Assembly (NCBI GenBank): GCA_021805565.1
Contig: JAJZFA010000021.1
Coordinates: 62,001-126,000, forward strand
Direction: 5' to 3'
Origin: Pseudomonadota bacterium
GTDB taxonomy: Bacteria > Pseudomonadota > Alphaproteobacteria > Acetobacterales > Acetobacteraceae
Length of the DNA stretch: 64,000 nt
The position numbers and the translations under genes are program-made. Below, one piece after another: positions 1 to 64,000 of the stretch. The notes under the pieces were generated by a model. It ran no database searches. It was not told where the DNA came from and was given only the letters and a program-made list of their open reading frames with translations. Numbering within the stretch: position 1 is the stretch's first letter; every line of letters begins with the position of its first letter.

Positions 1-254
1 CCGGCGAACAGCATCAGCGCCAGCAGCCCGTCCAGGAAGACATGGGGCAGGCCGGTTGCGGCGACCAAATCCCGCCACCCTTCCCGCAGTTCGGCGCTGG
101 TTACCGCCCGATCGATCAGGATGATGACGACCGACAGCAAAAGCGACCCCGCCATCAGCGCGATGGTGCGCGGCAGATGAAGGTAGCGGTGGTTCACGAT
201 TCCGATACCCGCCGCCAGCAGCAGCAGGGCGGCGAGGAATTCGAACGAAGACAT
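1..254 (-). CDS. Cation:proton antiporter (CPA1/NhaP type), N-terminal part only
   Basis: The minus strand from an ATG at 252-254 stays open to the window edge and gives about 84 residues. They begin MSSFEFLAALLLLAAG, followed by the short NHRYLHLPRTIALM stretch and two hydrophobic segments with an RAVTSAEL loop between them. This is the usual start of CPA1-family Na+(K+)/H+ antiporters, inner-membrane proteins of roughly 400-600 residues. Most of the gene lies outside the window, so subfamily and ion specificity cannot be judged. It is divergent from the SDR at 330. Confidence 0.7.
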   Translation of the reverse strand, partial: MSSFEFLAALLLLAAGIGIVNHRYLHLPRTIALMAGSLLLSVVIILIDRAVTSAELREGWRDLVAATGLPHVFLDGLLALMLFA

Positions 255-329
255 CGGCGTCCTTTCCAGACGTGTTGCATGCAATCGCCATGGTCCCCAC
301 ACTGTCGCCTCAGATGGGGGAGCAAACCG

Positions 330-1112
330 ATGGAAGTGCGTCTCGACGGTCGCACGGCGATCATAACCGGGTCCAGCAAAGGATTGGGCCTGGCCATGGC
401 AAAGGAATTCGCGGCGTCCGGCGCCAATGTGGCGATCTTGGCGCGCGGTGCGGAGTCGCTGACGCAGGCACTGGCCATCGCCAGCGATGGCGCCACGGGC
501 AAGGTCGCCACGTTTCAGTGCGATGTGTCGAAAGCCGACGATATCGCGGCGACATTCGGCGATGTCACCAGGACATTCGGGCAGGTGGACATCCTGATCA
601 ACAATGCCGGCATTTCACGAGCGATGCCGTCGGAACAGATCGCCGACGAAGTCTGGCAGGACGATCTGGACCTGAAGCTGTTCGCCGCGATCCGTTTGTC
701 CCGCCTGTGCTGGCCCGGCATGAAAGCCCGGAAATGGGGCCGCATTATTAACGTGCTGAACACCGGCGCGAAAGCCCCGCGCGCGAACGGGGCGCCAACC
801 GCTGTATCCCGAGCGGCCGGGATGGCGCTGATGAAGGTGCTGGCGGGCGAGGGTGCGCCGCATGGCATCCTGGTCAACGGCATGCTGGTCGGGCTGATCG
901 ATTCCGATCAGCATCGGCGGCGCCATATTCGGGAGGGATCGAATGAGCCCTATGAGGCGTTTGCCGCCAAGCTGGCCGCGAACATCCCGGTGGGGCGTCT
1001 CGGCAAGGCGGAGGAATTCGCCGCGATGGCCTGCTTCCTGTGCAGCGACCACGCTGGGTTCACCACCGGAACGGCGATCAACATGGATGGCGGGGCCAGC
1101 CCGGTGGTTTGA
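330..1112 (+). CDS. SDR-family protein with non-canonical active site
   Basis: A 260-residue Rossmann protein of the short-chain dehydrogenase/reductase family. The TGSSKGLG nucleotide-binding loop lies at residues 13-20 and NNAG at 91-94. The start was placed at the ATG at 330, because upstream in-frame codons give low-complexity, non-SDR sequence. The usual Tyr-x-x-x-Lys pair is replaced by T157-AVS-R161, and the catalytic Ser region reads NVLNT instead of ISS. The VSRAAG and NGMLVGLI stretches nevertheless look like a preserved SDR subgroup rather than decay. The substrate is unknown; classical dehydrogenase chemistry is doubtful. Confidence 0.85.
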   Translation: MEVRLDGRTAIITGSSKGLGLAMAKEFAASGANVAILARGAESLTQALAIASDGATGKVATFQCDVSKADDIAATFGDVTRTFGQVDILINNAGISRAMPSEQIADEVWQDDLDLKLFAAIRLSRLCWPGMKARKWGRIINVLNTGAKAPRANGAPTAVSRAAGMALMKVLAGEGAPHGILVNGMLVGLIDSDQHRRRHIREGSNEPYEAFAAKLAANIPVGRLGKAEEFAAMACFLCSDHAGFTTGTAINMDGGASPVV

Positions 1113-1142
1113 CCTCCGCGCCTCCCGGCCGGGCGGCGGCGG

Positions 1143-1448
1143 TCACGCGGGTGGGGCCTGAATGACAACCTTGCAGGCCTCCACGATCCGGCGGAAATCA
1201 TCCCGCGTCGTTGCCCAATCCAGGATATCGACGCGGAACGGCAGATCCGATTCGGAGAAATCCTCGGCCATGCCGCCGCGCACATCGAACGGCAGCGGCG
1301 TATCCCCGGCGATCGCGAGATCGAGATCGGAAAAGCGCCACGCGGTTCCCTTCACCCTCGAACCGAACGCCCAGACCTCGCGATCGGGCACATGTTTGCG
1401 CAGGATATCCAGGACGATCGCCAGGTGGCCGGGCGACACATCAAGCAT
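1143..1448 (-). CDS. MNT-type nucleotidyltransferase (antitoxin-like)
   Basis: A 101-residue minimal nucleotidyltransferase. The GSR signature at 29-31 is followed by DLD at 41-43, the metal-binding GS-x10-DxD pattern of the Pol-beta superfamily. It overlaps the upstream HEPN gene by 8 bases, so the two are co-translated. In characterised MntA/HepT (type VII) toxin-antitoxin systems the nucleotidyltransferase modifies and neutralises the HEPN partner. The older name for such pairs is HI0073/HI0074. Assignment to a working toxin-antitoxin pair is inference from the pairing and the motifs. Confidence 0.8.
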   Translation of the reverse strand: MLDVSPGHLAIVLDILRKHVPDREVWAFGSRVKGTAWRFSDLDLAIAGDTPLPFDVRGGMAEDFSESDLPFRVDILDWATTRDDFRRIVEACKVVIQAPPA

Positions 1449-1863
1449 TCCTGGCCTCTAACCGGGTAAGCAAAATGCCGGCATCGGGGGTGAATGCCAG
1501 GCTGCGCGCATACACGCTGGCCGCGATGGGCGGATCGTAAGTGTGCGATGTCTGGTTCCGAGCCAAATGATACTGAAACCAGGCCTCGACATTGTCGATC
1601 AGCCCATTCTCCGCCGCGATCCGGAACAGGTCGCGGCGGGGTATGCCGTCCACGCTGGTCCGTCCGATATCCGCTTCCAATCGCCGCCGCATAAATTTCC
1701 AGGCCAGTTCGAAGGTGAACTCAAAATGCTGGATGACGCCGGACCGGATCGCCTCGCGGGTAATCGCGTCCAGACTGGCCATGAAAACCGCGTCTTCGCT
1801 TTTGGCCTGGACCGCGCGCAAGGCCATCAGGGCGTTACGGAAACTGTCGAGTTGAAGTGGCAT
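1441..1863 (-). CDS. HEPN-domain protein (HI0074/HepT-like)
   Basis: A 140-residue helical protein. The track of aromatic residues (FEFTFELAWKFMRR, residues 48-61) and the R102-NQTS-H107 motif match the R-x4-6-H HEPN signature. The start is the ATG at 1861-1863; longer in-frame sequence belongs to the antisense of the hydrolase. It lies 11 bases downstream of the hydrolase gene and overlaps the nucleotidyltransferase. HEPN toxins of this type act as RNases, while the HI0074 group was first described as a nucleotidyltransferase substrate-binding protein, so either role is possible. The intact R-x4-H favours a toxin. Confidence 0.8.
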   Translation of the reverse strand: MPLQLDSFRNALMALRAVQAKSEDAVFMASLDAITREAIRSGVIQHFEFTFELAWKFMRRRLEADIGRTSVDGIPRRDLFRIAAENGLIDNVEAWFQYHLARNQTSHTYDPPIAASVYARSLAFTPDAGILLTRLEARNA

Positions 1864-1874
1864 GCGCGCTCCCG

Positions 1875-2789
1875 CTATTCCGCCAGAAAAGCCTCCACCG
1901 GCACCAGGGACCGGCTCGGATCTTCTTCCTGCGGCACATGCCCCAGGTCTGGCAAGGCCACCAGACGCACGTCCGGAATTGCCTTCAGATAATCCTGGGC
2001 GTTGGCGAACGGGATCAGGCCGTCTTTTTCGCCCCATACCAGCAGCGTCGGTGCCGTTATGGCGTGCAGCCGGGGTTCCGGCGGTTCGAGCATGACTTGT
2101 TCTGTCCGGTCCAGCAGCGCTCGGCGCACGCCCGGCGCAAGCATCAGATCGTAATACCGGGCGACCGTCGCATCGGTCAGCCGGGATGGATCGGCATATG
2201 CCGGCGTCAGGTTCATCCGCAGCAGAAATCGCGGCAGCGTATAGGGCAGCACACGGGCCACGACGGGCACGTCGGGTTTTTTGCCGTATGCGAAGCCGGG
2301 GCTGGCGTAGCCGTCGGGGGAAATCAGCACCAGCCGGTCCACACGACCGGGATGCGCCGCCGCGAACTGCCAGGCCAGTTTACCGCCCATCGAGTTACCG
2401 ACCAGCGACGCCCGCGGCACAGCCAGCGCATCCATCAGCGCCGCCAGCACCGCCATCGACCGCGCATCGCTGTAATCGCCGGACGGGTCCGGCCCGGTCA
2501 GTCCGAAACCGGGCAAATCGAACCGGATCACCCGGAATCGGTGCGATAACGTGTTCGCCCAGGGTTCCCATGTATGCAAGCTGGACCCGAGACCGTGCAG
2601 CAAAATCACGGTTCGCCCATCGCGCGGGCCGGTGTCGCGCACATGCACGCGCAGCCCCAATACCGTAACGAATGCGGAAGGCGGCTGGGCATACACGGCC
2701 TCCAGCGCCGGGCGGGGTTTGTCAGGCGTGAAAAGCCACGCTCCGCCGCCGATCAGGCCCAGGGCGGCAAGCAGAAGAATAACCGGCAT
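1875..2789 (-). CDS. Alpha/beta hydrolase, membrane-anchored
   Basis: A 304-residue alpha/beta-fold hydrolase. An N-terminal hydrophobic segment (residues 3-20) suggests export or a membrane anchor. The HGLGSS oxyanion loop is near 65-70, the nucleophile elbow GNSMGG places Ser133, and the acid (GEKDG, Asp256) and base (LGH, His284) are in the expected places, so it should be active. Its ATG overlaps the bciB stop by one base (TGATG), so it is co-translated with bciB. It is not an obvious BchO: it has an N-terminal hydrophobic segment and a generic cap. Whether it works on a pigment intermediate, for example an ester, is open. Confidence 0.85.
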   Translation of the reverse strand: MPVILLLAALGLIGGGAWLFTPDKPRPALEAVYAQPPSAFVTVLGLRVHVRDTGPRDGRTVILLHGLGSSLHTWEPWANTLSHRFRVIRFDLPGFGLTGPDPSGDYSDARSMAVLAALMDALAVPRASLVGNSMGGKLAWQFAAAHPGRVDRLVLISPDGYASPGFAYGKKPDVPVVARVLPYTLPRFLLRMNLTPAYADPSRLTDATVARYYDLMLAPGVRRALLDRTEQVMLEPPEPRLHAITAPTLLVWGEKDGLIPFANAQDYLKAIPDVRLVALPDLGHVPQEEDPSRSLVPVEAFLAE

Positions 2790-4018
2790 CAGTCCGGACC
2801 CCGTTTCAGGCCATAGGGTTCGACCAGCGCCCAGATATGATCGGGCACCATGGTGCGGAGGCGTTTGGGATAGGCCCGCCGCAGGTGAATCACGGTTTCG
2901 ACGGCTTTCATTTCAACGCGGGCGCGGGCGAATTCCAGGCCGCGCGGGCCGACGCGGGGCATCAGCCAACCTACCAGCGGTCGAAGCCAGTTGGGCATAC
3001 CGCGCAATGGCAGGCCTCCGGCAGCCCGTTCGGTGTTTTTCATGAAGCCCGTCACCGGGCCTTTGCGCTTGCCGGCGCTGCCCGGTTGGGCCGTCCGGAC
3101 CTCATCGCCCAACAGAGACAACAGCTCCTCGCCGCGCTCGTTCCGGACGATCAACCACTGCTCGCCCTGCCCGGCCATGTAACCGACCGTAATGTCGGCC
3201 AGCACGTTGGTGTAATCGACGCAGGTCCGGCAGGTCACCGGAAAGAAATCCGGCGGCAGTTTGGAAATCGGCAGTTTCAAGAACGGGATTTCCTTCTTCC
3301 GGCCATCGGAAAAACGAAGTTCCACATGGTAGTCGGCACGGAATTCGAGATAGGAGATCGTATCGGGGTCCTCGGCCAAAAGGGCCAAAAACTGGTGAAA
3401 CCGTTCCGTCGTCGTGTTGTCCGAACACGGTGTTCCGATGACATAAAGCCGGTCGAACCCAAGCGTAGCTTCCAATGCGCGCAGGGCGTAGACTTGGCAG
3501 GGAATGCCGATCACCGCGAGGCGCTTGAAACCGCGCGCCCGGGCCGGTTCCAGCAAGGCCAGAAGCGGCGCGTACCCCATCCGCATGCCACGGCACTGGG
3601 CCATTCCGGACGCTTCGGTGACCAGAACCGGTACCGGGCGCCAGCGATCCGCCGGATCGGGCGCCATTGTCAGCACCGCGTCCACCGCGTTGGTTTCCAA
3701 TAGGATTTCGGCGATACGGGTGACAATTCCGGTCCATTGCGCGCCATCCCGCGGTTCGGTCATCGACGCCCGTAGCATGCGGCGGAACGGTCCGAAGAAC
3801 AGCTCATCCGGCCGATGGGGATCGCGCGGGCGTCCATGCACCAGCGTTTCCAGCCGCGGATAATCGGGCTTTATGAACTGACAGGCCCGGCCGCATTGTT
3901 TCGGTTCCGTCGTGCGGGAAATGCCGCAATCGGTGCATAAGCCGCGCGGTTCGGCCTGCCGCACCGGGGGTGCCCATACCGGCCCGGCCGGTGTACGATC
4001 GGTATCGGGCATCGCCAT
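2789..4018 (-). CDS. bciB: Divinyl (proto)chlorophyllide a 8-vinyl reductase, BciB type
   Basis: A 409-residue protein of the FrhB/FdhB (F420-reducing hydrogenase beta subunit) family. The N-terminal Cys cluster (C28, C31, C42, C46) is followed by KPDYPRLE and HGRPRD, and later come IGIPCQ, GTPCSDN and a TCRTC pair before DYTNVLADI. These are the iron-sulfur and flavin features of ferredoxin-dependent BciB, which reduces the C8-vinyl group on the way to bacteriochlorophyll a. This family also includes true F420 enzymes, but the length, the N-terminal Cys pattern and a phototrophic genome favour BciB. It lies about 14 kb from the puf cluster, 10 bases after the LLM gene. Confidence 0.82.
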   Translation of the reverse strand: MAMPDTDRTPAGPVWAPPVRQAEPRGLCTDCGISRTTEPKQCGRACQFIKPDYPRLETLVHGRPRDPHRPDELFFGPFRRMLRASMTEPRDGAQWTGIVTRIAEILLETNAVDAVLTMAPDPADRWRPVPVLVTEASGMAQCRGMRMGYAPLLALLEPARARGFKRLAVIGIPCQVYALRALEATLGFDRLYVIGTPCSDNTTTERFHQFLALLAEDPDTISYLEFRADYHVELRFSDGRKKEIPFLKLPISKLPPDFFPVTCRTCVDYTNVLADITVGYMAGQGEQWLIVRNERGEELLSLLGDEVRTAQPGSAGKRKGPVTGFMKNTERAAGGLPLRGMPNWLRPLVGWLMPRVGPRGLEFARARVEMKAVETVIHLRRAYPKRLRTMVPDHIWALVEPYGLKRGPD

Positions 4019-4028
4019 TGCTCCGGTG

Positions 4029-5111
4029 TTAAGCCGCTCGCGCCGACAGGCGTTCGGCGATCAGCCGTTTCGTCAGCGGCAGTAAGTCGCGGCCGTATTC
4101 GATAGTATCGGCCAACGGATTGAACCCGCGTATCAGAAAGGTCGTGACGCCGAGGTCGTAATAGTCGCACAGCGCCTCCGCCACCTGTCGCGGCGTGCCC
4201 ACAAGGCTGGTGGAATTGCCGCTCGCGCCGGTCAGCAACGCCGCCCCCATCCACAGCCGAGTGTCCAGGCGCTCGCCCTTCGCGGCGGCGGCGAGCAAGC
4301 GCCGCGACCCCTCATTGACCGGATTGCGCGGGGCCAGCCCCATCGCCGCCCGGCGTTCGATAATCTGTTGCTTAATCGATTCGGCCCGCGCCCAGGCCTC
4401 ATCCTCGGTCGGCGCAAGGATGGGACGCAGCGACAGGCTGACACGAACCGTCCGGTTGTGCCTCGCGGCTTCGGCCCGCAGGCGCGCGGTGATTTCGCGG
4501 ACCTGATCGTGGGTTTCGCCCCACAGCGCGTAAACGTCCGCGTGCTTCGCGCTGACCGCGATGGCGGCATCCGACGCGCCTCCGAAATAAACCGGGATGT
4601 GCGGACGCTGCACGCAGCGCTGCTCTGTCGATGTGTTTCCGAAACTGTAGAACCGGCCGTTATGACTGACCGACGGGCCCGGTTCTGTCCATATTTGTTT
4701 TAATATCGACATGTATTCATCGGTGCGGGCGTAACGGTCTTCTTTTGTCAGAGTGTCGCCATCGCGGAACTGATCCACGTCGTCTCCGCCGCTGATCACG
4801 TGGATCGACGCGCGTCCCCCGGTAATCTGGTCCAGCGTGGCGAATTTCCGGGCCGCCAAAGTGGGCGCGACGAAGCCGGGCCGGTGGGCGACCAGAAATC
4901 CCAGCCGGTCGGTGTGCGCCGCGGCCGCGGCCGCCAGCAGAAATCCGTCGGGGCCGTTTGAGTAATAGCCGACCAGAACCTTGTCGAAGCCGCCGGATTC
5001 CGCCGCTTGCGCGAAATCGCGGATATAACCGCGATCCAGGATGACCGGCGGGGGCGCCATAATCTCCGACGCTTCCCGGTGATGGATCATGCCGATGAAT
5101 TCCACGGTCAT
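4029..5111 (-). CDS. LLM-class flavin-dependent monooxygenase (SsuD-like)
   Basis: A 360-residue TIM-barrel protein of the bacterial luciferase/alkanesulfonate monooxygenase class. Recognisable stretches are FATLDQITGGRASIHVISGGD near 90-110 and RYARTDEYMSILKQIW near 127-142. These correspond to SsuD positions that build the FMNH2 pocket. A good AGGAG precedes the ATG at 5111. FMNH2 would have to come from a separate reductase, which is not in this window. With the SDR and the ABC importer upstream on the same strand, a role in uptake and breakdown of a small organic, possibly sulfonated, compound is plausible but unproved. Confidence 0.82.
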   Translation of the reverse strand: MTVEFIGMIHHREASEIMAPPPVILDRGYIRDFAQAAESGGFDKVLVGYYSNGPDGFLLAAAAAAHTDRLGFLVAHRPGFVAPTLAARKFATLDQITGGRASIHVISGGDDVDQFRDGDTLTKEDRYARTDEYMSILKQIWTEPGPSVSHNGRFYSFGNTSTEQRCVQRPHIPVYFGGASDAAIAVSAKHADVYALWGETHDQVREITARLRAEAARHNRTVRVSLSLRPILAPTEDEAWARAESIKQQIIERRAAMGLAPRNPVNEGSRRLLAAAAKGERLDTRLWMGAALLTGASGNSTSLVGTPRQVAEALCDYYDLGVTTFLIRGFNPLADTIEYGRDLLPLTKRLIAERLSARAA

Positions 5112-5181
5112 GGCGATTTCTCCTGACTTTCCATGTGGACGCGATTGTCGTTCGGCGACCCAAGCCGCGCAAGCGGGCCGG

Positions 5182-5946
5182 TTAATCCGCTGTCCAACCG
5201 CCGTCGACCACCAGGGATGTGCCCGTCACCAGGGCCGCCGCATCGCCCGCCAGGAAAACCACGGCGCCCATCAGGTCCTCGACCGTTCCCAGCCGGCCCA
5301 GTTTGATGCGCCGCAACACATCGTCGCGAAAGGCGGCGTTCTGGAAAAACGGTTTGGTCAGCGGCGTATCGATAAAGGTGGGGCCGATGGAATTCACCCG
5401 TATCCCCATCGGTGCGAGGTCGATTGCCATTGCCTTGGTCAGGCCCTCGATCCCGTGTTTTGTCATACAATACACAGTGCGGTTCTGGCCGCCGACATGG
5501 CCCATCTGGGAGGAGATGTGAATGACGGACCCGCCTTTTCCGGCGTGCGCCATCTTGCGGACCACGGCCTGGGCGACGAAATAGGCCGCGCGCAGGTTCA
5601 GGCCGGCGATGGCGTCGTAGTCGTCTTCGGTCACGTCCAGGAACGGACGCGGACGGTTGGTGCCGGCGTTGTTCACCAGGATATCGAACGGATCGGCGGC
5701 CCCGATGGCCGCGTTAACAGCCGCCGTATCGGTCACGTCCAGGACCAGCGTCGCCGCATGCCCGCCATCTTGCTGGATCTCCCGTCCGGCCTCGGCGATT
5801 TCTTCGGCGGTGCGGGCAACGAGCGTAACGTGGGCGCCGGATTGGGCCAAAGCGGCGGCGGCGGCCAGCCCGATGCCCCTGCCCGCGCCGGTTACCAAGG
5901 CCCGGCGGCCATCGAGGCGCATGGAAGGAAGGCGGGGAAGCGTCAT
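5182..5946 (-). CDS. SDR-family oxidoreductase
   Basis: A 254-residue classical SDR: TGAGRGIG cofactor loop near residue 20, NNAG, catalytic Ser in HISSQ, and Y-CMT-K as the active-site pair. The C-terminus GTSLVVDGGW is typical of the FabG-like group. It sits between livF (33-base gap) and the LLM monooxygenase (70-base gap), all on the minus strand. The start could also be the ATG eight codons later. Substrate unknown; oxidation of a hydroxylated product of the imported compound is a reasonable guess. Confidence 0.88.
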   Translation of the reverse strand: MTLPRLPSMRLDGRRALVTGAGRGIGLAAAAALAQSGAHVTLVARTAEEIAEAGREIQQDGGHAATLVLDVTDTAAVNAAIGAADPFDILVNNAGTNRPRPFLDVTEDDYDAIAGLNLRAAYFVAQAVVRKMAHAGKGGSVIHISSQMGHVGGQNRTVYCMTKHGIEGLTKAMAIDLAPMGIRVNSIGPTFIDTPLTKPFFQNAAFRDDVLRRIKLGRLGTVEDLMGAVVFLAGDAAALVTGTSLVVDGGWTAD

Positions 5947-5979
5947 CGCGCTATCTCGGTGCGATTATAACAATTGTGG

Positions 5980-6714
5980 TCATGTCGGCAGCAAGTCCTC
6001 CAGTTTCCATTCCTCCGCCGATGCGCCGGCAAGCGCCTGGATGCGGGCTTCGTCCGCGCGCAATTCCGCGGCCGGTCCGGAATAGACCATCTGTCCGTTT
6101 TCGAGAACATAGGCACGATCGGAGATTTCCAGGCTCATGCGGACATTCTGTTCCACCAGCAATACGGAAATACCTTCCGTCCGCATCTGGGCAACGATGC
6201 GAAAAACCTCTTTGACGATCAACGGCGCAAGACCCTGACTGGGTTCGTCCAGGATCAGCAACCGGGGGTTCAACAACAATGCCCGCCCGATCGACAACAT
6301 TTCCTGCTCGCCGCCCGACAATTGACGGCCGAGGTTTTGCTTCCGCTCGCCCAGCCTGGGAAACAACTGATACACGCGTTCCAGCGTATAGGGGCCGGGT
6401 CGCTCGATCGGCACGCGCAAGTTTTCGTCCACCGTCAGGTTAGCGAAGACCCGGCGGCCTTCGGGCACGTAGCCGACACCGGACGCGGCGATGCGATAGG
6501 GTGGGCGGCCGGTAATGTCTTTGCCGAACAGCGAAACCCGGCCGGATCGCGGCGCCGTCAGGCCGACAAGGCTGCGCAACGTCGTCGTCTTGCCCGCACC
6601 GTTCCTGCCAAGCAATGTTGTGATCTGGCCTTCCGCGACGGTCAGGCCGACATCGTGCAGGATGTGGCTTTTACCGTAGTACGTGTTCAGGCCTTCAGCC
6701 TCCATCGCGGTCAT
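5980..6714 (-). CDS. livF: Branched-chain-type ABC transporter ATP-binding protein
   Basis: A 244-residue ABC ATPase of the LivF type. It has Walker A GRNGAGKT near residue 36, signature LSGGEQ near 137 and Walker B LLILDEP, followed by SQGLAP, which is typical of LivF. Its ATG overlaps the livG stop in an ATGA. With LivG, LivM, LivH and the binding protein it completes a HAAT-type importer in the inner membrane. Substrate class (amino acids, amides, short carboxylates) cannot be told from the ATPase. Confidence 0.93.
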   Translation of the reverse strand: MTAMEAEGLNTYYGKSHILHDVGLTVAEGQITTLLGRNGAGKTTTLRSLVGLTAPRSGRVSLFGKDITGRPPYRIAASGVGYVPEGRRVFANLTVDENLRVPIERPGPYTLERVYQLFPRLGERKQNLGRQLSGGEQEMLSIGRALLLNPRLLILDEPSQGLAPLIVKEVFRIVAQMRTEGISVLLVEQNVRMSLEISDRAYVLENGQMVYSGPAAELRADEARIQALAGASAEEWKLEDLLPT

Positions 6715-7460
6715 TCGGCTTTCCCCAGATAGGCCTCTTGCACGACGGGGTTGCCGGCGATTTCGGCCGGGGTTCCTTCCGCCAGCATTTTGCCCTCGCC
6801 CAGCACTGTGATCTTATCCGCCAGATTGAACACCACGCGCATGTCGTGTTCTATCAATACGATCGTATAGGCGCTGTTCTTATGCAGCCGGCGGATCAGG
6901 TTGGCGACGGCATAGGTTTCGTGCTCGCCCATGCCCGCGGTCGGTTCATCCAGCAACAGCAACCGGGGTTTCAATGTCAGGGCCGTGGCGATTTCCGCCG
7001 CGCGCTGATCGCCATGCGAGAGTTCGCCCACCAACCTGTCCGCCTGACCGGTTAAGCCGGTATGGGTCAACGCCTCCTCGATTCCCCGATCCACCCCGGC
7101 GACCTGCCGCTTACCCAGCCAGAACCGCTGACGGAAACCCAGTGCGGATTCGACACCGATCCGGATGTTTTCCCGCACCGTCAGTTCCGGAAAAATCTCG
7201 GTGATCTGGAAGGTGCGGGCCATGCCCATCGCCACCCGTTCGGTCACCGCGAGCTTTGTCACGGTTGTACCGCCGAACACGATATCCCCGGCGCTGGGGG
7301 CGAAAAAGCCCGAGATCATGTTGAAAAAGGTTGTTTTTCCCGCGCCGTTCGGCCCGATGATGGCGCGCAGTTCCCCCGCTTCCACCCGCATCGATACGTC
7401 GTTGACCGCGACCAGGCTGCCAAATCGTTTGGTGACGTTTCGAATGTCCAGCATGGTCAT
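6711..7460 (-). CDS. livG: Branched-chain-type ABC transporter ATP-binding protein
   Basis: A 249-residue ABC ATPase of the LivG type: Walker A GPNGAGKTT, a long helical insert with VRENIRIGVE, signature LSHGDQRAAE, Walker B LLLLDEPTAGM and a C-terminal LGKAE tail. The start was set at the ATG that overlaps the livM stop as ATGA (7457-7460); a second ATG lies two codons in. It pairs with LivF to energise the importer. Confidence 0.93.
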   Translation of the reverse strand: MTMLDIRNVTKRFGSLVAVNDVSMRVEAGELRAIIGPNGAGKTTFFNMISGFFAPSAGDIVFGGTTVTKLAVTERVAMGMARTFQITEIFPELTVRENIRIGVESALGFRQRFWLGKRQVAGVDRGIEEALTHTGLTGQADRLVGELSHGDQRAAEIATALTLKPRLLLLDEPTAGMGEHETYAVANLIRRLHKNSAYTIVLIEHDMRVVFNLADKITVLGEGKMLAEGTPAEIAGNPVVQEAYLGKAE

Positions 7461-8440
7461 TTGCCGGTACCTTTTTGGAAAATACCCAGCATGCCACGTG
7501 GGAAGAACAGCACCACGAGAACGAAGATCAGCCCGACGAAGGACATCCAGTTCACGGTCATGGAGGAGATTGTATCCTGCAATATAACGAACAGCGCGGC
7601 CCCGGCCAACGGCCCCCAAAAGGCGCGCATGCCGCCCATCACGGCCATGATCACGATTTCCCCGGACAGGGAGTAGTGCAGTCCCATCGGGTCGGCGAAA
7701 TTATTCAGCAGGGCATAGAGTGCCCCCGCCAGCGCGGTGAAGCAGCACGAGATCGAGAACGACATCCAGATATGGCGCTCGACCGGGATACCCAGAAACC
7801 GGGCGCGCCGTTCGTTTTCGCGGATTGCCAACAAGGTACGGCCGAACGGGGACGCCAGCAGCAGTCCTTGCAAGCCGGTGGCGATGGCAAACACAGCCAG
7901 TAGAAAATAGTAAAAAATCTTGTCGTTATTGACGATATCGAGCGTAAGAGGCCCCAAATGCAGCGGCGCGCGGGAGAAGCCGCGCAAGCCGTCGTAGCCG
8001 CCGGTTAGGCTGTCCCAGCTATAGGCGACATAAAAAGCGATCTGCCCGAACGCGACCGTGACCATAGCGAAATAAACGCCTCGCCGCCTGACAATAAACA
8101 GGCCGAACAAAGTGCCGGCCAGTCCCCCGAGCAAAATGCCGGCCAGGATGGCAAGGGGTGTGCTGGCGGCAATGTATTTCAGTGTCAGGCCGGCCCCATA
8201 GGCACCGAGGCCGAAATACGCGGCGTGGCCGAAACTCATTACGCCCGTAAAACCGAGTAGCAGGTTGAAAGACATGGCGGCGAGGCCGAAGACCAGGACG
8301 CGGGCGGCGAGCGCCGTGTAGCCACCGAGCATAGGTAGCCAGAACGGGACGGTAAGGAGCAAAGCCCAGACGATAGCGGCGGTCAGCCACGGACGCGCTG
8401 TTCCGGTTTGTGTATTTGGCGAGACGGTTGCGGCGGTCAT
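7457..8440 (-). CDS. livM: Branched-chain-type ABC transporter permease
   Basis: A 327-residue polytopic protein with about 8-10 hydrophobic segments. It contains the LivM signature around GFTGVMSFGHAAYFGLGAY and GSFF-like permease loops (RENERRARFLGI, the EAA-like contact region). It overlaps livH by four bases (ATGA) upstream and livG downstream, so the five-gene transporter is tightly coupled. It forms the translocation pore with LivH. Confidence 0.92.
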   Translation of the reverse strand: MTAATVSPNTQTGTARPWLTAAIVWALLLTVPFWLPMLGGYTALAARVLVFGLAAMSFNLLLGFTGVMSFGHAAYFGLGAYGAGLTLKYIAASTPLAILAGILLGGLAGTLFGLFIVRRRGVYFAMVTVAFGQIAFYVAYSWDSLTGGYDGLRGFSRAPLHLGPLTLDIVNNDKIFYYFLLAVFAIATGLQGLLLASPFGRTLLAIRENERRARFLGIPVERHIWMSFSISCCFTALAGALYALLNNFADPMGLHYSLSGEIVIMAVMGGMRAFWGPLAGAALFVILQDTISSMTVNWMSFVGLIFVLVVLFFPRGMLGIFQKGTGK

Positions 8441-9306
8441 GTCATCATCCCTTCCTCGCCCAGCAGTCCGCGCGGACGCACGATCAGGACGAGCAGCATG
8501 ATGACGTAAATGACCGCCTCGCTGGCCGCCGGCCAGAATACCGTTGTCAGGGCGCCGGCGACACCGATCAGCAGCCCGCCCAGCAGCGTGCCGGTCAGGC
8601 TGCCCACACCGCCGACGATGATAGCGATGAAGCTTGGCATCAGCAGATCGTCGCCCATGTTCGGGTTAAGCCCGATTTGTCCAGCCGCCAGCACGCCGGC
8701 GAGACCGGCGAGCAACGATCCGACCGCGAAATTGAACGATCGCAGCATGCCGACATTCACGCCCAGTGCCGCCACCGTATCCAGATCGAGCGTGCCCGCT
8801 CGGATACGAATGCCGACACGGGTGTATCGCAGGAATGCAAACAGGCCCGCGACGGCGCCGATGACGATCGCCACCATGAAAATCCGATACCAGGTGATAA
8901 AAAACAGATCGGGCGAGATGGGTGCGGCGAGGCCGTCGGGGATTGTCATCGGCAGGCCGTTCGGCCCCCAGATATAGCGACAGGCATCTTGCATGATGAA
9001 CGCCAGACCGAACGTCAGAAGCAGGCTGTAAACCGGATCGCGCGCGTAAACCCGCCGGATCAGCACTCGCTCGATCAGGAAGCCGAACACCGCCGTTAGG
9101 ATGGGGGATACAAGCAGCGCCCCCCAGAACCCGATAAACGGTGTCAACACGAACGCGATATATCCGCCCAGTGCGAGGAAGTTGCCGTGTGCGAAGTTGA
9201 TCACGTTAGACAGATTGAGGATCAGCGACAGGCCCAGGGCCATCAGCACGTAGAACGCGCCGATGATAAGCCCGTTCGTTACGTTGAACAGTACAAGTTG
9301 CAGCAT
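8437..9306 (-). CDS. livH: Branched-chain-type ABC transporter permease
   Basis: A 289-residue permease with LivH features: GLIIGAFYVLMALGLSL at the N-terminus, INFAHGNFLALG, and the GGVGSLTGTLLGG loop towards the C-terminus. An AAGGG lies eight bases before the ATG. It is separated from the binding-protein gene by 38 bases and overlaps livM. It is an inner-membrane partner of LivM. Confidence 0.92.
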   Translation of the reverse strand: MLQLVLFNVTNGLIIGAFYVLMALGLSLILNLSNVINFAHGNFLALGGYIAFVLTPFIGFWGALLVSPILTAVFGFLIERVLIRRVYARDPVYSLLLTFGLAFIMQDACRYIWGPNGLPMTIPDGLAAPISPDLFFITWYRIFMVAIVIGAVAGLFAFLRYTRVGIRIRAGTLDLDTVAALGVNVGMLRSFNFAVGSLLAGLAGVLAAGQIGLNPNMGDDLLMPSFIAIIVGGVGSLTGTLLGGLLIGVAGALTTVFWPAASEAVIYVIMLLVLIVRPRGLLGEEGMMT

Positions 9307-9344
9307 CGGCCGCCCTTCGGTAGCAGGAGTTCAGGGCGTAGGCG

Positions 9345-10589
9345 TCAGGCCGGGTGGACCATTTTGCATCCGGTTTCAGACACGGGGCCGGCGGCTGTTT
9401 CGCCCGGCACCACGCTGGTTACGGTGAACACGTCGTCCGGGCTGCCGGTGGGCGGATGCGCGTCCCCGACGAAAATGTTCGACATCAGTTGATGATCGCC
9501 CGCCCGGTAATAGACACGGCCGGGCTGCAGGGCGACATCCGGCGGTAGGTCCATATCTTCCATCGCCAGCGCCAGTTTAGGACCTTCGAGGGACTTCGCC
9601 TTTTCCGCCGCGAGGCGCACCGATTGCACCGCGACGTAGCCGAACCAATGGCGTGCGCTGGGGGTTTTGCCTGTCGCTTTGCGGAAATCGCCCACGAACG
9701 TTGCGACCTCTGGCACGTTGGGCTGGTTCCACCACCATTCCATGTCCCACGTTCCCGCCTGCGCGTCCTTGGGGACCGACTTGATGCTTTCGAGTTCGTA
9801 CAGCGCGCCGCCGAGCGCCATTTCCTTCTGCATCCCGAACTGGATGAACTGCTTCATGCAATTAATTTGCGCCAGGCCGCCCATGTTGTTCAGCAACACA
9901 TCGGGCTTATAGGCCTTTGCCTTGATGAGTGTGGCGGAGTATTCCGACGTATTGATGGGCAGTAGTTCGGCCTGAAATTCCCCACCGAGCGCTTTGAGAT
10001 TCTTGACAAATCTGTCTTGCAGGGTGTGGCCGTAGGCGTAGTCCGGCGTGACGAAAAAGAATTTCTTGCCGAACCGCTTTACCAGATTTCCCGTGACGGC
10101 GGCGGCGTCCATCGAGGTGGTATTACAGATACGGAAGACGTTCCATTTGCAGTCGGTCCCTGTGATCGGATCGGTATGGCCGCCGGGCACGATCTGAAAC
10201 ACCTTCAGTTCGTTGGTAACCTGCGACATCGCATAGGCGATGCCGGAGTTCACGTCGCCGAATACGACGTCCACTTTGTCGCGTTCGATGAGTTTGCGGG
10301 TTTTCTGTACGCCGGTTCCGACGTCGTTGGCGGAGTCTTCCACCAAGAGTTCGATCGGGCGGCCGAGGATACCGTTCCGTTTATTGAGTAAGTCCACGGT
10401 GTAGCGGGCGCCTTCGACCTCGCTGGCGGCGAGCGCGGACAGGATTCCGGTCAGCGGATCGACCATGCCGATGCGAACCGGTGTTTCCCCGCGTGCCGCG
10501 ATAATCGGCGGGGCGGCCAGGGCGGTTATGGCGAGGCTGGATTTCAGCAGCGCGCGGCGGCGGATGGCGATGTGAGCCGATGAGATCAT
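9345..10589 (-). CDS. ABC transporter substrate-binding protein (LivK/Peripla_BP family)
   Basis: A 414-residue periplasmic binding protein. The start chosen is the ATG at 10587-10589, preceded by AGGGGA; it gives a signal sequence beginning MISSAHIAIRRRALLKSS, with consecutive arginines that make Tat export possible. The mature part opens VRIGMVDPLTG, and VFGDVNSG and TPDYAYGHTLQ are typical of the branched-chain-like receptor family. It is the first gene of the importer operon. The receptor subgroup includes amide- and urea-binding members, so the ligand need not be an amino acid. The 145 bases upstream show no promoter I can defend. Confidence 0.88.
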   Translation of the reverse strand: MISSAHIAIRRRALLKSSLAITALAAPPIIAARGETPVRIGMVDPLTGILSALAASEVEGARYTVDLLNKRNGILGRPIELLVEDSANDVGTGVQKTRKLIERDKVDVVFGDVNSGIAYAMSQVTNELKVFQIVPGGHTDPITGTDCKWNVFRICNTTSMDAAAVTGNLVKRFGKKFFFVTPDYAYGHTLQDRFVKNLKALGGEFQAELLPINTSEYSATLIKAKAYKPDVLLNNMGGLAQINCMKQFIQFGMQKEMALGGALYELESIKSVPKDAQAGTWDMEWWWNQPNVPEVATFVGDFRKATGKTPSARHWFGYVAVQSVRLAAEKAKSLEGPKLALAMEDMDLPPDVALQPGRVYYRAGDHQLMSNIFVGDAHPPTGSPDDVFTVTSVVPGETAAGPVSETGCKMVHPA

Positions 10590-10734
10590 CCCGACGTTCC
10601 CCTGAAGCGTATTTTGATTGAGGTTCTTACACCTTTCGTCAGGATAGACAGAATGGGCCATCCGCGTCGAGTGGTAACGACGGCCCCTTAAAGACAGGAG
10701 CCGCTGCGATGTTGCGTTTGCCGATGGTCAGGTA

Positions 10735-12720
10735 CTAAAACAAGCGGCGCCAAACCCTGTACAGGCTTTCCCGATGGCGCATTGCAAAACGCGCGAACGG
10801 TGTGACATGCAAAATTGGAATAACGAAAAATTTAATCGTAAGCCGGTGCGATATACGTAAGTGACGATTTATGAACATTAAATCTGCAAGGATAGTCAGT
10901 TGATGATCTCTATCCTTTCGCAGTATCGCCCTACGGAATTCTTCTATCATAGTATGAAAAAACCGAGGCGCGATTAAGTCGCGAACATAGTAACGTCCCA
11001 TTTCGTGATCGTTTGGAAACCGACCAATAAGCTTTTTGGCATATATCGTTCGACTGACCGCCATTTTTTTGGAATAGGAGCTGCTTGTCAGATATATTCG
11101 CCACTTCGACAACGATACAGGAATATAGACGTTATCAAATCCAGCTAGAAACATGCGCAAGAAAAAATCGTCATCTTCATAACCTGATAGAAGCCTATCG
11201 AACCCCCCAACATTTTTAAATGCTCGGCGAGATATTAACGACGCAGAAGGAAGTATAAACATATCTTGTTTAAGGCATGCTTTGATATCTCGCTTGGGAT
11301 GCGCCGAACTCATCGTACCCAACAGGCCAGAAATTATTCTTTCACCCTCTTCGTTAATTTCGTCGAGGTCGCTATAGACCCAGCCAAGCGCTATCCCTCG
11401 TATTTCAAGGAACGGCTTGACCAATTCCGCTAAATGATTGGAATACCACACGTCGTCTTGATCTAAAAATGCAATTAAATCGCCATGCGCTTGATCGACA
11501 CCAGCGTTACGAGCGGCGGATTGACCCGAATTCGTCTGCTGAATTAGGCGGATCCGACGATCTTTTCCCACGCGACTGACAATTTCGGCCCCATTATCGG
11601 TCGAACCGTCATCGACCACGATAATTTCGTCGGCTGGCCACGTTTGGGTTAGAACGCTTTGAAGTGCCTCCTCGATGAATTTGGCGCCGTTATATAAGGG
11701 AATCACCACCGTCAATGTCGGCGTACGCGTGCTATAGTTGTCAATGACACGTCGGCGGTCCAATTCCGGTATCATCGATTCTAATTCGGCGATCTGATCC
11801 ACACAGGCCCCGGCCCATGCCAAATCGCCGACAAGCAGTGCGCGCCTAAGTGTTTCGCCCACATTCCGGAGGAACCTGGGAACTATGAAATCGCGCGCAT
11901 AGAAGACGTTTCCAGACGTTTGGTCGGGAAATGCATCGACCATCTTCCGGGCGAAAATCATCCGGCTGCTTGACATCTCGCGGCTGAACGATGCGCTGGC
12001 GCTGTAAACCCGCCAGCGGGACAGCGACTGATCGACATAGGCATTGTCATAGCCGGCGCGAAACAACCTTAAGAACAGATCATCGTCTTCATAGCCCAAC
12101 AAACGCTCATCGAACCCACCGATCGCGTCTATGGCTGCGCGGGAGATCAGCGTAGCCGACGGCAAGATAAACATGTCCTGTTTCAGGCAATCGATAAGAC
12201 TGGTTTTCGGATGCGCACATTCTGTATTGGCCAGCACGGACTGCTTGATAACTTCACCCGTTGATCCGACTTCATCCAGGTTGCTATACGTCCACCCGAG
12301 AGGCCGCGAACGCGGCTCGGAAAACGGTTTGACCAGTTCGTGCAGATGCGTCGGGTACCAGCCATCGTCTTGATCCAGGAGCGCAATGAGATCGCCGGTG
12401 GCTCGTTTAATGCCTAGGTTTCGTGCGGAAGATTGGCCCCCATTAGGCTTGTGCAGTAACGTGACCGGGCTGTTTCCATGGTATTTCGCAACGATTTCCG
12501 GCCCAGCGTCGGAGGATCCGTCGTTAACGACGATCACTTCGTGCGGTGGCAGTATCTGGCTGAACACACTGTCGAGCGCTTCGGCAATGAAGGATGCTCC
12601 GTTATAAAGCGGGATCACCACGGAAATTTTTAGCCTGTTGCTCGCCGGATAACAGGGATCGTCCGCAAGCGAACCGGGGAAATCGTGGGGCGTGGATATC
12701 AATATCGTCTGGCCTTCCAT
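10735..12720 (-). CDS. Tandem GT2 glycosyltransferase (two catalytic domains)
   Basis: A 661-residue protein made of two homologous family-2 glycosyltransferase domains, residues about 30-300 and 312-600. Each begins VVIPLYNGA-FI-EAL and repeats V(N/D)DGS(S/T)D, GQS(S/A)ARN, ALLDQDD/AFLDQDD and GYEDDD. The paired DXD-type motifs look intact in both halves, so both domains could transfer sugar. The downstream (second) half is much richer in A and T than the first. It overlaps the methyltransferase gene upstream by 22 bases, implying coupled translation. Likely role: assembly of a surface glycan or glycosylation of a secreted protein. Sugar and acceptor are unknown. Confidence 0.88.
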   Translation of the reverse strand: MEGQTILISTPHDFPGSLADDPCYPASNRLKISVVIPLYNGASFIAEALDSVFSQILPPHEVIVVNDGSSDAGPEIVAKYHGNSPVTLLHKPNGGQSSARNLGIKRATGDLIALLDQDDGWYPTHLHELVKPFSEPRSRPLGWTYSNLDEVGSTGEVIKQSVLANTECAHPKTSLIDCLKQDMFILPSATLISRAAIDAIGGFDERLLGYEDDDLFLRLFRAGYDNAYVDQSLSRWRVYSASASFSREMSSSRMIFARKMVDAFPDQTSGNVFYARDFIVPRFLRNVGETLRRALLVGDLAWAGACVDQIAELESMIPELDRRRVIDNYSTRTPTLTVVIPLYNGAKFIEEALQSVLTQTWPADEIIVVDDGSTDNGAEIVSRVGKDRRIRLIQQTNSGQSAARNAGVDQAHGDLIAFLDQDDVWYSNHLAELVKPFLEIRGIALGWVYSDLDEINEEGERIISGLLGTMSSAHPKRDIKACLKQDMFILPSASLISRRAFKNVGGFDRLLSGYEDDDFFLRMFLAGFDNVYIPVSLSKWRIYLTSSSYSKKMAVSRTIYAKKLIGRFPNDHEMGRYYVRDLIAPRFFHTMIEEFRRAILRKDRDHQLTILADLMFINRHLRISHRLTIKFFVIPILHVTPFARFAMRHRESLYRVWRRLF

Positions 12721-13895
12721 CTCGATGGCCTGATCATCCTTGTTAACGCACGCAATGGCGCGGTCATGCGCCAGGACGCAGAGTTCAGAAACGCCTCCCG
12801 CACCATCGACAACGCCGCGTTCTGGTTCATTAGGTCCGCAATCTTCGCGTCCCGGGCCGATAGTCTTCGATCCATTTCATCGCGTGCGCTTGACGTCCGA
12901 CGTTCGCCCGCGCCATCCGTCGCCGCTGGGACACCTAGCTTTTTTGTCGCCGTCAGCAACGAGCCGCTGGCGATCACGCGCTGCATATCCGGATGCAAAT
13001 TTAAACAATAAGGCATTTTGAGCAGCCCATCCAGGGGCTGATCCACAATGTCCGTGATTTTCAGGTTTCCGAATGTTTCGGCGTCGGCGGGCGCAAGGCC
13101 GCGATGAAACACCGTCATCATCCATTGCAGCCCGATCATCGGATGGTGATGCCATCCTACTTCAACCGATGCGATATCGCAGTCTGGTTCGAACAAGCTG
13201 CGATTTCCCATTGGGGTCGCGTTGAAATAGTGATGCGGATAGCCGTGAACCGGTTGCATGAACGGATAGTCGATCATCACGGTTCCACCGGGCTTTAGCA
13301 CCCGGCAGATTTCGGCTGCCACGTCCCAAGGACGTTTGGTATGTTCCAGGGTTGCGAAGCAGAACACAAAGTCGAATTGGTCGCTCGCAAATGGCATGGA
13401 TTCGCCGACGCATAATACATCTGTTGAGACGGACGGATATATTTCCGTATTGATAACGTTGCCGTAGTAGGTCGGGCGCAGACCGGCACCCACATCGAGA
13501 AAGAGTTTGTCCGGGTTATCGCGGATCAGCTTAACAACTGTTTCCGGATATGGATGGGCGGATACCGGCGGGGCATCCGGCACGTCGAATTCTTCCAGCA
13601 AGTCGCGGGACAGAAAGTTAAGAGGCTTGCCCGGCTGCCGAATGTTCGGCAACCCGTCTAAAAGCATAATTTTGGCGAGTTTTCGATCCCGGAGATATTC
13701 GATCGGTTCGGTATTGGCAATCTGCAAGCGGCCCTCAGCTTTGCCGATCGTTTTGAAATGCTCTTGAGCAGTTAAACCGGTCTTGCTGACGTCTGGATTG
13801 GCAGCGAGGTACCGTTGTGCGTTCAAATCCTCAATCACGAATGGAGTTTCTACGCTAGGTATTTCGTTTAGAACGACCCTCGAGCTATCCAACAT
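12699..13895 (-). CDS. SAM-dependent methyltransferase with unusual N- and C-terminal parts
   Basis: A 398-residue protein. Residues 25-56 form a short module (RYLAANPDVS ... EHFKTIGKAEGR) of a kind I associate with secreted repeat proteins and glycan-synthesis proteins. A class I methyltransferase core follows: FLDVGAGLRP at 132-141, FDFVFCFATLEH at 174-185, LKPGG at 200-204. The C-terminus has a predicted coil (RDEMDRRLSARDAKIADL) and ends with SASWRMTAPLRAL, a tail common at the ends of glycosyltransferases. It precedes and overlaps the tandem GT2 gene, so it probably modifies the same glycan. AAGGA lies nine bases before the ATG. Confidence 0.8.
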   Translation of the reverse strand: MLDSSRVVLNEIPSVETPFVIEDLNAQRYLAANPDVSKTGLTAQEHFKTIGKAEGRLQIANTEPIEYLRDRKLAKIMLLDGLPNIRQPGKPLNFLSRDLLEEFDVPDAPPVSAHPYPETVVKLIRDNPDKLFLDVGAGLRPTYYGNVINTEIYPSVSTDVLCVGESMPFASDQFDFVFCFATLEHTKRPWDVAAEICRVLKPGGTVMIDYPFMQPVHGYPHHYFNATPMGNRSLFEPDCDIASVEVGWHHHPMIGLQWMMTVFHRGLAPADAETFGNLKITDIVDQPLDGLLKMPYCLNLHPDMQRVIASGSLLTATKKLGVPAATDGAGERRTSSARDEMDRRLSARDAKIADLMNQNAALSMVREAFLNSASWRMTAPLRALTRMIRPSRWKARRY

Positions 13896-14204
13896 GGCGA
13901 TACATCCTTTTCCTTTGTCACCTCACCCGCAATGTACCAATAAAATGAGGTGCACCTCTTCGAGGCTAACAGGACTTACTATCTTTATCAGTCCAGAATA
14001 GTAATTAAATTTAACATGCCTCAACGCATTGTCACAAGTTCCAATGCACAACCACATTCAAATTCACTCTGTCTATGAAATCCCCTGCGACAACTCGTTT
14101 TATATAACGCTAATCGGCCCGTGGTCAGCTACTGACGTTGGGTTATCGACGACCGAAAATTACCGTTAAATAGGCTGAAAGGGACAATTTGACTGATAAC
14201 ACAA
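13896..14204. other. AT-rich intergenic stretch with a 12-bp palindrome
   Basis: No gene seen. This is the region upstream of the methyltransferase gene and downstream of the beta-roll gene (both minus strand). It is clearly richer in A and T than the surroundings. A perfect 12-bp palindrome, GAGGTGCACCTC, lies at 13947-13958, about 50 bases upstream of the methyltransferase start, and could be an operator. No promoter boxes are convincing. Confidence 0.4.
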
Positions 14205-14246
14205 CAAAAAACAAAAAAGCGGCAGAAATAAATCCTGCCACTTTTA
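14205..14246 (-). terminator. Rho-independent terminator of the beta-roll gene
   Basis: Read on the minus strand, an 8-bp stem (AGTGGCAG at 14242-14235 pairing with CTGCCGCT at 14225-14218, one G-T wobble) encloses a 9-base loop. It is followed by a T run interrupted by one G (TTTTTTGTTTTTT). It lies about 35 bases after the stop codon of the gene at 14279-15736. The T tract makes it the clearest intrinsic terminator in the window. Confidence 0.85.
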
Positions 14247-14278
14247 ATCACAGCCGGCATCAGACCAGAAATCTTCAC

Positions 14279-15736
14279 CTAGGCCGCATAAAGAATACGG
14301 CCATTAAGCTGAGCCGCTGACGTCAGATTTGTAAATGTAATCTGAGTAGCGTCTGACAGTGTGAGTGTGACACCATTTGCCCCAACAGCGGCAGCATTTT
14401 GAAGCGCCGAGGCAGACCCAGTTGGAGCGTAGTGCAAAATATAAACGGCATCGAGGGCCGAATTGAAATTAGAGATATAGTCGTGACCACCAGTTGCGGT
14501 ATTAAAGAACGCAAACAAGTTGGTCCCAGACCCACCGACCATCGTGGCAGATCCATTGCCCGGAAAAAATACATTGCTTCCCGAACCACCCACCAACGAA
14601 GGGCTGCCGTGACTAGAGCCACCGATCAAAGTATCGGCACCCGAGGACGCAGCTGCGTTCAGCGTTTCATTGCCTGCACCGGCCAGAAAAATAACGCCCG
14701 CCCGATTACCGACATACGTAGCCGAACTGCCAGCGCTGCCAAAAATGGTCGTCACGGCGGGCCCGGCGGTGATTGTGGACGCATTACTTGAACCGGTAGC
14801 GAGTATCACACCACCCGATCCGGGGGCGATATTTTCGGTGCCGCCGGGCGCGCCCAAAATAAAGCCCAGGCCCGAACCGCCGATATAGGTTAGATTACCG
14901 GTTCCACCAAAGATCAGATTGGTGGACATCCCGGTAGAGGTAACTGTATCCGAACCGGACCCGCCCAGAATTGTATCGGATGTTCCGCTGATATTGATAT
15001 TGCTCGAACCCGAACCGTTCACAAACAAATCGTTCGCACCTGTGGCCGTGATGGATGCGCTGCTGGAGCCGCCCGCGATGGTCGCGAAATTCCCGCTGGC
15101 GGTAATGGTCAGCGCATTGATGCCGCCGGCTGAACCGAATATCGCGGTATTAGCCCCAGAGGACAGTATTCTATTGCTGCCTGCCGCGGCGGTTATGGTA
15201 TCGCGCCCGATCGACTCTACGAGGTTGCTTCCGGAAACATTAATAATGTTCGCGCCCGGCCCTGCCGCTACCATTCCGAAGCCGGAAGCCGAGATCTTAT
15301 TGCTACCGGTATCCAACCCTGTCGAGATGAGATAATTGCCGTTCGCGCTTATCGTGTTGTTACCACCTGTGGCGGCGACAGTGCTGGTGCCCGAAATCGT
15401 GTAGGACGACCCAACGGTGTCGCCAATAAAGGCGACGTCGCTACCAGACAAGACGGCCGGAGTGGTTAATACATTTACAACATAGTTGTATCCGCTGGGG
15501 ATCGACGAATTAACGGGCCCAGCACCAGTTAACACCAGTTCGGTCGTTGTCTGAGAAGGGCTACGTGGCGCCGGCGCCGGAACTGCCCCCGGGATGCTGT
15601 CCGTTGTTATTTGAAGACTACCTGCCGTCTTAAGCGTGCCTAACAACGCGCCGATCTGAGATGCCAAATGCAAAACGTCGCCCGCACCGGTCGTGACAGT
15701 TATATTGCCCGCGCTGCCTGGAACCGTGACGCTCAT
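14279..15736 (-). CDS. Repetitive Gly/Ser/Thr-rich beta-roll surface or secreted protein
   Basis: A 485-residue protein with no Sec signal peptide. After a 45-residue head and a Pro-rich linker (VPAPAPRSPSQT) it is built of short repeats such as GSGSSNINISG, GGSGSDTVTS, GGTGNLTYIGGSG and GGSGTNLFAFF. The C-terminus (HDYISNFNSALDAVYI ... LNGRILYAA) resembles the end of RTX-like proteins that leave the cell by type I secretion. Classical GGxGxDxxx calcium nonapeptides are few and degenerate, so calcium binding is uncertain. An adhesin or biofilm role is inferred. No type I exporter genes are beside it. Confidence 0.75.
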   Translation of the reverse strand: MSVTVPGSAGNITVTTGAGDVLHLASQIGALLGTLKTAGSLQITTDSIPGAVPAPAPRSPSQTTTELVLTGAGPVNSSIPSGYNYVVNVLTTPAVLSGSDVAFIGDTVGSSYTISGTSTVAATGGNNTISANGNYLISTGLDTGSNKISASGFGMVAAGPGANIINVSGSNLVESIGRDTITAAAGSNRILSSGANTAIFGSAGGINALTITASGNFATIAGGSSSASITATGANDLFVNGSGSSNINISGTSDTILGGSGSDTVTSTGMSTNLIFGGTGNLTYIGGSGLGFILGAPGGTENIAPGSGGVILATGSSNASTITAGPAVTTIFGSAGSSATYVGNRAGVIFLAGAGNETLNAAASSGADTLIGGSSHGSPSLVGGSGSNVFFPGNGSATMVGGSGTNLFAFFNTATGGHDYISNFNSALDAVYILHYAPTGSASALQNAAAVGANGVTLTLSDATQITFTNLTSAAQLNGRILYAA

Positions 15737-16288
15737 TCTAAACTCCGTCCGTTAACTCTGGCATGGATCGACGATACGACCGGCCTGCAAAACGCTTAGC
15801 GACGACTTTGACCCACAACATCTCTAAAACCCGGCCGGGCTACCACGAATCAGACACTCAACGACTAATTTTTGTGCGACCGCAACATACATCATCACGC
15901 TTCCGTTGCAAGCGTTAAATGCGTCGGCTTCACCGAAATATTCCGGAAACGAGCACGCCACGGCAACGGACGAAAATGTCTATCGCACGGATATCAAGGA
16001 GAATTCCTGAATGCTATTGCGTTAGGCGATCTTTTTGGGGTCCGTAGGAGAGTTGATAACCAAGGTCCGAAATTACAATCAAAAGTTGCAATAAAAATTG
16101 TAATACATCCAAATCTAGCCGACTGCTTAGCCGCCCAAGACCGACCCGCCTACAGCAGACAAGACGCGATCGCTACACATAACCACTTGTAAACGATCAT
16201 ATTGCTTGCCCATCATGCGACGCCGATCCAGCGGTTGCCGGATACGGATTTTGCTTATCCACACAATACGACCTTCGGCCCGGCACGG
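15737..16288. other. Intergenic, no confident gene
   Basis: About 550 bases between the beta-roll gene and the SDR, of mixed, lower-GC composition. One 106-codon reading frame on the plus strand (15872-16192) has no ribosome site or familiar sequence and I do not accept it. An 8-bp inverted repeat, ATTACAAT at 16072-16079 and ATTGTAAT at 16097-16104, is separated by 17 bases. Its role is unknown. The part next to 15736 should hold the promoter of the beta-roll gene, but no boxes stand out. Confidence 0.4.
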
Positions 16289-17059
16289 TTACAACCAGCC
16301 GCCATCTACAACCCACAGTTGGCTGCTACACATGCGGCTGTCGTCGGACGCCAGCCACAGCACCATCCGTGTCACATCCGCCGGCACCACCTTGGTCTTC
16401 AGGCACTGGTTCCGCATCAACTCCGACTCGGCGTCCGCGGTCAGCCAAAGATCGATCTGCCGTTGCGTCATGATCCAGCCCGGAATCACGCAATTCACCC
16501 GGATGCCATGCGGCCCCAGATCGCGGGCCATACCCTTGGTCAGCCCCTCGATCGCCGCCTTGGCGCTGGTATAAGCCGGCATGCCACCCTGATTCTTGTG
16601 CCACGAAATCGAGCCGAAATTCACCACCGACCCGCCACCGGCCGCCTGCATCATCGGCGCCACGGCCTGGATTGCAAAGAACTGATGGCGCAGGTTGGTC
16701 GCCATCCGCTCATCCCAAAACGCCACCGTCACATCCTGGTATTCGTGCCGCTGGTCGTTGGCGGCATTATTGACCAGAACGCCGATCGGCCCGAGCTGCC
16801 GAGCAGCCTCGGCGATGGCCGATTGCAGGGCGGGAATGTCACGTAGGTCGCACGACACATACAGCGGTGGGGGAAGTCCCTCGGCGCGCAACGCGGCGAT
16901 CAGGTTGGACGCAGCCGTATCGTCGATATCCAAAAAAGCAACCTTCGCACCCTGGCGGGCAAACTGGGTCACATGTTCGGCGCCAATGCCGCTGGCGCCC
17001 CCGGTGACCAGCACGACCCGGTTCCGCAGGCTGGGATAGACGGCAAACATGTCTGTCAT
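16289..17059 (-). CDS. SDR-family oxidoreductase
   Basis: A 256-residue classical SDR with TGGASGIG near residue 20, NNAAND, catalytic Ser in NFGSISW, and Y-TSA-K as the active pair. It overlaps the gluconokinase gene by four bases (ATGA at 17056-17059). Coupling to gluconokinase suggests sugar-acid metabolism, for example a gluconate 5-dehydrogenase-like or aldonate dehydrogenase step, but the substrate cannot be read from the sequence. Confidence 0.88.
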   Translation of the reverse strand: MTDMFAVYPSLRNRVVLVTGGASGIGAEHVTQFARQGAKVAFLDIDDTAASNLIAALRAEGLPPPLYVSCDLRDIPALQSAIAEAARQLGPIGVLVNNAANDQRHEYQDVTVAFWDERMATNLRHQFFAIQAVAPMMQAAGGGSVVNFGSISWHKNQGGMPAYTSAKAAIEGLTKGMARDLGPHGIRVNCVIPGWIMTQRQIDLWLTADAESELMRNQCLKTKVVPADVTRMVLWLASDDSRMCSSQLWVVDGGWL

Positions 17060-17562
17060 GAAACGTACCTTTGTATTTTCTCGATGGCCTGCCTGATCGC
17101 TTCCTCCGCCGTCATCGCGATATCGACGACAATGGCACGCTCCTCCGATCCGGGTTCTTCCAGGGTCGCGAACTGGCTGTCCAGCAGCGCAGGCGGCATA
17201 AAGTGGTTTTTCCGCGACGCCATGCGTTCCGCGATCAGGGATTGGCTGCCACGCGCATACACCAGCAGCGTATCGGGACGCCCGCCGATGAGTATATCGC
17301 GGTAAGCACGCTTCAGCGCCGAACAGGCCACCGCGGCCGACGTGCCAACCGCACGCAATTCGTCCGTCCGCGCGGCGATGGCGCGCAGCCAGGGCCAGCG
17401 GTCCTCATCGGTCAATGGAATTCCGGCTTTCATCTTGGCGACATTGGCCGCCGGATGAAATGCATCGCCTTCCAGCAAGCTCCAGCCATCCTGCCGGGCA
17501 AGGCCCGCCGCGATGGTGGATTTACCGCAGCCGGAAACGCCCATGACAATCGCGATGGTCAT
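17056..17562 (-). CDS. gntK: Gluconokinase
   Basis: A 168-residue P-loop kinase starting MTIAIVMGVSGCGKST, the GntK form of Walker A. EGDAFHP, MKAGIPLTDEDRWPWL and ACSALKRAYRD are family hallmarks; it phosphorylates D-gluconate to 6-phosphogluconate in the cytoplasm. The start is the ATG at 17560-17562; a longer in-frame reading runs through the antisense of pyrE and is rejected. It lies about 40 bases downstream of pyrE and overlaps the SDR. Confidence 0.93.
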   Translation of the reverse strand: MTIAIVMGVSGCGKSTIAAGLARQDGWSLLEGDAFHPAANVAKMKAGIPLTDEDRWPWLRAIAARTDELRAVGTSAAVACSALKRAYRDILIGGRPDTLLVYARGSQSLIAERMASRKNHFMPPALLDSQFATLEEPGSEERAIVVDIAMTAEEAIRQAIEKIQRYVS

Positions 17563-17602
17563 CGGCCCGCCGCTGCCAGTGCCGCGGCTGGCCGCATGCC
17601 CG

Positions 17603-18343
17603 TCAGGCTTCCGCCGCTTTGCGCGCCAGCGCTTCCTCGGCCGAGGCAATCCCGCCATGCGCGGCCGACCAGGCGACCGGGTTTTCCAGGAAACGGCGCA
17701 CTTCCGACAGCGCGGCCTCGGAGAAATACGGGCGATCCTTGCAGGCTTCCAACACGTCCCACCACGTACAAAGACTGTGCAGCGTGATGTCCATGTTGGC
17801 CAGGGTTTCGAAGGCGCCTGGAAAAACACCGTAGAAGAAGACAACGAAAGCGTGGTTGACGATGGCGCCGGCATCGCGAAGGGCGTTGACGAAGCGAATT
17901 TTAGATCCGCCATCGGTGGTCAGGTCTTCAACCAGCAACGTACGCTTACCGACGGGCACATCGCCCTCGATCAGCGCGTTGCGGCCGAAACCCTTGGGCT
18001 TCTTGCGAACATAGGACATCGGCGCGGCCATACGATCGGCAATCCAGGCGGCAAAGGGAATCCCCGCGGTTTCCCCCCCCGCCACGGTCTCGATACTTTC
18101 GTAGCCGACGTGACGGTCGATCTTCTCGACCGCCAGATCGCAGATTTTAGCCCGGGCGCGCGGGAAATAGATGATGCGGCGGCAATCTATATAGACGGGC
18201 GACTTCCAGCCGGATGTGAACGTATAAGGCTCCTCCGGACGGAAATTGACGGCCTTGATTTCCAGCAGGATTCGCGCGGCGGTCAGCGCCGCATCACGAT
18301 CCCACCCTGTCGCGGACGTGGAGGCATGAGCAGGCTTGGCCAT
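17603..18343 (-). CDS. pyrE: Orotate phosphoribosyltransferase
   Basis: A 246-residue type I phosphoribosyltransferase. The PRPP loop [11 protein letters not shown] is clear, as are [15 protein letters not shown] and [11 protein letters not shown], which place it as PyrE, converting orotate to OMP in pyrimidine synthesis. The start is the ATG at 18341-18343 with AAAGGA nine bases upstream; a longer frame to 18394 lacks support. It is slightly longer than the usual 210-230 residues, with extra helical sequence at the C-terminus. Confidence 0.93.
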
Positions 18344-18390
18344 CGGTCGCGGTCCTTTGTCGCGGGTTCGGTGAATCGCTGATAGCCGAT

Positions 18391-18421
18391 CCACGGGTCT
18401 GGCGACAGTGCCAGATCGTGG
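18391..18421 (-). terminator. Stem-loop after the dihaem cytochrome gene, possible terminator
   Basis: CCACG plus TCTGGC pair with GCCAGA plus CGTGG across a small GG/T internal loop and a 6-base apical loop. It lies between the stop of the cytochrome gene (18465) and pyrE. There is no T run after it, so intrinsic termination is uncertain; it may instead protect the 3' end of the puf transcript. Confidence 0.35.
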
Positions 18422-18464
18422 AGTCCCACAGCCTCATGCCTGCCGGCACAGCCAATAAAAGCCG

Positions 18465-19433
18465 CTAATTCGCGGGCAACGGCTCAGGATTGGCCGACAA
18501 TGACCGCAGATAGGCAATCACGTCCGCGCGCTCTTTCGCGTTTTTGATCCCCACGAACGACATCCGCGTTCCCGGCGCATAAGCGCTCGGTTTGGTCAGC
18601 CACTCATTCAGTTCGGCGTATGTCCAGGGACCCGTCTTGGCTTTCAGCGCGGCGGAGTAGTTGAACCCCTCCATATGGCCATGCGGCGCCCCCAGCACGC
18701 CGTACAGGTTCGGCCCAAGGCCGGCCTTGCCGCCGTCGGCGAATGTATGACACGCCACGCAGCCCAGCTTCCTGGTGTCGGCCTCCCCGGTCGCCGCATC
18801 GGCCGAGGCGAGCAGCGTATCGATCGGGGGCTCCGTCGGCGCGGCCGGGGCCGCGGTGGCGGCCGGGGCCGGCGCGGCTGCCGCTTCCGCGACCGGTGCC
18901 GGCAGCGGTTCGGGCCGCGGCGACAAGGTGTGCAGGTAATCGATGACGTTCGCCCGGTCCTGATCGTTGGCGATCCCGGCATAGGTCATGCGGGTGCCGG
19001 GCGCATAGGCGGCCGGCTTACGGAGCCATTCGTTCAATTCGTCGAACGTCCAGGGCCCGGTCTTGGCTTTCAGCGCATCGGAATAATTGAACCCCACCAT
19101 GTGCGCGTGCGGGCCACCGACAACATTATAAAGATTCGGGCCGATACCGGCTTTGCCGCCTTCATTGACGGAATGGCAGGCTTCGCAAACCTTTTTTACA
19201 TAGGCCTGACCGGCCCCGACATCGGCTTTGGCCAGCAGATTAGCGATCGGCGGAGATGGAGCCAGTGCGGGTGTGGCTGCCGCGGCGGCAGGTTCAGGAA
19301 CATCGATTTTAATCGCTGTCTTGGACGGTGCGTGTTCATTGACCAGAATCGTGCCCACGGTCCCTGACAAGAAGAAGACTATCCCGGCAACCAGCACCGC
19401 CGCGATACCCTTGTTTGCCTCCATCGAATCCAT
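18465..19433 (-). CDS. Membrane-anchored tandem dihaem cytochrome c (cytochrome c-552/cy-like)
   Basis: A 322-residue protein: one N-terminal membrane segment (residues 10-30, uncleaved anchor likely), an Ala/Pro linker, then two near-identical class I cytochrome c domains joined by a second Ala/Pro linker (about 176-203). Haem sites are C83-EA-CH87 and C225-VA-CH229; axial Met candidates are M149 and M291, both in AYAPGTRM. Each domain resembles the membrane-bound CycM/cytochrome cy group. It follows pufC by 68 bases on the same strand, so it may carry electrons from the bc1 complex to PufC. That role is inferred. Confidence 0.85.
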   Translation of the reverse strand: MDSMEANKGIAAVLVAGIVFFLSGTVGTILVNEHAPSKTAIKIDVPEPAAAAATPALAPSPPIANLLAKADVGAGQAYVKKVCEACHSVNEGGKAGIGPNLYNVVGGPHAHMVGFNYSDALKAKTGPWTFDELNEWLRKPAAYAPGTRMTYAGIANDQDRANVIDYLHTLSPRPEPLPAPVAEAAAAPAPAATAAPAAPTEPPIDTLLASADAATGEADTRKLGCVACHTFADGGKAGLGPNLYGVLGAPHGHMEGFNYSAALKAKTGPWTYAELNEWLTKPSAYAPGTRMSFVGIKNAKERADVIAYLRSLSANPEPLPAN

Positions 19434-19448
19434 GCCGGCCTAGCTCCC

Positions 19449-19479
19449 ATCCACCGGGTTCATCCCGAACCCGGTGGAT
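19449..19479 (-). promoter_or_regulatory. Perfect 13-bp intercistronic hairpin after pufC
   Basis: ATCCACCGGGTTC (19449-19461) and its exact complement GAACCCGGTGGAT (19467-19479) enclose a 5-base loop. It fills most of the 68-base gap between pufC and the dihaem cytochrome gene. No T run follows on the minus strand, so it is more likely an mRNA-stability element or a leaky attenuator that sets the cytochrome level below that of puf. Confidence 0.7.
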
Positions 19480-19501
19480 ATCGTCGCAATGCACCTGTTG
19501 T

Positions 19502-20515
19502 CTAGTGCGTCACGGTCAGTTCTGGAAAATCCTTCGCCATGCCAACCCCGAACAGCGGCTTATAGACGCCATTGTGACAGGTCGCACAGTTCACCTTCGG
19601 GGAATCGCCATCCACCCCCAACCGGGCCACCGGAAATGTCGCGTGCAACGGATCGAGGTAGTCGTTGTTCAAATCGCGGACCATGCGGATGCCATACCAG
19701 GCAGTGGCACGCTGTGGCGTGCTCTGGTCCCAGTCCGTGAACGACCGGGTATTATGGCAATAGGTGCAGTTGACCCCGAGCGACTGGGAGAAATTCATCA
19801 TCAGGGCGTAGGTCCACTCGGTTTGTTTGATCGACTTGCGGTCGCCGGACGGCAAGGCGGTCTGGGACGCGATGCGGATATCGGAATCATGCTCCAGAAA
19901 CGGCGTGAACGGATCGAACGGCAGCGATGTATCGCGGGCGACGGCGGTTGGGTGGTTCTTACCGGCCGGCATCTGCGCCATACCGCCGGCCTGCAATGGG
20001 CCAGGGTTGTTGAACCAGATGTTGGCCGGAACCGGCTGACCGCGATGACAGGTATAGCACGTGACCCCCGTGGCGGCGACGTGGGGTTTCCAGTCGGCGT
20101 TGATATGACGCACCATCTGCAACATGCGGCGCGCCACTACCTTGGTATAAAGCCCGTCCGACGCCATGTTATTGACATCGTGGCAATACGCGCAGCCCTG
20201 GGCGGGCGCCACCCAGGTCGTCATGGATGCCATCAGGCGGGTAAAGTTACCGACGCTTTCGTCGCCCAGTACCTTCACATTCTTATAGACCGCACCCGCT
20301 TTCGGTCCTGCATCCGGAAGCGCCGGTAGAGACGCCGGAATTTTATTCGCGGCCAGTTCCTTGGATACGCTCCGCGGATTGTAGATCTCATCCATGCCCG
20401 TGCCGCGGTATCCGCGCTGAATACTGTCCATCGGCGGACGTTCGGCTTGCACCAGGATCACGGCGGCGACGGCCAGTACCGCGCCGCCCGCGGCCATGCG
20501 AAGAGCGAAGCTCAT
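19502..20515 (-). CDS. pufC: Reaction-centre tetrahaem cytochrome c subunit
   Basis: A 337-residue periplasmic subunit that re-reduces the photo-oxidised special pair. Four haem sites are visible: C108-AY-CH, C153-YT-CH, C250-TY-CH and C310-[18 protein letters not shown] after the N-terminal hydrophobic stretch is the usual PufC opening. The N-terminus (residues 8-22 hydrophobic) has no cysteine, so the lipoprotein anchor known from Blastochloris is absent; the segment is either cleaved or kept as a transmembrane anchor. The start overlaps the pufM stop (ATGA, 20512-20515). Confidence 0.96.
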
Positions 20516-21495
20516 TTCGGCGCTCCCATAACGGAGGTCAGCGACGGATCGGCGACATGCGGGAACACAATGGGATAAAATGGCGCAATCCCGTGCTTGA
20601 CGCCCCACAGATACCAGTTATCGACGACCGTACCGGTCAGCAGGATGCCGATGCCGCCGGTCAGCGGGCACAGCACCGCGAACCACCAGCCCCAGCGATG
20701 AAACGACTCGAACGTCGCGTTGAACCCCATCGTCCAGCGCCAGAACAATGCGCCGCGTTCCGCTGCCGTGCCCCGGTCGGTGATCTGCTCTACCTCGCGT
20801 TCCCCGCCGAAGCGGCTGACCGCCAGGATGGTGCCGCCGTGCATCGCGAACAGCACCGCGCAACCGTACAGAAAGGCGATCGAAAGCATATGGAACGGGT
20901 TGTAGAACAGGTTGCCGTACCGGATGGAGAAGGCGGCGGTCCAGTCCAGGTGGGGAAAGATGCCGAACGGCACGGCCTCGGCCCAGCTTCCCATCAGGAT
21001 GGGACGAATGAAGCCCAGCACCAGATACAGCCAGATCGCCGCCGCGAACGCCCACGCCGTATGCGTGCCCAGGCCCAGCGCGATCGCCCGGCGGTACATA
21101 CGGGTCCACCACAGCAAAATCGATGCCGTCAGGAAGAACCCGGCCATCAGCCACCAGCCGCCTTGCGCCAGCGGCGGAATGTGCAGCCCGTAGGCCGGCG
21201 GCGGCGGCTCCAGCGCCAGCCAGGGCAGTTGCCGGATGAACTGGATCGGACTCCAATCGACCGACGCCCACATGTTCAATCCGATGATCTCGAAGGCAAT
21301 GAAGCCACAGATCAACGATGCGATCCCGGTGAAGCCGAGGTAGATCGGCCCGACCTGGGCGTCGCCGATCATCCCCAGCAGCCGGGAATGAAACGGTGTG
21401 CCGGTACGATCCCAACTGCCGCGCGGCAGGGAAGACCCACCATGGACCGGACCCCGGACCTGAACGCGGGTAAATATGTTCTGATATTCCGCCAT
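20512..21495 (-). CDS. pufM: Photosynthetic reaction centre M subunit
   Basis: A 327-residue integral membrane subunit with five transmembrane helices. Ligands fall on the standard numbering: H182 (accessory BChl region), H202 (special pair), H219 and H266 plus E234 (non-haem iron). WWxxR loops and [19 protein letters not shown] are typical of the QA side. It follows pufL by 21 bases and overlaps pufC by four. The C-terminal tail is short, consistent with a PufC-containing centre. Confidence 0.98.
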
Positions 21496-21516
21496 TGTTG
21501 CCTCCCCGTTGCCGAC

Positions 21517-22344
21517 TTAGTGCGCCCAAATCGGAAGATTGAGCCACCAGCCCCACCATTCCGGCCAACCCCGGCTCCAGAACGGACCGCTGATGACGAT
21601 GCAGACCGCACTCCAGAACGCGGCGGAAACGGCCAGGAACAGCCCCAGGCGATGAATACCCAGGGTGCCGATCGAATAGCCGATCGTATCGCGGAAGTAG
21701 GCGTTTTCCTGCTCCGCCGACTTTACCGCCTCGCCCCGCGCGGGGTTGGCGGCCGACAGCACCAACGATCCATGCAGCGCCAGAGCCATTACGTTGGTAA
21801 AGAAGAAACTCACCGCCAGCATATGCGCCGGATTGTAGTGGAAATGCAGATACTGGTATCCGGTGTTGGACACCCAGTCCAAATGGCTCATGATCCCGTA
21901 AGGGAACCCGAAGCCCCAGGCACCCATCAGCACCGGACGAACGACTTCCAGGCTGATATAGGCCAGGATGGCGAAGGCGTAAGCGAAGGGGATGTGCATG
22001 CCCATACCCAGCTTGCGGGCAATCTCGGCCTGCCGCAGCGCCCAGGAGCAAAACGCCCCGATCGCGCAAATGGTGATCAATTGCCATAACCCGCCGCGGG
22101 CCAGCGGCGCGAACGCCAGGCCGTAGCTCAGGTCGGGCGGTGCGATATTGATCCGCCAGACATTCCAGGTTGGCCCGATCGCCGCGCCCCAGACAATCAA
22201 CGCCGTACCGAGGATGGCGAAGAACGCGGTCGTTACGCCGAAAAATCCGACGAAAAACGGTCCCACCCAAAAATCGAACAGGTCGCCGCCGATCAGGGTG
22301 CCTCCCCGAACGCGGTATTTCCTTTCAAAACTGAGCATAGCCAT
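21517..22344 (-). CDS. pufL: Photosynthetic reaction centre L subunit
   Basis: A 275-residue five-helix subunit. [12 protein letters not shown] and [12 protein letters not shown] form the conserved N-terminus. H154, H174, H191 and H231 are one residue offset from the usual L153/173/190/230 set, as expected with the MAM start. That start (ATG at 22342-22344) has GGAG nine bases upstream; an upstream ATG at 22359 overlaps this ribosome site and is not used. It binds half of the special pair and QB. Confidence 0.98.
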
Positions 22345-22376
22345 CGCCAGGGTCTCCATACACCAGGATCATCGAT

Positions 22377-22420
22377 GGGCGGGAAGCGGTGCCGGACGGA
22401 GCGGGATAGCCTCCCCGCCC
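22377..22420 (-). promoter_or_regulatory. GC-rich pufA-pufL intercistronic hairpin
   Basis: On the minus strand GGGCGGGGAGGC (22420-22409) pairs with GCTTCCCGCCC (22387-22377), giving seven consecutive G-C pairs plus further pairs around one bulge. A stem-loop in this gap is known in Rhodobacter to protect the upstream pufBA message and so give more LH1 than reaction-centre polypeptide. The same function is inferred here from position and stability. Confidence 0.75.
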
Positions 22421-22440
22421 GCCACCGTATCCAGACACGG

Positions 22441-22626
22441 TTACTTCGCGGACGACGGCAACGGTGCCATTTCGGACGCGGTCATTCCGTGATGCGGACC
22501 TTCCAACCAGTTGAACCGGTCGGTGCTGAGCAGAATAAAGTGAATCAGCAACGCCAGCACGAACAGAAAGACGCTCAACGCAACGAGCACCCGCCTGGGA
22601 TCGAAAAGCAGCCAAAGTCTCCACAT
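22441..22626 (-). CDS. pufA: Light-harvesting LH1 alpha polypeptide
   Basis: A 61-residue single-helix antenna protein beginning [12 protein letters not shown], the standard alpha opening. The BChl-binding His is H29 in ALLIHF, and the helix runs about residues 12-35. The C-terminal 25 residues are polar. It follows pufB by 12 bases and precedes the intercistronic hairpin. One alpha/beta pair per LH1 subunit surrounds the reaction centre. Confidence 0.97.
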
Positions 22627-22638
22627 GTTCGCTTCCTC

Positions 22639-22869
22639 CTAAACGAGTTGCGAGATTGTATGGGCAACAAGGCCGCCGGCATCGTTCAGCCACGAAGTGG
22701 CATAGCCGTGCGCGCCCGGAAGCCAGGGACGCCATTGCCACGCAAGGAAATGCGCGACGATCGCGACCACGGTGAAGACGATAAAGCTCGTGATAAAGAT
22801 ACCGTGGAACTCTTTCGCCTCCGATTCAGTCATCCCCGTTACCGAGGCCCCTCCTGGATTCATAGCCAT
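22639..22869 (-). CDS. pufB: Light-harvesting LH1 beta polypeptide with C-terminal extension
   Basis: A 76-residue antenna protein: [13 protein letters not shown] before the helix, H22 and the BChl ligand H40 (AIVAHF), then WQWRPWLPG. Most LH1 beta chains end within a few residues of RPW(L/V)PG. Here 24 further residues follow ([14 protein letters not shown] to SQLV). The start is the ATG at 22867-22869 with GGAG nine bases upstream; an ATG two codons in is an alternative. It is the first puf gene, 120 bases after bchZ. No pufQ or pufX is present. Confidence 0.96.
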
Positions 22870-22989
22870 ATGGTTGCACTCCAGTCTCAGCCTTACGGCC
22901 GTTGCCGCGCCCATCCCGCGCGGCTGGGTTTGCCGTGGATACCGGGGCACGGCCCCCATTCCGCCGGCGATACCGGGGAATTTCGCTGT

Positions 22990-24435
22990 TCATGCCAACT
23001 GTCTCTCAGCCAGCGCCCCGGCGACGTCCACCGCGGCGACGCGGTCCCGGCCAGCCTGGCGAACAGTCATTTCGACACGATCGCGTAACCGCTTCGCCGC
23101 TGAAATGCGGACCAGAAACGGTTCGGTCTCGATGTGGTCGCCGAACACCAGCAGCGCGTCTTCGTCCCACGGACAACTTGCGTCCAGGCGGGCAGGGGTC
23201 GCTTCGATCTTATCGAGATCGGTGCCCAGCGGCAGGATATTGAACAGCGCGTCGAACAGCGCATTGCAGAATTCCTGCACGATATACGTCGCGCCGGCAT
23301 ACCCCATGAACGGCGTGCCGGTCGCTCGGCGAACGATCGCACCGGGAAACGATGCCGGTATATACATGCTGCGATTGCCCATTTCGGCCGCGTACATGCG
23401 TTCGTTATAAGATCCGAACAGCACCAGCGGCGGGCTGGCGCGCAGCGACGCCCGCACCGCCGCGTTATCCGGCTTCACGCCGGCGCTGCGGGACACCGCC
23501 AATGTGCAGGGAATGCCCATCTCGTCTTCCAGGAATTGCCGCATGCCGCGCGCATAGGTGTCGGTCGCGACCACGGCGAACGAAGCCGTCGGGAAGAAAT
23601 CCTGCGTCACGCTGCGCCATAAATCCCAGATCGGCTTGATCGTGGTGTGCTTCTCGCGCTCGATGAACGGTTCCGGATCGAGTCCGGTCAGTTCTCCGAG
23701 CGCGCGCAAGAAGTTCGTGGTGGCAAAAAGCCCGATCGGCGCCTGTAAATAAGGACGGTCAAGTTCCTCGCAGAGCTTGCGGCCGAATTCACGATACATG
23801 CAAACATTCACGTCCGCTTGGGGAAGACGCGGTATGTCGTCGATGTGAGCGCCGATCGGGAAACTGAGATTGATTTCGCAGCCGATGCCTTCGATCAGGC
23901 GCCGGATTTCCGCGAGGTCGGACGGCATGTTGAACGTGCCGTATATCGGGCCGATAATATTGACGCGCGGTCTGGCGCCCTCGGGCCGCTTGTAAGGCTT
24001 CGGCTTGCCCCGCTTGGCGCCGAATTCGGACCACAGCCAGTAGATCGCCCGGTCCGCCGCCTGCCACTGATCCTCATCGATGGTGCGCGGCACGAACCGC
24101 AACAGGTTCGACCCTTCCGGCGTCACCCCGCCACCGATCATTTCGGCGATGCTGCCCGTCACCACCACCGCCGGCATATCCGGATCTTGCGTCGCGGCGG
24201 CCCGCCGCATGGCACCCTCGGTGCCGTTGCGCGACAGGTCCTCCTCGGACAAACCCGTGACCACCACTGGCAATTCGTGCGGCGGCAGCGCGTCGGTGTA
24301 GTGCAGTACCGCCGTGACCGGCAGGTTTTCGCAACCTACCGGGCCGTCGATGATCACGCGCAAACCACGGATGGCGGTGAACGCGTAGACCGCACCCCAG
24401 TAACCGCCCGCCCGGTCGTGATCCAGCACTAACAT
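22990..24435 (-). CDS. bchZ: Chlorophyllide a reductase subunit Z
   Basis: A 481-residue nitrogenase-like catalytic subunit. The start [19 protein letters not shown] matches BchZ exactly and is placed four bases after the bchY stop. C35 (VGCENLPV) is a ligand of the BchY/BchZ iron-sulfur cluster. With BchY it forms the heterotetramer that reduces the C7=C8 bond of chlorophyllide a, using electrons from BchX. The frame extends upstream of the start but that sequence is antisense to bchY and non-homologous. Confidence 0.97.
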
Positions 24436-24439
24436 TGCA

Positions 24440-25927
24440 TCAGGTCCCCACCGCCTGGGTCGCCTTGGCTTTCGCCTCGCGAGCCTTGCGATACCGGTCC
24501 TTCGACCCCGGCGGGTCTTTGGGGATGTCCGTCCAGCCATAACCCGCACTTTCGCCGGCCCCGGCCGAACCGAAAAAGCTGACCATCCGGGCGAACCGTT
24601 CGCGGCCCTTGGTTTGCGCCGCCACGATCGCCGCCAGCGCGCCGGCCCCAGCCGAACCGAACAGCGGGCGGGCGGATACCATGTTGGTAAAGTAAAGCGA
24701 TGGAATACCCAGCGCCTTCGCCTTTTGCACCAGCGGAGTCGTGCCCACCGCCAGATCGGGCATCGCGTCCGTCATCGCCGCGATATCCTGCTCCAGCGAT
24801 GCCCTGTACTGCACATGGGTGCCGCGCGATTCCAGCCAGGCGCGATCCGGCTCGCTCCATTCCGTTTTCGGACAGGCGGTGCCGACATACGGAACGGTCG
24901 CCCCGGCCTCGGTCAGCAGGCGGGCCACCAGAAGTTCGGACCCTTCGTATCCAGACACGGTAATACGCGCCCGAATCGGGTTCGCATCCAATGCGGCCCG
25001 TATTGCCGGCAACGCGCGGGCCTTGGCGGTGTCCGCGCTGATACCGGTGGCGGCGCCGATCGCGTCCAGCCATGCGGCGGTGCCATCGACCCCAACCGGA
25101 CCCGACCCCACAACCTGCCGCCCCGCCGCCCGCATTTCGCGGATCGATGCGGTGTAGAAAGGATGAACCGCGGCGGCCACGGCGCAATCCAGCGCGCCAT
25201 ACAGATCGCGCCATTCGCGCGACGGAACCTGAGGCCCGACCGCGAGACCCATGGGCGCCAGCAGCGCGCCGATGCCAACAGGATCGAGCGGGAACAATTC
25301 GCCGATCGGCGTAACGGTCGGCAGGCCGGCGACCGCACGCGGGCGGGAAACCGGGCCGGACTCGGCTTCAAGCCGGGCGTAGCGCAACATCGCGCCGGAC
25401 AGGACGTCCTTTGCCTCGGCGTGCGTCGGGACGCCGAATCCGGGCACGTCGATGCCGATAATCCTGACGCCGTCGATCACCTTGGGCAACCGGTCCAGCG
25501 GCACGCCGGAAGCCGTGGGCACGCACAGATTGATCACCACCACCGTATCGTAATCGGCGGGTTTGGCGATTTCATAAACCGCGTTGCGGATGTCTTCGTA
25601 AAGCTGGCCGCGCACCAGTGTTTCGGAGTTGAACGGCACGTATCCCACGGATCGCTTGGCCCCGTAGAAATGCGACGTGAAGGTCAGCCCATACACGCAG
25701 CACGCGGACCCGGACAGAATCGTCGCGGTGCGGCGCATGCGTAACCCGATCCGCAGCGCGCCGAACGCCGGGCACATCGATTGCGGCTGGTCGTGCGGGC
25801 CGCGCGGATAATCCGTCAGCAGGCGGTCCAGCGACTCGCTTTTGCCGGCCGACCGGGCGGCTTGCAGCATGGTATCGCGGCCGCCGTGGCAGCCCGATGC
25901 GTCCGCGGGAAGGATCGATCCGTCCAC
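24440..25927 (-). CDS. bchY: Chlorophyllide a reductase subunit Y (GTG start)
   Basis: A 495-residue subunit. Key stretches: GCHGGRDTM with C13, [12 protein letters not shown] with C52, [18 protein letters not shown] with C76/C77, and [13 protein letters not shown]. The start is assigned to GTG at 25925-25927, one base after the bchX stop, with GAAGG eight bases upstream. The first internal ATG would remove the conserved GCH segment. It provides cluster ligands and substrate binding in chlorophyllide a reductase. Confidence 0.95.
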
Positions 25928-25928
25928 C

Positions 25929-26921
25929 TCAGGCGCCTTCGTAAATAACTTCGAGGGACGGTTTGTCCAGCACCGTGGCCGCGCACATGTCGTCCATCGT
26001 GGCGGGAAGCAGCACCACGTCGCGGCCGACCGCATCGCCCGCGAACAATCCCAGCAGCAGGTCGTGGGTCAGCGGCGACGGCCGTACCGGCGGGGCCAGC
26101 GCCACCTGTTCGGCGAGTTGCTCGAATACCGAGGCCCAGCGGCCGCCGGGCTTGCCGATAATTTCGTAGTTCGCGCTTTTACGGCGAATGTCGTCGTCGG
26201 CCGGAATCGCCGACAGCACGGGAATGCCCACCTTTTCGGCGAATGCGTGCGCCTCGCCGGTGCCGTCGTCTTTGTTGATGACCATGCCGGCCACGCCGAC
26301 ATTGCCGCCCAGTTTGCGGAAGTAATCCACCGCCGAACACACGTTGTTCGCGACATACAGCGACTGCAGATCGTTCGACGCGACAACGATCACCTTCTGG
26401 CACATGTCGCGGGCGATCGGCAGGCCGAAGCCGCCGCACACCACGTCGCCCAGGAAATCCAGCAGAACATAATCGAAGCCCCACTCATGAAAGCCTAGTT
26501 TTTCCAGCAGTTCGAAACCGTGGATAATGCCGCGCCCGCCGCACCCGCGCCCCACTTCCGGGCCGCCCAGTTCCATCGCGAACACACCGTCGCGCTTGAA
26601 GCAGACATCGCCGATTTTCACCGCCTCGCCGGCCAGTTTCTTCTTGGCCGATGTTTCGATAATGGTCGGGCAGCTTCTGCCGCCGAACAACAGCGACGTG
26701 GTGTCGCTTTTCGGGTCGCAGCCGATCAGCAGCACACGCTTACCCTGCTGCGCCATCATGTAAGACAGGTTCGCCAGCGTGAAGCTTTTGCCGATGCCGC
26801 CCTTGCCATAGATGGCGATGATCTGGGTTTCTTTCTTCGCGGGACCGGAGGCCGGCGCATCGGGTTCGATCGCCGCCTCCTCGCGCAGCCGCGACAGTGC
26901 CGCATCGAAAGGTGCGTTCAT
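25929..26921 (-). CDS. bchX: Chlorophyllide a reductase iron protein subunit X
   Basis: A 330-residue NifH/BchL-like ATPase. The P-loop GKGGIGKS lies at residues 39-46. Cluster cysteines are C127 (GRGCGG) and C162 (DVVCGG). It transfers electrons to BchYZ with ATP hydrolysis. The start overlaps the bchC stop in an ATGA (26918-26921). The N-terminus is a variable, Ala/Pro/Glu-rich 30 residues, as in other BchX proteins. Confidence 0.97.
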
Positions 26922-27853
26922 GCGTGGTGTCTCCAATCCAAAATCATTTTCAGGCAGGCGGGTTCGCCGAACGCCGTCCGGTAGGCCGTGTCCGCGTCCA
27001 GCGCGTCGGTGCGGTGCGTGATCAACCCGTCCAGCGACAGGCTTCCATCCGCGATCGTCCGGCGGATCGTTTCCAGATCGGCGGGCTGCCATTGCGCGGC
27101 GATCCGCAGCCGGACTTCTCGCATGAAGGCCATCGGGAAGGCGAACGACAAGCGATCGGCGTAAAATCCGGCCAGCACGATTTCGCCGCCGGTCGCCAAC
27201 CGTCCGATCAGCGTGTCGAGCAGCCCCGAGTCGCCGCTGGCGTCGCAAATGCAGGCGTAATCGCGCCGCGTGTCGTTGTCGGGATGCAGAACCTCGTACC
27301 CCTGCGCGCCATGCACGCGCACCGGGTTTGTCTCCCAGACCGTGGGCGGGGCACCGCCCGCGGCCAGGACAAGCCGGACAAGCAACCGGCCGAGGACGCC
27401 GTGCCCGACAATCAGGTCCGGCAAGGTTCCGCCCGCGATCGCATGTTGCGCGGTCGCGGCCAAAGCCATCAGAACGCCGCGTTCGCCCAAAGCCGCATCG
27501 ATCGCCACCGCCCGTCCCGCGGGCACGACAAGGCGAGAGGCCGAACCGCCGAACAGGCCGCGAACAGGGCCGAAACAGGATGCGCCCGGCACGAAAACGG
27601 TCTCGCCCACGCGCTTTTGGGTGCCGGAACCGGCGGCGACAATGCGCCCAACCGACTCATATCCGGGCACCAGCGGATATCCCATGCCGGGAAACGGCGG
27701 CATCCGGCCCTGCCACAGCAGGCGTTCCGTGCCGGTGCTGATGCCGCTCCACGCGATATCGACAACCACATCCAAATCGCCGGGCGGGGTCAGCGCAAGG
27801 CGGCTGACCGAGAGGTTTTCCGGGGTGTTCAGAACGACGGCCAGTGCTTCCAT
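26918..27853 (-). CDS. bchC: 3-hydroxyethyl bacteriochlorophyllide a dehydrogenase
   Basis: A 311-residue MDR-type dehydrogenase that oxidises the C3 hydroxyethyl group to acetyl, the last ring modification before esterification. It starts [14 protein letters not shown], like other BchC proteins; [14 protein letters not shown] and VPGYESVGR are conserved. An earlier ATG (27904) is rejected because the likely promoter overlaps it. The GGAGG before the chosen ATG has only two bases of spacing, which is unusual. It is the first gene of a bchCXYZ-puf superoperon. Confidence 0.95.
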
Positions 27854-27898
27854 TTCCTCCCCCCCACCGGTTATCCGGCCCCTTGGTATCGGCGTATG

Positions 27899-27942
27899 TG
27901 TCATCCTAAGTTTACTATTCAGTATGTCAACTCTGATTTACG
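27899..27942 (-). promoter_or_regulatory. bchC promoter with two tandem PpsR/CrtJ-like sites
   Basis: Two TGT-N12-AC(T/G) sequences, 27899-27916 and 27925-27942, lie exactly 8 bp apart. The PpsR/CrtJ consensus is TGT-N12-ACA, and in Rhodobacter capsulatus two such palindromes 8 bp apart control bchC. On the minus strand a TTGACA (27930-27925) sits within the upstream site. It is followed after 16 bp by TAGGAT (27908-27903), a candidate -35/-10 pair that would start the transcript about 43 bases before bchC. Each site has one mismatch to the consensus half-site. The promoter also lies inside the crtF-bchC gap. Confidence 0.7.
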
Positions 27943-27955
27943 TTTTTGGGGCTGT

Positions 27956-29131
27956 TCATTTGGACGCGACCAAAATCCGCACCTGCATCGGCCGGCGCGT
28001 CGTCACCGGACGAACCCCGGTAAACCCGGCGGCGTGCAGCAACACCGCCAGTTCCTCCATCCGGCGCGGGCGGCCGCTGCCCATCGCCAATAAATAGAAG
28101 GCGAAATAGGCTTCCACGCCCGGTGCGTCCGGCGTTCCGGCCATCGGTTCCGCCAGTAAAATCGTTCCGCCGGACGGCAGCGCCTGCCAGGCCGCGGTCA
28201 GGATCGCCAGCGCCGACTCGTCGTCGTGGTCGTGAACGACGCGCACCAGGGAAATAATATCGGCCCCGTCTGGCAGCGGACCGGTGCGGAAATCGCCGCC
28301 GAAAACCTCCGCCCGTCCCGCGTCCCCTGCCGCGAATCGGTCCCGCGCCCGGGCGGCCACCGCCGGCAAATCGAACAGCATCAGCTTCAGGCCGGGATGG
28401 GCGGCGGCCACGGCGGTCAGGAACGTGCCGTCTCCGCCCCCGAGGTCGAGCAGGCAGCGATGCCGGTCCAGCCGGTACGCGGCCAGGATGTCCGCGGCCA
28501 CCAGCGGCTGCGACCGAGCCATCAATGTGCTGTAGGCGGCTACGTCGGCTGAGCCGAGGTGGTTAGGCGACCCGGCGGCCGCGTACGGCCATAACCGCCC
28601 GATCGCTGTGCCGGGATGGTCGCCGCGCAGCAGGGCGACAGGATCGCCGAGGTCGGCATACAGCAGCGCGTGGTGCTCGATCATCGCCGCCACACCGCGA
28701 TTGGCGGTCAGCGCGGCCCCCAGCACGCCCAGGCCGAACCGCCCGTCGCGCCGCCGTTCCGTCAGGTCCAGCGCCGCCGCCGCGTCCAGCAACCGCCGCG
28801 CGTTATCGGGCGGCAGCGACAACGCGATGGCCAGATCGGCCACCGAACGCGGACCGTCCAGCAACGCGTCGAACAGCCGCAGGCGGACACAGGCCAGCAG
28901 CACCTGACTGTAAACAAATCCAGCGCACAGATCGAACAACCCCCGCGCGCGCCGCCGGGCAACCGGCCGGGTGAATGGAAACGCGCTGGCCCACCGTTGA
29001 AAGCCCGCGCTGCCCAGCAGCCGGTTACGCAGGCCGAACAGCCAGCCGGCGATCCCGGCTTCCGGAATCCGGTTCGCAAATATCCGATCCGCCGGCCCTT
29101 GGTGGGCCGGTGCCAGGGCGGGTCCGGACAT
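27956..29131 (-). CDS. crtF: Demethylspheroidene/hydroxyneurosporene O-methyltransferase
   Basis: A 391-residue class I methyltransferase. An N-terminal winged-helix dimerisation domain covers about residues 60-150, and the SAM site LLDLGGGDGTFL is near 225. FDLPAVAARARDRF, DIISLVRVVHDHDDE and LLAEPMAGTPDAP are CrtF hallmarks. It methylates the C1 hydroxyl group made by CrtC. The start ATG overlaps the crtE stop by one base (TGATG); the longer open frame upstream is antisense to crtE. Its stop lies just upstream of the bchC promoter, so crtEF and bchC transcripts may be partly separate. Confidence 0.93.
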   Translation of the reverse strand: MSGPALAPAHQGPADRIFANRIPEAGIAGWLFGLRNRLLGSAGFQRWASAFPFTRPVARRRARGLFDLCAGFVYSQVLLACVRLRLFDALLDGPRSVADLAIALSLPPDNARRLLDAAAALDLTERRRDGRFGLGVLGAALTANRGVAAMIEHHALLYADLGDPVALLRGDHPGTAIGRLWPYAAAGSPNHLGSADVAAYSTLMARSQPLVAADILAAYRLDRHRCLLDLGGGDGTFLTAVAAAHPGLKLMLFDLPAVAARARDRFAAGDAGRAEVFGGDFRTGPLPDGADIISLVRVVHDHDDESALAILTAAWQALPSGGTILLAEPMAGTPDAPGVEAYFAFYLLAMGSGRPRRMEELAVLLHAAGFTGVRPVTTRRPMQVRILVASK

Positions 29132-30000
29132 CACGCCGCGCGCTGAGACATATCCTTGGGCAGCAGGCGGCGGGCCTCGCTCAGAGTCAGCGCCTTCAGC
29201 GCCGCCGCCCCGGGACAGGGCGGAATCGAATCGGCCGCCGCCGCGGCCAGCGCGTCCAGGTGCCGCATCGCGCCATCCACGCCCATTGCCAGCGCCGCGT
29301 TGGGACGGCCCAGCGCCTTGTCCTGTCCCGCCGGCTTGCCCAGATCCGCCTCGCCCGACAGCACGTCGGCGATGTCGTCGGCGACCTGATAGGCCTCGCC
29401 CAGGCTCTCGCCCAGTTGCCGCCACCGGATGGATTCCGCTCCCGCCGCGGCCGCTCCCGCCAACGTGGCGGCGGCGAACAAGGCGCCGGTCTTGGCGCGC
29501 TGATACTGTCCCAGGTCGATCGCCGGCTCGCATTCCCAGGCCTGCCCGGCGGCGATGCCCGACGGCAGGCCGGTGGCGCTCGCCAAAATCGCGATCAGGC
29601 CGCCCAGCCGGACCGGCGAACCGGCGGCGCCCCACGCGATCGTCTGGAATGACAGCACGATCAGCGCGTCCCCCGCCAGCACCGCCAGCGGTTCGCCATA
29701 GGCGCGATGCACCGACGGGCGGCCGCGGCGGATAGCCGCGTTATCGAAGCAGGGCAAATCGTCGTGGACCAGCGATGCGCAGTGCATGAACTCGATCGCC
29801 GCGGCGGCCGCGTCGGCGGCGGCCGGATCGTCGTCGCCGCACGCGGCCGCGACCGCGAGGCACAGGCGGGACCGGATGCGCGCGCCGCGCGGAAACACCG
29901 CGTGACGCATGGCGGCGGCCAGCAAGGGCGGGCCGCCCTTATTATCGACGCGATCCAGCGAAGCGGTCAGGGTCCGCTCGATCCGGGCGACGGCATCCAT
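29131..30000 (-). CDS. crtE: Geranylgeranyl diphosphate synthase
   Basis: A 289-residue all-helical prenyltransferase. First aspartate-rich motif DDLPCFD at residues 80-86 with RRGRPSVH after it; second motif DDIAD near 205. KTGALFAAA is the conserved Lys/Thr segment. It makes GGPP for carotenoids and for the bacteriochlorophyll tail. The start is the ATG at 29998-30000 with GGAGG five bases upstream; a TTG five codons earlier is less likely. It is the first gene of the leftward photosynthesis run. Confidence 0.94.
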   Translation of the reverse strand: MDAVARIERTLTASLDRVDNKGGPPLLAAAMRHAVFPRGARIRSRLCLAVAAACGDDDPAAADAAAAAIEFMHCASLVHDDLPCFDNAAIRRGRPSVHRAYGEPLAVLAGDALIVLSFQTIAWGAAGSPVRLGGLIAILASATGLPSGIAAGQAWECEPAIDLGQYQRAKTGALFAAATLAGAAAAGAESIRWRQLGESLGEAYQVADDIADVLSGEADLGKPAGQDKALGRPNAALAMGVDGAMRHLDALAAAAADSIPPCPGAAALKALTLSEARRLLPKDMSQRAA

Positions 30001-30025
30001 GGCGACCTCCCTCAAACTGTCAATT

Positions 30026-30067
30026 ATTGTTGTCGGTCTTGAATGTCACGTCAACCTGACACATAAG
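30026..30067. promoter_or_regulatory. Divergent crtE/crtD promoters sharing a perfect PpsR/CrtJ site
   Basis: TGTC-N10-GACA at 30044-30061 matches TGT-N12-ACA exactly. For crtD (+), TTGAAT (30039-30044), 17 bp, CATAAG (30062-30067) form a weak promoter whose spacer is the site itself. For crtE (-), TTGACG (30054-30049), 17 bp, AACAAT (30031-30026) form another whose -35 box lies inside the site. Predicted starts are about 20 bases from each gene. One bound repressor could shut both. Confidence 0.65.
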
Positions 30068-30093
30068 TCAACGCCGAAATGGAAGGTTCAGCG

Positions 30094-31569
30094 ATGCGCA
30101 CGCCTCGCGTCACGATCGTCGGTGCCGGCGCGGGGGGGTTGGCAGCCGCCACCGACCTCGCGCGATCCGGCCTCGCCGTCACGGTGCTGGAACGCGCCGC
30201 CGCGCCGGGCGGGAAAATCCGCCAGACGGCCGGAATCGATGCCGGCCCGACCGTGCTGACCATGAAACCGGTGTTCGACGACCTGTTCGCCGGCGCGGGA
30301 TCGTCGCTTGCGGACCATCTGACGCTGCACCCGGCCACCCTGCTCGCCCGGCATGCCTGGAGCGACTCCGAAACGCTCGACCTGTTCGCCAACACCGCAC
30401 AAACCGCCGACGCCATCGGCGCTTTCGCCGGACCGGCCGAGGCCGCCGGATACCGGAGTTTTGTCCAGCGTTCGAAACGCATGTTTCAAACGCTGGACAA
30501 ACCGTTCATGCGATCCCCGCGTCCAACCGCGTTGTCGCTCGCGGCCGGATCGGGGATTTCCGCGATGCTGGGCATCTCGCCCTTCGCCACCCTGTGGAAC
30601 GCGCTGGGCGAGCATTTCAAGGACCCCAGGCTGCGCCAGTTGTTCGGCCGCTATGCCACCTATAGCGGTTCGTCGCCGTTCCTGGCGCCCGCGACGCTGA
30701 TGCTGATCGCGCATGTCGAACAACAAGGGGTTTGGTTGCCCGAAGGCGGCATGATCCGGCTGGCGGCGGCGCTGGCCGCACTGGCCAGCCGCAAGGGCGC
30801 GGTCCTGCGCATGAACGCGCATGTGTCGGAAATCCTGGTTTCCGGCGGCCGAGCGCGCGGCGTGGTACTGGGGACCGGCGAACGGATCGAATCCGATGCG
30901 GTGATATGCAATGCCGATGCCGCCGCGCTGGCGGCCGGCGCGTTCGGACACGGCGCCATTCCCGCCGTGCCGGCCCCAAAGCGTGCCGGCCGGTCGCAAT
31001 CGGGGGTCACCTGGGCGCTGACCGCGACCGCAAGCGGGTTTCCGCTGACCCGCCACAATGTCTTTTTCTCACGCGACTACCGGACCGAATTCGCCGATGT
31101 CTTCCGCGACGGACACCTTCCGGACGAACCGACCGTCTATGTTTGCGCGCAAGATCGCGGCGAACCGGGCGCCGAACCGGACGGCACACCGGAACGGCTA
31201 TTGGTTTTGGTCAACGCACCGCCGACCGGCGACCGGCACGCGTTCAACCCACAGGAGATCGAGGCATGCGCGACCCGGACATTCGCCCTGCTGCACCGCG
31301 CCGGCCTGTCGATCGATCGCCGGCCGGAAGCGACGGCGGTCACGACCCCGGCGGATTTCGAGGCGCTTTACCCGGCGACGGGGGGCGCCCTGTACGGGCA
31401 GGCGGTGCATGGCCCGATGGCGGCGTTCCGCCGGCCCGGATCGCGGAGCAAAATCCCCGGCCTGTATCTGGCGGGGGGCAGCGTGCATCCGGGACCGGGC
31501 GTGCCGATGGCGGTGCTGTCGGGCCGACTCGCGGCATCGGCGCTGCTGGCGGACCTGACTTCGCGATAA
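30094..31569 (+). CDS. crtD: Methoxyneurosporene/hydroxyneurosporene dehydrogenase
   Basis: A 491-residue FAD-dependent phytoene-desaturase-family enzyme. The dinucleotide fold is VTIVGAGAGGLAAA, then ERAAAPGGKIR and GIDAGPTVLTMKPVF, which separates CrtD from CrtI. The C-terminal FAD motif is GLYLAGGSVHPGPGVPMA. It introduces the C3,4 double bond. The start is the ATG at 30094 with GAAGG seven bases before; an ATG at 30079 would lie almost at the predicted transcription start. The TAA stop overlaps an ATA where crtC appears to begin. Confidence 0.93.
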   Translation: MRTPRVTIVGAGAGGLAAATDLARSGLAVTVLERAAAPGGKIRQTAGIDAGPTVLTMKPVFDDLFAGAGSSLADHLTLHPATLLARHAWSDSETLDLFANTAQTADAIGAFAGPAEAAGYRSFVQRSKRMFQTLDKPFMRSPRPTALSLAAGSGISAMLGISPFATLWNALGEHFKDPRLRQLFGRYATYSGSSPFLAPATLMLIAHVEQQGVWLPEGGMIRLAAALAALASRKGAVLRMNAHVSEILVSGGRARGVVLGTGERIESDAVICNADAAALAAGAFGHGAIPAVPAPKRAGRSQSGVTWALTATASGFPLTRHNVFFSRDYRTEFADVFRDGHLPDEPTVYVCAQDRGEPGAEPDGTPERLLVLVNAPPTGDRHAFNPQEIEACATRTFALLHRAGLSIDRRPEATAVTTPADFEALYPATGGALYGQAVHGPMAAFRRPGSRSKIPGLYLAGGSVHPGPGVPMAVLSGRLAASALLADLTSR

Positions 31570-32459
31570 CGCCGCCCGCCGGCGGTTACGCCTGGTGGTA
31601 TGTCGATGCGCTCAGCGACGACGGCGCGTTCGGCATCACGCTGATCGCATTCCTGGGCAGCGTGTTTTCACCTTATTATAAGTGGGCGCGGCGATCTGGC
31701 GGCGGCGACCCGATGCGCCATTGCGCGCTGAACGTGGCGCTGTACGGCAAGACACGCCGCTGGGCGATGACCGAACGCGGCGCCGCCGCCGTCGAACGCG
31801 GGCCGGACTTCCTGACTATCGGACGAAGCGGCATGGAATGGGACGGGTCCGGGCTGACAATCCGCATCGACGAAACAACCGCGCCCATCCCGCGGCGCAT
31901 CCAGGGCGTCGTCCGCCTGTATCCCCCAGCGGTGGAAGACCGCACGTTGTCGCTCGATACCGCCGGCCGGCACCGCTGGCGCCCCATCGCCCCCTGCGCT
32001 CGTATTGAGGTCGCGCTCAATCGCCCCAACCTGTCCTGGTCCGGTCAGGCGTATTTCGACACCAACCAGGGCGACCGGCCGCTGGAAGCCGATTTCGTCC
32101 GCTGGGACTGGAGCCGGACACCGGTCCCCGGTGGAACGGCGATCTTGTACGACATCGAACGCCAGGATGGACCGTTGACGCTGGCCATGCGGTACGACGC
32201 GGCCGGAGGCGTCCAGGATTTTGCCGCGCCGCCCGCCCTGACCCTGCCCCGCACGCGATGGGGAATCCCGCGCCGGATTTGTTCGGCGGAGGCCTCGGTC
32301 GTCCACACACTGGAAGACACCCCGTTCTACGCCAGGTCGGTCGTCGCCGCGCACATGCTGGGAGGGCCGGTTACCGCGATGCACGAAAGCCTGTCGCTGG
32401 ACCGGTTCGCACGCCCGTGGGTACAGGCGATGCTGCCGTTCCGCATGCCGCGCATCTAG
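31566..32459 (+). CDS. crtC: Acyclic carotenoid 1,2-hydratase, no canonical start codon
   Basis: A 297-residue CrtC, adding water across the terminal double bond. Conserved stretches are GGYAWWYVDALSDDG, IAFLGSVFSPYYKWAR, HCALNVALYG, WAMTERG and FDTNQGDRPLE. No ATG, GTG or TTG precedes GGYAWWYV in frame back through the end of crtD. The most likely start is the ATA at 31566-31568, overlapping the crtD TAA as ATAA, the same geometry as the ATGA overlaps elsewhere here. A CTG at 31641 would reproduce the short Rhodobacter-type N-terminus but drop a conserved segment. Ribosome site weak. Confidence 0.85.
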   Translation: MTPPAGGYAWWYVDALSDDGAFGITLIAFLGSVFSPYYKWARRSGGGDPMRHCALNVALYGKTRRWAMTERGAAAVERGPDFLTIGRSGMEWDGSGLTIRIDETTAPIPRRIQGVVRLYPPAVEDRTLSLDTAGRHRWRPIAPCARIEVALNRPNLSWSGQAYFDTNQGDRPLEADFVRWDWSRTPVPGGTAILYDIERQDGPLTLAMRYDAAGGVQDFAAPPALTLPRTRWGIPRRICSAEASVVHTLEDTPFYARSVVAAHMLGGPVTAMHESLSLDRFARPWVQAMLPFRMPRI

Positions 32460-32609
32460 CGACCGGCGGCGGTTCGGTCACCCACGGCTGTCTTGCACGC
32501 GCATCCCGAAAGCTTGGATGTCCAAACCAGGACGGGGGGGGGAATCGAGCCTCACGACATTCGTGCAATTGCCCCGGAGCCATTCCATCCGTTGCCGCTG
32601 TATCCATTT

Positions 32610-32625
32610 CGATATATCGTTATAC
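32610..32625. promoter_or_regulatory. CGATATATCG palindrome before the binding-protein gene
   Basis: A 10-bp palindrome, CGATATATCG (32610-32619), runs into TTATAC, ending at 32625, and lies 15 bases upstream of the ATG, overlapping the leader. ATCGTTATA resembles one half of the ModE box (ATCGnTATATA). Only one half is recognisable, so assignment to ModE is weak despite the neighbouring modA. Confidence 0.3.
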
Positions 32626-32633
32626 AGGAGGAC

Positions 32634-33617
32634 ATGGAACCGTTGAAAATTCCGGCACTCATCCTGGGGCTGCTGTGCTCGGTGTCCTTCGCGATGGCGG
32701 CAGAGGTGACCGACTCGACGGGCCGCGTCGTGACGATCCCTGACCATATCGAACGGATTCTGCCCGCCGGCCCGCCCGCTGCCGTGCTTTTGGCCGCCAT
32801 CGCGCCAGGACAAACGATCGGCTTTCCGCTTCCCATCGCCGAAGCCGCGCGCGCCGATCTGGCGCCCGCGGCCAGCGTTCTGCCCATGGTGCCGCGCCTG
32901 ACGGGCCAGGGCGAGATGACAGCGGCGGTCCAGTCGCTGCATCCGGATCTGATCATCGATTACGGTTCGGTCTCGCCCCGTTACAAACAACTGGCACAGG
33001 ACACCCAGCAAAAGACCGGCGTGCCGACACTGTTGTTCGATGGCGCGCTGGATCGGATCCCCGCCGTGGCCCGCGCGATCGGCCAGATCGCGCACCAAAC
33101 CGAGCAGGCCGAAACCGTTGCTCGCATGGCCGAGGCGATCCTGGCGTTACCGGTGCCGGTGCAAAGCCATCCCAACGTCTTCTACGCGCGTGGGGCGGAC
33201 GGGCTGACGGCCGCGGCCCCGGACACCGAAATCACCGCGATATTCGGACGCCTGGGATGGCATGTCGTCGCCCCGGACGGGTCGGGCCCGTTCCGGCGAA
33301 CCACCGTGGATGCGATCCGCACGCTCGATCCAGACATTATTATTTTGTCCGATCCGGCGGCGAAACCTGTCCTGACCACCCCGCCATGGGCCGCCTTGCG
33401 GGCGGTGCGCGGCGGCCACGCCTACATCGCCCCATCCGACCCGTTTGGGTGGGTAGAAGAACCGCCCTCCATCAATCGTCTGCTCGGCCTGGCCTGGCTT
33501 AGCGGAGCCGACCCGCGCACGCTGGCGGCTGTATTCAATGCGACCGTCTATGGCCGGGTGCTAACCGCCGACCAACTCACGGCGATCGTCGGCGCAACAC
33601 CGGCGCTGCAACACTGA
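32634..33617 (+). CDS. Periplasmic metal/chelate-binding protein (FecB/BtuF-like)
   Basis: A 327-residue class III binding protein (Peripla_BP_2). Signal peptide residues 1-23 (LKIPALILGLLCSVSFAMAA). The mature part opens VTDSTGRVVTIPDHIERIL as in FecB/BtuF-type receptors, and contains HPDLIIDYG and a C-terminal PPSINRLLGLAWL. AGGAGG is immediately upstream of the ATG. No permease or ATPase is adjacent; the next gene, 14 bases on, is modA, so the pair may serve transporters encoded elsewhere. The ligand could be a metal-chelate or oxyanion and is not determined. Confidence 0.78.
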   Translation: MEPLKIPALILGLLCSVSFAMAAEVTDSTGRVVTIPDHIERILPAGPPAAVLLAAIAPGQTIGFPLPIAEAARADLAPAASVLPMVPRLTGQGEMTAAVQSLHPDLIIDYGSVSPRYKQLAQDTQQKTGVPTLLFDGALDRIPAVARAIGQIAHQTEQAETVARMAEAILALPVPVQSHPNVFYARGADGLTAAAPDTEITAIFGRLGWHVVAPDGSGPFRRTTVDAIRTLDPDIIILSDPAAKPVLTTPPWAALRAVRGGHAYIAPSDPFGWVEEPPSINRLLGLAWLSGADPRTLAAVFNATVYGRVLTADQLTAIVGATPALQH

Positions 33618-33631
33618 CCAGACGGGACATC

Positions 33632-34387
33632 ATGCGCTTATTGCTCATTCTGCTGCTGACGCTGGCACCGTTCCAGGCCCGCGCCCAGGCGCAGCCACTG
33701 ACCGTGTTCGCCGCCGCCAGCCTGACAGACGCGATGCAGGACATTGTTCGGCTGTGGGTCGCCGCCGGGCATCCGGCGCCGCGGCTGTCCTTCGCGTCGA
33801 GTTCAACCTTGGTCCGGCAGATACAGGAGGGGGCCCCCGCCAACGTGTTTGCGTCGGCCGATGAAAAATGGATGGATGTCCTGGCAACCGCCAACCTGAT
33901 CGCGGTCGGTACGCGGCGGGATATCCTGGGCAACGATCTGGTGCTGATCGTCCCGGCCGACCGCCCGATGCACGCAACGATAGCGCCTGGCTTCGATCTG
34001 TCCGCCTTGCTGGGGGCCGACGGACGGCTGGCTGTCGGCGACCCGGCCCATGTGCCGGCTGGCATTTACGCCGAACAGGCGTTGCGCGCACTGGGGCTGT
34101 GGAACACCGCCGCCCCGCATCTGGCGGCCGCGGCCGATGTGCGATCCGCGTTGCTGTTGGTGGAACGGGGCGAGGCGCCCGCCGGTATCGTTTATGCCAC
34201 CGATGCCGCGGCGTCGAAGGCGGTGATGGTCGCGGGCGTGTTCCCGGCCGCCAGCTACGACCCGGTGACCTACCCGTTCGCGATCCCAAAAGCCGGCGAC
34301 ACGCCCGAAGCGCGTGCGTTCCTGGCCTTTCTGTCGTCGGCCGCGGCGCGCGATGTATGGATCCAGCACGGATTTAAGGTGAAATAG
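33632..34387 (+). CDS. modA: Molybdate-binding periplasmic protein
   Basis: A 251-residue class II binding protein. Signal peptide residues 1-20 (LLLILLLTLAPFQARAQA). LTVFAAASLTDAM, FASSSTLVRQIQEGAPANVFASA and GDPAHVPAGIYAEQAL are ModA hallmarks. It delivers molybdate (or tungstate) to ModBC, which are not in the window. Its 3' end overlaps the convergent tetR gene by 14 bases. moeA, 19 kb away, also belongs to molybdenum cofactor metabolism. Confidence 0.92.
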   Translation: MRLLLILLLTLAPFQARAQAQPLTVFAAASLTDAMQDIVRLWVAAGHPAPRLSFASSSTLVRQIQEGAPANVFASADEKWMDVLATANLIAVGTRRDILGNDLVLIVPADRPMHATIAPGFDLSALLGADGRLAVGDPAHVPAGIYAEQALRALGLWNTAAPHLAAAADVRSALLLVERGEAPAGIVYATDAAASKAVMVAGVFPAASYDPVTYPFAIPKAGDTPEARAFLAFLSSAAARDVWIQHGFKVK

Positions 34388-34985
34388 GCTCCGACGGCGG
34401 CGGGTGCACGCCAACCATGTGTAGCGCCAGATGCGCCAGTTTCTCGCCGGCCGCCTCGATCGGCAAACGACCGTCCGGCTGGTACCAGGTATAGGCCCAA
34501 CTGACCATGCCGCCGATCGCCAGCGCCGCGACCCGCACGTCCGCCACCGAGAATTCGCCCGCCGCGGCGCCTTCTTCCAGCAAATCGCTCAACACCCGGT
34601 CAAAGCGTTTGCGCAGGGCGTTGATGCCAGCCAGACCAGCCTCCGAGAGATTTTTTTCCTCGCGGAAATAGACCGCGATATTGGCCTGACGCTGAAACAC
34701 CACTTTGCTGAAATTCACGATCCCGTCGAATAATCTGCCGGCGGCCGAACCGGGTTGGGCCGCGGCCGCTGCGATCGCGCCCAGGGACAATTCGATCGTG
34801 GGGCTGCAGATCGCCTCCAGCAATTCGACCTTGCTGCGGAAATGGGTATAAATGAACGGCTTGGTGACGCCCAGCTTGCCGGCGATATCGTCGAGCGTGG
34901 TGCCGCTGAAGCCGCGTTCGTAGAACAGCTTCACCGCCTCCTCCAGGATGCGTTCCCGCTTATAGGCTGTTATTTCTTCACGCAT
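34374..34985 (-). CDS. TetR/AcrR-family transcriptional regulator
   Basis: A 203-residue regulator with an N-terminal TetR HTH (RERILEEAVKLFYERGFSG, then TLDDIAGKLGVTKPFIYTHF at about 30-49). The ligand-binding half is helical (PF17932-like), as in regulators of fatty acid or acyl-CoA genes. It is 84 bases downstream of accA on the same strand and convergent with modA. Its targets are unknown; lipid metabolism is a reasonable guess from accA. Confidence 0.88.
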   Translation of the reverse strand: MREEITAYKRERILEEAVKLFYERGFSGTTLDDIAGKLGVTKPFIYTHFRSKVELLEAICSPTIELSLGAIAAAAAQPGSAAGRLFDGIVNFSKVVFQRQANIAVYFREEKNLSEAGLAGINALRKRFDRVLSDLLEEGAAAGEFSVADVRVAALAIGGMVSWAYTWYQPDGRLPIEAAGEKLAHLALHMVGVHPPPSEPISP

Positions 34986-35069
34986 GACGTTTTCGCCGTT
35001 CGGTCGCGGAGATATCGCAACTCCCTGATTCAGTTAAGCAGAATTTAATCACCCCGGCCAGACTTGCGG

Positions 35070-36026
35070 TCACGTGAGCGCTTCGTGGCCCATGGCGAGA
35101 AATTTCTCGCGCCGCCGGGTGCGCAGCGTGACGGCGTCGAGATCCGCCAGGGCGGTCAGCGCGTCCTGTATCGCAACCCCCACCGCTTCCATCGTCGCCT
35201 GTTTGTCGCGCTGGGCGCCGCCCAGCGGCTCTGCCACGATCCGATCGATCAGTTTCAGCCGCAGCAGGTCTTCGGCGGTCAGGCGCAGTGCCTCCGCCGC
35301 CACGGACGCCTGTGCGGCATCCCGCCAAAGAATGGACGCACAGCCCTCGGGGGAGATCACCGAGTAGATCGCATGTTCCAGCATCAGGATCCGGTCGCCC
35401 GACGCCAGGGCGATCGCCCCGCCCGACCCGCCCTCGCCGATAATCGTGGCGATAATCGGCACCGGCGCTTCCAGGCAGGCTTCGATGGAGCGAGCGATCG
35501 CTTCGGCCTGGCCGCGCGCTTCGGCGTCGATGCCTGGAAACGCACCGGATGTATCGACAAAAGTAAGAACCGGCATGCCGAAGCGCCCGGCAAGTTCCAC
35601 CAGCCGTCTGGCTTTGCGATAGCCTTCGGGCCGAGCCGATCCGAAATTGTGCTTCACGCGGGATTCGGTGTCGGTTCCTTTTTCGGTTCCCAGAACCACG
35701 ACGGATCGGCCGTTGAATCGTCCGATACCGCCCAGAACGGCGGCATCGTCGGCAAACGCCCGATCCCCGGCCAAAGGCGTGAAGCCGGTAATCAGGGTAC
35801 GAATGTAATCCCCAGCCTTCGGGCGATCCGGATGGCGGGCAACCTGGGTTTTCTGCCAGGGCGTCAGGCGCGCGTAGGTCGTGCGCAACTGCCGGTCCGC
35901 CACCGTTGTCAGCCGAACAACCTCGTCGGCGATATTGATCCCGTCGGGCTCCGACATACGCCGGAGCTCCTCGATCTTGCCTTCCAGTTCGGCGATGGAT
36001 TTTTCGAAGTCGAGGAAATGACGCAT
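35070..36026 (-). CDS. accA: Acetyl-CoA carboxylase carboxyltransferase subunit alpha
   Basis: A 318-residue carboxyltransferase alpha subunit. FLDFEKSIAELEGKIEEL at the N-terminus, GNxxPEGYRKA-type segment (SARPEGYRKARR), DTSGAFPGIDAEARGQ and GEGGSGGAIAL are diagnostic. It transfers the carboxyl group from biotin carboxyl carrier protein to acetyl-CoA, the first committed step of fatty acid synthesis. It is divergent from mntH. The partners accBCD are not nearby, as is common. Confidence 0.96.
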   Translation of the reverse strand: MRHFLDFEKSIAELEGKIEELRRMSEPDGINIADEVVRLTTVADRQLRTTYARLTPWQKTQVARHPDRPKAGDYIRTLITGFTPLAGDRAFADDAAVLGGIGRFNGRSVVVLGTEKGTDTESRVKHNFGSARPEGYRKARRLVELAGRFGMPVLTFVDTSGAFPGIDAEARGQAEAIARSIEACLEAPVPIIATIIGEGGSGGAIALASGDRILMLEHAIYSVISPEGCASILWRDAAQASVAAEALRLTAEDLLRLKLIDRIVAEPLGGAQRDKQATMEAVGVAIQDALTALADLDAVTLRTRRREKFLAMGHEALT

Positions 36027-36153
36027 GGGGCGGGGGCTTTAGCACACTTCGCCGTCAGGGGAAGTGGCCGCCACAGGCAGCGGCGATGACGGCCTGGGCC
36101 AAAGAATGCAGGGCCGGCATGCGAGAAGGTTCGCCAAACTGCTCGACTCGGAA

Positions 36154-36169
36154 TGTAGCCTAGGCTACA
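36154..36169. promoter_or_regulatory. Perfect 16-bp palindromic operator (MntR-like) before mntH
   Basis: TGTAGCCTAGGCTACA is a perfect inverted repeat. A good -10 box, CATAAT (36185-36190), begins 15 bases after it, so the palindrome covers the expected -35 position. A DtxR-family regulator gene (mntR) follows mntH, and DtxR-type sites commonly have TAGGCTAGCCTA-like symmetry. Autoregulated, manganese-dependent repression of mntH-mntR is the likely function. Confidence 0.75.
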
Positions 36170-36230
36170 CTCTGTTGTGAAAGGCATAATATATGGCCAT
36201 CGCTGCAAAATCGTCCGACCCGGTGCGCGC

Positions 36231-37517
36231 GTGAGTCCGTTGGCAAGCCAGCCGACCCTGTCGGGCCGCACCGCGGCGGCGGGCCGCCTGGCATTGATTG
36301 GCAAGCGGCGGGGACTGCGCGGCTTGCTGCCATTCGCCGGCCCCGCCGTGGTGGCGTCGATTGCCTACATGGACCCAGGCAATTTCGCGACCAACATTCA
36401 GGCGGGTGCCCGGCACGGCTATTTGCTGCTTTGGGTGGTTTTGCTCGCCAATCTCATCGCCATGCTGTTTCAGGCGCTATCGGCTCGTCTGGGCATCGTC
36501 ACGGGCTATTCCCTGCCGTCCCTGTGCCGCATGCATTTTCCGCGACCCCTGGTCATTGCCATGTGGCTGGTCAGCGAAGTGGCGGCGATGGCCACCGACC
36601 TCGCGGAATCGATCGGCGCCGCGATCGGCATCAGTGTGCTGTTCCATCTGCCGCTGCTGGCGGGCCTGCTGATCACCTTTGCCCTGACCCTGGCGCTGCT
36701 GCGTTTCCAATCGCGCGGGTTCCGGCCGATCGAGCTGATTATCGCCGGATTTGTCGGGATCATCGGCCTGTCTTACGTGATCGAACTATTCATCGCGCCG
36801 CCGGATTGGGGGCAGTTCTTCTATCACATGGCGGTGCCTCAACTCGCGGGGCCCGACAGTGTGACGCTGGCGGTGGGTATCGTCGGCGCGACGGTCATGC
36901 CGCACGCGATCTATCTGCATTCGGCTCTGGTCGCGAACCGCGTGGAATCGCGTTCGGACGCCGAACGCCGACGGCTGATCGGCTATTCCAATTTGGAAGT
37001 CCTGATCGCGCTCAGCCTTGCCGGGCTGGTCAATCTGGCGATGGTCGCGATGGCGGCCGCGATGTTCCACCAGGGCCATTCCGACGTGGGGGAAATCGAG
37101 ACCGCCTATCATACGCTGCTGCCGCTGATGGGCGTGGTGGCGGCAGGCGCGTTCATGGCGTCGCTGCTGGCATCCGGCCTGTCCAGTTCGGTCGTCGGCA
37201 CCATGGCCGGTCAGGTCATTATGCAGGATTTCGTTGGGGTCCGGATTCCGATGTGGGTGCGGCGTTCGGTAACGATGGCTCCGGCCGTGGTTGTCGTGGC
37301 GATGGGCGTGAACGCCACCGATGCGCTGGTCATCAGCCAGGTGGTGCTCAGCCTTGTGTTGCCGGTGCCAATGATCGCGCTGTTCGTGCTGACGGCGCGA
37401 CCCGGCCTGATGGGCGGCTTTGCCATCGGACCCGGGATGAAAGCGCTGATGACCGCGGGAACGGCGACCGTACTGGTTTTGAACGCGGTGCTGCTGTGGC
37501 AAAGCTTTGCCAATTAG
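36231..37517 (+). CDS. mntH: Nramp-family Mn2+/H+ symporter
   Basis: A 428-residue inner-membrane transporter with 11 hydrophobic segments. The metal-binding DPGN motif of helix 1 (YMDPGNFATN) and MPHAIYLHSAL of helix 6 are intact. It imports Mn2+ (and Fe2+) with protons. The start is uncertain: no ATG is available; GTG at 36231 is preferred because the GTG at 36177 lies upstream of the -10 box. Neither has a strong ribosome site. It is followed 26 bases later by mntR. Confidence 0.9.
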   Translation: MSPLASQPTLSGRTAAAGRLALIGKRRGLRGLLPFAGPAVVASIAYMDPGNFATNIQAGARHGYLLLWVVLLANLIAMLFQALSARLGIVTGYSLPSLCRMHFPRPLVIAMWLVSEVAAMATDLAESIGAAIGISVLFHLPLLAGLLITFALTLALLRFQSRGFRPIELIIAGFVGIIGLSYVIELFIAPPDWGQFFYHMAVPQLAGPDSVTLAVGIVGATVMPHAIYLHSALVANRVESRSDAERRRLIGYSNLEVLIALSLAGLVNLAMVAMAAAMFHQGHSDVGEIETAYHTLLPLMGVVAAGAFMASLLASGLSSSVVGTMAGQVIMQDFVGVRIPMWVRRSVTMAPAVVVVAMGVNATDALVISQVVLSLVLPVPMIALFVLTARPGLMGGFAIGPGMKALMTAGTATVLVLNAVLLWQSFAN

Positions 37518-37543
37518 GCGGACATTGGGGCAATAAGCAGTTC

Positions 37544-38002
37544 ATGTCAGTCCCCTCGGTCGCCCCTTCGATACAACCCGCCCAGGCGCTGCCGGCGGAA
37601 CCGACGCAGGCCAGCCGCTTCGGCAAGGCGCGATCCGCCCAATCCGGGGCGCTGCTGGAAGATTATGTCGAACTGATCTCCGACCTGCTGGCCAGCGGCG
37701 GCGAGGCTCGGCCGACCGATATCGCCCGGCGGTTCGGTGTGGCGCATGCAACGGCGATCAAAACGATCGGGCGCCTGAAACGAGAAGGGCTGGCAGTCGC
37801 CAAGCCCTATCGCGGGGTGTTTCTGACCGAGGCCGGGGACCACCTGGCCGCCCGTGTCCGTGCCCGGCATCGCGTGGTGGTCGATTTGCTCCTGGCGCTG
37901 GGGGTGCCATGCGAGGCGGCGGAGTCCGATGCCGAGGGAATCGAACATCACGTGTCCGATGCGACCCTGGCGGCATTCGCGCGGTTTTTGGCGCAGGGAT
38001 AG
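37544..38002 (+). CDS. mntR: DtxR-family manganese-responsive repressor
   Basis: A 152-residue regulator. A 35-residue Ala/Pro-rich head precedes the winged HTH (EDYVELISDLLASGG ... RPTDIARRFGVAHATAIKTIGRLKREGL). The second domain carries the metal ligands in CEAAESDAEGIEHHVSD. It lacks the C-terminal SH3-like domain of DtxR/IdeR, as MntR does. Co-transcribed with mntH; predicted to bind the palindrome at 36154. Confidence 0.9.
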   Translation: MSVPSVAPSIQPAQALPAEPTQASRFGKARSAQSGALLEDYVELISDLLASGGEARPTDIARRFGVAHATAIKTIGRLKREGLAVAKPYRGVFLTEAGDHLAARVRARHRVVVDLLLALGVPCEAAESDAEGIEHHVSDATLAAFARFLAQG

Positions 38003-38090
38003 CCCGCTATCGGCGGTATGATCGCGCCCACCCAGGTTCCCGCGTCACAACGGCGTCCGGGTCGTGCTGGCGGCGCGGCGCAACACGATA

Positions 38091-38109
38091 GAATGTTGAC
38101 GAAACATTC
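38091..38109. promoter_or_regulatory. Inverted repeat overlapping a -35 box before lpxR
   Basis: GAATGTT (38091-38097) and AACATTC (38103-38109) form a 7-bp inverted repeat with a 5-base centre. TTGACG at 38096-38101 inside it is a possible -35 box; the -10 at 38119 (TCATGT) is poor. It lies 55 bases before lpxR and is a candidate repressor site. Confidence 0.45.
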
Positions 38110-38163
38110 ACTAACCTCTCATGTCTGTCTCCCTGTCCATTCTCATTTTCGAAGTGCCATTTC

Positions 38164-39156
38164 ATGAATTCCCGGACTTTGGCCGTTCTTAGCGTGACAT
38201 TCGGTCTGCCGGCGTGGGGCGCGCAGGCGCAACTCGCTGCCGATCCCCATTCCATATGGACCATTCAGGACGAAAACGCGTCGATCACGACGGGAAGGCC
38301 GCCAGATCGCTTTTATGTGAACGGCTTGGATATCGGATGGTTTTCCCCCACCGGGGATGTGCCGGACGCACTGGCCGGGGTTGGCCGGGCGTTGTGGGAC
38401 AGCGGACAGCAGCGAGTAGGCTTCGATCTGACGCAGCAGATTTACACGCCCGCCGGCACGACATCCGTGGTTCCGAACGCTTACGACAGGCCTTACGCGG
38501 GGGTCCTGCTGGGTAACTTCTCGCTGATGAGCGACACCGAGGATACCAGAAGCACACTAACGGCCAGCTTCGGCCTTGTCGGCCCCGGAGCGGGCGCCGA
38601 ACAGGTGCAAAACGGGTTTCACAACCTTATCGGCCAGAATCATACCGTCGGATGGGGTGGCCAGATCGCGAATACGCCGGTCGCCGAATTGCTGCACGAA
38701 CGCATTTGGCGCCTGCCCATGGGCACGGTGGCCGGCCTGGAAACCGACGCCCTGCCGTCGCTGACGGTCGCCATCGGCGATCTCCGGGACTACGTCCAGA
38801 CCGGTGTGCTGTTCCGCTTCGGACAGGGCCTGGACTCCGATTTCGGGGTGCCGCGCCTGCGCCCCGGCCAAAGCGGCGGCGATGTGTTTGTGCCGACCCG
38901 GCCGTTCGCATGGTATGTGTTCGCCGGGGCGGACGGTCAGGCCGTCGGCTATGACCTGCTGCTGCAATCGGCGCCGTTTCGTTCCGGTCCGCATGTTTCG
39001 GCGGTGTGGGACGTGGGGGAAATGCAAGCCGGGTTCGCGGTCATGGCCTATGGTATGCGTCTGACCTTTGCTTATGTCGCCCAGACCCAGACGTTCAACG
39101 GGCAGACCGGCGGCTTGCACCAATTCGGTTCGGCTGCCCTGTCGGTTCGCTTTTAA
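38164..39156 (+). CDS. lpxR: Lipid A 3'-O-deacylase, LpxR family
   Basis: A 330-residue outer-membrane beta-barrel (DUF2219). Signal peptide residues 1-22 (LAVLSVTFGLPAWGAQAQ). NASITTGRPPDRFYVNGLDIG near 38-58, the NAYDRPYAGVLLGNF segment and NLIGQNHTVGWGGQ match LpxR, which removes the 3'-acyloxyacyl group of lipid A at the outer membrane. It ends in LSVRF, with the terminal Phe expected for BamA insertion. Likely effect: lipid A remodelling. Confidence 0.88.
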   Translation: MNSRTLAVLSVTFGLPAWGAQAQLAADPHSIWTIQDENASITTGRPPDRFYVNGLDIGWFSPTGDVPDALAGVGRALWDSGQQRVGFDLTQQIYTPAGTTSVVPNAYDRPYAGVLLGNFSLMSDTEDTRSTLTASFGLVGPGAGAEQVQNGFHNLIGQNHTVGWGGQIANTPVAELLHERIWRLPMGTVAGLETDALPSLTVAIGDLRDYVQTGVLFRFGQGLDSDFGVPRLRPGQSGGDVFVPTRPFAWYVFAGADGQAVGYDLLLQSAPFRSGPHVSAVWDVGEMQAGFAVMAYGMRLTFAYVAQTQTFNGQTGGLHQFGSAALSVRF

Positions 39157-39214
39157 GCGCGGCTATGGCCGTGTTCGGCGATTTTCGCGCTGGATTGCGG
39201 CGCCGGGCATGACG

Positions 39215-39338
39215 TAAGCCATTGTTCCAGCGGGCAGCTTTATCGAGGTGCTGACGCACTTATGGCCGATGCTGCGATAAGCTATTGTTCCAGCGGGCAG
39301 CATTATCGGCGTGCTGACGCACTTATGGCCGATGCTGC
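39215..39338. repeat. Two tandem 61-bp repeats, each able to form a hairpin
   Basis: Copy 1 is 39215-39275 and copy 2 is 39278-39338, period 63 bp, with about four mismatches. In copy 2 GCAGCAT-TA-TCGGC pairs with GCCGATGCTGC around an inner GTGC-TGAC-GCAC hairpin; copy 1 is slightly less perfect. They sit between the convergent lpxR and DUF3576 genes and could terminate both transcripts, but lack T runs. They may belong to a dispersed family of intergenic palindromic units. Confidence 0.85.
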
Positions 39339-39339
39339 C

Positions 39340-39864
39340 CTAACCCGCCCGGCGTGTCTGCGACCGCATACGGCGCGCCGTGGCCAAAACCTTGTTTTCC
39401 AGGTCGGCCACGGTGGACGGGGCTACGTCCGCACTGACCCACTGACCGTTTTGAAGCACCTGGCGGTTGATGTTCATCCGGATCGCGTCGCTGCGCAAAG
39501 CCCGGCTGAGGATATAAACCGATGCCTTGAACCGTTCGTTCACAACACCAGGCGGGCTGTACCAGTCGGTGATGATGACGCCGCCGAAGGGATCCGCCGA
39601 TATCAGCGGCATGAATCCGATGGTATCCAATGCCCCTCGCCATAGAAAGGCATTGACACCGATGCCCCCGCCATCCTGATCCTTGGCGCTGCCCGCACCG
39701 CCGGACTGTGCCGCCGACAAATCGCTCTCGCTGCCTGCCCCCAGCCCATCGAAGGCAGGTGCGGACGATCCCGATTTAAGCGCGCCGGATGTACAACCCA
39801 CGACCGCCAGCCCGGCAATGAGGGCCGAGGCACGAAACGCCGCGTCGAACGGATATGTACGCAT
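39340..39864 (-). CDS. DUF3576-type lipoprotein
   Basis: A 174-residue protein. The N-terminus has a lipoprotein signal with lipobox LAVVGC. The mature part begins with a Gly/Ser-rich spacer, then GVNAFLWRGALDTIGFMPLISADPFGGVIITDWY and KASVYILSRALRSDAIRMNI, characteristic of the alphaproteobacterial DUF3576 family. It is probably inserted in the outer membrane by the Lol system; molecular role unknown. The ATG at 39862-39864 is chosen since it gives a compact signal; earlier ATGs exist. Confidence 0.82.
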   Translation of the reverse strand: MRTYPFDAAFRASALIAGLAVVGCTSGALKSGSSAPAFDGLGAGSESDLSAAQSGGAGSAKDQDGGGIGVNAFLWRGALDTIGFMPLISADPFGGVIITDWYSPPGVVNERFKASVYILSRALRSDAIRMNINRQVLQNGQWVSADVAPSTVADLENKVLATARRMRSQTRRAG

Positions 39865-40031
39865 TGCGATAATTTGCCTGGGCATTGTTGGGTCTAGCAT
39901 TAAGATATCTAGCGTTACGCGGACGAGCGGGCAATCGGCATTTGACGGAGCGGTCATCCGCTGCCGGCAGGCTTGGCGGGGCAGCCCCTAATCGCGTCAA
40001 AGCATACCGTCGCGGCGTGCGTAAACCGGCC

Positions 40032-41123
40032 TTAAACCGCCAAAGGCCGGGCGGCCATGGCCTCCCGCAGCGCATCCAGCGGCACCAGCGCCCCATCGCG
40101 CTCGAAATGCCAGAATGTCCAGCCATTGCAACTCGGTGCGTTCTGCAACAGCGCGCCCACCTTGTGGATCGATCCACGGACATCGCCTGCGCTGAGCGAC
40201 CCGTCCGGCCCGACCATCGCGGTGATGCGGCGCTGACGATCGAAGACCGGGGTACCGGGTGAAATCAGCCCCTGCTCGACCAGGCTGCCGAACGGAATAC
40301 GCGGCGCTTCCCGTTTGGTGGGCTGCGACGTGGCGCCCTCGATCGAGATCGGCTTCTCCCGCCGTACCCGGCCGATGGCTGCCTCGGCGTAATCCGGATG
40401 GCGCTCGATACCGATAAAATGCCGCCGCAGACGCTTCGCCACGGCGGGTGTGGTGCCGGTGCCGGTAAACGGGTCCAGCACGATGTCATCCTGGTTGGTG
40501 CTGGCCAGCAGCACACGATGCAACAGCGCTTCTGGTTTTTGCGTCGGGTGCAATTTCAGGCCATGCGCGTTGCGCAGCCGCTCCGGCCCCGTGCAAAGCG
40601 GGAAAAACCAGTCGCTGCGCATCTGCACGTCGTCGTTGAGCGACTTCATCGCCTGATAATTGAACCGGTAGCGGGAATTCCGGCCCTTGGCCGCCCAGAT
40701 CAGCGTTTCGTGCGCGTTGGTGAAGCGGCGGCCGCGAAAATTCGGCATCGGGTTGGATTTCCGCCAGATCACGTCGTTGAGGATCCAGAACCCCAAATCC
40801 TGCAGGATGCCGCCAATGCGAAAAATGTTGTGATAGGCACCGATCACCCACAGCGTGCCATCCTTGCGCAACAGCCGGTGACATTCCGTCAGCCAGTCCC
40901 GGGTAAACGCATCGTAAGCAGCGAAATCGGTGAAACGGTCCCAGTCCTCATCGACGCCATCCACCAGGCTGTCGTCCGGACGCCGCAGTTCGCCCCGCAG
41001 TTGCAGGTTGTACGGCGGATCGGCGAAGACGCAATCGACCGATGCCGACGGCAGCATGCGCATCAACGGCACGCAATCGCCCCGCAAAATCTGGTCCAGT
41101 GGCAATTCGAGCGTGAGGTCCAA
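40032..41123 (-). CDS. ccrM: Cell-cycle DNA (adenine-N6) methyltransferase CcrM
   Basis: A 363-residue beta-class N6-adenine methyltransferase. DPPYNL at 35-40, the SAM motif DPFTGTGTT at 217-225, and the C-terminal extension (about 280-360, SPGTPVFD ... NGWTFWHF) typical of CcrM. It methylates GANTC in the alphaproteobacterial cell cycle. The start appears to be TTG (41121-41123), giving MDLTLELPLDQILRGDC; the first ATG would cut into the catalytic core. A weak GGAA lies upstream. Confidence 0.95.
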   Translation of the reverse strand: MDLTLELPLDQILRGDCVPLMRMLPSASVDCVFADPPYNLQLRGELRRPDDSLVDGVDEDWDRFTDFAAYDAFTRDWLTECHRLLRKDGTLWVIGAYHNIFRIGGILQDLGFWILNDVIWRKSNPMPNFRGRRFTNAHETLIWAAKGRNSRYRFNYQAMKSLNDDVQMRSDWFFPLCTGPERLRNAHGLKLHPTQKPEALLHRVLLASTNQDDIVLDPFTGTGTTPAVAKRLRRHFIGIERHPDYAEAAIGRVRREKPISIEGATSQPTKREAPRIPFGSLVEQGLISPGTPVFDRQRRITAMVGPDGSLSAGDVRGSIHKVGALLQNAPSCNGWTFWHFERDGALVPLDALREAMAARPLAV

Positions 41124-41213
41124 GACCCGTTTCCAACCTTGTCAATGCCGCAATGGCGCGCCATCGTGACTGGCCGTCCGAAGTCAGGTCAATCCGCAAT
41201 CGTCAAATTGTTT

Positions 41214-41242
41214 GCTCAAAGGGGAAATGATCCCGTTTGAGC
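41214..41242. promoter_or_regulatory. Hairpin upstream of ccrM
   Basis: GCTCAAA (41214-41220) pairs with TTTGAGC (41236-41242), and inside it GGGA pairs with TCCC around a 5-base loop, with one G-G mismatch between stems. It lies about 90 bases upstream of ccrM and 160 upstream of the next plus-strand gene. There is no matching T run on the minus strand. It could be an operator or a barrier between the two divergent units. Confidence 0.5.
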
Positions 41243-41401
41243 GTTTTCCCGCAATGGCGGAAATGGCGAAAAGCTACTGACAGGTGCGCCAGCGACCGCG
41301 GCACCAACTGGGTAGCCACGCCGCCCTGCCCTCCCTCGGCTTGCCCGGATGGCGCACCGAGCCTAGGGTTCGGGCGGTGTAGTGCAACGCGGAGACACAC
41401 C

Positions 41402-41815
41402 ATGGCCGACGTCCCCAATCGTCCGGAATATCAGAGCGACCTGTTCAGGAAGGGGCTCGCCGTCCGCCGCGAAGTGCTGGGCGCCGACTATGTGGACGGA
41501 GCCCTGGCCCGCGCCGACGATTTCAATGCGGTGTTCCAGCAGATGACGACCGAGATGGCCTGGGGCATGTGCTGGACCCGGCCGGGCCTGGATCGCAAAA
41601 CGCGCAGCATTATCAACCTCGGCATGCTGTCCGCGCTCAATCGCGGCGCCGAACTGCGGCTGCACCTGAAGGCGGCTCTCACCAACGGCGTGTCCCGCGA
41701 TGAAATCAAGGAAGTCCTGATTCAGGTGGGTGGCTACTGCGGCATCCCCGCCGCGCTGGAGGCGTTCAAGATCGCCACCGAGGTGTTCAAGGAAGCCGAT
41801 GCGGCGAAAGGATAA
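41402..41815 (+). CDS. Carboxymuconolactone decarboxylase family protein
   Basis: A 137-residue CMD-domain protein: RADDFNAVFQQMTTEMAWG, RPGLDRKTRSIINLGML and NRGAELRLHLKAAL ... GGYCGIPAALEAF. This is the gamma-carboxymuconolactone decarboxylase group (PcaC-like), although many members act as peroxidase-like AhpD relatives or have unknown roles. No pca genes are nearby. GGAG lies nine bases before the ATG. It precedes the HIBADH-like gene by 6 bases. Confidence 0.88.
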   Translation: MADVPNRPEYQSDLFRKGLAVRREVLGADYVDGALARADDFNAVFQQMTTEMAWGMCWTRPGLDRKTRSIINLGMLSALNRGAELRLHLKAALTNGVSRDEIKEVLIQVGGYCGIPAALEAFKIATEVFKEADAAKG

Positions 41816-41821
41816 ACGAGC

Positions 41822-42724
41822 ATGACCACATCGGTCGGGTTCGTCGGCGTCGGCAACATGGGCTGGGGTATGGCGGCGTGTCTGGTGAAGGCGGGGTTCG
41901 CGGTCAACATCAACGACTCCCGCCGGGAAATCGCCAACAATTTCGTCCAGCAGGTCGGCGGGTTCGCCCCCGACACGCTGCGCCAACTGGCCGAAACCTC
42001 GGACGTGATTATCGCGATGCTGCCGACCAGCGCGATCGTGGAACGGGTGTTGGCGGAAGGCGACGACAACCTGTTCGCCGGCATGAAACCCGGCAGCATC
42101 GTCATCGACATGAGTTCGGGCGTGCCGTCCGTTACGCAGCGTCTGGCCGAACAGGTGGCGGCGCTTGGCGGCACCTTGATCGACGCACCAGTATCGGGCG
42201 GGATACCGCGCGCGAAGACCGGGCAACTGGCTATCATGGTGGGCGGCGATACGGCAACCATCGACAAGGCGATGCCGGTGCTGTCCGCCATGGGCACGTC
42301 GGTGCTTCGAACCGGCGCCGTTGGATCGGGTCAGGCCATGAAGGCGCTGAACAATATGGTCAGCACCGGCGGGTTTCTAATCGGAATCGAGGCGCTGCTG
42401 ATCGGCCAGCGTTTTGGCCTGGACCCGGCGGTCATGACCGATGTCCTGAACGCCGCCACCGGCATGAACAACTCTACCCAAAAGAAATTCCGGCAGTTCG
42501 TGTTGTCACGGAAATTCGATGCGGGCTTCACTATGGGATTACTGGCAAAGGATCTGTCGATCGCCATGCAGGTAGGGCGGGAAACCGGAACGGCAGCCCC
42601 GCTGTCGGCGATGGTCAACGAAATCATCGTGTCCGCACAGGCTCGGTTTGGTTCGAATGCGGATCATACTGAGATGGCGAAACTCTGCGAATTGCTCGCC
42701 GGATCGGAATTGGAAGCCGGCTGA
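41822..42724 (+). CDS. NAD(P)-dependent beta-hydroxyacid dehydrogenase (HIBADH/GarR family)
   Basis: A 300-residue two-domain enzyme. Cofactor loop GFVGVGNMGWGMA, substrate loop DAPVSGGIPRAKTGQLAIMVGG, and the catalytic Lys in QAMKALNNMVSTG are all present. Members reduce or oxidise 3-hydroxyisobutyrate, tartronate semialdehyde and similar beta-hydroxyacids. With the CMD gene it may serve breakdown of an aromatic or branched acid. Its stop overlaps the cdh start (TGATG). Confidence 0.92.
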   Translation: MTTSVGFVGVGNMGWGMAACLVKAGFAVNINDSRREIANNFVQQVGGFAPDTLRQLAETSDVIIAMLPTSAIVERVLAEGDDNLFAGMKPGSIVIDMSSGVPSVTQRLAEQVAALGGTLIDAPVSGGIPRAKTGQLAIMVGGDTATIDKAMPVLSAMGTSVLRTGAVGSGQAMKALNNMVSTGGFLIGIEALLIGQRFGLDPAVMTDVLNAATGMNNSTQKKFRQFVLSRKFDAGFTMGLLAKDLSIAMQVGRETGTAAPLSAMVNEIIVSAQARFGSNADHTEMAKLCELLAGSELEAG

Positions 42725-43482
42725 TGCGACTTTCGCTGACTTTGCTGCTGGGGTTGACTGCCATACCGGCCGCGGCCGATGCGTCCGACCCGTCCGCCCT
42801 GTGGACAATCGTCAGCGGCCAGTGCGTGCCGCACGAACAGACCGCAAGCGACCCATCGCCTTGTTCCGAAGTCGATTTGTCCGAGGGTGCCGCGAAAGGC
42901 TTCGCCGTGTTGAAGGACAAGCGCGGCGTCGCGCAGTTTCTGCTGATCCCAACAGCGCGAATTAGCGGCATCGACGACCCGGCCATATTGGCGCCGGGTG
43001 CGACCAACTACTGGGACGCGGCGTGGCAGTCGCGGTATTTCGTGGAAGACCGCCTGCACACGCCGCTGCCGCGCGATAACGTCGCACTGGCGATCAACTC
43101 CGCCGATGGCCGGACGCAGGACCAGTTACATATCCATATCGACTGCATGCGCCCCGATGTCCGGCAAGCCATCGCCGCGAATCTCGATAAGATCGCCGCG
43201 GTTTGGACGCCGTTCCCGGTGCCGCTGGCCGGCCATCGCTACCGGTCCATCCGAATCGACCAGGAAACACTCGACGGGGTGAACCCGTTCCGCATACTGG
43301 CCGATAAAGATCCGCATGCGATGGCCGATATGGGCAAACAGACGCTGGTCCTGGCCGGTGCCACCTTTGCCGGCGGCAATCCAGGGTTCGTTCTGCTGAA
43401 CGACCAGTCCGATCCGGCAACGGGCGACCGGGCGTCTGGCGAGGAACTACAGGACCACACCTGTTCTGGGGTCGCGCGCTAG
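42724..43482 (+). CDS. cdh: CDP-diacylglycerol diphosphatase
   Basis: A 252-residue HIT-like enzyme. Signal-like N-terminus (LSLTLLLGLTAIPAAADA), SALWTIVSGQCVP, the segment LLIPTARISGIDDP and the catalytic LHIHIDC histidines define the CDP-DAG pyrophosphatase family, which splits CDP-diacylglycerol into CMP and phosphatidate at the membrane. It is translationally coupled to the HIBADH-like gene, although no metabolic link is evident. Confidence 0.88.
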   Translation: MRLSLTLLLGLTAIPAAADASDPSALWTIVSGQCVPHEQTASDPSPCSEVDLSEGAAKGFAVLKDKRGVAQFLLIPTARISGIDDPAILAPGATNYWDAAWQSRYFVEDRLHTPLPRDNVALAINSADGRTQDQLHIHIDCMRPDVRQAIAANLDKIAAVWTPFPVPLAGHRYRSIRIDQETLDGVNPFRILADKDPHAMADMGKQTLVLAGATFAGGNPGFVLLNDQSDPATGDRASGEELQDHTCSGVAR

Positions 43483-43504
43483 CGCCTTGCCCCTGAAATG
43501 CCTG

Positions 43505-44935
43505 TCAGCTTCCGGCAAGACCGCTGCCAACCATCGCCGCCGGATCGACGATGCGATCGAAGTCCTCCGCCGAAATGGCACCCGACCGGATCGCGGCTTG
43601 CCTCAATGTCAGATCCTCCGCCATCGCGGTGTGCGCGATATCCGACGCCTTGTCATAGCCGATCGCGGGCGACAGCGCCGTTACCAGCATCAGCGACTCG
43701 CTGACATGCTGGCTTATGCGTTTTTCGTTCAGCCGTGTTCCGTCCACCGAGTACAGCCGGAATTTCTCGGCCCCGTCGGCGAGAATGCGCGCGCAATGCA
43801 GAACGTTGTTCACGATGATGGGCCGCATTGTGTTGAGTTCGAAATTGCCCTGGCTGCCGGCGAACGCGACGGCGGTATCTTCGCCGATGACCTGAATGCA
43901 GATCATGACAATGGCCTCGCACTGAGTTGGATTGACCTTTCCCGGCATGATCGACGATCCTGGTTCGTTATCTGGAAGCAATAACTCGCCCAGGCCGCAG
44001 CGCGGGCCGGATGCCAGCCAGCGCATGTCGTTGGCGATCTTCATCAGCGCCACCGCCAGCCCGCGCAACGCGGCCGATGTGCGGGTCATCGCGTCCAGCG
44101 ATCCTTGCGCGGCAAACTTGTTCGGTGCCGTTACGAATGGCCTGCCGGTCAGTTCGGCGATGCGGGCGGCGATTTTGACGCCAAATCCCGGCGGGGCGGT
44201 CAGGCCGGTGCCCACGGCGGTCCCCCCGGCCGCCAGTTCGTACAACCCGCGCCGGCTGGCTTCGATGTCGCGGATCGCGTCGCGCAACTGATGCGCGTAG
44301 CCCGACCATTCCTGCCCCACTGTCAGCGGCACCGCGTCTTCCAGATGGGTCCGGCCGATTTTCACGATCCCCATCCAGGCCCGGGCCTTGTCCTCGATCG
44401 CGCGGGCAAGGGCATCGATTTGCGGCAGTAACAGAGTGTCCAGCATCGTCACCGTGGCGATATGCATCGCCGCCGGAAAAGTATCGTTGCTGGACTGGCA
44501 CATATTGACATGGTCGTTCGGATGCACCGGCGTCTTGGTGCCAAGGGTGCCGTCGAGAAGCTGGATCGCCCGGTTCGCGATGACCTCGTTCAGATTCATG
44601 TTGGATTGCGTGCCGGAACCGGTCTGCCACACATAGAGCGGAAAATGCGCGTCCAGCGCCCCGGCGATTACTTCGTCCGCCGCCTGAACGATCGCGTGGG
44701 CTTTGTCCGGCGCCAGCCGTCCGTCCGCCGCGTTCACCTCCGCCGCGGCCTTTTTGACGATGCCGTATGCGCGCGACAGTTCTTTGGGCATAAGGTCGTT
44801 GCCGATGGAAAAGTGATGCAGGCTACGCTGGGTTTGCGCGCCCCAGTACCGGTCCGCCGGCACCCGAACGGCGCCCATCGAGTCGGTTTCGGTCCGTGTT
44901 CCGGTCGCCTCGATACCGATGGGGACGGTATGCAT
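43505..44935 (-). CDS. fumC: Class II fumarate hydratase
   Basis: A 476-residue fumarase/aspartase-superfamily enzyme. TETDSMGAVRVPADRYWGAQTQR at the N-terminus, GSGTQSNMNLNEVIANRA, and the superfamily signature GSSIMPGKVNPTQCE are intact. It interconverts fumarate and malate in the TCA cycle without an iron-sulfur cluster. It is convergent with cdh (22-base gap). A small open frame ends six bases upstream of its ATG. Confidence 0.96.
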   Translation of the reverse strand: MHTVPIGIEATGTRTETDSMGAVRVPADRYWGAQTQRSLHHFSIGNDLMPKELSRAYGIVKKAAAEVNAADGRLAPDKAHAIVQAADEVIAGALDAHFPLYVWQTGSGTQSNMNLNEVIANRAIQLLDGTLGTKTPVHPNDHVNMCQSSNDTFPAAMHIATVTMLDTLLLPQIDALARAIEDKARAWMGIVKIGRTHLEDAVPLTVGQEWSGYAHQLRDAIRDIEASRRGLYELAAGGTAVGTGLTAPPGFGVKIAARIAELTGRPFVTAPNKFAAQGSLDAMTRTSAALRGLAVALMKIANDMRWLASGPRCGLGELLLPDNEPGSSIMPGKVNPTQCEAIVMICIQVIGEDTAVAFAGSQGNFELNTMRPIIVNNVLHCARILADGAEKFRLYSVDGTRLNEKRISQHVSESLMLVTALSPAIGYDKASDIAHTAMAEDLTLRQAAIRSGAISAEDFDRIVDPAAMVGSGLAGS

Positions 44936-44941
44936 GGTATT

Positions 44942-45154
44942 CTACTCCTTTCCGGCGAACAGACGGCGGGCCGCGCCGCCACCGCCCTGCCATGGTGCGG
45001 CAGCGATTGAAGGACGGCACGGATGCCAGGACTTGTCGAATCGGCCGGTCAGGCGCGCGGCCACGATTTCAGCAAGCGGCCCGGCCTGTCGATCCGGTTG
45101 CTCGCCGGCCCTTGGGTGGAAGATGACATGCACGTGGGCGCGACCGTGAAGCAC
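44942..45154 (-). CDS. Possible small open frame upstream of fumC
   Basis: A 70-codon frame from a GTG to a stop six bases before fumC; it ends GGAARRLFAGKE. The frame remains open further upstream (for example PQIGLCWIACGLEPVL), so the true start is unclear. I do not recognise a family, and coding potential is uncertain. The short spacing to fumC and the AGGAG contained in its last codons would suit a coupled leader, but it may be chance in high-GC DNA. Confidence 0.25.
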   Translation of the reverse strand: MLHGRAHVHVIFHPRAGEQPDRQAGPLAEIVAARLTGRFDKSWHPCRPSIAAAPWQGGGGAARRLFAGKE

Positions 45155-45629
45155 CGGTTCCAGGCCGCACGCGATCCAACATAACCCAATTTGTGGCAGG
45201 TCCGGCTTTTGGCCTCGTAGAACCTGGGCGCAAGGTCCAGGTCGCCACGGAGTTTCGCAAACCGGCTGACCGCATCCTCTCGCATCGGACCTGCGATCGC
45301 CGTGACGCCTCCGCCGTCTCGCGGAATTCGGTCGATGGTCGCTGCAATGTGTTTGTGCATGAAGCGGACATCGTGAACGACCGATAGTCCCTCAGGCGAC
45401 CGATATCTAATTTTGCCGGTAAGGGGCTTTCGGATGCGAAAGCCGGTTGCGATCATGCCTGCGCGGCTCGCATGCTCCTGACGGCCAATCTTGGCCGGTA
45501 CTACGGCAGACCCTTTGAAGCGGGAACCAAGAACTCAAACTTGCCCAGTACTCTCGCATTCGGAAAGCTTGAACCTTGAGACAGAAATGTCAGAGTGTGG
45601 GAGCAGGGCAAAGCAGGCGGGTGAACAAT
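45155..45629. other. Intergenic, no confident gene
   Basis: About 475 bases between the fumC leader and the hypothetical gene at 45630. A minus-strand frame at 45049-45456 (135 codons) has no familiar motif or ribosome site. Composition falls towards 45500-45620. No repeats or transposase remnants recognised. Confidence 0.4.
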
Positions 45630-46268
45630 ATGATTAAACAAGAAGTTGCCTTTACGAATGCAGCCTATATCGGGGATCCAGCGGAAAAATCGCGAGCGGA
45701 GGGATGGCTGGCTGGGAACTCCGGTGTTGCGACGCGCAATGGCGGACTCAATATTGAAAAACTTCGCGGATATGGCGATGATACTGTCCTGGTGCGGTTT
45801 GCGCAGATGAAGGATCGGCGCAGTGGGTTGGAAAGACATCCAGAATCGCAGCTGGCAGCCGGATGGTGGCTGACGGAAGATATGTTTACTTGGCTGCTGG
45901 GCCGGGTTTTTGGCGCGATGGGCCAAGCCGGCCAGAATATTCAGAATCAAATGCTACTGCCACCGGAATGGAACGCCGCGGATTGCGTGGTCAGGGCGTT
46001 TCCGAAAACAGGCGTTTTGTTGGGAGCCTGGTTTGGGCGCCCGCGTAGTGTAATGGCCGCACCGGATGGGGCGCGGCGGGTCATGCAAGGGGGCGGTGCG
46101 GTGCAAACGGAGGAATGGATGTATCAGCTATATGTGCCGGGGCTCGCAGGGCGACCGCAAAATGCATGGAATTGGCTGGAATTCGAGGGGATTTATAGCA
46201 CCAAGCCAAAGCCGGGGCGGTCGTTGAGCTATTATCCATGCATCCGGCCGGGAAAACAGCACCGGTAA
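45630..46268 (+). CDS. Hypothetical protein
   Basis: A 212-residue protein I do not recognise. It starts MIKQEVAFTNAAYIGD and is rich in Trp and Gly, with WLAGNSGVA, GWWLTEDMFTWLLGRVFGAMGQ (a possible amphipathic or membrane-associating stretch) and an aromatic C-terminal part (EEWMYQLYVPG, NAWNWLEFEG). No signal peptide. Its GC is lower than that of the flanking catabolic genes, suggesting separate acquisition. A GTG at 45621 is an alternative start. It is 100 bases upstream of the SDR but probably not part of that cluster. Confidence 0.55.
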   Translation: MIKQEVAFTNAAYIGDPAEKSRAEGWLAGNSGVATRNGGLNIEKLRGYGDDTVLVRFAQMKDRRSGLERHPESQLAAGWWLTEDMFTWLLGRVFGAMGQAGQNIQNQMLLPPEWNAADCVVRAFPKTGVLLGAWFGRPRSVMAAPDGARRVMQGGGAVQTEEWMYQLYVPGLAGRPQNAWNWLEFEGIYSTKPKPGRSLSYYPCIRPGKQHR

Positions 46269-46367
46269 AACCGGCGGCGGCAGAACGTTCGATATGCCGG
46301 CGATTTTGCAACCCGCTCGGCTTAGTGGTCCACTCCGGCCAACAACAAACCACGGAGGACACCGTCC

Positions 46368-47174
46368 ATGTCGCAGGAAGCCTCGTTTTTCGGCCTGACC
46401 GGCAAGAAGGCGCTGATCGTCGGCGGCGGTCAGGGCATGGGCGAGAGTACCGCCCTGTTCCTGGCCCGAGCGGGCTGCGACGTGGGGTTGATGGATGTCG
46501 TCCCCGCCCGCGCCGACGCCGTCGGCCAAAAAATCGCCGCGCTCGGGCGGCGGTCTTTCACCATCGCGGGCGACGTGCTGGACGACGGCCAGATCCAGCC
46601 GATTATCGCCGATGCGGAGGCGAAGCTGGGCGGCCTCGACCTGATGGTGTCGATCGTCGGTGCCGCCGCCTGGGGTTCGCTGCTGGAAATCAGCGCGGAG
46701 ATGTGGGACCAGCAGATGCACCTGAACCTGCGATATTTCTTCCTGGTGGCGAAGGCCGTCGCGCAATCGCTGATCCGCCGCGGCAAACCCGGTGCCATTG
46801 TCGGCATCGCATCGGTGGACGGCCAGCGGGCCAGCCCGATGCGCGGTGCCTACGGCGCCGCCAAAGCGGGGCTGATCAATCTGGTGCAGACCATGGCGGT
46901 GGAATGGGCGCCACAGAACATCCGCGTCAATGCCATCGCCCCCGGCCACATTGTCACGCCGCGCCTGTATGACACGCCGCAACGCGCGGATGCCTACGCA
47001 GCCAGCCTGATTCCGGCGCGCGCTAGGGGAACCACCGACGATATCGGCAAGGCCGCGCTGTTCCTGGCGTCCGATATGGCGCGCTATATCACCGGCACCA
47101 CGCTGGATGTGGATGGCGGATTGCTGGCCGCCAACCTGTTTCCGGACGGTTTGCCCGGCAATAACCAACCCTGA
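46368..47174 (+). CDS. SDR-family oxidoreductase
   Basis: A 268-residue SDR: VGGGQGMGES cofactor loop, catalytic Ser in GIASVDG, and Y-GAA-K active pair; C-terminus TTLDVDGGLLAAN. It heads a plus-strand set with two acyl-CoA dehydrogenases and a CoA transferase (gaps 52, 25 and 27 bases), so it probably oxidises a hydroxyacyl or alcohol intermediate of the same catabolic route. Confidence 0.88.
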   Translation: MSQEASFFGLTGKKALIVGGGQGMGESTALFLARAGCDVGLMDVVPARADAVGQKIAALGRRSFTIAGDVLDDGQIQPIIADAEAKLGGLDLMVSIVGAAAWGSLLEISAEMWDQQMHLNLRYFFLVAKAVAQSLIRRGKPGAIVGIASVDGQRASPMRGAYGAAKAGLINLVQTMAVEWAPQNIRVNAIAPGHIVTPRLYDTPQRADAYAASLIPARARGTTDDIGKAALFLASDMARYITGTTLDVDGGLLAANLFPDGLPGNNQP

Positions 47175-47226
47175 CGCTTCCCAACGCTCCGCACCGATGG
47201 CAACGTGCGGGCAAGGGAGAAACATC

Positions 47227-48330
47227 ATGAACTTCGACTTTTCCGAAGATTTGAAGCAGTTGCGCGACCAGTCCAGGCGCTTTCTGTCCGAACGCTGTAC
47301 ACCGGCCGTGGTGCGGCGGTCGCTGGATGGGGAGGAAACCCACGCCGCCGCCCTGTGGCGGGAAATCGCCGATATGGGCTGGATCGGTGCGGCGATTCCG
47401 GAAGAATTCGGCGGCGCCGGCCTCGGCTATGAAGGGCTGTGCGTGCTGGCGGAGGAAATGGGGCGCGCGGTCGCGCCCGTGCCATTCGGTTCGACAGCGT
47501 ATTTGGCGGCCGAAGCCATCCTGACCGCCGGTTCGGACGCCCAGCGCCGCGAGTACCTGCCCAAACTGGCGGATGGGTCGCTGATCGGCTGTTTCGCGCT
47601 GTCGGAAGGTAACGGCAACCCGGAACCGTCCGCCATCCACGCCCGCGTGGTCGGGGGCCGGCTGACGGGTGCCAAATGGCCGGTCGCGGACGGCGGAATC
47701 GCCGATATCGCCGTGGTGGTGGCATGCGACGAACACCGCCAGCCCAACCTGTACATCGCCGATCTGGCGGGTGTGCGCCGGCGCAACCTGACAACGCTGG
47801 ACCCCACGCGGAATCAGGCCCGTTTGGAATTCGAATCGGCCCCGGCGCAGGCGCTTGGGTCCGGCGGCTGGGGCGCGGTGCAGCGCGTGCTCGACCGAGC
47901 GGCGATTTTGTTCGCGTTCGAGCAGGTGGGCGGCGCCGATGCCTGCCTGCACATGGCCCGCGAATACGCGCAGGAGCGTTTCGCTTTCGGCCGGCCGATC
48001 GGATCGTTCCAGGCGATCAAGCATAAACTGGCCGATATGTACGTGGCCGTGGAACTCGCCCGGTCCAACGCTTACTACGGTGCCTGGGCGCTGGGCGCGG
48101 ATGCTACCGATCTGCCCCTGGCGGCGGCCACGGCGCGCGTTTCGGCCACCGAGGCATTTCACCTGGCGTCAAAGGAAAATATCCAGACCCATGGCGGCAT
48201 CGGCTTCACCTGGGCGGTGGACTGCCACTTGTTCTATCGTCGATCGAAACAACTAGGGTTGGCGATCGGATCGGTACCGTTCTGGAAAGACCGGCTGGTC
48301 GATCTGCTGGAAACACGCAACGCGGCATAA
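47227..48330 (+). CDS. Acyl-CoA dehydrogenase (short subunit)
   Basis: A 367-residue flavoprotein: MNFDFSEDLKQLRDQSRRFL start, WIGAAIPEEFGGAGLGY, FALSEGNGNP and RFAFGRPIGSFQAIKHKLADM. The catalytic Glu of classical ACADs is not at the usual C-terminal site (IQTHGGIGFTW is present). Such shorter enzymes often pair with a second ACAD to form a heterotetramer, as in sterol side-chain degradation; the adjacent gene fits. The start at 47227 follows GGGAGAAAC; the longer upstream frame overlaps the SDR. Confidence 0.9.
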   Translation: MNFDFSEDLKQLRDQSRRFLSERCTPAVVRRSLDGEETHAAALWREIADMGWIGAAIPEEFGGAGLGYEGLCVLAEEMGRAVAPVPFGSTAYLAAEAILTAGSDAQRREYLPKLADGSLIGCFALSEGNGNPEPSAIHARVVGGRLTGAKWPVADGGIADIAVVVACDEHRQPNLYIADLAGVRRRNLTTLDPTRNQARLEFESAPAQALGSGGWGAVQRVLDRAAILFAFEQVGGADACLHMAREYAQERFAFGRPIGSFQAIKHKLADMYVAVELARSNAYYGAWALGADATDLPLAAATARVSATEAFHLASKENIQTHGGIGFTWAVDCHLFYRRSKQLGLAIGSVPFWKDRLVDLLETRNAA

Positions 48331-48355
48331 CGGCCGAACGAAGGGGGACAGCACT

Positions 48356-49588
48356 ATGGACTTCAACGACACTCCGGAAGAAGCCGCGTTCCGTTCGCAA
48401 GCGCGGGCCTTCCTGGCGGCCAATGCCGAACCGCGCGCGGGCAGCCGGCCCGTGCTGCGCCAATCGGGCCTCGACGCCGCGGCGGTTCAGCGCTGCAAGG
48501 CCTGGCAGGCGAAAAAGGCCGATGCGGGATTCGCCGGCCTGACCTGGCCGAAGCGGTTCGGCGGACAAGAGGCGTCGCCGATCCTGCAAGTGATCTACAA
48601 TCAGGAGGAAACCGATTTCGCCGTGCCGCGCGGCCTGTACGAAATCGGCCTGGGCATGTGCATCCCCACGATGATGACCTACGCGAAACCGGAACAACTG
48701 GACCGGTATGTGCAACCGGCGCTGCGCGGGGAAGAAGTCTGGTGCCAGTTGTTCAGCGAACCGGCCGGCGGGTCCGATCTGGCCGCGCTGCGCACCAAGG
48801 CGGAGCGCGACGGCGACGAATGGGTCATCAATGGGCAAAAAATCTGGACATCCGGCGCGCATCTGTCGGATTTCGGCATCGTCGTGGTACGCACCGATCC
48901 GAATCTGCCGAAACATGAAGGGCTGACGTTCTTCTTCCTCGACATGAAATCGCCGGGGATCGAAGTCCGCCCGATTCATCAGATGTCCGGAGCGCGTCAC
49001 TTCAACGAAGTGTTCTTTACCGATGTCCGGGTGCCCGACAGTCAGCGCCTGGGGGCCGTTGGGCAAGGGTGGAAAGTGTCGTTGACCACGCTGATGAACG
49101 AACGCCTCGCCGTGGGCGACGTGCAGCGACCGGAAGTGGACGATCTGCTGGAACTTGCCCGCAAAGTGAAAATCGACGGCAAGCCGGCGATCCGGAACGG
49201 TGCGGTGCGGGAGAAGATCGCCGAGTGGCATGCCCGCTCGCAGGGCCTGAAATTCACCCGTTTCCGCACCATGACGGCGTTGTCGAAAGGCGAGACGCCA
49301 GGGCCGGAAAATTCGATTCACAAGCTGGTGAACGCGTCGAAACTGCAAGATATCGCCAGTTATGGCATGGACCTGATGGGCGCCGGCGGCCTGGTTCTGG
49401 ATGACGATCTGACCGAGGCTTATGCCATGTTCCAGTCGGCGCTGCTGTCGGCACCCAGCGCCCGGATCGCGGGCGGGTCGGATGAGATTTTGCGGAATAT
49501 TATCGCCGAACGAGTGCTGGGCCTGCCGCCCGACATTCGCGCGGACAAGGGCATGCCGTTCAACCGGGTCCCGACAGGCCGCCGGTAG
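48356..49588 (+). CDS. Acyl-CoA dehydrogenase (second subunit)
   Basis: A 410-residue flavoprotein: FNDTPEEAAFRSQARAFL start, AGLTWPKRFGGQ, CQLFSEPAGGSDLA (FAD and substrate loop), WVINGQKIWTSGAH, and GGSDEILRNIIAERVLGLP at the C-terminus. It follows the first ACAD by 25 bases. Together they probably introduce a double bond in a CoA-activated acid; chain type unknown, though such pairs are common in steroid, terpenoid and branched-acid catabolism. Confidence 0.92.
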   Translation: MDFNDTPEEAAFRSQARAFLAANAEPRAGSRPVLRQSGLDAAAVQRCKAWQAKKADAGFAGLTWPKRFGGQEASPILQVIYNQEETDFAVPRGLYEIGLGMCIPTMMTYAKPEQLDRYVQPALRGEEVWCQLFSEPAGGSDLAALRTKAERDGDEWVINGQKIWTSGAHLSDFGIVVVRTDPNLPKHEGLTFFFLDMKSPGIEVRPIHQMSGARHFNEVFFTDVRVPDSQRLGAVGQGWKVSLTTLMNERLAVGDVQRPEVDDLLELARKVKIDGKPAIRNGAVREKIAEWHARSQGLKFTRFRTMTALSKGETPGPENSIHKLVNASKLQDIASYGMDLMGAGGLVLDDDLTEAYAMFQSALLSAPSARIAGGSDEILRNIIAERVLGLPPDIRADKGMPFNRVPTGRR

Positions 49589-49615
49589 AACCCAGCCCGT
49601 ATCGGGGGTAATCGC

Positions 49616-50995
49616 ATGAACCCGCACCCGCATCTCGCGGCGCTTTGGACCGAATCCGGACTTCCGGCCGATGCGCTGGACGATATTCGGTTGACCGGCG
49701 CCGATCCTGTGCTGCCGTCCAGCTTTGCCGTTGGCGCCGCCGCGCAGGTCAGCGTGGCCGCGTCCGCCCTGGCCGCCGCAACGGTCTGGCGCCAGCGGGG
49801 CGGCACGCGGCAGACCGTATCCGTCGATATGCGGCATGCCGCGATCGAGTTCCTGTCGGAACAGTTCGTTCGGGTCGAAGGAACCCCGCCAGCCGACATC
49901 TGGGACAAGATCGCCGGCACATACCAATGCGGCGACGGCCGGTGGGTGCGCCTGCACACCAACTTTCCGCACCATCGCGAGGGGATTCTTCGCATCCTGG
50001 GCTGCGGCTACGACAAGCAGGCGGTTGCCGCGGCGTTACTGTCCTGGACCGGTTACGATCTGGAGGATGCGGCGGCGGAGAACAACCTGTGCGCCACGGC
50101 GATGCGCAGCTTCGCCGAATGGGACGACCACCCGCACGGTCGGGCGGTCGTTACTCAACCGGTGATAGAGATCGTCCGTATCGGCGATGCACCGTCCCGC
50201 GATCTGCCGCCGGCCGCCCGACCGCTGACCGGCGTGCGCGTGCTGGACCTGACACGGGTGATCGCCGGCCCGGTTTGCGGGCGGACGCTGGCGGCGCATG
50301 GTGCCGATGTGCTGAACATCGCCAGCCCGAATATTCCGAACCTGCCGAACCTTGTCGTCGATACCGGACGCGGTAAGCGATCCGCCCATTTGGAACTGCG
50401 CGATAAAGCGGACAACGAGCGCCTGAAGGCATTGCTGGCAGAAGCCGATATTTTCGTGCAGGGCTATCGTCCGGGCGGTCTGGCCGATCTGGGCTTCGGC
50501 CCGGAAGACGCCGCCCGGATTCGTCCAGGTATCGTTTATGTGTCGTTGTCGGCCTATGGCCACACCGGTCCATGGTCCGGCCGGCGGGGCTTCGACAGCC
50601 TGACGCAGACCGCCAGCGGCATGAACCATGCGGAAGCCGAGGCGGCCGGCCAGACCGACCCGAAGCCGCTGCCGTGTCAGGCGCTGGATCATGCGTCGGG
50701 ATACCTGCTGGCGTTCGGCGCCCTGACTGCTTTGACGCGGCGCATGCGGGAAGGCGGAAGCTGGCACGTGCGGGTTTCCCTCGCCCGCACCGGCCGCTGG
50801 ATTCGCGATCTTGGGCGCGTGACGAACGGTCTGGCGTGTCCGCCGCCGGGGTCCGTGGCGGACCTGATGGACATTTCGGACTCCGGCTGGGGCCGGTTGC
50901 ACGCCGTGCGTCATGCGGCGGTGCTGCCGGCAACCCCCGTCCGATGGGATCTCAGTTCGGTGCCGCTGGGGACGCACCCCGCCGTGTGGGGCTGA
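49616..50995 (+). CDS. CaiB/BaiF-family CoA transferase
   Basis: A 459-residue family III CoA transferase. RVLDLTRVIAGPVCGRTLAAHGADVL, DTGRGKRSAHLELRDKAD, FVQGYRPGGLADLGFG and VYVSLSAYGHTGPW are family hallmarks. An extra N-terminal domain of about 195 residues precedes the core (TVSVDMRHAAIEF), as in two-lobed members. It likely activates the substrate of this cluster by CoA exchange. Confidence 0.9.
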   Translation: MNPHPHLAALWTESGLPADALDDIRLTGADPVLPSSFAVGAAAQVSVAASALAAATVWRQRGGTRQTVSVDMRHAAIEFLSEQFVRVEGTPPADIWDKIAGTYQCGDGRWVRLHTNFPHHREGILRILGCGYDKQAVAAALLSWTGYDLEDAAAENNLCATAMRSFAEWDDHPHGRAVVTQPVIEIVRIGDAPSRDLPPAARPLTGVRVLDLTRVIAGPVCGRTLAAHGADVLNIASPNIPNLPNLVVDTGRGKRSAHLELRDKADNERLKALLAEADIFVQGYRPGGLADLGFGPEDAARIRPGIVYVSLSAYGHTGPWSGRRGFDSLTQTASGMNHAEAEAAGQTDPKPLPCQALDHASGYLLAFGALTALTRRMREGGSWHVRVSLARTGRWIRDLGRVTNGLACPPPGSVADLMDISDSGWGRLHAVRHAAVLPATPVRWDLSSVPLGTHPAVWG

Positions 50996-51028
50996 AACAG
51001 CCGACGCCGTCCGTAACGATCGCGACGG

Positions 51029-51886
51029 CTAGACGTTCGCTTTGCGCATGAACGCGGCGATGTCGTCAATCGCCGGAAGGACCTTGTCCGCACCGTCCGA
51101 GTCCAGATTGAACACCACCCGTTCAACCCCCAGATCCGCATAGCGCTTCATCAGGTCCACGTCCCGCCGGGGAAACCAGACGGTGATCGCGATGTCATCC
51201 GGGTTGCGTCCGGCCTCGGTCGCCATTTTCCGGAATTCCGGGATCAGATCGCCGATTTCGTTATACCCGCTGCGCACCGCCTGCGGAATCCAGCCGTTCC
51301 CGTAGCGAATGGCCCGGCGCGCCGAAAACGGAAAAGCGCCGCCGACAATCACCGGTGGGTGCGGCTTCTGGACCGGCTTCGGCCAGGCCATCATCGGATC
51401 GAAATTGACGAACTCGCCGTGGTATTCCGCTTTGGGCTGAGTCCAGATCGCCTTCATGGCCTCCACCCGTTCGCGCGCGACCTTGTGACGGTCGGCGAAT
51501 TTCACCCCGTGGTCTTCCAGTTCGTCCTGGTTCCAACTGTTGCCGATCCCGAACAGGAACCGCCCGCCGGATACCTGATCGATCGATGCCACCAGTTTCG
51601 CGGTCTGGATCGGGTCGCGTTGCGCGACCAGACAGACGCCGGTGCCGACCATCAGCGTTTTGGTCGCCGCCGCCGCCGCGGTCAGCGTGACGAACGGGTC
51701 CATCGCGTCATAGTAGCGTTTCGGCAGATCGCCGCCGCCGGGGAACGGCGATGTGCGGGTCAGCGGAATGTGGGAATGTTCGGGCGCCCAAACCGATTCG
51801 AATCCCCGCTGCTCCAGCGCATGACCGAGCGCGCCGGGGGCGATGGAGTAGTCGGTGAAAAACATCGATACGCCGAATTTCAGCAT
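51029..51886 (-). CDS. LLM-class oxidoreductase (F420-type subgroup)
   Basis: A 285-residue luciferase-like TIM-barrel protein: LKFGVSMFFTDYSI start, SVWAPEHSHIP, LMVGTGVCLVAQRDPIQTAK, VSGGRFLFGIGNSWNQDEL and PPVIVGGAFPFSARRAIRYGNGW. The subgroup is usually annotated F420-dependent, but FMN use is equally possible in an alphaproteobacterium. AGGAGG is about nine bases before the ATG at 51884-51886. It is convergent with the CoA transferase gene and divergent from the LacI regulator. Confidence 0.85.
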   Translation of the reverse strand: MLKFGVSMFFTDYSIAPGALGHALEQRGFESVWAPEHSHIPLTRTSPFPGGGDLPKRYYDAMDPFVTLTAAAAATKTLMVGTGVCLVAQRDPIQTAKLVASIDQVSGGRFLFGIGNSWNQDELEDHGVKFADRHKVARERVEAMKAIWTQPKAEYHGEFVNFDPMMAWPKPVQKPHPPVIVGGAFPFSARRAIRYGNGWIPQAVRSGYNEIGDLIPEFRKMATEAGRNPDDIAITVWFPRRDVDLMKRYADLGVERVVFNLDSDGADKVLPAIDDIAAFMRKANV

Positions 51887-52011
51887 GGTGGGTTCCTCCT
51901 GCCGGTTGCTTTTCGCGATCCTGCCCCAATCCAACCCCATGCTCCATCCCTGGCGGGATCGCGTGCGGGGCGTTAGGCTATCGCCACGCTTATAGACCCG
52001 AGGAACCCGCC

Positions 52012-53037
52012 TTGTCCGTACCGGTAGGAGACCGACCCATATTGCCTGCGTCGCTCAAGATCGCCGATGTGGCCGCCGCGGCCGGAGTGGCGCCGATGAC
52101 GGTTTCGCGCGTCCTCAACGCACCCGACCGAGTGACACCGGAAACCACCGCCAAGGTGCGGGAAGCCATCGAGCGCCTGGGTTATGTTCCCAGCATCGGC
52201 GCCGCATTGCCGCAGTCGCGCAGATCGCGCACCGTGGCGGCCATCGTCCCCACCATCGCGCATCCCATGTTCGCAGGCGTTTTGCAGGCTTTTTCCGGAT
52301 CCATGCGGCATGGCGGATACCGGGTGACGCTGTCGGTCGGCGGATACAACGACGATGACGATGAGGCGTTATTCCGGACCGTGCTGGCACAGAAGCCCGA
52401 TGCGTTGCTGGTCGCCGGGTCGGGCTATAGCCCCGGCGCGTGGCAAATGCTGATCGAGGCGGCAATTCCAGTGGTCGAATTCTGGGACATTTCCGCGCGC
52501 CCGATCGATATGGCGGTCGGTTTCGATCACGCGAAGGTCGGTTCGGCGGTCGCCGCCTACTTCCTGGCCAAGGGCCACGACCGGTTCGCGGTGCTGACCG
52601 CAAGCGATACGCGCGCGTTGACGCGGGCGCGCGGGTTTACGGAAACAATGACACAGGGCGGCGCGTCCATCGTCCTCGACCGCCGGATACCGGCGCCCAG
52701 TACCATCGCGGCGGGGCGGGAATGCCTGCGCGACCTGCTGGCTTTGCTGGACCGGCGTTGCGCGGTATTCTGCAGTTCCGATCTGCTGGCTTTCGGACTC
52801 GTCACGGAGGCCGGGGTCCAGGGTGTGCCGGTTCCCGAACACCTCGCCGTTTGCGGCTTCGGCGACTTCGAACTGGCCGCGATGAACGAGCCGGCGATTA
52901 CATCGGTCAGCCTGGACGGCACGGCCACCGGACGAACCGCCGCCGCCTGTCTGCTGCGGCGGCTGGGCGGCGAAGGGCGGCGCGACCCCGATCGGGTGCA
53001 AATGCCGTTTCGGATCGTCGAACGCGCGACAACCTGA
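52012..53037 (+). CDS. LacI-family transcriptional regulator
   Basis: A 341-residue regulator: HTH KIADVAAAAGVAPMTVSRVLN followed by the hinge, then a periplasmic-binding-like sensor (VAAIVPTIAHPMFAGVLQAF ... SSDLLAFGLVTEAG). It resembles gluconate-type GntR repressors. No ATG is available near the N-terminus; TTG at 52012 gives the full frame, and TTG at 52042, 11 bases after AGGAG, is an alternative. It lies divergent from the LLM gene; gluconokinase in this window could be a distant target. Confidence 0.88.
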   Translation: MSVPVGDRPILPASLKIADVAAAAGVAPMTVSRVLNAPDRVTPETTAKVREAIERLGYVPSIGAALPQSRRSRTVAAIVPTIAHPMFAGVLQAFSGSMRHGGYRVTLSVGGYNDDDDEALFRTVLAQKPDALLVAGSGYSPGAWQMLIEAAIPVVEFWDISARPIDMAVGFDHAKVGSAVAAYFLAKGHDRFAVLTASDTRALTRARGFTETMTQGGASIVLDRRIPAPSTIAAGRECLRDLLALLDRRCAVFCSSDLLAFGLVTEAGVQGVPVPEHLAVCGFGDFELAAMNEPAITSVSLDGTATGRTAAACLLRRLGGEGRRDPDRVQMPFRIVERATT

Positions 53038-53096
53038 CTAAAGACCCATCATGGCTTTGCCCAAAGTGCCGCCTTCGCCGCCACCCGGAGTTCGCC

Positions 53097-54302
53097 ATGA
53101 TCAGCGTCGATGAAGCCCGAGTCCGCGTTCTTGACACGCTGCGCCCCACGCCGGCCGAAATCGTCGCCCTGGCCGATGCCTGGAACCGGGTGACTGCGGA
53201 AGCCGTCACCGCACGCCTGACACAGCCGCCAGCCGACATTTCGGCGATGGATGGCTATGCGTTGCGCGCCGCCGATGGTGCGTTGAATGCGGTTCTGACG
53301 GTCATCGGGTCTGCCCCGGCCGGTCATCCGTTCGGGTTCGCCGTCGGTCCCGGCCAGGCGGTGCGGCTGTTCACCGGCAGTGTGATCCCCGCCGGAGCCG
53401 ACGCCATCCTGTTGCAGGAAGACGCAACCCGCGATGGCGACACGGTACGGATTAACGAGGCGGTGGACAAGGGCCGTCACGTCCGGCGCAAGGGCCAGGA
53501 TTTCGCCGCTGGCGATATCGTGTTGCCCGCCGGCCGCCGTATGACGGCCCGCGATGTCGGACTGGCCGCCGCCGCGAATCATCCCTGGCTGACGGTGCAT
53601 CGCCGTCCCCGCGTCGCCATCCTGGCCACCGGCGATGAAATAGCGATGCCGGGCGAACCCATTCCGCCCGGCGGCATCGTCAGCTCCAACTCCCACGCGC
53701 TGGCGGCATTGGTACGCGCCGGCGGCGGAGATCCGGCCATCCTGCCCGTCGCGAAAGATGACCGTTCGGCAATCGGCGCGGTCGCGGACTCGGTCCAGGG
53801 GATGGACTTGCTGGTCACCACCGGGGGCGCCTCGGTCGGCGACCACGATCTGGTGATCGAGGCGCTGAAAGCCCGCGGCATGACGCTGGATTTCTGGCAA
53901 ATCGCCATGCGGCCGGGCAAACCGCTGCTGTTCGGTCAGCTTGGCACGACCCCGGTTCTGGGCCTGCCGGGCAATCCGGTTTCCGCCATGGTGTGCGCGA
54001 TTCTGTTCCTTTTGCCCGCGCTGGCGCGCCTGTCCGGGCTACCCGCGGCACCGCCACCCGTGTCCGCCGCGATCCTGGGTGCGCCGCTGAAACAGAACGA
54101 CCGGCGCGCCGATCACCTGCGGGCCTCCGTTGCAACCGATTCGTCCGGCCGGGCGGTCGCGACGCCATTTCCCTCGCAAGATTCGGCGATGCTACGGCGC
54201 CTGGCCCTGGCCGATGCGTTGATTGTGCGCCCACCCAACGCGCCCGCACTGGCGCCGGGGGCCGAGGTGGGCATCATTCGCCTCGATTCGCTGGGTTTGT
54301 GA
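53097..54302 (+). CDS. moeA: Molybdopterin molybdotransferase
   Basis: A 401-residue MoeA: ISVDEARVRVLDTLRP start, PPADISAMDGYALRAAD, GDTVRINEAVDKGRHVRRKGQDF, ILATGDEI, TTGGASVGDHD and GLPGNPVSAMVC. It inserts molybdate into adenylated molybdopterin. The start at 53097 follows CGGAG; a longer frame through the lacI gene is rejected. moeA next to lexA is a familiar alphaproteobacterial arrangement. Confidence 0.95.
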   Translation: MISVDEARVRVLDTLRPTPAEIVALADAWNRVTAEAVTARLTQPPADISAMDGYALRAADGALNAVLTVIGSAPAGHPFGFAVGPGQAVRLFTGSVIPAGADAILLQEDATRDGDTVRINEAVDKGRHVRRKGQDFAAGDIVLPAGRRMTARDVGLAAAANHPWLTVHRRPRVAILATGDEIAMPGEPIPPGGIVSSNSHALAALVRAGGGDPAILPVAKDDRSAIGAVADSVQGMDLLVTTGGASVGDHDLVIEALKARGMTLDFWQIAMRPGKPLLFGQLGTTPVLGLPGNPVSAMVCAILFLLPALARLSGLPAAPPPVSAAILGAPLKQNDRRADHLRASVATDSSGRAVATPFPSQDSAMLRRLALADALIVRPPNAPALAPGAEVGIIRLDSLGL

Positions 54303-54324
54303 CGGGGTCGGTTCGAGAAGAACC

Positions 54325-54366
54325 CGGCGCATGCAGGGATATTCGTCGGCGCATGCAGGAATATTC
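54325..54366. repeat. Tandem 22-bp direct repeat upstream of lexA
   Basis: CGGCGCATGCAGGGATATTC (54325-54344) and CGGCGCATGCAGGAATATTC (54347-54366) differ at one base and are spaced two helical turns apart. Each contains GCATGC and ends in ATATTC. They lie 36 bases upstream of the SOS box. They could be paired sites for a regulator or part of the lexA promoter; function unknown. Confidence 0.75.
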
Positions 54367-54401
54367 AAATGTACCCACAGTTTCGCTTGACGACAGTCCG
54401 G

Positions 54402-54416
54402 GAACCAACATAGAAC
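54402..54416. promoter_or_regulatory. Alphaproteobacterial SOS box (GAAC-N7-GAAC)
   Basis: GAAC-CAACATA-GAAC is an exact match to the alphaproteobacterial LexA site (GTTC-N7-GTTC read on the other strand). It lies 50 bases upstream of lexA, the position expected for autoregulation. Confidence 0.88.
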
Positions 54417-54466
54417 GGCAGCAACGGTTTCCGGTTTGTTCCGAAACCTCCGCAAGGACGCCCGTC

Positions 54467-55192
54467 ATGTTGACTCGCAAACAATACGAACTGCTAGTTT
54501 ATATCGATCTTCATTTGAAACAAACGGGTTTTTCTCCCAGCTTCGAGGAGATGAAAGACGCGCTGGCGCTCAAATCGAAGTCCGGTATCCATCGGTTGAT
54601 TTCGGCACTGGAAGAACGCGGCTATCTGGCTCGGCGGCATCACCGGGCACGTGCGCTGGATATTTTGCGCCTGCCGGAAAACATGCATGCCCCTGATTCG
54701 CCCGCCGCGCCGGCCGCGGAGGAAAGCGTCGCGCAGACCTTTGCCCCCAACGTGATCCGCGGCGATTTCACCCAACGCCTGGCGGGCGTGCGCGCTGCCG
54801 CCGATGCGGGCGCGATCCAGCTTCCGATGTACGGCCGTATCGCGGCGGGTTTGCCGATCGAGGCCTTGCGCGACACCACCAGTTACGTCGAAGTGCCGCT
54901 GGCGCTGTTGGGTGCGGGCGAACATTACGGGCTGGAGGTCGCCGGCGATTCGATGATCGAGGCTGGCATCCTGGATTGCGATACGGTGATTATTCAGAAG
55001 GGCGACACCGCCGAGAACGGACAGATTGTCGTGGCGCTGGTCGATGATGCCGAGGTCACGCTGAAGCGCCTGCGCCGCCGGGGCAACTCGATTGCGCTGG
55101 AACCCTGCAATGTGCGGCACGAGACGCGGATTTTCCCCGCCGACAGGGTGAAGGTGCAGGGACGGATTGTCGCGCTGATGCGGAAGTATTGA
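54467..55192 (+). CDS. lexA: SOS-response repressor LexA
   Basis: A 241-residue LexA of the long alphaproteobacterial form. The winged HTH is MLTRKQYELLVYID ... GFSPSFEEMKDAL ... SGIHRLISALEERGYL. The self-cleavage site is A127-G128 (GRIAAGLP), nucleophile S162 (AGDSMIEAG), general base K200 (EVTLKRL). A 45-residue linker separates the domains. AAGGA lies eight bases before the ATG. The upstream SOS box indicates autoregulation. Confidence 0.96.
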   Translation: MLTRKQYELLVYIDLHLKQTGFSPSFEEMKDALALKSKSGIHRLISALEERGYLARRHHRARALDILRLPENMHAPDSPAAPAAEESVAQTFAPNVIRGDFTQRLAGVRAAADAGAIQLPMYGRIAAGLPIEALRDTTSYVEVPLALLGAGEHYGLEVAGDSMIEAGILDCDTVIIQKGDTAENGQIVVALVDDAEVTLKRLRRRGNSIALEPCNVRHETRIFPADRVKVQGRIVALMRKY

Positions 55193-55215
55193 CGATCGTT
55201 GCACCATCGGCGGAT

Positions 55216-55240
55216 GGCGGCCGGATTTTTCCGGACCGCC
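55216..55240. terminator. Hairpin between convergent lexA and acyl-CoA synthetase genes
   Basis: GGCGG-CCGG pairs with CCGG-A-CCGCC around an ATTTTT loop, with one bulged A. It occupies the 56-base gap between two convergent stops and could terminate both transcripts, though a T run outside the stem is missing. Confidence 0.5.
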
Positions 55241-55248
55241 CCCGCCCG

Positions 55249-57381
55249 TTAGCCGACAACAATCAGCGCATCCACCGCCGTGATCCGGTCGCCCGCGCAG
55301 ATCAGCGGGTTTACGTCCAATTCCGCGACCGAACCCCGGTGGTCGGCGGCGAAACGCGACACGTCGCTGATAACGCCGGCCAGCCGCTTCACATCGACCG
55401 CCGGCATGCCGCGGAATCCATCCAGCAATTTCACACCCTTCAACTGGCGTAACAGTTTTTCCGCCTCGAACGGCGTGACCGGTGCGGGCGACAGGGCGGT
55501 ATCCTTCAGCACCTCCACCAGAATACCGCCGAGTCCGACCACGATCAGCGGACCGAACAGCGGATCGTTTCTTGCCCCCACGACCATTTCGATTCCCTGT
55601 GGCACCATCGGCTGCACCAGCACGCCATTGATCCGCGGCGCCGGAGTCACCTTGTCCGCATTCGCCATCACGGCGGCATATCCGGCGCGCACCTCATCGG
55701 CCGAACGCAGGTTCAGCCGGATGACCCCGGCTTCGGTCTTGTGCGGCAAATCTGGCGATTCCACCTTCAGCACCACCGGATAGCCCAGCGAGGCCGCCGC
55801 GTTCACCGCATCGTCCACAGTCTGCGCCAGCCGTTCCCCCACCACCGGCACCCCATACAGTGCCAACACCGCCTTTGCCTCCCGCTCGGTCAACGTGCGG
55901 CCGCCGGCGGCGGCGATCAGCGCCCTCGATTCCGCAATAATACCGGCGGGCGTGGGCGCAATGATCTGCGATCCGGCCGCCCGCTTATCCGCCCGCCACT
56001 GCCATGCCGCCAGTGCCGCGAAGCACGCGCTCATGGAGCGGAACAATGCCACCCGGTCGCATTGATTGGCATCGACCACGCCCGGCCCGTCCTGCCATTC
56101 CGTTTGCCAGACAACACAGGCCATTTTGCCATGTTTCTTCGCAAGGTCGCTGTACAGCAAGGGACGTTTCGCCGACGGGGCGTATCCATAGGTCAACGGC
56201 GAGACCAGCACGCCGTATTGCGGATCGCCGAGCAGTGCGTCGGCGCAAATACCGAGCGATTCGGGGTCGCTGAGAACCTGGGCGGTGACGTCGCATGGAT
56301 TGCGTGCCGAACCGAACTCGGGAATGCGCGATTCCAGAATTTCGGTCACCGCCGGGGTTGGTTGCGGCATCGGCACGCCGTGCTGTTCCGCTCGATCGGT
56401 CGCCATGATCGCCGCTCCGCCAGACGCGGCGACGATCGCGGCGCCGGGGGCCTTGGGCGGCGGCGCCTTGGCGAAAAACGCGGATGTTTCCATCAACGCC
56501 TCGAAATCGTCCACCACGATCGCGCCCGCCCGCTGGAACACCGAACGGTACGACGCATGCGATCCGGCCAGGGAACCGGTGTGCGACATCGCCGCCTGCG
56601 CGCCTTGTTCCCCGGTCGCCATTTTGAAGATGATCAGCGGTTTATCGACCGCCCAGGCATTTTCGGCGGCAAGTAACAGCCGCTCCGGCGTTGCCATCCC
56701 CTCGAACACGCAGGCGATGGACCCGCAGGCGGGATCGGTCGCCAGATAGTTGACGAAATCGGCCATATCCACGTCGCAGGAGTTGCCGGACGTCATGACA
56801 TGGCTAACCGAAAGCCCGCGCACCACGCCCTGCGCCAGCGCCATGCCCAGCGCGCCGGACTGGCTGATGATACCGACGGCGTTCCGTTCCGGCTTTGGAA
56901 TAGGCGTGATGTCCATGAACGTGACGCGGCTGTCCAGCAGCGCGTTCACCACACCGATACAGTTCGGCCCAACAATTCGCAGGCCGGTTTCGCGCGCGAT
57001 CGCGGCCAGGCGCTCCTGCTGGAGGATACGGTCTTCCTTTCCGGTTTCGGCATAGCCCGAGGCGAAGATAATCGCCCCGCCGACGCCCGCCGCCGCGCAT
57101 TCGAGAACGATCTCTTCCACCGCCTCCCGCGGGGCGGCGATGACGGCGCAATCTGCAACTTCCGGCAGGTCGGCCACTTTGGGGTAGCAGGTCTGTCCGC
57201 CGATCGTCTGATAGCGCGCGTTCACCGGATAAGACCGGCCGGCGTAGTGCGCCATGTTGAAAACGACTCGTTCCCCGAACGAACCGGCGCGCGTGGAGGC
57301 TCCGATCACGGCGATGCTGGCCGGATGGAGCAGCCGCGTGAGTTGTTCCCGGCTGTAAACCCCGGTGCGCTTGATTTGCAT
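55249..57381 (-). CDS. NDP-forming acyl-CoA synthetase (acetate-CoA ligase family)
   Basis: A 710-residue fusion of the alpha and beta parts of ADP-forming acyl-CoA synthetases. Order: CoA-binding Rossmann domain (SIAVIGASTRAGSFGERV), succinyl-CoA-ligase-like domains with GIISQSGALGMA and the MSHTGSLAGSH loop, and a C-terminal ATP-grasp domain (GYPVVLKVESPDLPHKTEAG ... VAELDVNPL). It makes an acyl-CoA from a carboxylic acid and ATP. The start is the ATG at 57379-57381; a longer frame lacks homologous sequence. It is divergent from the SDR at 57465, perhaps sharing a catabolic role. Confidence 0.9.
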   Translation of the reverse strand: MQIKRTGVYSREQLTRLLHPASIAVIGASTRAGSFGERVVFNMAHYAGRSYPVNARYQTIGGQTCYPKVADLPEVADCAVIAAPREAVEEIVLECAAAGVGGAIIFASGYAETGKEDRILQQERLAAIARETGLRIVGPNCIGVVNALLDSRVTFMDITPIPKPERNAVGIISQSGALGMALAQGVVRGLSVSHVMTSGNSCDVDMADFVNYLATDPACGSIACVFEGMATPERLLLAAENAWAVDKPLIIFKMATGEQGAQAAMSHTGSLAGSHASYRSVFQRAGAIVVDDFEALMETSAFFAKAPPPKAPGAAIVAASGGAAIMATDRAEQHGVPMPQPTPAVTEILESRIPEFGSARNPCDVTAQVLSDPESLGICADALLGDPQYGVLVSPLTYGYAPSAKRPLLYSDLAKKHGKMACVVWQTEWQDGPGVVDANQCDRVALFRSMSACFAALAAWQWRADKRAAGSQIIAPTPAGIIAESRALIAAAGGRTLTEREAKAVLALYGVPVVGERLAQTVDDAVNAAASLGYPVVLKVESPDLPHKTEAGVIRLNLRSADEVRAGYAAVMANADKVTPAPRINGVLVQPMVPQGIEMVVGARNDPLFGPLIVVGLGGILVEVLKDTALSPAPVTPFEAEKLLRQLKGVKLLDGFRGMPAVDVKRLAGVISDVSRFAADHRGSVAELDVNPLICAGDRITAVDALIVVG

Positions 57382-57464
57382 TTTACCGCCCGATTGACGT
57401 TCCCGATGCTGGCAGCATACTCGGGGATCGGAATGCCGCAAGCGCGCCAGGGGAGGGACACAGA

Positions 57465-58250
57465 ATGCCATCGCTGTTCGATCTGACCGGAAAGGTCGCC
57501 GTCATCACCGGGTCCACCAAGGGCATCGGCCTCGCCATCGCCACGCGCATGGCCGAACACGGTGCGACGGTGGTGATTTCCAGCCGCAAGGCGGATGCGT
57601 GCGAGGCGGTGGCGGCGGGTATTCGTGGGAAGGGCGGCAAGGCGGTAGTGATTCCCTGCCATATCGGCCGCAAGGAGGAACTGCAAAATCTGGTGGACCG
57701 GACGGTCGCACAGTGCGGCGGGATCGACATCCTGGTGGAGAATGCCGCCGTCAATCCGTATCTGGGGCCGGCCGCCGGCATGCCGGATGAGGCGTTCGAC
57801 CGGGTCATGGGTTCCAACGTCCGCAGCAACTGGTGGCTGGCGAACATGGCGATTCCGCACATGGTGCGGCGGGGCGGCGGGGCGGTGATCATTATCTCCT
57901 CAATCGGCGGTTTGCGCGGCTCGGCGCAGCTTGGCACTTATGGAATTTCCAAGGCCGCCGACATGCAGTTGGCGCGCAACATCGCGGTGGAATGGGGACC
58001 GAAGAACATCCGCGCCAACGCGATCGCGCCGGGTCTGGTGCGGACGGATTTCGCGCGGGCCTTGTGGGAGGATCCGGCGCTGTATCGCAAGCGCACCAAG
58101 GATACGCCGCTGCAGCGGATCGGCGAACCCGATGAGATCGCGGGGGCGGCGGTGTTCCTGGCCTCGGCGGCGGGCAGTTTCACCACGGGCCAGACGATCG
58201 TGATCGATGGCGGAACGACGGCCGGGGCGGTTATTTCGCACGACGATTGA
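57465..58250 (+). CDS. SDR-family oxidoreductase
   Basis: A 261-residue classical SDR: TGSTKGIG loop, ENAAVN, catalytic Ser in IIISSIGG, Y-GIS-K active pair, and GQTIVIDGG at the C-terminus. AGGGGAGGG lies upstream of the ATG. It is divergent from the acyl-CoA synthetase with only 83 bases between starts, so they may be co-regulated. Substrate unknown. Confidence 0.9.
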   Translation: MPSLFDLTGKVAVITGSTKGIGLAIATRMAEHGATVVISSRKADACEAVAAGIRGKGGKAVVIPCHIGRKEELQNLVDRTVAQCGGIDILVENAAVNPYLGPAAGMPDEAFDRVMGSNVRSNWWLANMAIPHMVRRGGGAVIIISSIGGLRGSAQLGTYGISKAADMQLARNIAVEWGPKNIRANAIAPGLVRTDFARALWEDPALYRKRTKDTPLQRIGEPDEIAGAAVFLASAAGSFTTGQTIVIDGGTTAGAVISHDD

Positions 58251-58528
58251 TCTGGTCGCCGGCCTGTCCCGCGCCATACCGTCCGGACCTGCCGGCGCGG
58301 ACGACGATTTGTTTCCCGCGGCCGGACGCGGGCTCGGCCGTCCGGCGGTTCGTCGGATTTTACTGCCTTGCTGGCTGGTGCGACGTGCCGGTCAAAGCCG
58401 CGCCCGGGAATAGCTGGCATAGAAGTCCCGGCGGGCGGGCGCCGTAGCATCGTGACTTGTCCCGTATCATCGCTCGGGTCGCCACTTCTCCGCTTGCATT
58501 TCGGCCCGCCGCACCCAAACATTCCTCC

Positions 58529-61114
58529 ATGCTGGCCTCCGACTCCGGTTTTGCTGCGCGCGTCAAGGCCGTCCTGGGCCCGACCAACACGGGCAAGACG
58601 CATCTGGCGATCGAACGCTTGCTCGCCCATGCGTCCGGTATCATCGGCTTCCCGCTACGCCTGCTGGCGCGGGAGAACTACGACCGCATGGTCGCCATCA
58701 AAGGCGCCCGCCACGTCGCCCTGATCACCGGCGAGGAAAAAATCGTCCCGCCCGATGCGCGCTGGTTTTCCTGTACGGTGGAGGCGATGCCGCTGGACCG
58801 CCGTGCCGAATTCGTCGCGGTGGATGAAATCCAGTTGTGCTCCGACCCCGGCCGCGGCCACGTCTTTACAGACCGGCTGCTGCACGCCCGCGGCATGGTG
58901 GAAACGATGTTCCTGGGCGCGGAAACCATCGCGCCGCTGATTCGCCGCCTGGTGCCCTCGGCCCAGATCGAAACCCGGCCGCGCCTGTCGCAACTGGCTT
59001 ATGCCGGCCCCGCCAAGCTGGTGCGCCTGCCGCCGCGTACTGCCGTGGTCGCGTTCAGCGCCGCCGAACTGTATGCGCTGGCCGAGTCGATCCGTCGCCG
59101 TAAGGGCGGGTGCGCCGTCGTCATGGGCCGCCTGTCGCCCCGCACCCGCAACGCCCAGGTGGCGCTGTATCAGGCGCGCGAGGTCGATTTCCTGGTCGCC
59201 ACCGATGCGATCGGCATGGGCCTGAACATGAACGTCGATCACGTGGCGTTCGCCGGCCTGGGAAAATTCGACGGCCACCGCCCGCGCCGCCTGACGCCGC
59301 CGGAACTCGCCCAGATCGCCGGCCGGGCCGGGCGCGGCATGAAGGATGGCACCTTCGGCACCACGGCCGAATGCCCGCCCATCCCCGACGATGTCGTCGC
59401 GGCGGTGGAAGCGCATCGTTTCGAGTCGCTGGACCTGCTGTTCTGGCGCAACAGCGATCTCGATTTTTCCTCGCTGGACGGATTGATCGGCAGTCTCAAT
59501 GCGCCGCCGCCCCGGCCGGGCCTGACGCGCGGGAACGAAGCGGCGGATCTGGAAACCCTCACCGCCCTGGCGCGCGACCCCGACATCCGCAAGCTGGCGT
59601 CCGGCCGCCGTCCGATGCGCCTGCTGTGGGACGCCTGCCAAATTCCCGACTTCCGCAAACTGGCCGACGATACCCACGCCAGGCTGTGTGCGCGCGTGTT
59701 CGGCCATGTGGCGGCCGGAACCTATCTGCCCACCGATTGGCTGGCCGCCCAGATCGCGGCACTGGACCGAGCGGATGGCGACATCGACACGCTGATGCAA
59801 CGCCTGTCCGGGGTGCGCGTGTGGTCTTACATCGCCGCCCGCGCCGATTGGGTGAAAGACACCGCCCACTGGCAGGCGAAAGCGCGGCAGGTGGAGGACA
59901 AATTGTCCGACGCGCTGCACGAAAGCCTGACCAGCCGGTTCGTCGATCGCCGGTCCGCCCACCTGATGCGACGGCTGGAGGAGGCCGATGGCAAGGATCT
60001 GCTGTCAGCCGTCACCCGGCGCGGGGAAGTTGTCGTGGAGGGCCACGATGTCGGCCACATCGAAGGGTTCGGCTTTGTCCCCGATCCGCTGGCAGCCGGC
60101 GACGAGAAAAAGCTTGTGCTACGCGCTGCCCGGCGGGCTTTGCGCGACGAAATGCCCCGCCGCGTCGGCACGCTGGAAATGGCCGCCGACAGCGCATTCG
60201 CCCTGACCGCGGATCACCGTATCGCCTGGAACGGCATGCCGGTGGCGAAACTGGTGCGCCGCGCGCAGCCGATACGGCCCGGCGTGCAGGTTCTGGACAG
60301 CGAATTCCTCGACGGGGCGGAGCGGGAACGGATCAGGATCCGTCTGCAATCCTGGCTGGATTGCCAGATCCGGACAGACCTTGCGCCATTGTTCGCCGCC
60401 GATACGCTGGCCCGCACCGCCCCTGCCCTGCGCGGGACGCTGCACCGGTTGATGGAATCCCTCGGCCTGATTCCTGGCCTGGATGAGGAAACGCTCGCGC
60501 CGGACATGCGCACCCGCTTGCGGGCACTCGGCGTGCGGCCAGGCCGGTTCGCACTGTTCATACCGGCACTGATGAAAGCCCGTCCGGCCGCCATGCGCGC
60601 CCGTCTGTGGGCTTTTCATCAGGGTGTTCCGGTGCCAGCACTGCCGGATCCGACGCTGGTGTCCATCCCCGCCGGATGGGGGGACTGGCCGGCCGGGTTC
60701 GCCCAGATAGCGGGTTGGATCGATGCGGGTCCGATCCTGCTGCGCCTGGATATCGCTGAGAAAATCGCCGGCGACCTCGCCTGGCGCTGCCGCGGCGGTG
60801 CGGCCGCGCTGCCGTCCGGACTGGCGTCGCGCTTCGCGGTCACGCCGGCGATGCTGCCCGCCGTGCTGCGGCGGATCGGCTTTCGTGTGCTGCCCGCCGC
60901 CGCCCTTGAACCGGCAATGTGCGGTCCGCCCGCCCCCGCGATGCTGATGCCGCTTCGACGCCGCCGCCCGGCACCGTCCGGCACCGAACCGATTCGCCCG
61001 GACGGTGGGCCATTCGCCGTCCTGGCCAGCCTGCGACAGGCCAACCCGCGACAGGCCAACCCGCGACAGGCCAACCCGCGACAGGCCAGCGTGCGACAGG
61101 GAGGCACACGATAA
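58529..61114 (+). CDS. SUV3-like DExH RNA helicase
   Basis: An 861-residue helicase of the alphaproteobacterial/mitochondrial SUV3 group: Walker A GPTNTGKTH, Walker B variant VDEIQLC, motif III-like FLGAETI, motif V VATDAIGMGLN and motif VI QIAGRAGRG. A long C-terminal half includes Cys-poor winged and helical parts. Mitochondrial SUV3 works with PNPase in RNA decay. The last residues are a repeated RQANP pentapeptide encoded by a 15-bp repeat. The ATG at 58529 is preferred over a TTG at 58457; neither has a good ribosome site. Its TAA overlaps the ATA where the S4 gene seems to begin. Confidence 0.9.
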   Translation: MLASDSGFAARVKAVLGPTNTGKTHLAIERLLAHASGIIGFPLRLLARENYDRMVAIKGARHVALITGEEKIVPPDARWFSCTVEAMPLDRRAEFVAVDEIQLCSDPGRGHVFTDRLLHARGMVETMFLGAETIAPLIRRLVPSAQIETRPRLSQLAYAGPAKLVRLPPRTAVVAFSAAELYALAESIRRRKGGCAVVMGRLSPRTRNAQVALYQAREVDFLVATDAIGMGLNMNVDHVAFAGLGKFDGHRPRRLTPPELAQIAGRAGRGMKDGTFGTTAECPPIPDDVVAAVEAHRFESLDLLFWRNSDLDFSSLDGLIGSLNAPPPRPGLTRGNEAADLETLTALARDPDIRKLASGRRPMRLLWDACQIPDFRKLADDTHARLCARVFGHVAAGTYLPTDWLAAQIAALDRADGDIDTLMQRLSGVRVWSYIAARADWVKDTAHWQAKARQVEDKLSDALHESLTSRFVDRRSAHLMRRLEEADGKDLLSAVTRRGEVVVEGHDVGHIEGFGFVPDPLAAGDEKKLVLRAARRALRDEMPRRVGTLEMAADSAFALTADHRIAWNGMPVAKLVRRAQPIRPGVQVLDSEFLDGAERERIRIRLQSWLDCQIRTDLAPLFAADTLARTAPALRGTLHRLMESLGLIPGLDEETLAPDMRTRLRALGVRPGRFALFIPALMKARPAAMRARLWAFHQGVPVPALPDPTLVSIPAGWGDWPAGFAQIAGWIDAGPILLRLDIAEKIAGDLAWRCRGGAAALPSGLASRFAVTPAMLPAVLRRIGFRVLPAAALEPAMCGPPAPAMLMPLRRRRPAPSGTEPIRPDGGPFAVLASLRQANPRQANPRQANPRQASVRQGGTR
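61033..61092 (+). repeat. Four 15-bp tandem repeats at the helicase 3' end
   Basis: GCGACAGGCCAACCC is repeated three times exactly (61033, 61048, 61063) and a fourth, diverged copy follows at 61078; a partial fifth begins at 61093. The in-frame period adds R-Q-A-N-P pentapeptides to the helicase tail, so copy-number change would not shift the frame. Confidence 0.9.
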
Positions 61115-61455
61115 AGAATATCGAGGACAAAGACTGGCAGCGGTTGGACAGATGGCTGTGGTGCGCCCGCGTCCTGCGTGCCCGTGGCGATTGTGCCAAC
61201 CTCGTGACGCAAGGGTCGATCCGGATCAACCGCCAGCCCACCGATAAACCGCATGCCCGGTTGCGGGTCGGGGACGTGCTGACCATCCCGCTGGCCGGAT
61301 CCGTCCGGGTACTCCACATCCTCCGCCTTGCCACCAGACGCGGTCCCGCCCCCGAGGCTCGGTTGCTTTACACCGAGGCTGAAGCCGGCGATGGAAGCCA
61401 TGCATCGGCAACATCTTGCGCCGGTACGAATTCATCGGCATATCGCGCGCTATGA
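61111..61455 (+). CDS. S4-domain RNA-binding protein (Hsp15-like), no canonical start codon
   Basis: A 114-residue protein with an S4 domain: RLDRWLWCARVLRARGDCANLV, GSIRINRQPTDKPHARLRVGDVLTI, as in heat-shock protein 15, which binds stalled 50S subunits. No ATG, GTG or TTG lies upstream in frame near the domain start. An ATA at 61111-61113 overlaps the helicase TAA (ATAA) and has GGGAGG six bases before it; it would give M-KNIEDKDWQRLDRWLW. A TTG at 61144 (directly at LDRWLW) is a poorer alternative without a ribosome site. The C-terminal 30 residues are Ser/Ala-rich. Confidence 0.82.
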   Translation: MKNIEDKDWQRLDRWLWCARVLRARGDCANLVTQGSIRINRQPTDKPHARLRVGDVLTIPLAGSVRVLHILRLATRRGPAPEARLLYTEAEAGDGSHASATSCAGTNSSAYRAL

Positions 61456-61500
61456 TTGGCGGTTTCATACCGTGTTTTTCCGACATCCAGGGGTTCACCA

Positions 61501-61833
61501 ATGACCTATGTGGTCACCGAAAACTGCATTCGCTGCAAATTTATGGATTGTGTCGAGGTTTGCCCGGTGGATTGCTTCTACGTCGGCGAGAATATGCTTG
61601 TCATCCATCCGGACGAATGCATCGACTGCGGCGTGTGTGAGCCGGAGTGCCCGGCCGAAGCCATCCTGCCGGACAGCGACGACAAGGCAACCGCCTGGGC
61701 CGAGGCCAATCGCAAATATGCCACGCTATGGCCGAATATCACCCGCAAGGGCACGCCGCCCAGCGATGCGGACGACTGGAAGGATAAGGAAGGCAAGGGC
61801 GAACTATTCTCCGCTGAACCGGGAAAACCGTGA
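61501..61833 (+). CDS. fdxA: Ferredoxin (FdxA, 7Fe/8Fe type)
   Basis: A 110-residue ferredoxin. [25 protein letters not shown] carries the 3Fe-4S-type cluster pattern and [16 protein letters not shown] the 4Fe-4S pattern. The C-terminal extension ([19 protein letters not shown]) identifies the alphaproteobacterial FdxA group. AGGGG lies eight bases before the ATG. It could supply electrons to ferredoxin-dependent enzymes such as BciB, but this is speculation. Confidence 0.95.
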
Positions 61834-61951
61834 TTGGCGGACAATCGTCATCGATTGATATGGCGGCGCACTTGGCAATGGTTAGGTCGCCAACGACCTG
61901 AAGCTGCCCGGAACTGGGCGATTAACATCGGTGATCGGGACGGCTGTTAAC

Positions 61952-62590
61952 ATGATGGGTGAGCATCGGGCATTGGAAGACGTGTCAAATCAGGCGGTCC
62001 CGCCGCCGGTCAGCGAAACCCTGGCGACTCCGGCGGAGCCCCGTCCGCCAAACCGGCCACAGCATAACGGGCCGAATCTGACCCCCAGGGCGATCGCCAA
62101 GGCGGAAATCTTCGCCGCGGGCGATCATGTCGTTTATCCGACCCATGGCGTCGGCAAGGTGGAGCGGATCGCGGTCGAGGAGATCGCCGGGCACAAGCTG
62201 GAACTGATCCATATCACGTTCGAGGAAAACCGCATGACCCTGCGGGTGCCGGTCGCCAAGGCCCGCACCGCCGGATTGCGCAAGCTGGCGAGCCGGAAAC
62301 AATTCGATGAGGCGCTCGCCATCCTGCGCGGCAAGGCGCGCATCAAGCGCACCATGTGGTCGCGCCGGGCGCAGGAATATGAGGCCAAGATCAACTCCGG
62401 CGATCCATTGGCCATCGCCGAGGTCGTGCGCGATCTGCATCGTAACGCCGGCCAACCAGACCAGAGTTTCTCCGAACGGCAAATCTACGAATCGGCGATG
62501 GACCGGCTGGCGGCGGAGCTTGGGGCGTTGGATAAGACCGACAAGCAGACGGCGATCGCCAGACTGACGGATTTTTTGAAGACGGTATAA
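61952..62590 (+). CDS. CarD-family transcriptional regulator
   Basis: A 212-residue CarD/CdnL regulator. A Pro-rich head of about 50 residues precedes the RNA-polymerase-interacting domain (FAAGDHVVYPTHGVGKVERIAVEEI) and the helical DNA-binding part (KQFDEALAILRGKARIKRTMWSRRAQEYEAKINSGD ... FSERQIYESAMDRLAAEL). It stabilises open promoter complexes, often at rRNA promoters. fdxA and carD adjacency is common in alphaproteobacteria. The start could be GTG at 61931 or the second ATG at 61955. Confidence 0.93.
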   Translation: MMGEHRALEDVSNQAVPPPVSETLATPAEPRPPNRPQHNGPNLTPRAIAKAEIFAAGDHVVYPTHGVGKVERIAVEEIAGHKLELIHITFEENRMTLRVPVAKARTAGLRKLASRKQFDEALAILRGKARIKRTMWSRRAQEYEAKINSGDPLAIAEVVRDLHRNAGQPDQSFSERQIYESAMDRLAAELGALDKTDKQTAIARLTDFLKTV

Positions 62591-62797
62591 GACAGGCTCG
62601 CCAGCAGCTACCGAATAAGCCGTCCGGGTCGCCAATCCACGACCGGCGGCGTATCCGGCCCGGAGCCCCAATCGCCGCCCGCCCCGGGGATCGCCGCCGA
62701 CGCCGAGCGTTCGGGCTGGCTGTCGCGATTATGCCTTCACGACCGCGCTGGACGTGCGTCGGAAACGCTGGTCCGGCACCAATCGCGGATGGTGCCG

Positions 62798-62813
62798 TTA
62801 ATCCACCGTTAAC
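62798..62813. promoter_or_regulatory. CtrA box (TTAA-N7-TTAAC)
   Basis: TTAA-TCCACCG-TTAAC matches the full CtrA consensus exactly. It lies 43 bases upstream of the small gene at 62856, so CtrA could activate that promoter directly. The preceding 200 bases after carD hold no recognisable gene. Confidence 0.75.
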
Positions 62814-62855
62814 CTTCTCCTGCTAAACCTGCGTGCCAGCCAAAGGGAGCGCGCC

Positions 62856-63110
62856 GTGTCGATCGATGCCATCAATGGAGCCACTCCAAGCCATCAGAAC
62901 CGCGGCATTACCGCCATTCCGCCAGCGACACCCTTTACGCAGGAACTGGACGCCCAGGGCGCCCATACGGGCGTAACGCGCGGCAGCCATCACCATGGCG
63001 GCGCACCCGAGTCCGCGAAATCGTCGCCGGCCGCGGCGGCCTCGGCGGCGGGCGTTACCCCGGTCGCCACGATCGGTTCGGCACTGCCGCTTATTCGATC
63101 CCCAGGATAG
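62856..63110 (+). CDS. Small His/Ala-rich protein under a CtrA box
   Basis: An 84-codon frame from GTG with AGGGAG about six bases upstream. The product (MSIDAINGATPSHQNRG start) is polar, has RGSHHHGG in the middle and an Ala-rich stretch, with no signal peptide and no family I recognise. The ribosome site and the CtrA box upstream make it more credible than other frames of this size. Confidence 0.5.
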   Translation: MSIDAINGATPSHQNRGITAIPPATPFTQELDAQGAHTGVTRGSHHHGGAPESAKSSPAAAASAAGVTPVATIGSALPLIRSPG

Positions 63111-63193
63111 CGCCCGCAATCAATGCGTCGGCACGCAGGCGCGATCGTCTTTCACCGTCTCCAAACCGTCCGGTCCCGCAACAGGCACCGCGT

Positions 63194-63643
63194 TCAGCCG
63201 GCGGGCAGGGTTTTCGCCATATACACCCGGTCGAAGCCGGTCTCGGTTCGCCGTTCGGTTTCGTCATATCCTCGCGCCTTATAGATCGCGAGATTTTCGG
63301 CCATCAGCGCGTTGGTGTACAGCACGATACGGGTCCACCCGCGCCGCTGGGCCTCCGCCTCGGCAAAATCCAGCAAGGACCGTCCAATGCCGAACCCTTG
63401 CCGATCCGGCCGTACCGCGATGTTGTCCAACAGGAAATAATCCGCACCGTCCTGAAGTACCAACACGCCGGCGATCCCGCGATCGTCCTCGGTCACCCAA
63501 ACCTGACCGGCGGAGCTTCTCAGGGCATAGTCGTCCAGCATCGGGGCCGGCTGCATCCCGATGATCGCGATATAGCGTTCATAGGCCGCCAGGACCACAT
63601 CGCGCACCGCCGTCGCATCGCCGGCGCGTGCCGTCCGGATCAT
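63194..63643 (-). CDS. GNAT-family N-acetyltransferase
   Basis: A 149-residue GNAT enzyme. The acetyl-CoA loop VRPDRQGFGIGRSLL is clear, preceded by YFLLDNIA and followed by the helix FAEAEAQRRGW and the C-terminal NLAIYKARGYDETERR. Substrate unknown. Its start overlaps the ppx stop in an ATGA (63640-63643), so it is co-translated with ppx. Confidence 0.9.
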   Translation of the reverse strand: MIRTARAGDATAVRDVVLAAYERYIAIIGMQPAPMLDDYALRSSAGQVWVTEDDRGIAGVLVLQDGADYFLLDNIAVRPDRQGFGIGRSLLDFAEAEAQRRGWTRIVLYTNALMAENLAIYKARGYDETERRTETGFDRVYMAKTLPAG

Positions 63644-64000
63644 GCCGCCGCGATCTCCATGTCGGGTTCCGCCGCCGCTTGCAGTCCCAGCGCCTGTGCC
63701 AGCCGGTCCAGGCGCCTGATCACGCTTTCACCGGCGAACACACCGCTATTTTCGCGCAACAACAGTAATAGCCGGGTGCCGTCGATCCGCAGCCGCGTAC
63801 CCGCCAACAGATCCTTCGTGCCGGCCGACAGGGTGTACGCCAGGCGCAGCGCGATCCCCAGCACTTCCGCCCTGTGTGTGGTCTCTGTATCCATCAACAT
63901 CCGGGCGGGCCGCAGGAAGCCAGCGTCGGGTTCCGCCTCATACCGCAGCGCGACCGCCAGCGCGAGAAACGCCCGCGCCCGATGATCCAGACCGACTCCG
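63640..64000 (-). CDS. ppx: Exopolyphosphatase C-terminal part, runs off the window
   Basis: About 119 residues read from the window edge to the stop at 63640: LDHRARAFLALAVALRYE, RAEVLGIALRLAYTLSAGT and RLDRLAQALGLQ. These are the helical C-terminal HD-like part of Ppx/GppA exopolyphosphatases. The catalytic N-terminal domain lies outside the window. Assignment rests on this C-terminal pattern only. Confidence 0.65.
   Translation of the reverse strand, partial: GVGLDHRARAFLALAVALRYEAEPDAGFLRPARMLMDTETTHRAEVLGIALRLAYTLSAGTKDLLAGTRLRIDGTRLLLLLRENSGVFAGESVIRRLDRLAQALGLQAAAEPDMEIAAA

What the first reader, a model, noticed from the sequence alone, without database searches (positions are those of the whole stretch)
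61090..61150. Second ATAA junction: helicase to S4 gene, with a strong ribosome site before ATA
The S4/Hsp15-like gene also lacks a canonical start, and an ATA at 61111 overlaps the helicase TAA as ATAA. Here GGGAGG lies six bases before the ATA, exactly where a ribosome site should be, and the product would start M-KNIEDKDWQ, a natural N-terminus. Two cases of the same rare arrangement in one 64-kb window suggest that this lineage tolerates AUA initiation in coupled pairs.
Basis: partly seen in the sequence, partly recalled or inferred. Interest (0 to 1): 0.75.

Follow-up and report, generated by a model that had tools for sequence, protein, structure and literature searches.

The report
Conserved AUA-type start codon, ribosome-rescue gene
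In a group of bacteria around Rhodopila, a small gene related to the ribosome-rescue protein Hsp15 begins with a rare start codon (AUA, AUC or AUU) next to a strong ribosome-binding site, and about two dozen species share this, which points to deliberate throttling of the gene rather than to a mutation or an error.

Summary
In detail: ATA at 61111-61113 overlaps the helicase TAA as ATAA, GGGAGG lies six bases upstream, and the S4/Hsp15-like gene has no canonical start nearby. It is neither an error nor an isolated mutation. Of 85 distinct parsed loci (own included), 60 have ATG/GTG/TTG within 63 nt before the conserved QRLD block; the other 25 have ATA (18), ATC (5) or ATT (2), 24 at one fixed codon where 21 of the 60 have ATG/GTG/TTG. 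In the genus, 21 of 31 genomes holding the gene do this. A strong Shine-Dalgarno motif precedes 23 of 25 such starts but 1 of 50 canonical ones tested. In 13 of 25, in-frame stops exclude any upstream start. So the AUA start is very probably real. Most likely this is an infC-like weak start, presumably discriminated by IF3; infC reads ATA in all 17 genus loci inspected. IF3 control is inferred, not shown.

The parts
61111..61455 (+). S4-domain, Hsp15-like gene (hslR-like), 114 codons read from ATA
   Evidence: PF01479 23.7 bits over cut-off 22.8; PRK10348 Hsp15 model 35.5 bits, below its cut-off of 148; profile of 15 homologues matches solved Hsp15 chains, best E 1.7e-13
61111..61113 (+). ATA start codon (ATA/ATC/ATT in 25 distinct loci, this one included)
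61099..61104 (+). Shine-Dalgarno motif GGGAGG, 6-nt spacer to the ATA
   Evidence: GGAGG/AGGAG in 23 of 25 ATH loci against 1 of 50 canonical loci
58457..61114 (+). Suv3-like DEXQ-box helicase gene, stop TAA 61112-61114 overlapping the ATA (start uncertain; the listed ORF begins at TTG 58457)
   Evidence: PF22527 E 2.3e-27 and PF00271 E 1.2e-9
61024..61100 (+). 15-bp tandem repeat (5.1 copies) that forms the helicase's RQANP-repeat tail and runs up to the Shine-Dalgarno motif
   Evidence: translation

Best explanation
The S4/Hsp15-like gene is translated from a genuine non-canonical start codon of the AUA/AUC/AUU ('AUH') type, positioned by a strong Shine-Dalgarno motif 5-7 nt upstream. The 30S subunit is held on the mRNA by the Shine-Dalgarno pairing; the imperfect match of the codon to the initiator anticodon leaves the complex open to rejection by initiation factor IF3, so the protein is made at a low rate that should fall as active IF3 rises and rise when IF3 is scarce, as is known for infC. 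The helicase stop overlap is a later addition in one sub-clade and may add ribosomes by termination-reinitiation, but is not what makes the AUA work. Shown by sequence: the codon, the motif, their conservation, the absence of alternatives, ATA at infC in the same genus. Inferred: initiation with fMet at this codon, low output, IF3 control, and any benefit of tying a 50S-rescue factor to IF3. The stated confidence is for a true, weak AUH start; I put about 0.9 on the codon being the start and 0.5-0.6 on meaningful IF3 control.
For:: of 85 distinct parsed loci, 60 have a canonical codon within 63 nt before QRLD and none of these has ATH at the fixed codon (among the 50, checked; by the printed codon); the 25 others all have ATH, 24 at that codon and one displaced by 15 nt. 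21 of the 60 have ATG/GTG/TTG at exactly that codon (14, 7), which marks it as the start position; 13 of 25 have an in-frame stop within 60 nt upstream and nothing canonical between. (24 loci): protein-type conservation begins after the codon (mean diversity at codon positions 1/2/3: 0.19/0.16/0.42 downstream, 0.67/0.53/0.48 upstream); at the codon A and T never vary while the third base does. Strong Shine-Dalgarno in 23/25 against 1/50, median duplex energy -11.0 against -4.8 kcal/mol. Isolates are among them: Rhodopila globiformis DSM 161 (ATC, L051) and Acidisphaera sp. S103 (ATA, L046). In L069 the ATA and its AGGAGG persist with a divergent Iso_dh gene (PF00180, E 3.4e-87) upstream instead of the helicase; infC reads AGGAG-spacer-ATA in the 17 genus loci inspected. 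Precedents, passages read: PMC5472188 (sigR, GTC start with AGGAGGTG, repressed by IF3) and PMC13009471 (S. aureus: AUA at infC; ccpN AUA, cvfC1 AUU, citZ AUA; about 10% of AUG output, up to 30% for ccpN in rich medium).
Against: No expression, N-terminal peptide or ribosome-profiling data. 10 of 31 genus genomes with the gene use ATG/GTG/TTG, so AUH is not required. L088 (ATT) has no strong motif, and L104 has only GGGGGG. L017, L025 and L088 have canonical codons further upstream in frame (TTG at -75; GTG at -78 and TTG at -66; ATG at -84, counted from QRLD) that are not excluded there. The link between AUH and Shine-Dalgarno may rest on one evolutionary event: a single AUH clade is not rejected (p-AU 0.218), and only 2 independent pairs lie on well supported branches. 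An internal Ile codon would show the same ATA/ATC/ATT wobble, so that pattern alone proves nothing. Each of the 17 infC loci also has an ATG 15 nt after its ATA, so the infC start here rests on the motif and on precedent. IF3 control is untested.
Confidence: 0.72

Rival explanations
1. One reading: the lineage tolerates AUA starts in general, through termination-reinitiation at ATAA junctions.
For: ATAA or ATAG overlap in 10 of 25 AUH loci; a second ATAA junction with two long frames at 31566.
Against: Overlap maps as one change inside the AUH group; 11 AUH loci have the helicase stop 12-33 nt upstream; in L069 a divergent gene lies upstream and the ATA persists; the 31566 junction shows ATA in 4, CTG in 4, GTA in 1 and other codons in 2 of 11 loci, without GGAGG/AGGAG; no surplus of SD+ATH genes in 19% of the genome.
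Confidence: 0.08
2. The S4 protein is made as a helicase-S4 fusion by ribosomal frameshifting stimulated by the GGGAGG motif.
For: In the window the S4 frame is open 201 nt upstream of the ATA, and an internal Shine-Dalgarno-like motif can stimulate frameshifting (prfB and dnaX; recalled).
Against: In 13 of 25 AUH loci an in-frame stop lies within 60 nt upstream of the ATH, and in 11 the helicase has ended 12-33 nt before it; protein-type conservation in the S4 frame starts only after the ATH.
Confidence: 0.03
3. Translation starts at another codon: the upstream GTG (60919) or the downstream TTG (61144).
For: Both are in frame.
Against: A GTG start would read through 64 codons inside the helicase gene, and 13 of 25 AUH loci have stops close upstream of the ATH. 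The TTG would drop EDxDWQ, whose first two codon positions are conserved while third positions vary; in other AUH loci that codon is often CTG or CTC.
Confidence: 0.06
4. Conserved weak start that only sets a low expression level, with no regulation by IF3 concentration.
For: The sequence evidence for the start is equally compatible with simple throttling; pcnB of E. coli is described as translationally limited by AUU (title of Binns and Masters 2002, seen only in the reference list of PMC13009471).
Against: IF3 is described as acting against non-canonical starts (passages of PMC5472188), and infC in this genus has the same arrangement, so some IF3 sensitivity is expected.
Confidence: 0.35
5. 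Sequencing error, pseudogene, or AUA read as Met in this organism.
For: None found beyond the odd codon.
Against: Shared by 25 distinct loci from separate assemblies, isolates among them; ATC and ATT also occur; AUA is used 455 times in the sampled coding frames as the rarest Ile codon; a tilS (lysidine synthase) gene is present.
Confidence: 0.01

Closest known systems
infC (IF3) with AUU/AUA/AUC start, autoregulated
   Same: AUH start with Shine-Dalgarno, conserved across species; infC in this genus reads AGGAG-spacer-ATA in the 17 loci inspected
   Different: Different product; the IF3 feedback is described for infC of E. coli (passage of PMC5472188) but only inferred here
Streptomyces sigR, GTC start repressed by IF3 (PMC5472188, passages read)
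   Same: Gene other than infC with a rare start and a very strong ribosome site (AGGAGGTG)
   Different: GTC rather than ATA/ATC/ATT; IF3 control tested there, not here; stress sigma factor rather than ribosome-rescue protein
S. aureus ccpN (AUA) and cvfC1 (AUU) starts (PMC13009471, passages read)
   Same: Conserved AUA/AUU starts with extended Shine-Dalgarno; reporters gave about 10% of AUG output, up to 30% for ccpN in rich medium
   Different: Firmicute, unrelated genes
E. coli pcnB (AUU start)
   Same: Rare AUH start limiting translation (title seen in a reference list)
   Different: Poly(A) polymerase gene (recalled); not compared by sequence here
E. coli Hsp15 (HslR) / B. subtilis RqcP (YabO)
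   Same: S4 domain; profile matches solved Hsp15 chains (best E 1.7e-13) and YabO (1.3e-5)
   Different: Below the NCBIfam Hsp15 cut-off (35.5 against 148 bits)

Membership tests
Genes with IF3-discriminated non-canonical start codons (infC, pcnB, sigR type) | Start codon other than ATG/GTG/TTG at the true start | tested here: met
   By comparison only: the 25 loci without a canonical codon within 63 nt of QRLD all have ATH, 24 at one codon
Genes with IF3-discriminated non-canonical start codons (infC, pcnB, sigR type) | Conservation of the rare start among orthologues | tested here: met
   21 of 31 genus genomes with the gene; 10 of 31 have ATG/GTG/TTG instead
Genes with IF3-discriminated non-canonical start codons (infC, pcnB, sigR type) | Strong Shine-Dalgarno supporting the weak codon | tested here: met
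   23 of 25 against 1 of 50; few independent events
Genes with IF3-discriminated non-canonical start codons (infC, pcnB, sigR type) | Translation repressed by IF3; AUG replacement raises output | not testable with these tools
   Needs reporters or IF3 alleles
Hsp15 (HslR) family | S4 RNA-binding domain | tested here: met
   PF01479 23.7 bits, cut-off 22.8
Hsp15 (HslR) family | Score above the NCBIfam equivalog cut-off NF007673 | tested here: not met
   35.5 bits against 148; so called Hsp15-like only
Hsp15 (HslR) family | Binding to 50S subunits carrying peptidyl-tRNA | not testable with these tools
   Described for E. coli Hsp15 (passages of PMC8012679 and PMC11317155)
Stop-start overlapping, translationally coupled gene pair | Start codon overlaps or closely follows the upstream stop | tested here: met
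   ATAA in the window; overlap in 10 of 25 AUH loci
Stop-start overlapping, translationally coupled gene pair | Downstream translation depends on upstream translation | not testable with these tools
   Needs a reporter with a premature upstream stop; AUH persists in L069 behind a divergent gene

The most novel reading that the evidence does not exclude
In Rhodopila and close kin a ribosome-rescue (Hsp15-like) gene has been placed, by an infC-like AUH start plus strong Shine-Dalgarno, under the control of IF3, so that the supply of a factor for dissociated 50S-peptidyl-tRNA complexes follows the ratio of IF3 to free 30S subunits: a small IF3 'start-codon regulon' (infC and hslR at least) maintained in most of a genus.
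Probability: 0.35. Interest if true: 0.75.

Novelty: new member of a known kind. Interest (0 to 1): 0.6.

Why it matters
Few genes outside infC are known to use AUA/AUC/AUU starts, and gene finders that allow only ATG/GTG/TTG will miss or truncate them. A case shared by some two dozen species, with close relatives that have GTG or TTG at the very same codon and no strong Shine-Dalgarno motif, is a natural experiment on how a weak codon and a strong ribosome site trade off, and it makes directly testable whether IF3 level is a signal for genes other than its own.

Tried and rejected
Downstream TTG and upstream GTG as starts: rejected on conservation and in-frame stops. Frameshift fusion: rejected on stops in 13 of 25 loci and on helicase stops upstream in 11. 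AUA reassignment: tilS present, AUA used as a rare internal codon. Changed IF3 or initiator tRNA: the 17 genus IF3 sequences are strongly conserved; some substitutions follow the clades (for example EIRIPQ and GVRVLERIRAEM in most AUH genomes), not tested for meaning. The initiator-tRNA arm pattern was found in 22 of 36 genomes but not in the window's own, whose 40 listed tRNA places also lack a tRNA-Ile(GAT) and tRNA-Ala(TGC), so the assembly seems incomplete there and its initiator tRNA was not checked. Conserved hairpin around the start: RNAalifold finds none in 24 aligned loci. Genome scan: 864 kb of 4.49 Mb only; a first version used a coding threshold that dropped the S4 gene itself and was replaced. 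One search also listed weak ATH candidates, not followed. Independent origins of AUH: not shown (at least 4 changes on the best tree, a 'quick' tree with 14 of 75 rows under half filled; 2 forced by well supported branches; one clade not rejected, p-AU 0.218). Pfam gave no family for the frame just upstream in L088. Hecht et al. 2017 was not held. That I found no paper on an AUH start of an Hsp15/hslR gene rests on searches of the open-access library; two listed only the top 15 of 426 and 10 of 211 papers, none of the listed ones holding the word Hsp15 or hslR; it is not a full literature search.
Full report
What is there. At the end of a Suv3-like helicase gene (PF22527, PF00271) the window reads GGGAGG (61099-61104), a six-base spacer, ATA (61111-61113) and, overlapping it, the helicase stop TAA (61112-61114); from the ATA a 114-codon frame encodes an S4-domain protein. 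By sequence profile its nearest solved relatives are Hsp15 chains (E 1.7e-13 with a profile of 15 homologues); it scores 35.5 bits with the NCBIfam Hsp15 model, far below its cut-off of 148, so I call it Hsp15-like.

Relatives. The named records place the lineage with Rhodopila and Acidisphaera in the Acetobacteraceae. Of 110 locus records had the motif used for anchoring and gave 75 distinct loci, the window's own included; the 10 others were parsed separately and are not duplicates of these. Of these 85 loci, 60 have ATG, GTG or TTG within 63 nt before the QRLD block; the 25 others all have ATA (18), ATC (5) or ATT (2), 24 at the same codon, nine codons before QRLD, and one displaced by a 15-nt insertion. 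Of the 60, 21 have ATG, GTG or TTG exactly at that codon (14, 7). Within the genus, 21 of the 31 genomes with the gene have ATH and 10 are canonical.

Why the ATH is the start. (a) In 13 of the 25 ATH loci an in-frame stop lies within 60 nt upstream of the ATH with no canonical codon between. (b) In 24 loci aligned without gaps, the third codon position is the variable one in the 8 codons after the ATH (0.19/0.16/0.42), as in the 20 codons that follow (0.14/0.06/0.39); upstream it is not (0.67/0.53/0.48). EDxDWQ, before the only nearby downstream TTG, is conserved in this way, so it is translated. (c) At the ATH codon A and T are invariant in these 24 loci. (d) A GGAGG or AGGAG stands 5-7 nt before the ATH in 23 of 25 loci against 1 of 50 canonical starts (the 10 loci were not scored); median energy of pairing to the 16S end is -11.0 against -4.8 kcal/mol, the best canonical candidate being taken where there were several. 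The exceptions are L088, without a strong motif, and L104, with GGGGGG. (e) The set includes Rhodopila globiformis DSM 161 (ATC) and Acidisphaera sp. S103 (ATA), so an assembly error is excluded. Three ATH loci (L017, L025, L088) have canonical codons 66-84 nt before QRLD that cannot be ruled out for them.

What it is not. The stop overlap is not the key. It occurs in 10 of 25 ATH loci; in 11 the helicase stop lies 12-33 nt upstream; in 4 (L019, L025, L069, L088) no helicase end was recognised just upstream, L025 having only 151 nt of flank. In L069 the upstream stretch holds an isocitrate/isopropylmalate dehydrogenase-type gene on the opposite strand (PF00180, E 3.4e-87), so nothing there can be coupled by overlap with the helicase, yet AGGAGG and ATA persist; the frame upstream in L088 matches no Pfam family. 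On a 'quick' tree of helicase and S4 proteins without the start region, the overlap needs one change inside the ATH group, the third base of the ATH five, and ATH against canonical four. A single ATH clade is not rejected (p-AU 0.218), and the association of ATH with the Shine-Dalgarno motif has only two independent comparisons on well supported branches, so it may reflect few events. The window's other ATAA junction with two long frames, at 31566 between a PF01593 amine-oxidase-type gene (crtD-like, name recalled) and a crtC-like gene (name recalled; no Pfam hit), has no GGAGG/AGGAG motif and is not conserved: ATA in 4, CTG in 4, GTA in 1 and other codons in 2 of 11 loci, one of the last two placed by extrapolation. 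Nor is there a wave of such starts: in 864 kb (19% of the genome) 21 places combine a strong motif with ATH and an open frame without a close canonical start; 2 pass the coding filter, this gene and one doubtful ATC, while the 15 other codon families give 0-7 by the same rule, so by this scan alone the gene would not stand out; 85 canonical starts pass the coding filter. AUA is not reassigned: it occurs 455 times in sampled coding frames, and tilS is present. No conserved hairpin covers the start.

How it most likely works. In the 17 genus infC loci inspected (18 of 22 genus genomes searched had a match, one of them without a fetched locus), infC reads ACAGGAG-spacer-ATA and the IF3 protein is strongly conserved (each also has an ATG 15 nt later, so the infC start is taken from precedent). 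[quoted passage not shown] The S4 gene has the same architecture. I therefore read it as an infC-like start: the Shine-Dalgarno pairing holds the 30S subunit, the AUH codon leaves the complex open to rejection by IF3, and output is low and IF3-sensitive. Close precedents are Streptomyces sigR (GTC, AGGAGGTG, IF3 repression shown; PMC5472188) and S. aureus ccpN and cvfC1 (AUA/AUU with extended Shine-Dalgarno, about 10% of AUG output, up to 30% for ccpN in rich medium; PMC13009471). Why an Hsp15-like protein should be so controlled is conjecture: E. coli Hsp15 acts on stalled 50S subunits still carrying peptidyl-tRNA (passages of PMC8012679 and PMC11317155), a state linked to subunit splitting. 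I put 0.9 on the AUA being the start and about 0.5-0.6 on meaningful IF3 control.

Novelty. Non-canonical AUH starts with strong Shine-Dalgarno motifs are a known kind; this is a new member, in a gene family and lineage for which my searches of the open-access library listed no earlier report (lists capped as told under Tried and rejected).

Noticed in passing
31566 (crtD-like to crtC-like junction): The crtC-like frame has no ATG/GTG/TTG within 60 nt upstream or 27 nt downstream of its beginning in the window and in 9 of 10 relatives; the codon over the upstream stop is ATA, CTG or GTA in 9 of 11 loci and there is no GGAGG/AGGAG motif. How this gene is started is unexplained.
   Followed up: partly
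61024-61100: A 15-bp tandem repeat (5.1 copies) extends the helicase by an RQANP-repeat tail just before the Shine-Dalgarno motif; helicase ends seen in relatives are short, such as LAALKR or LAALKRGGAR.
   Followed up: partly
L030, L118, L029 against L020, L022, L023, L104: Relatives carry GTG or TTG at exactly the codon that is ATC elsewhere, and lack GGAGG/AGGAG, as if codon strength and Shine-Dalgarno strength trade off.
   Followed up: partly
L012, L016 (unnamed genus members): Between the helicase stop (31-32 nt upstream of the ATA) and the ATA these loci carry a further TGA in the S4 frame, 18 nt before the ATA, which leaves the ATA as the only sensible start.
   Followed up: yes
L069: The S4 gene stands behind a divergent isopropylmalate-dehydrogenase-type gene instead of the helicase, and still has AGGAGG-spacer-ATA.
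   Followed up: yes
G000 contig C62, minus strand, within the sampled stretch 1-220000: A 441-codon frame may begin at ATC after GGGGAG with no canonical codon upstream; weak candidate for another such start.
   Followed up: no
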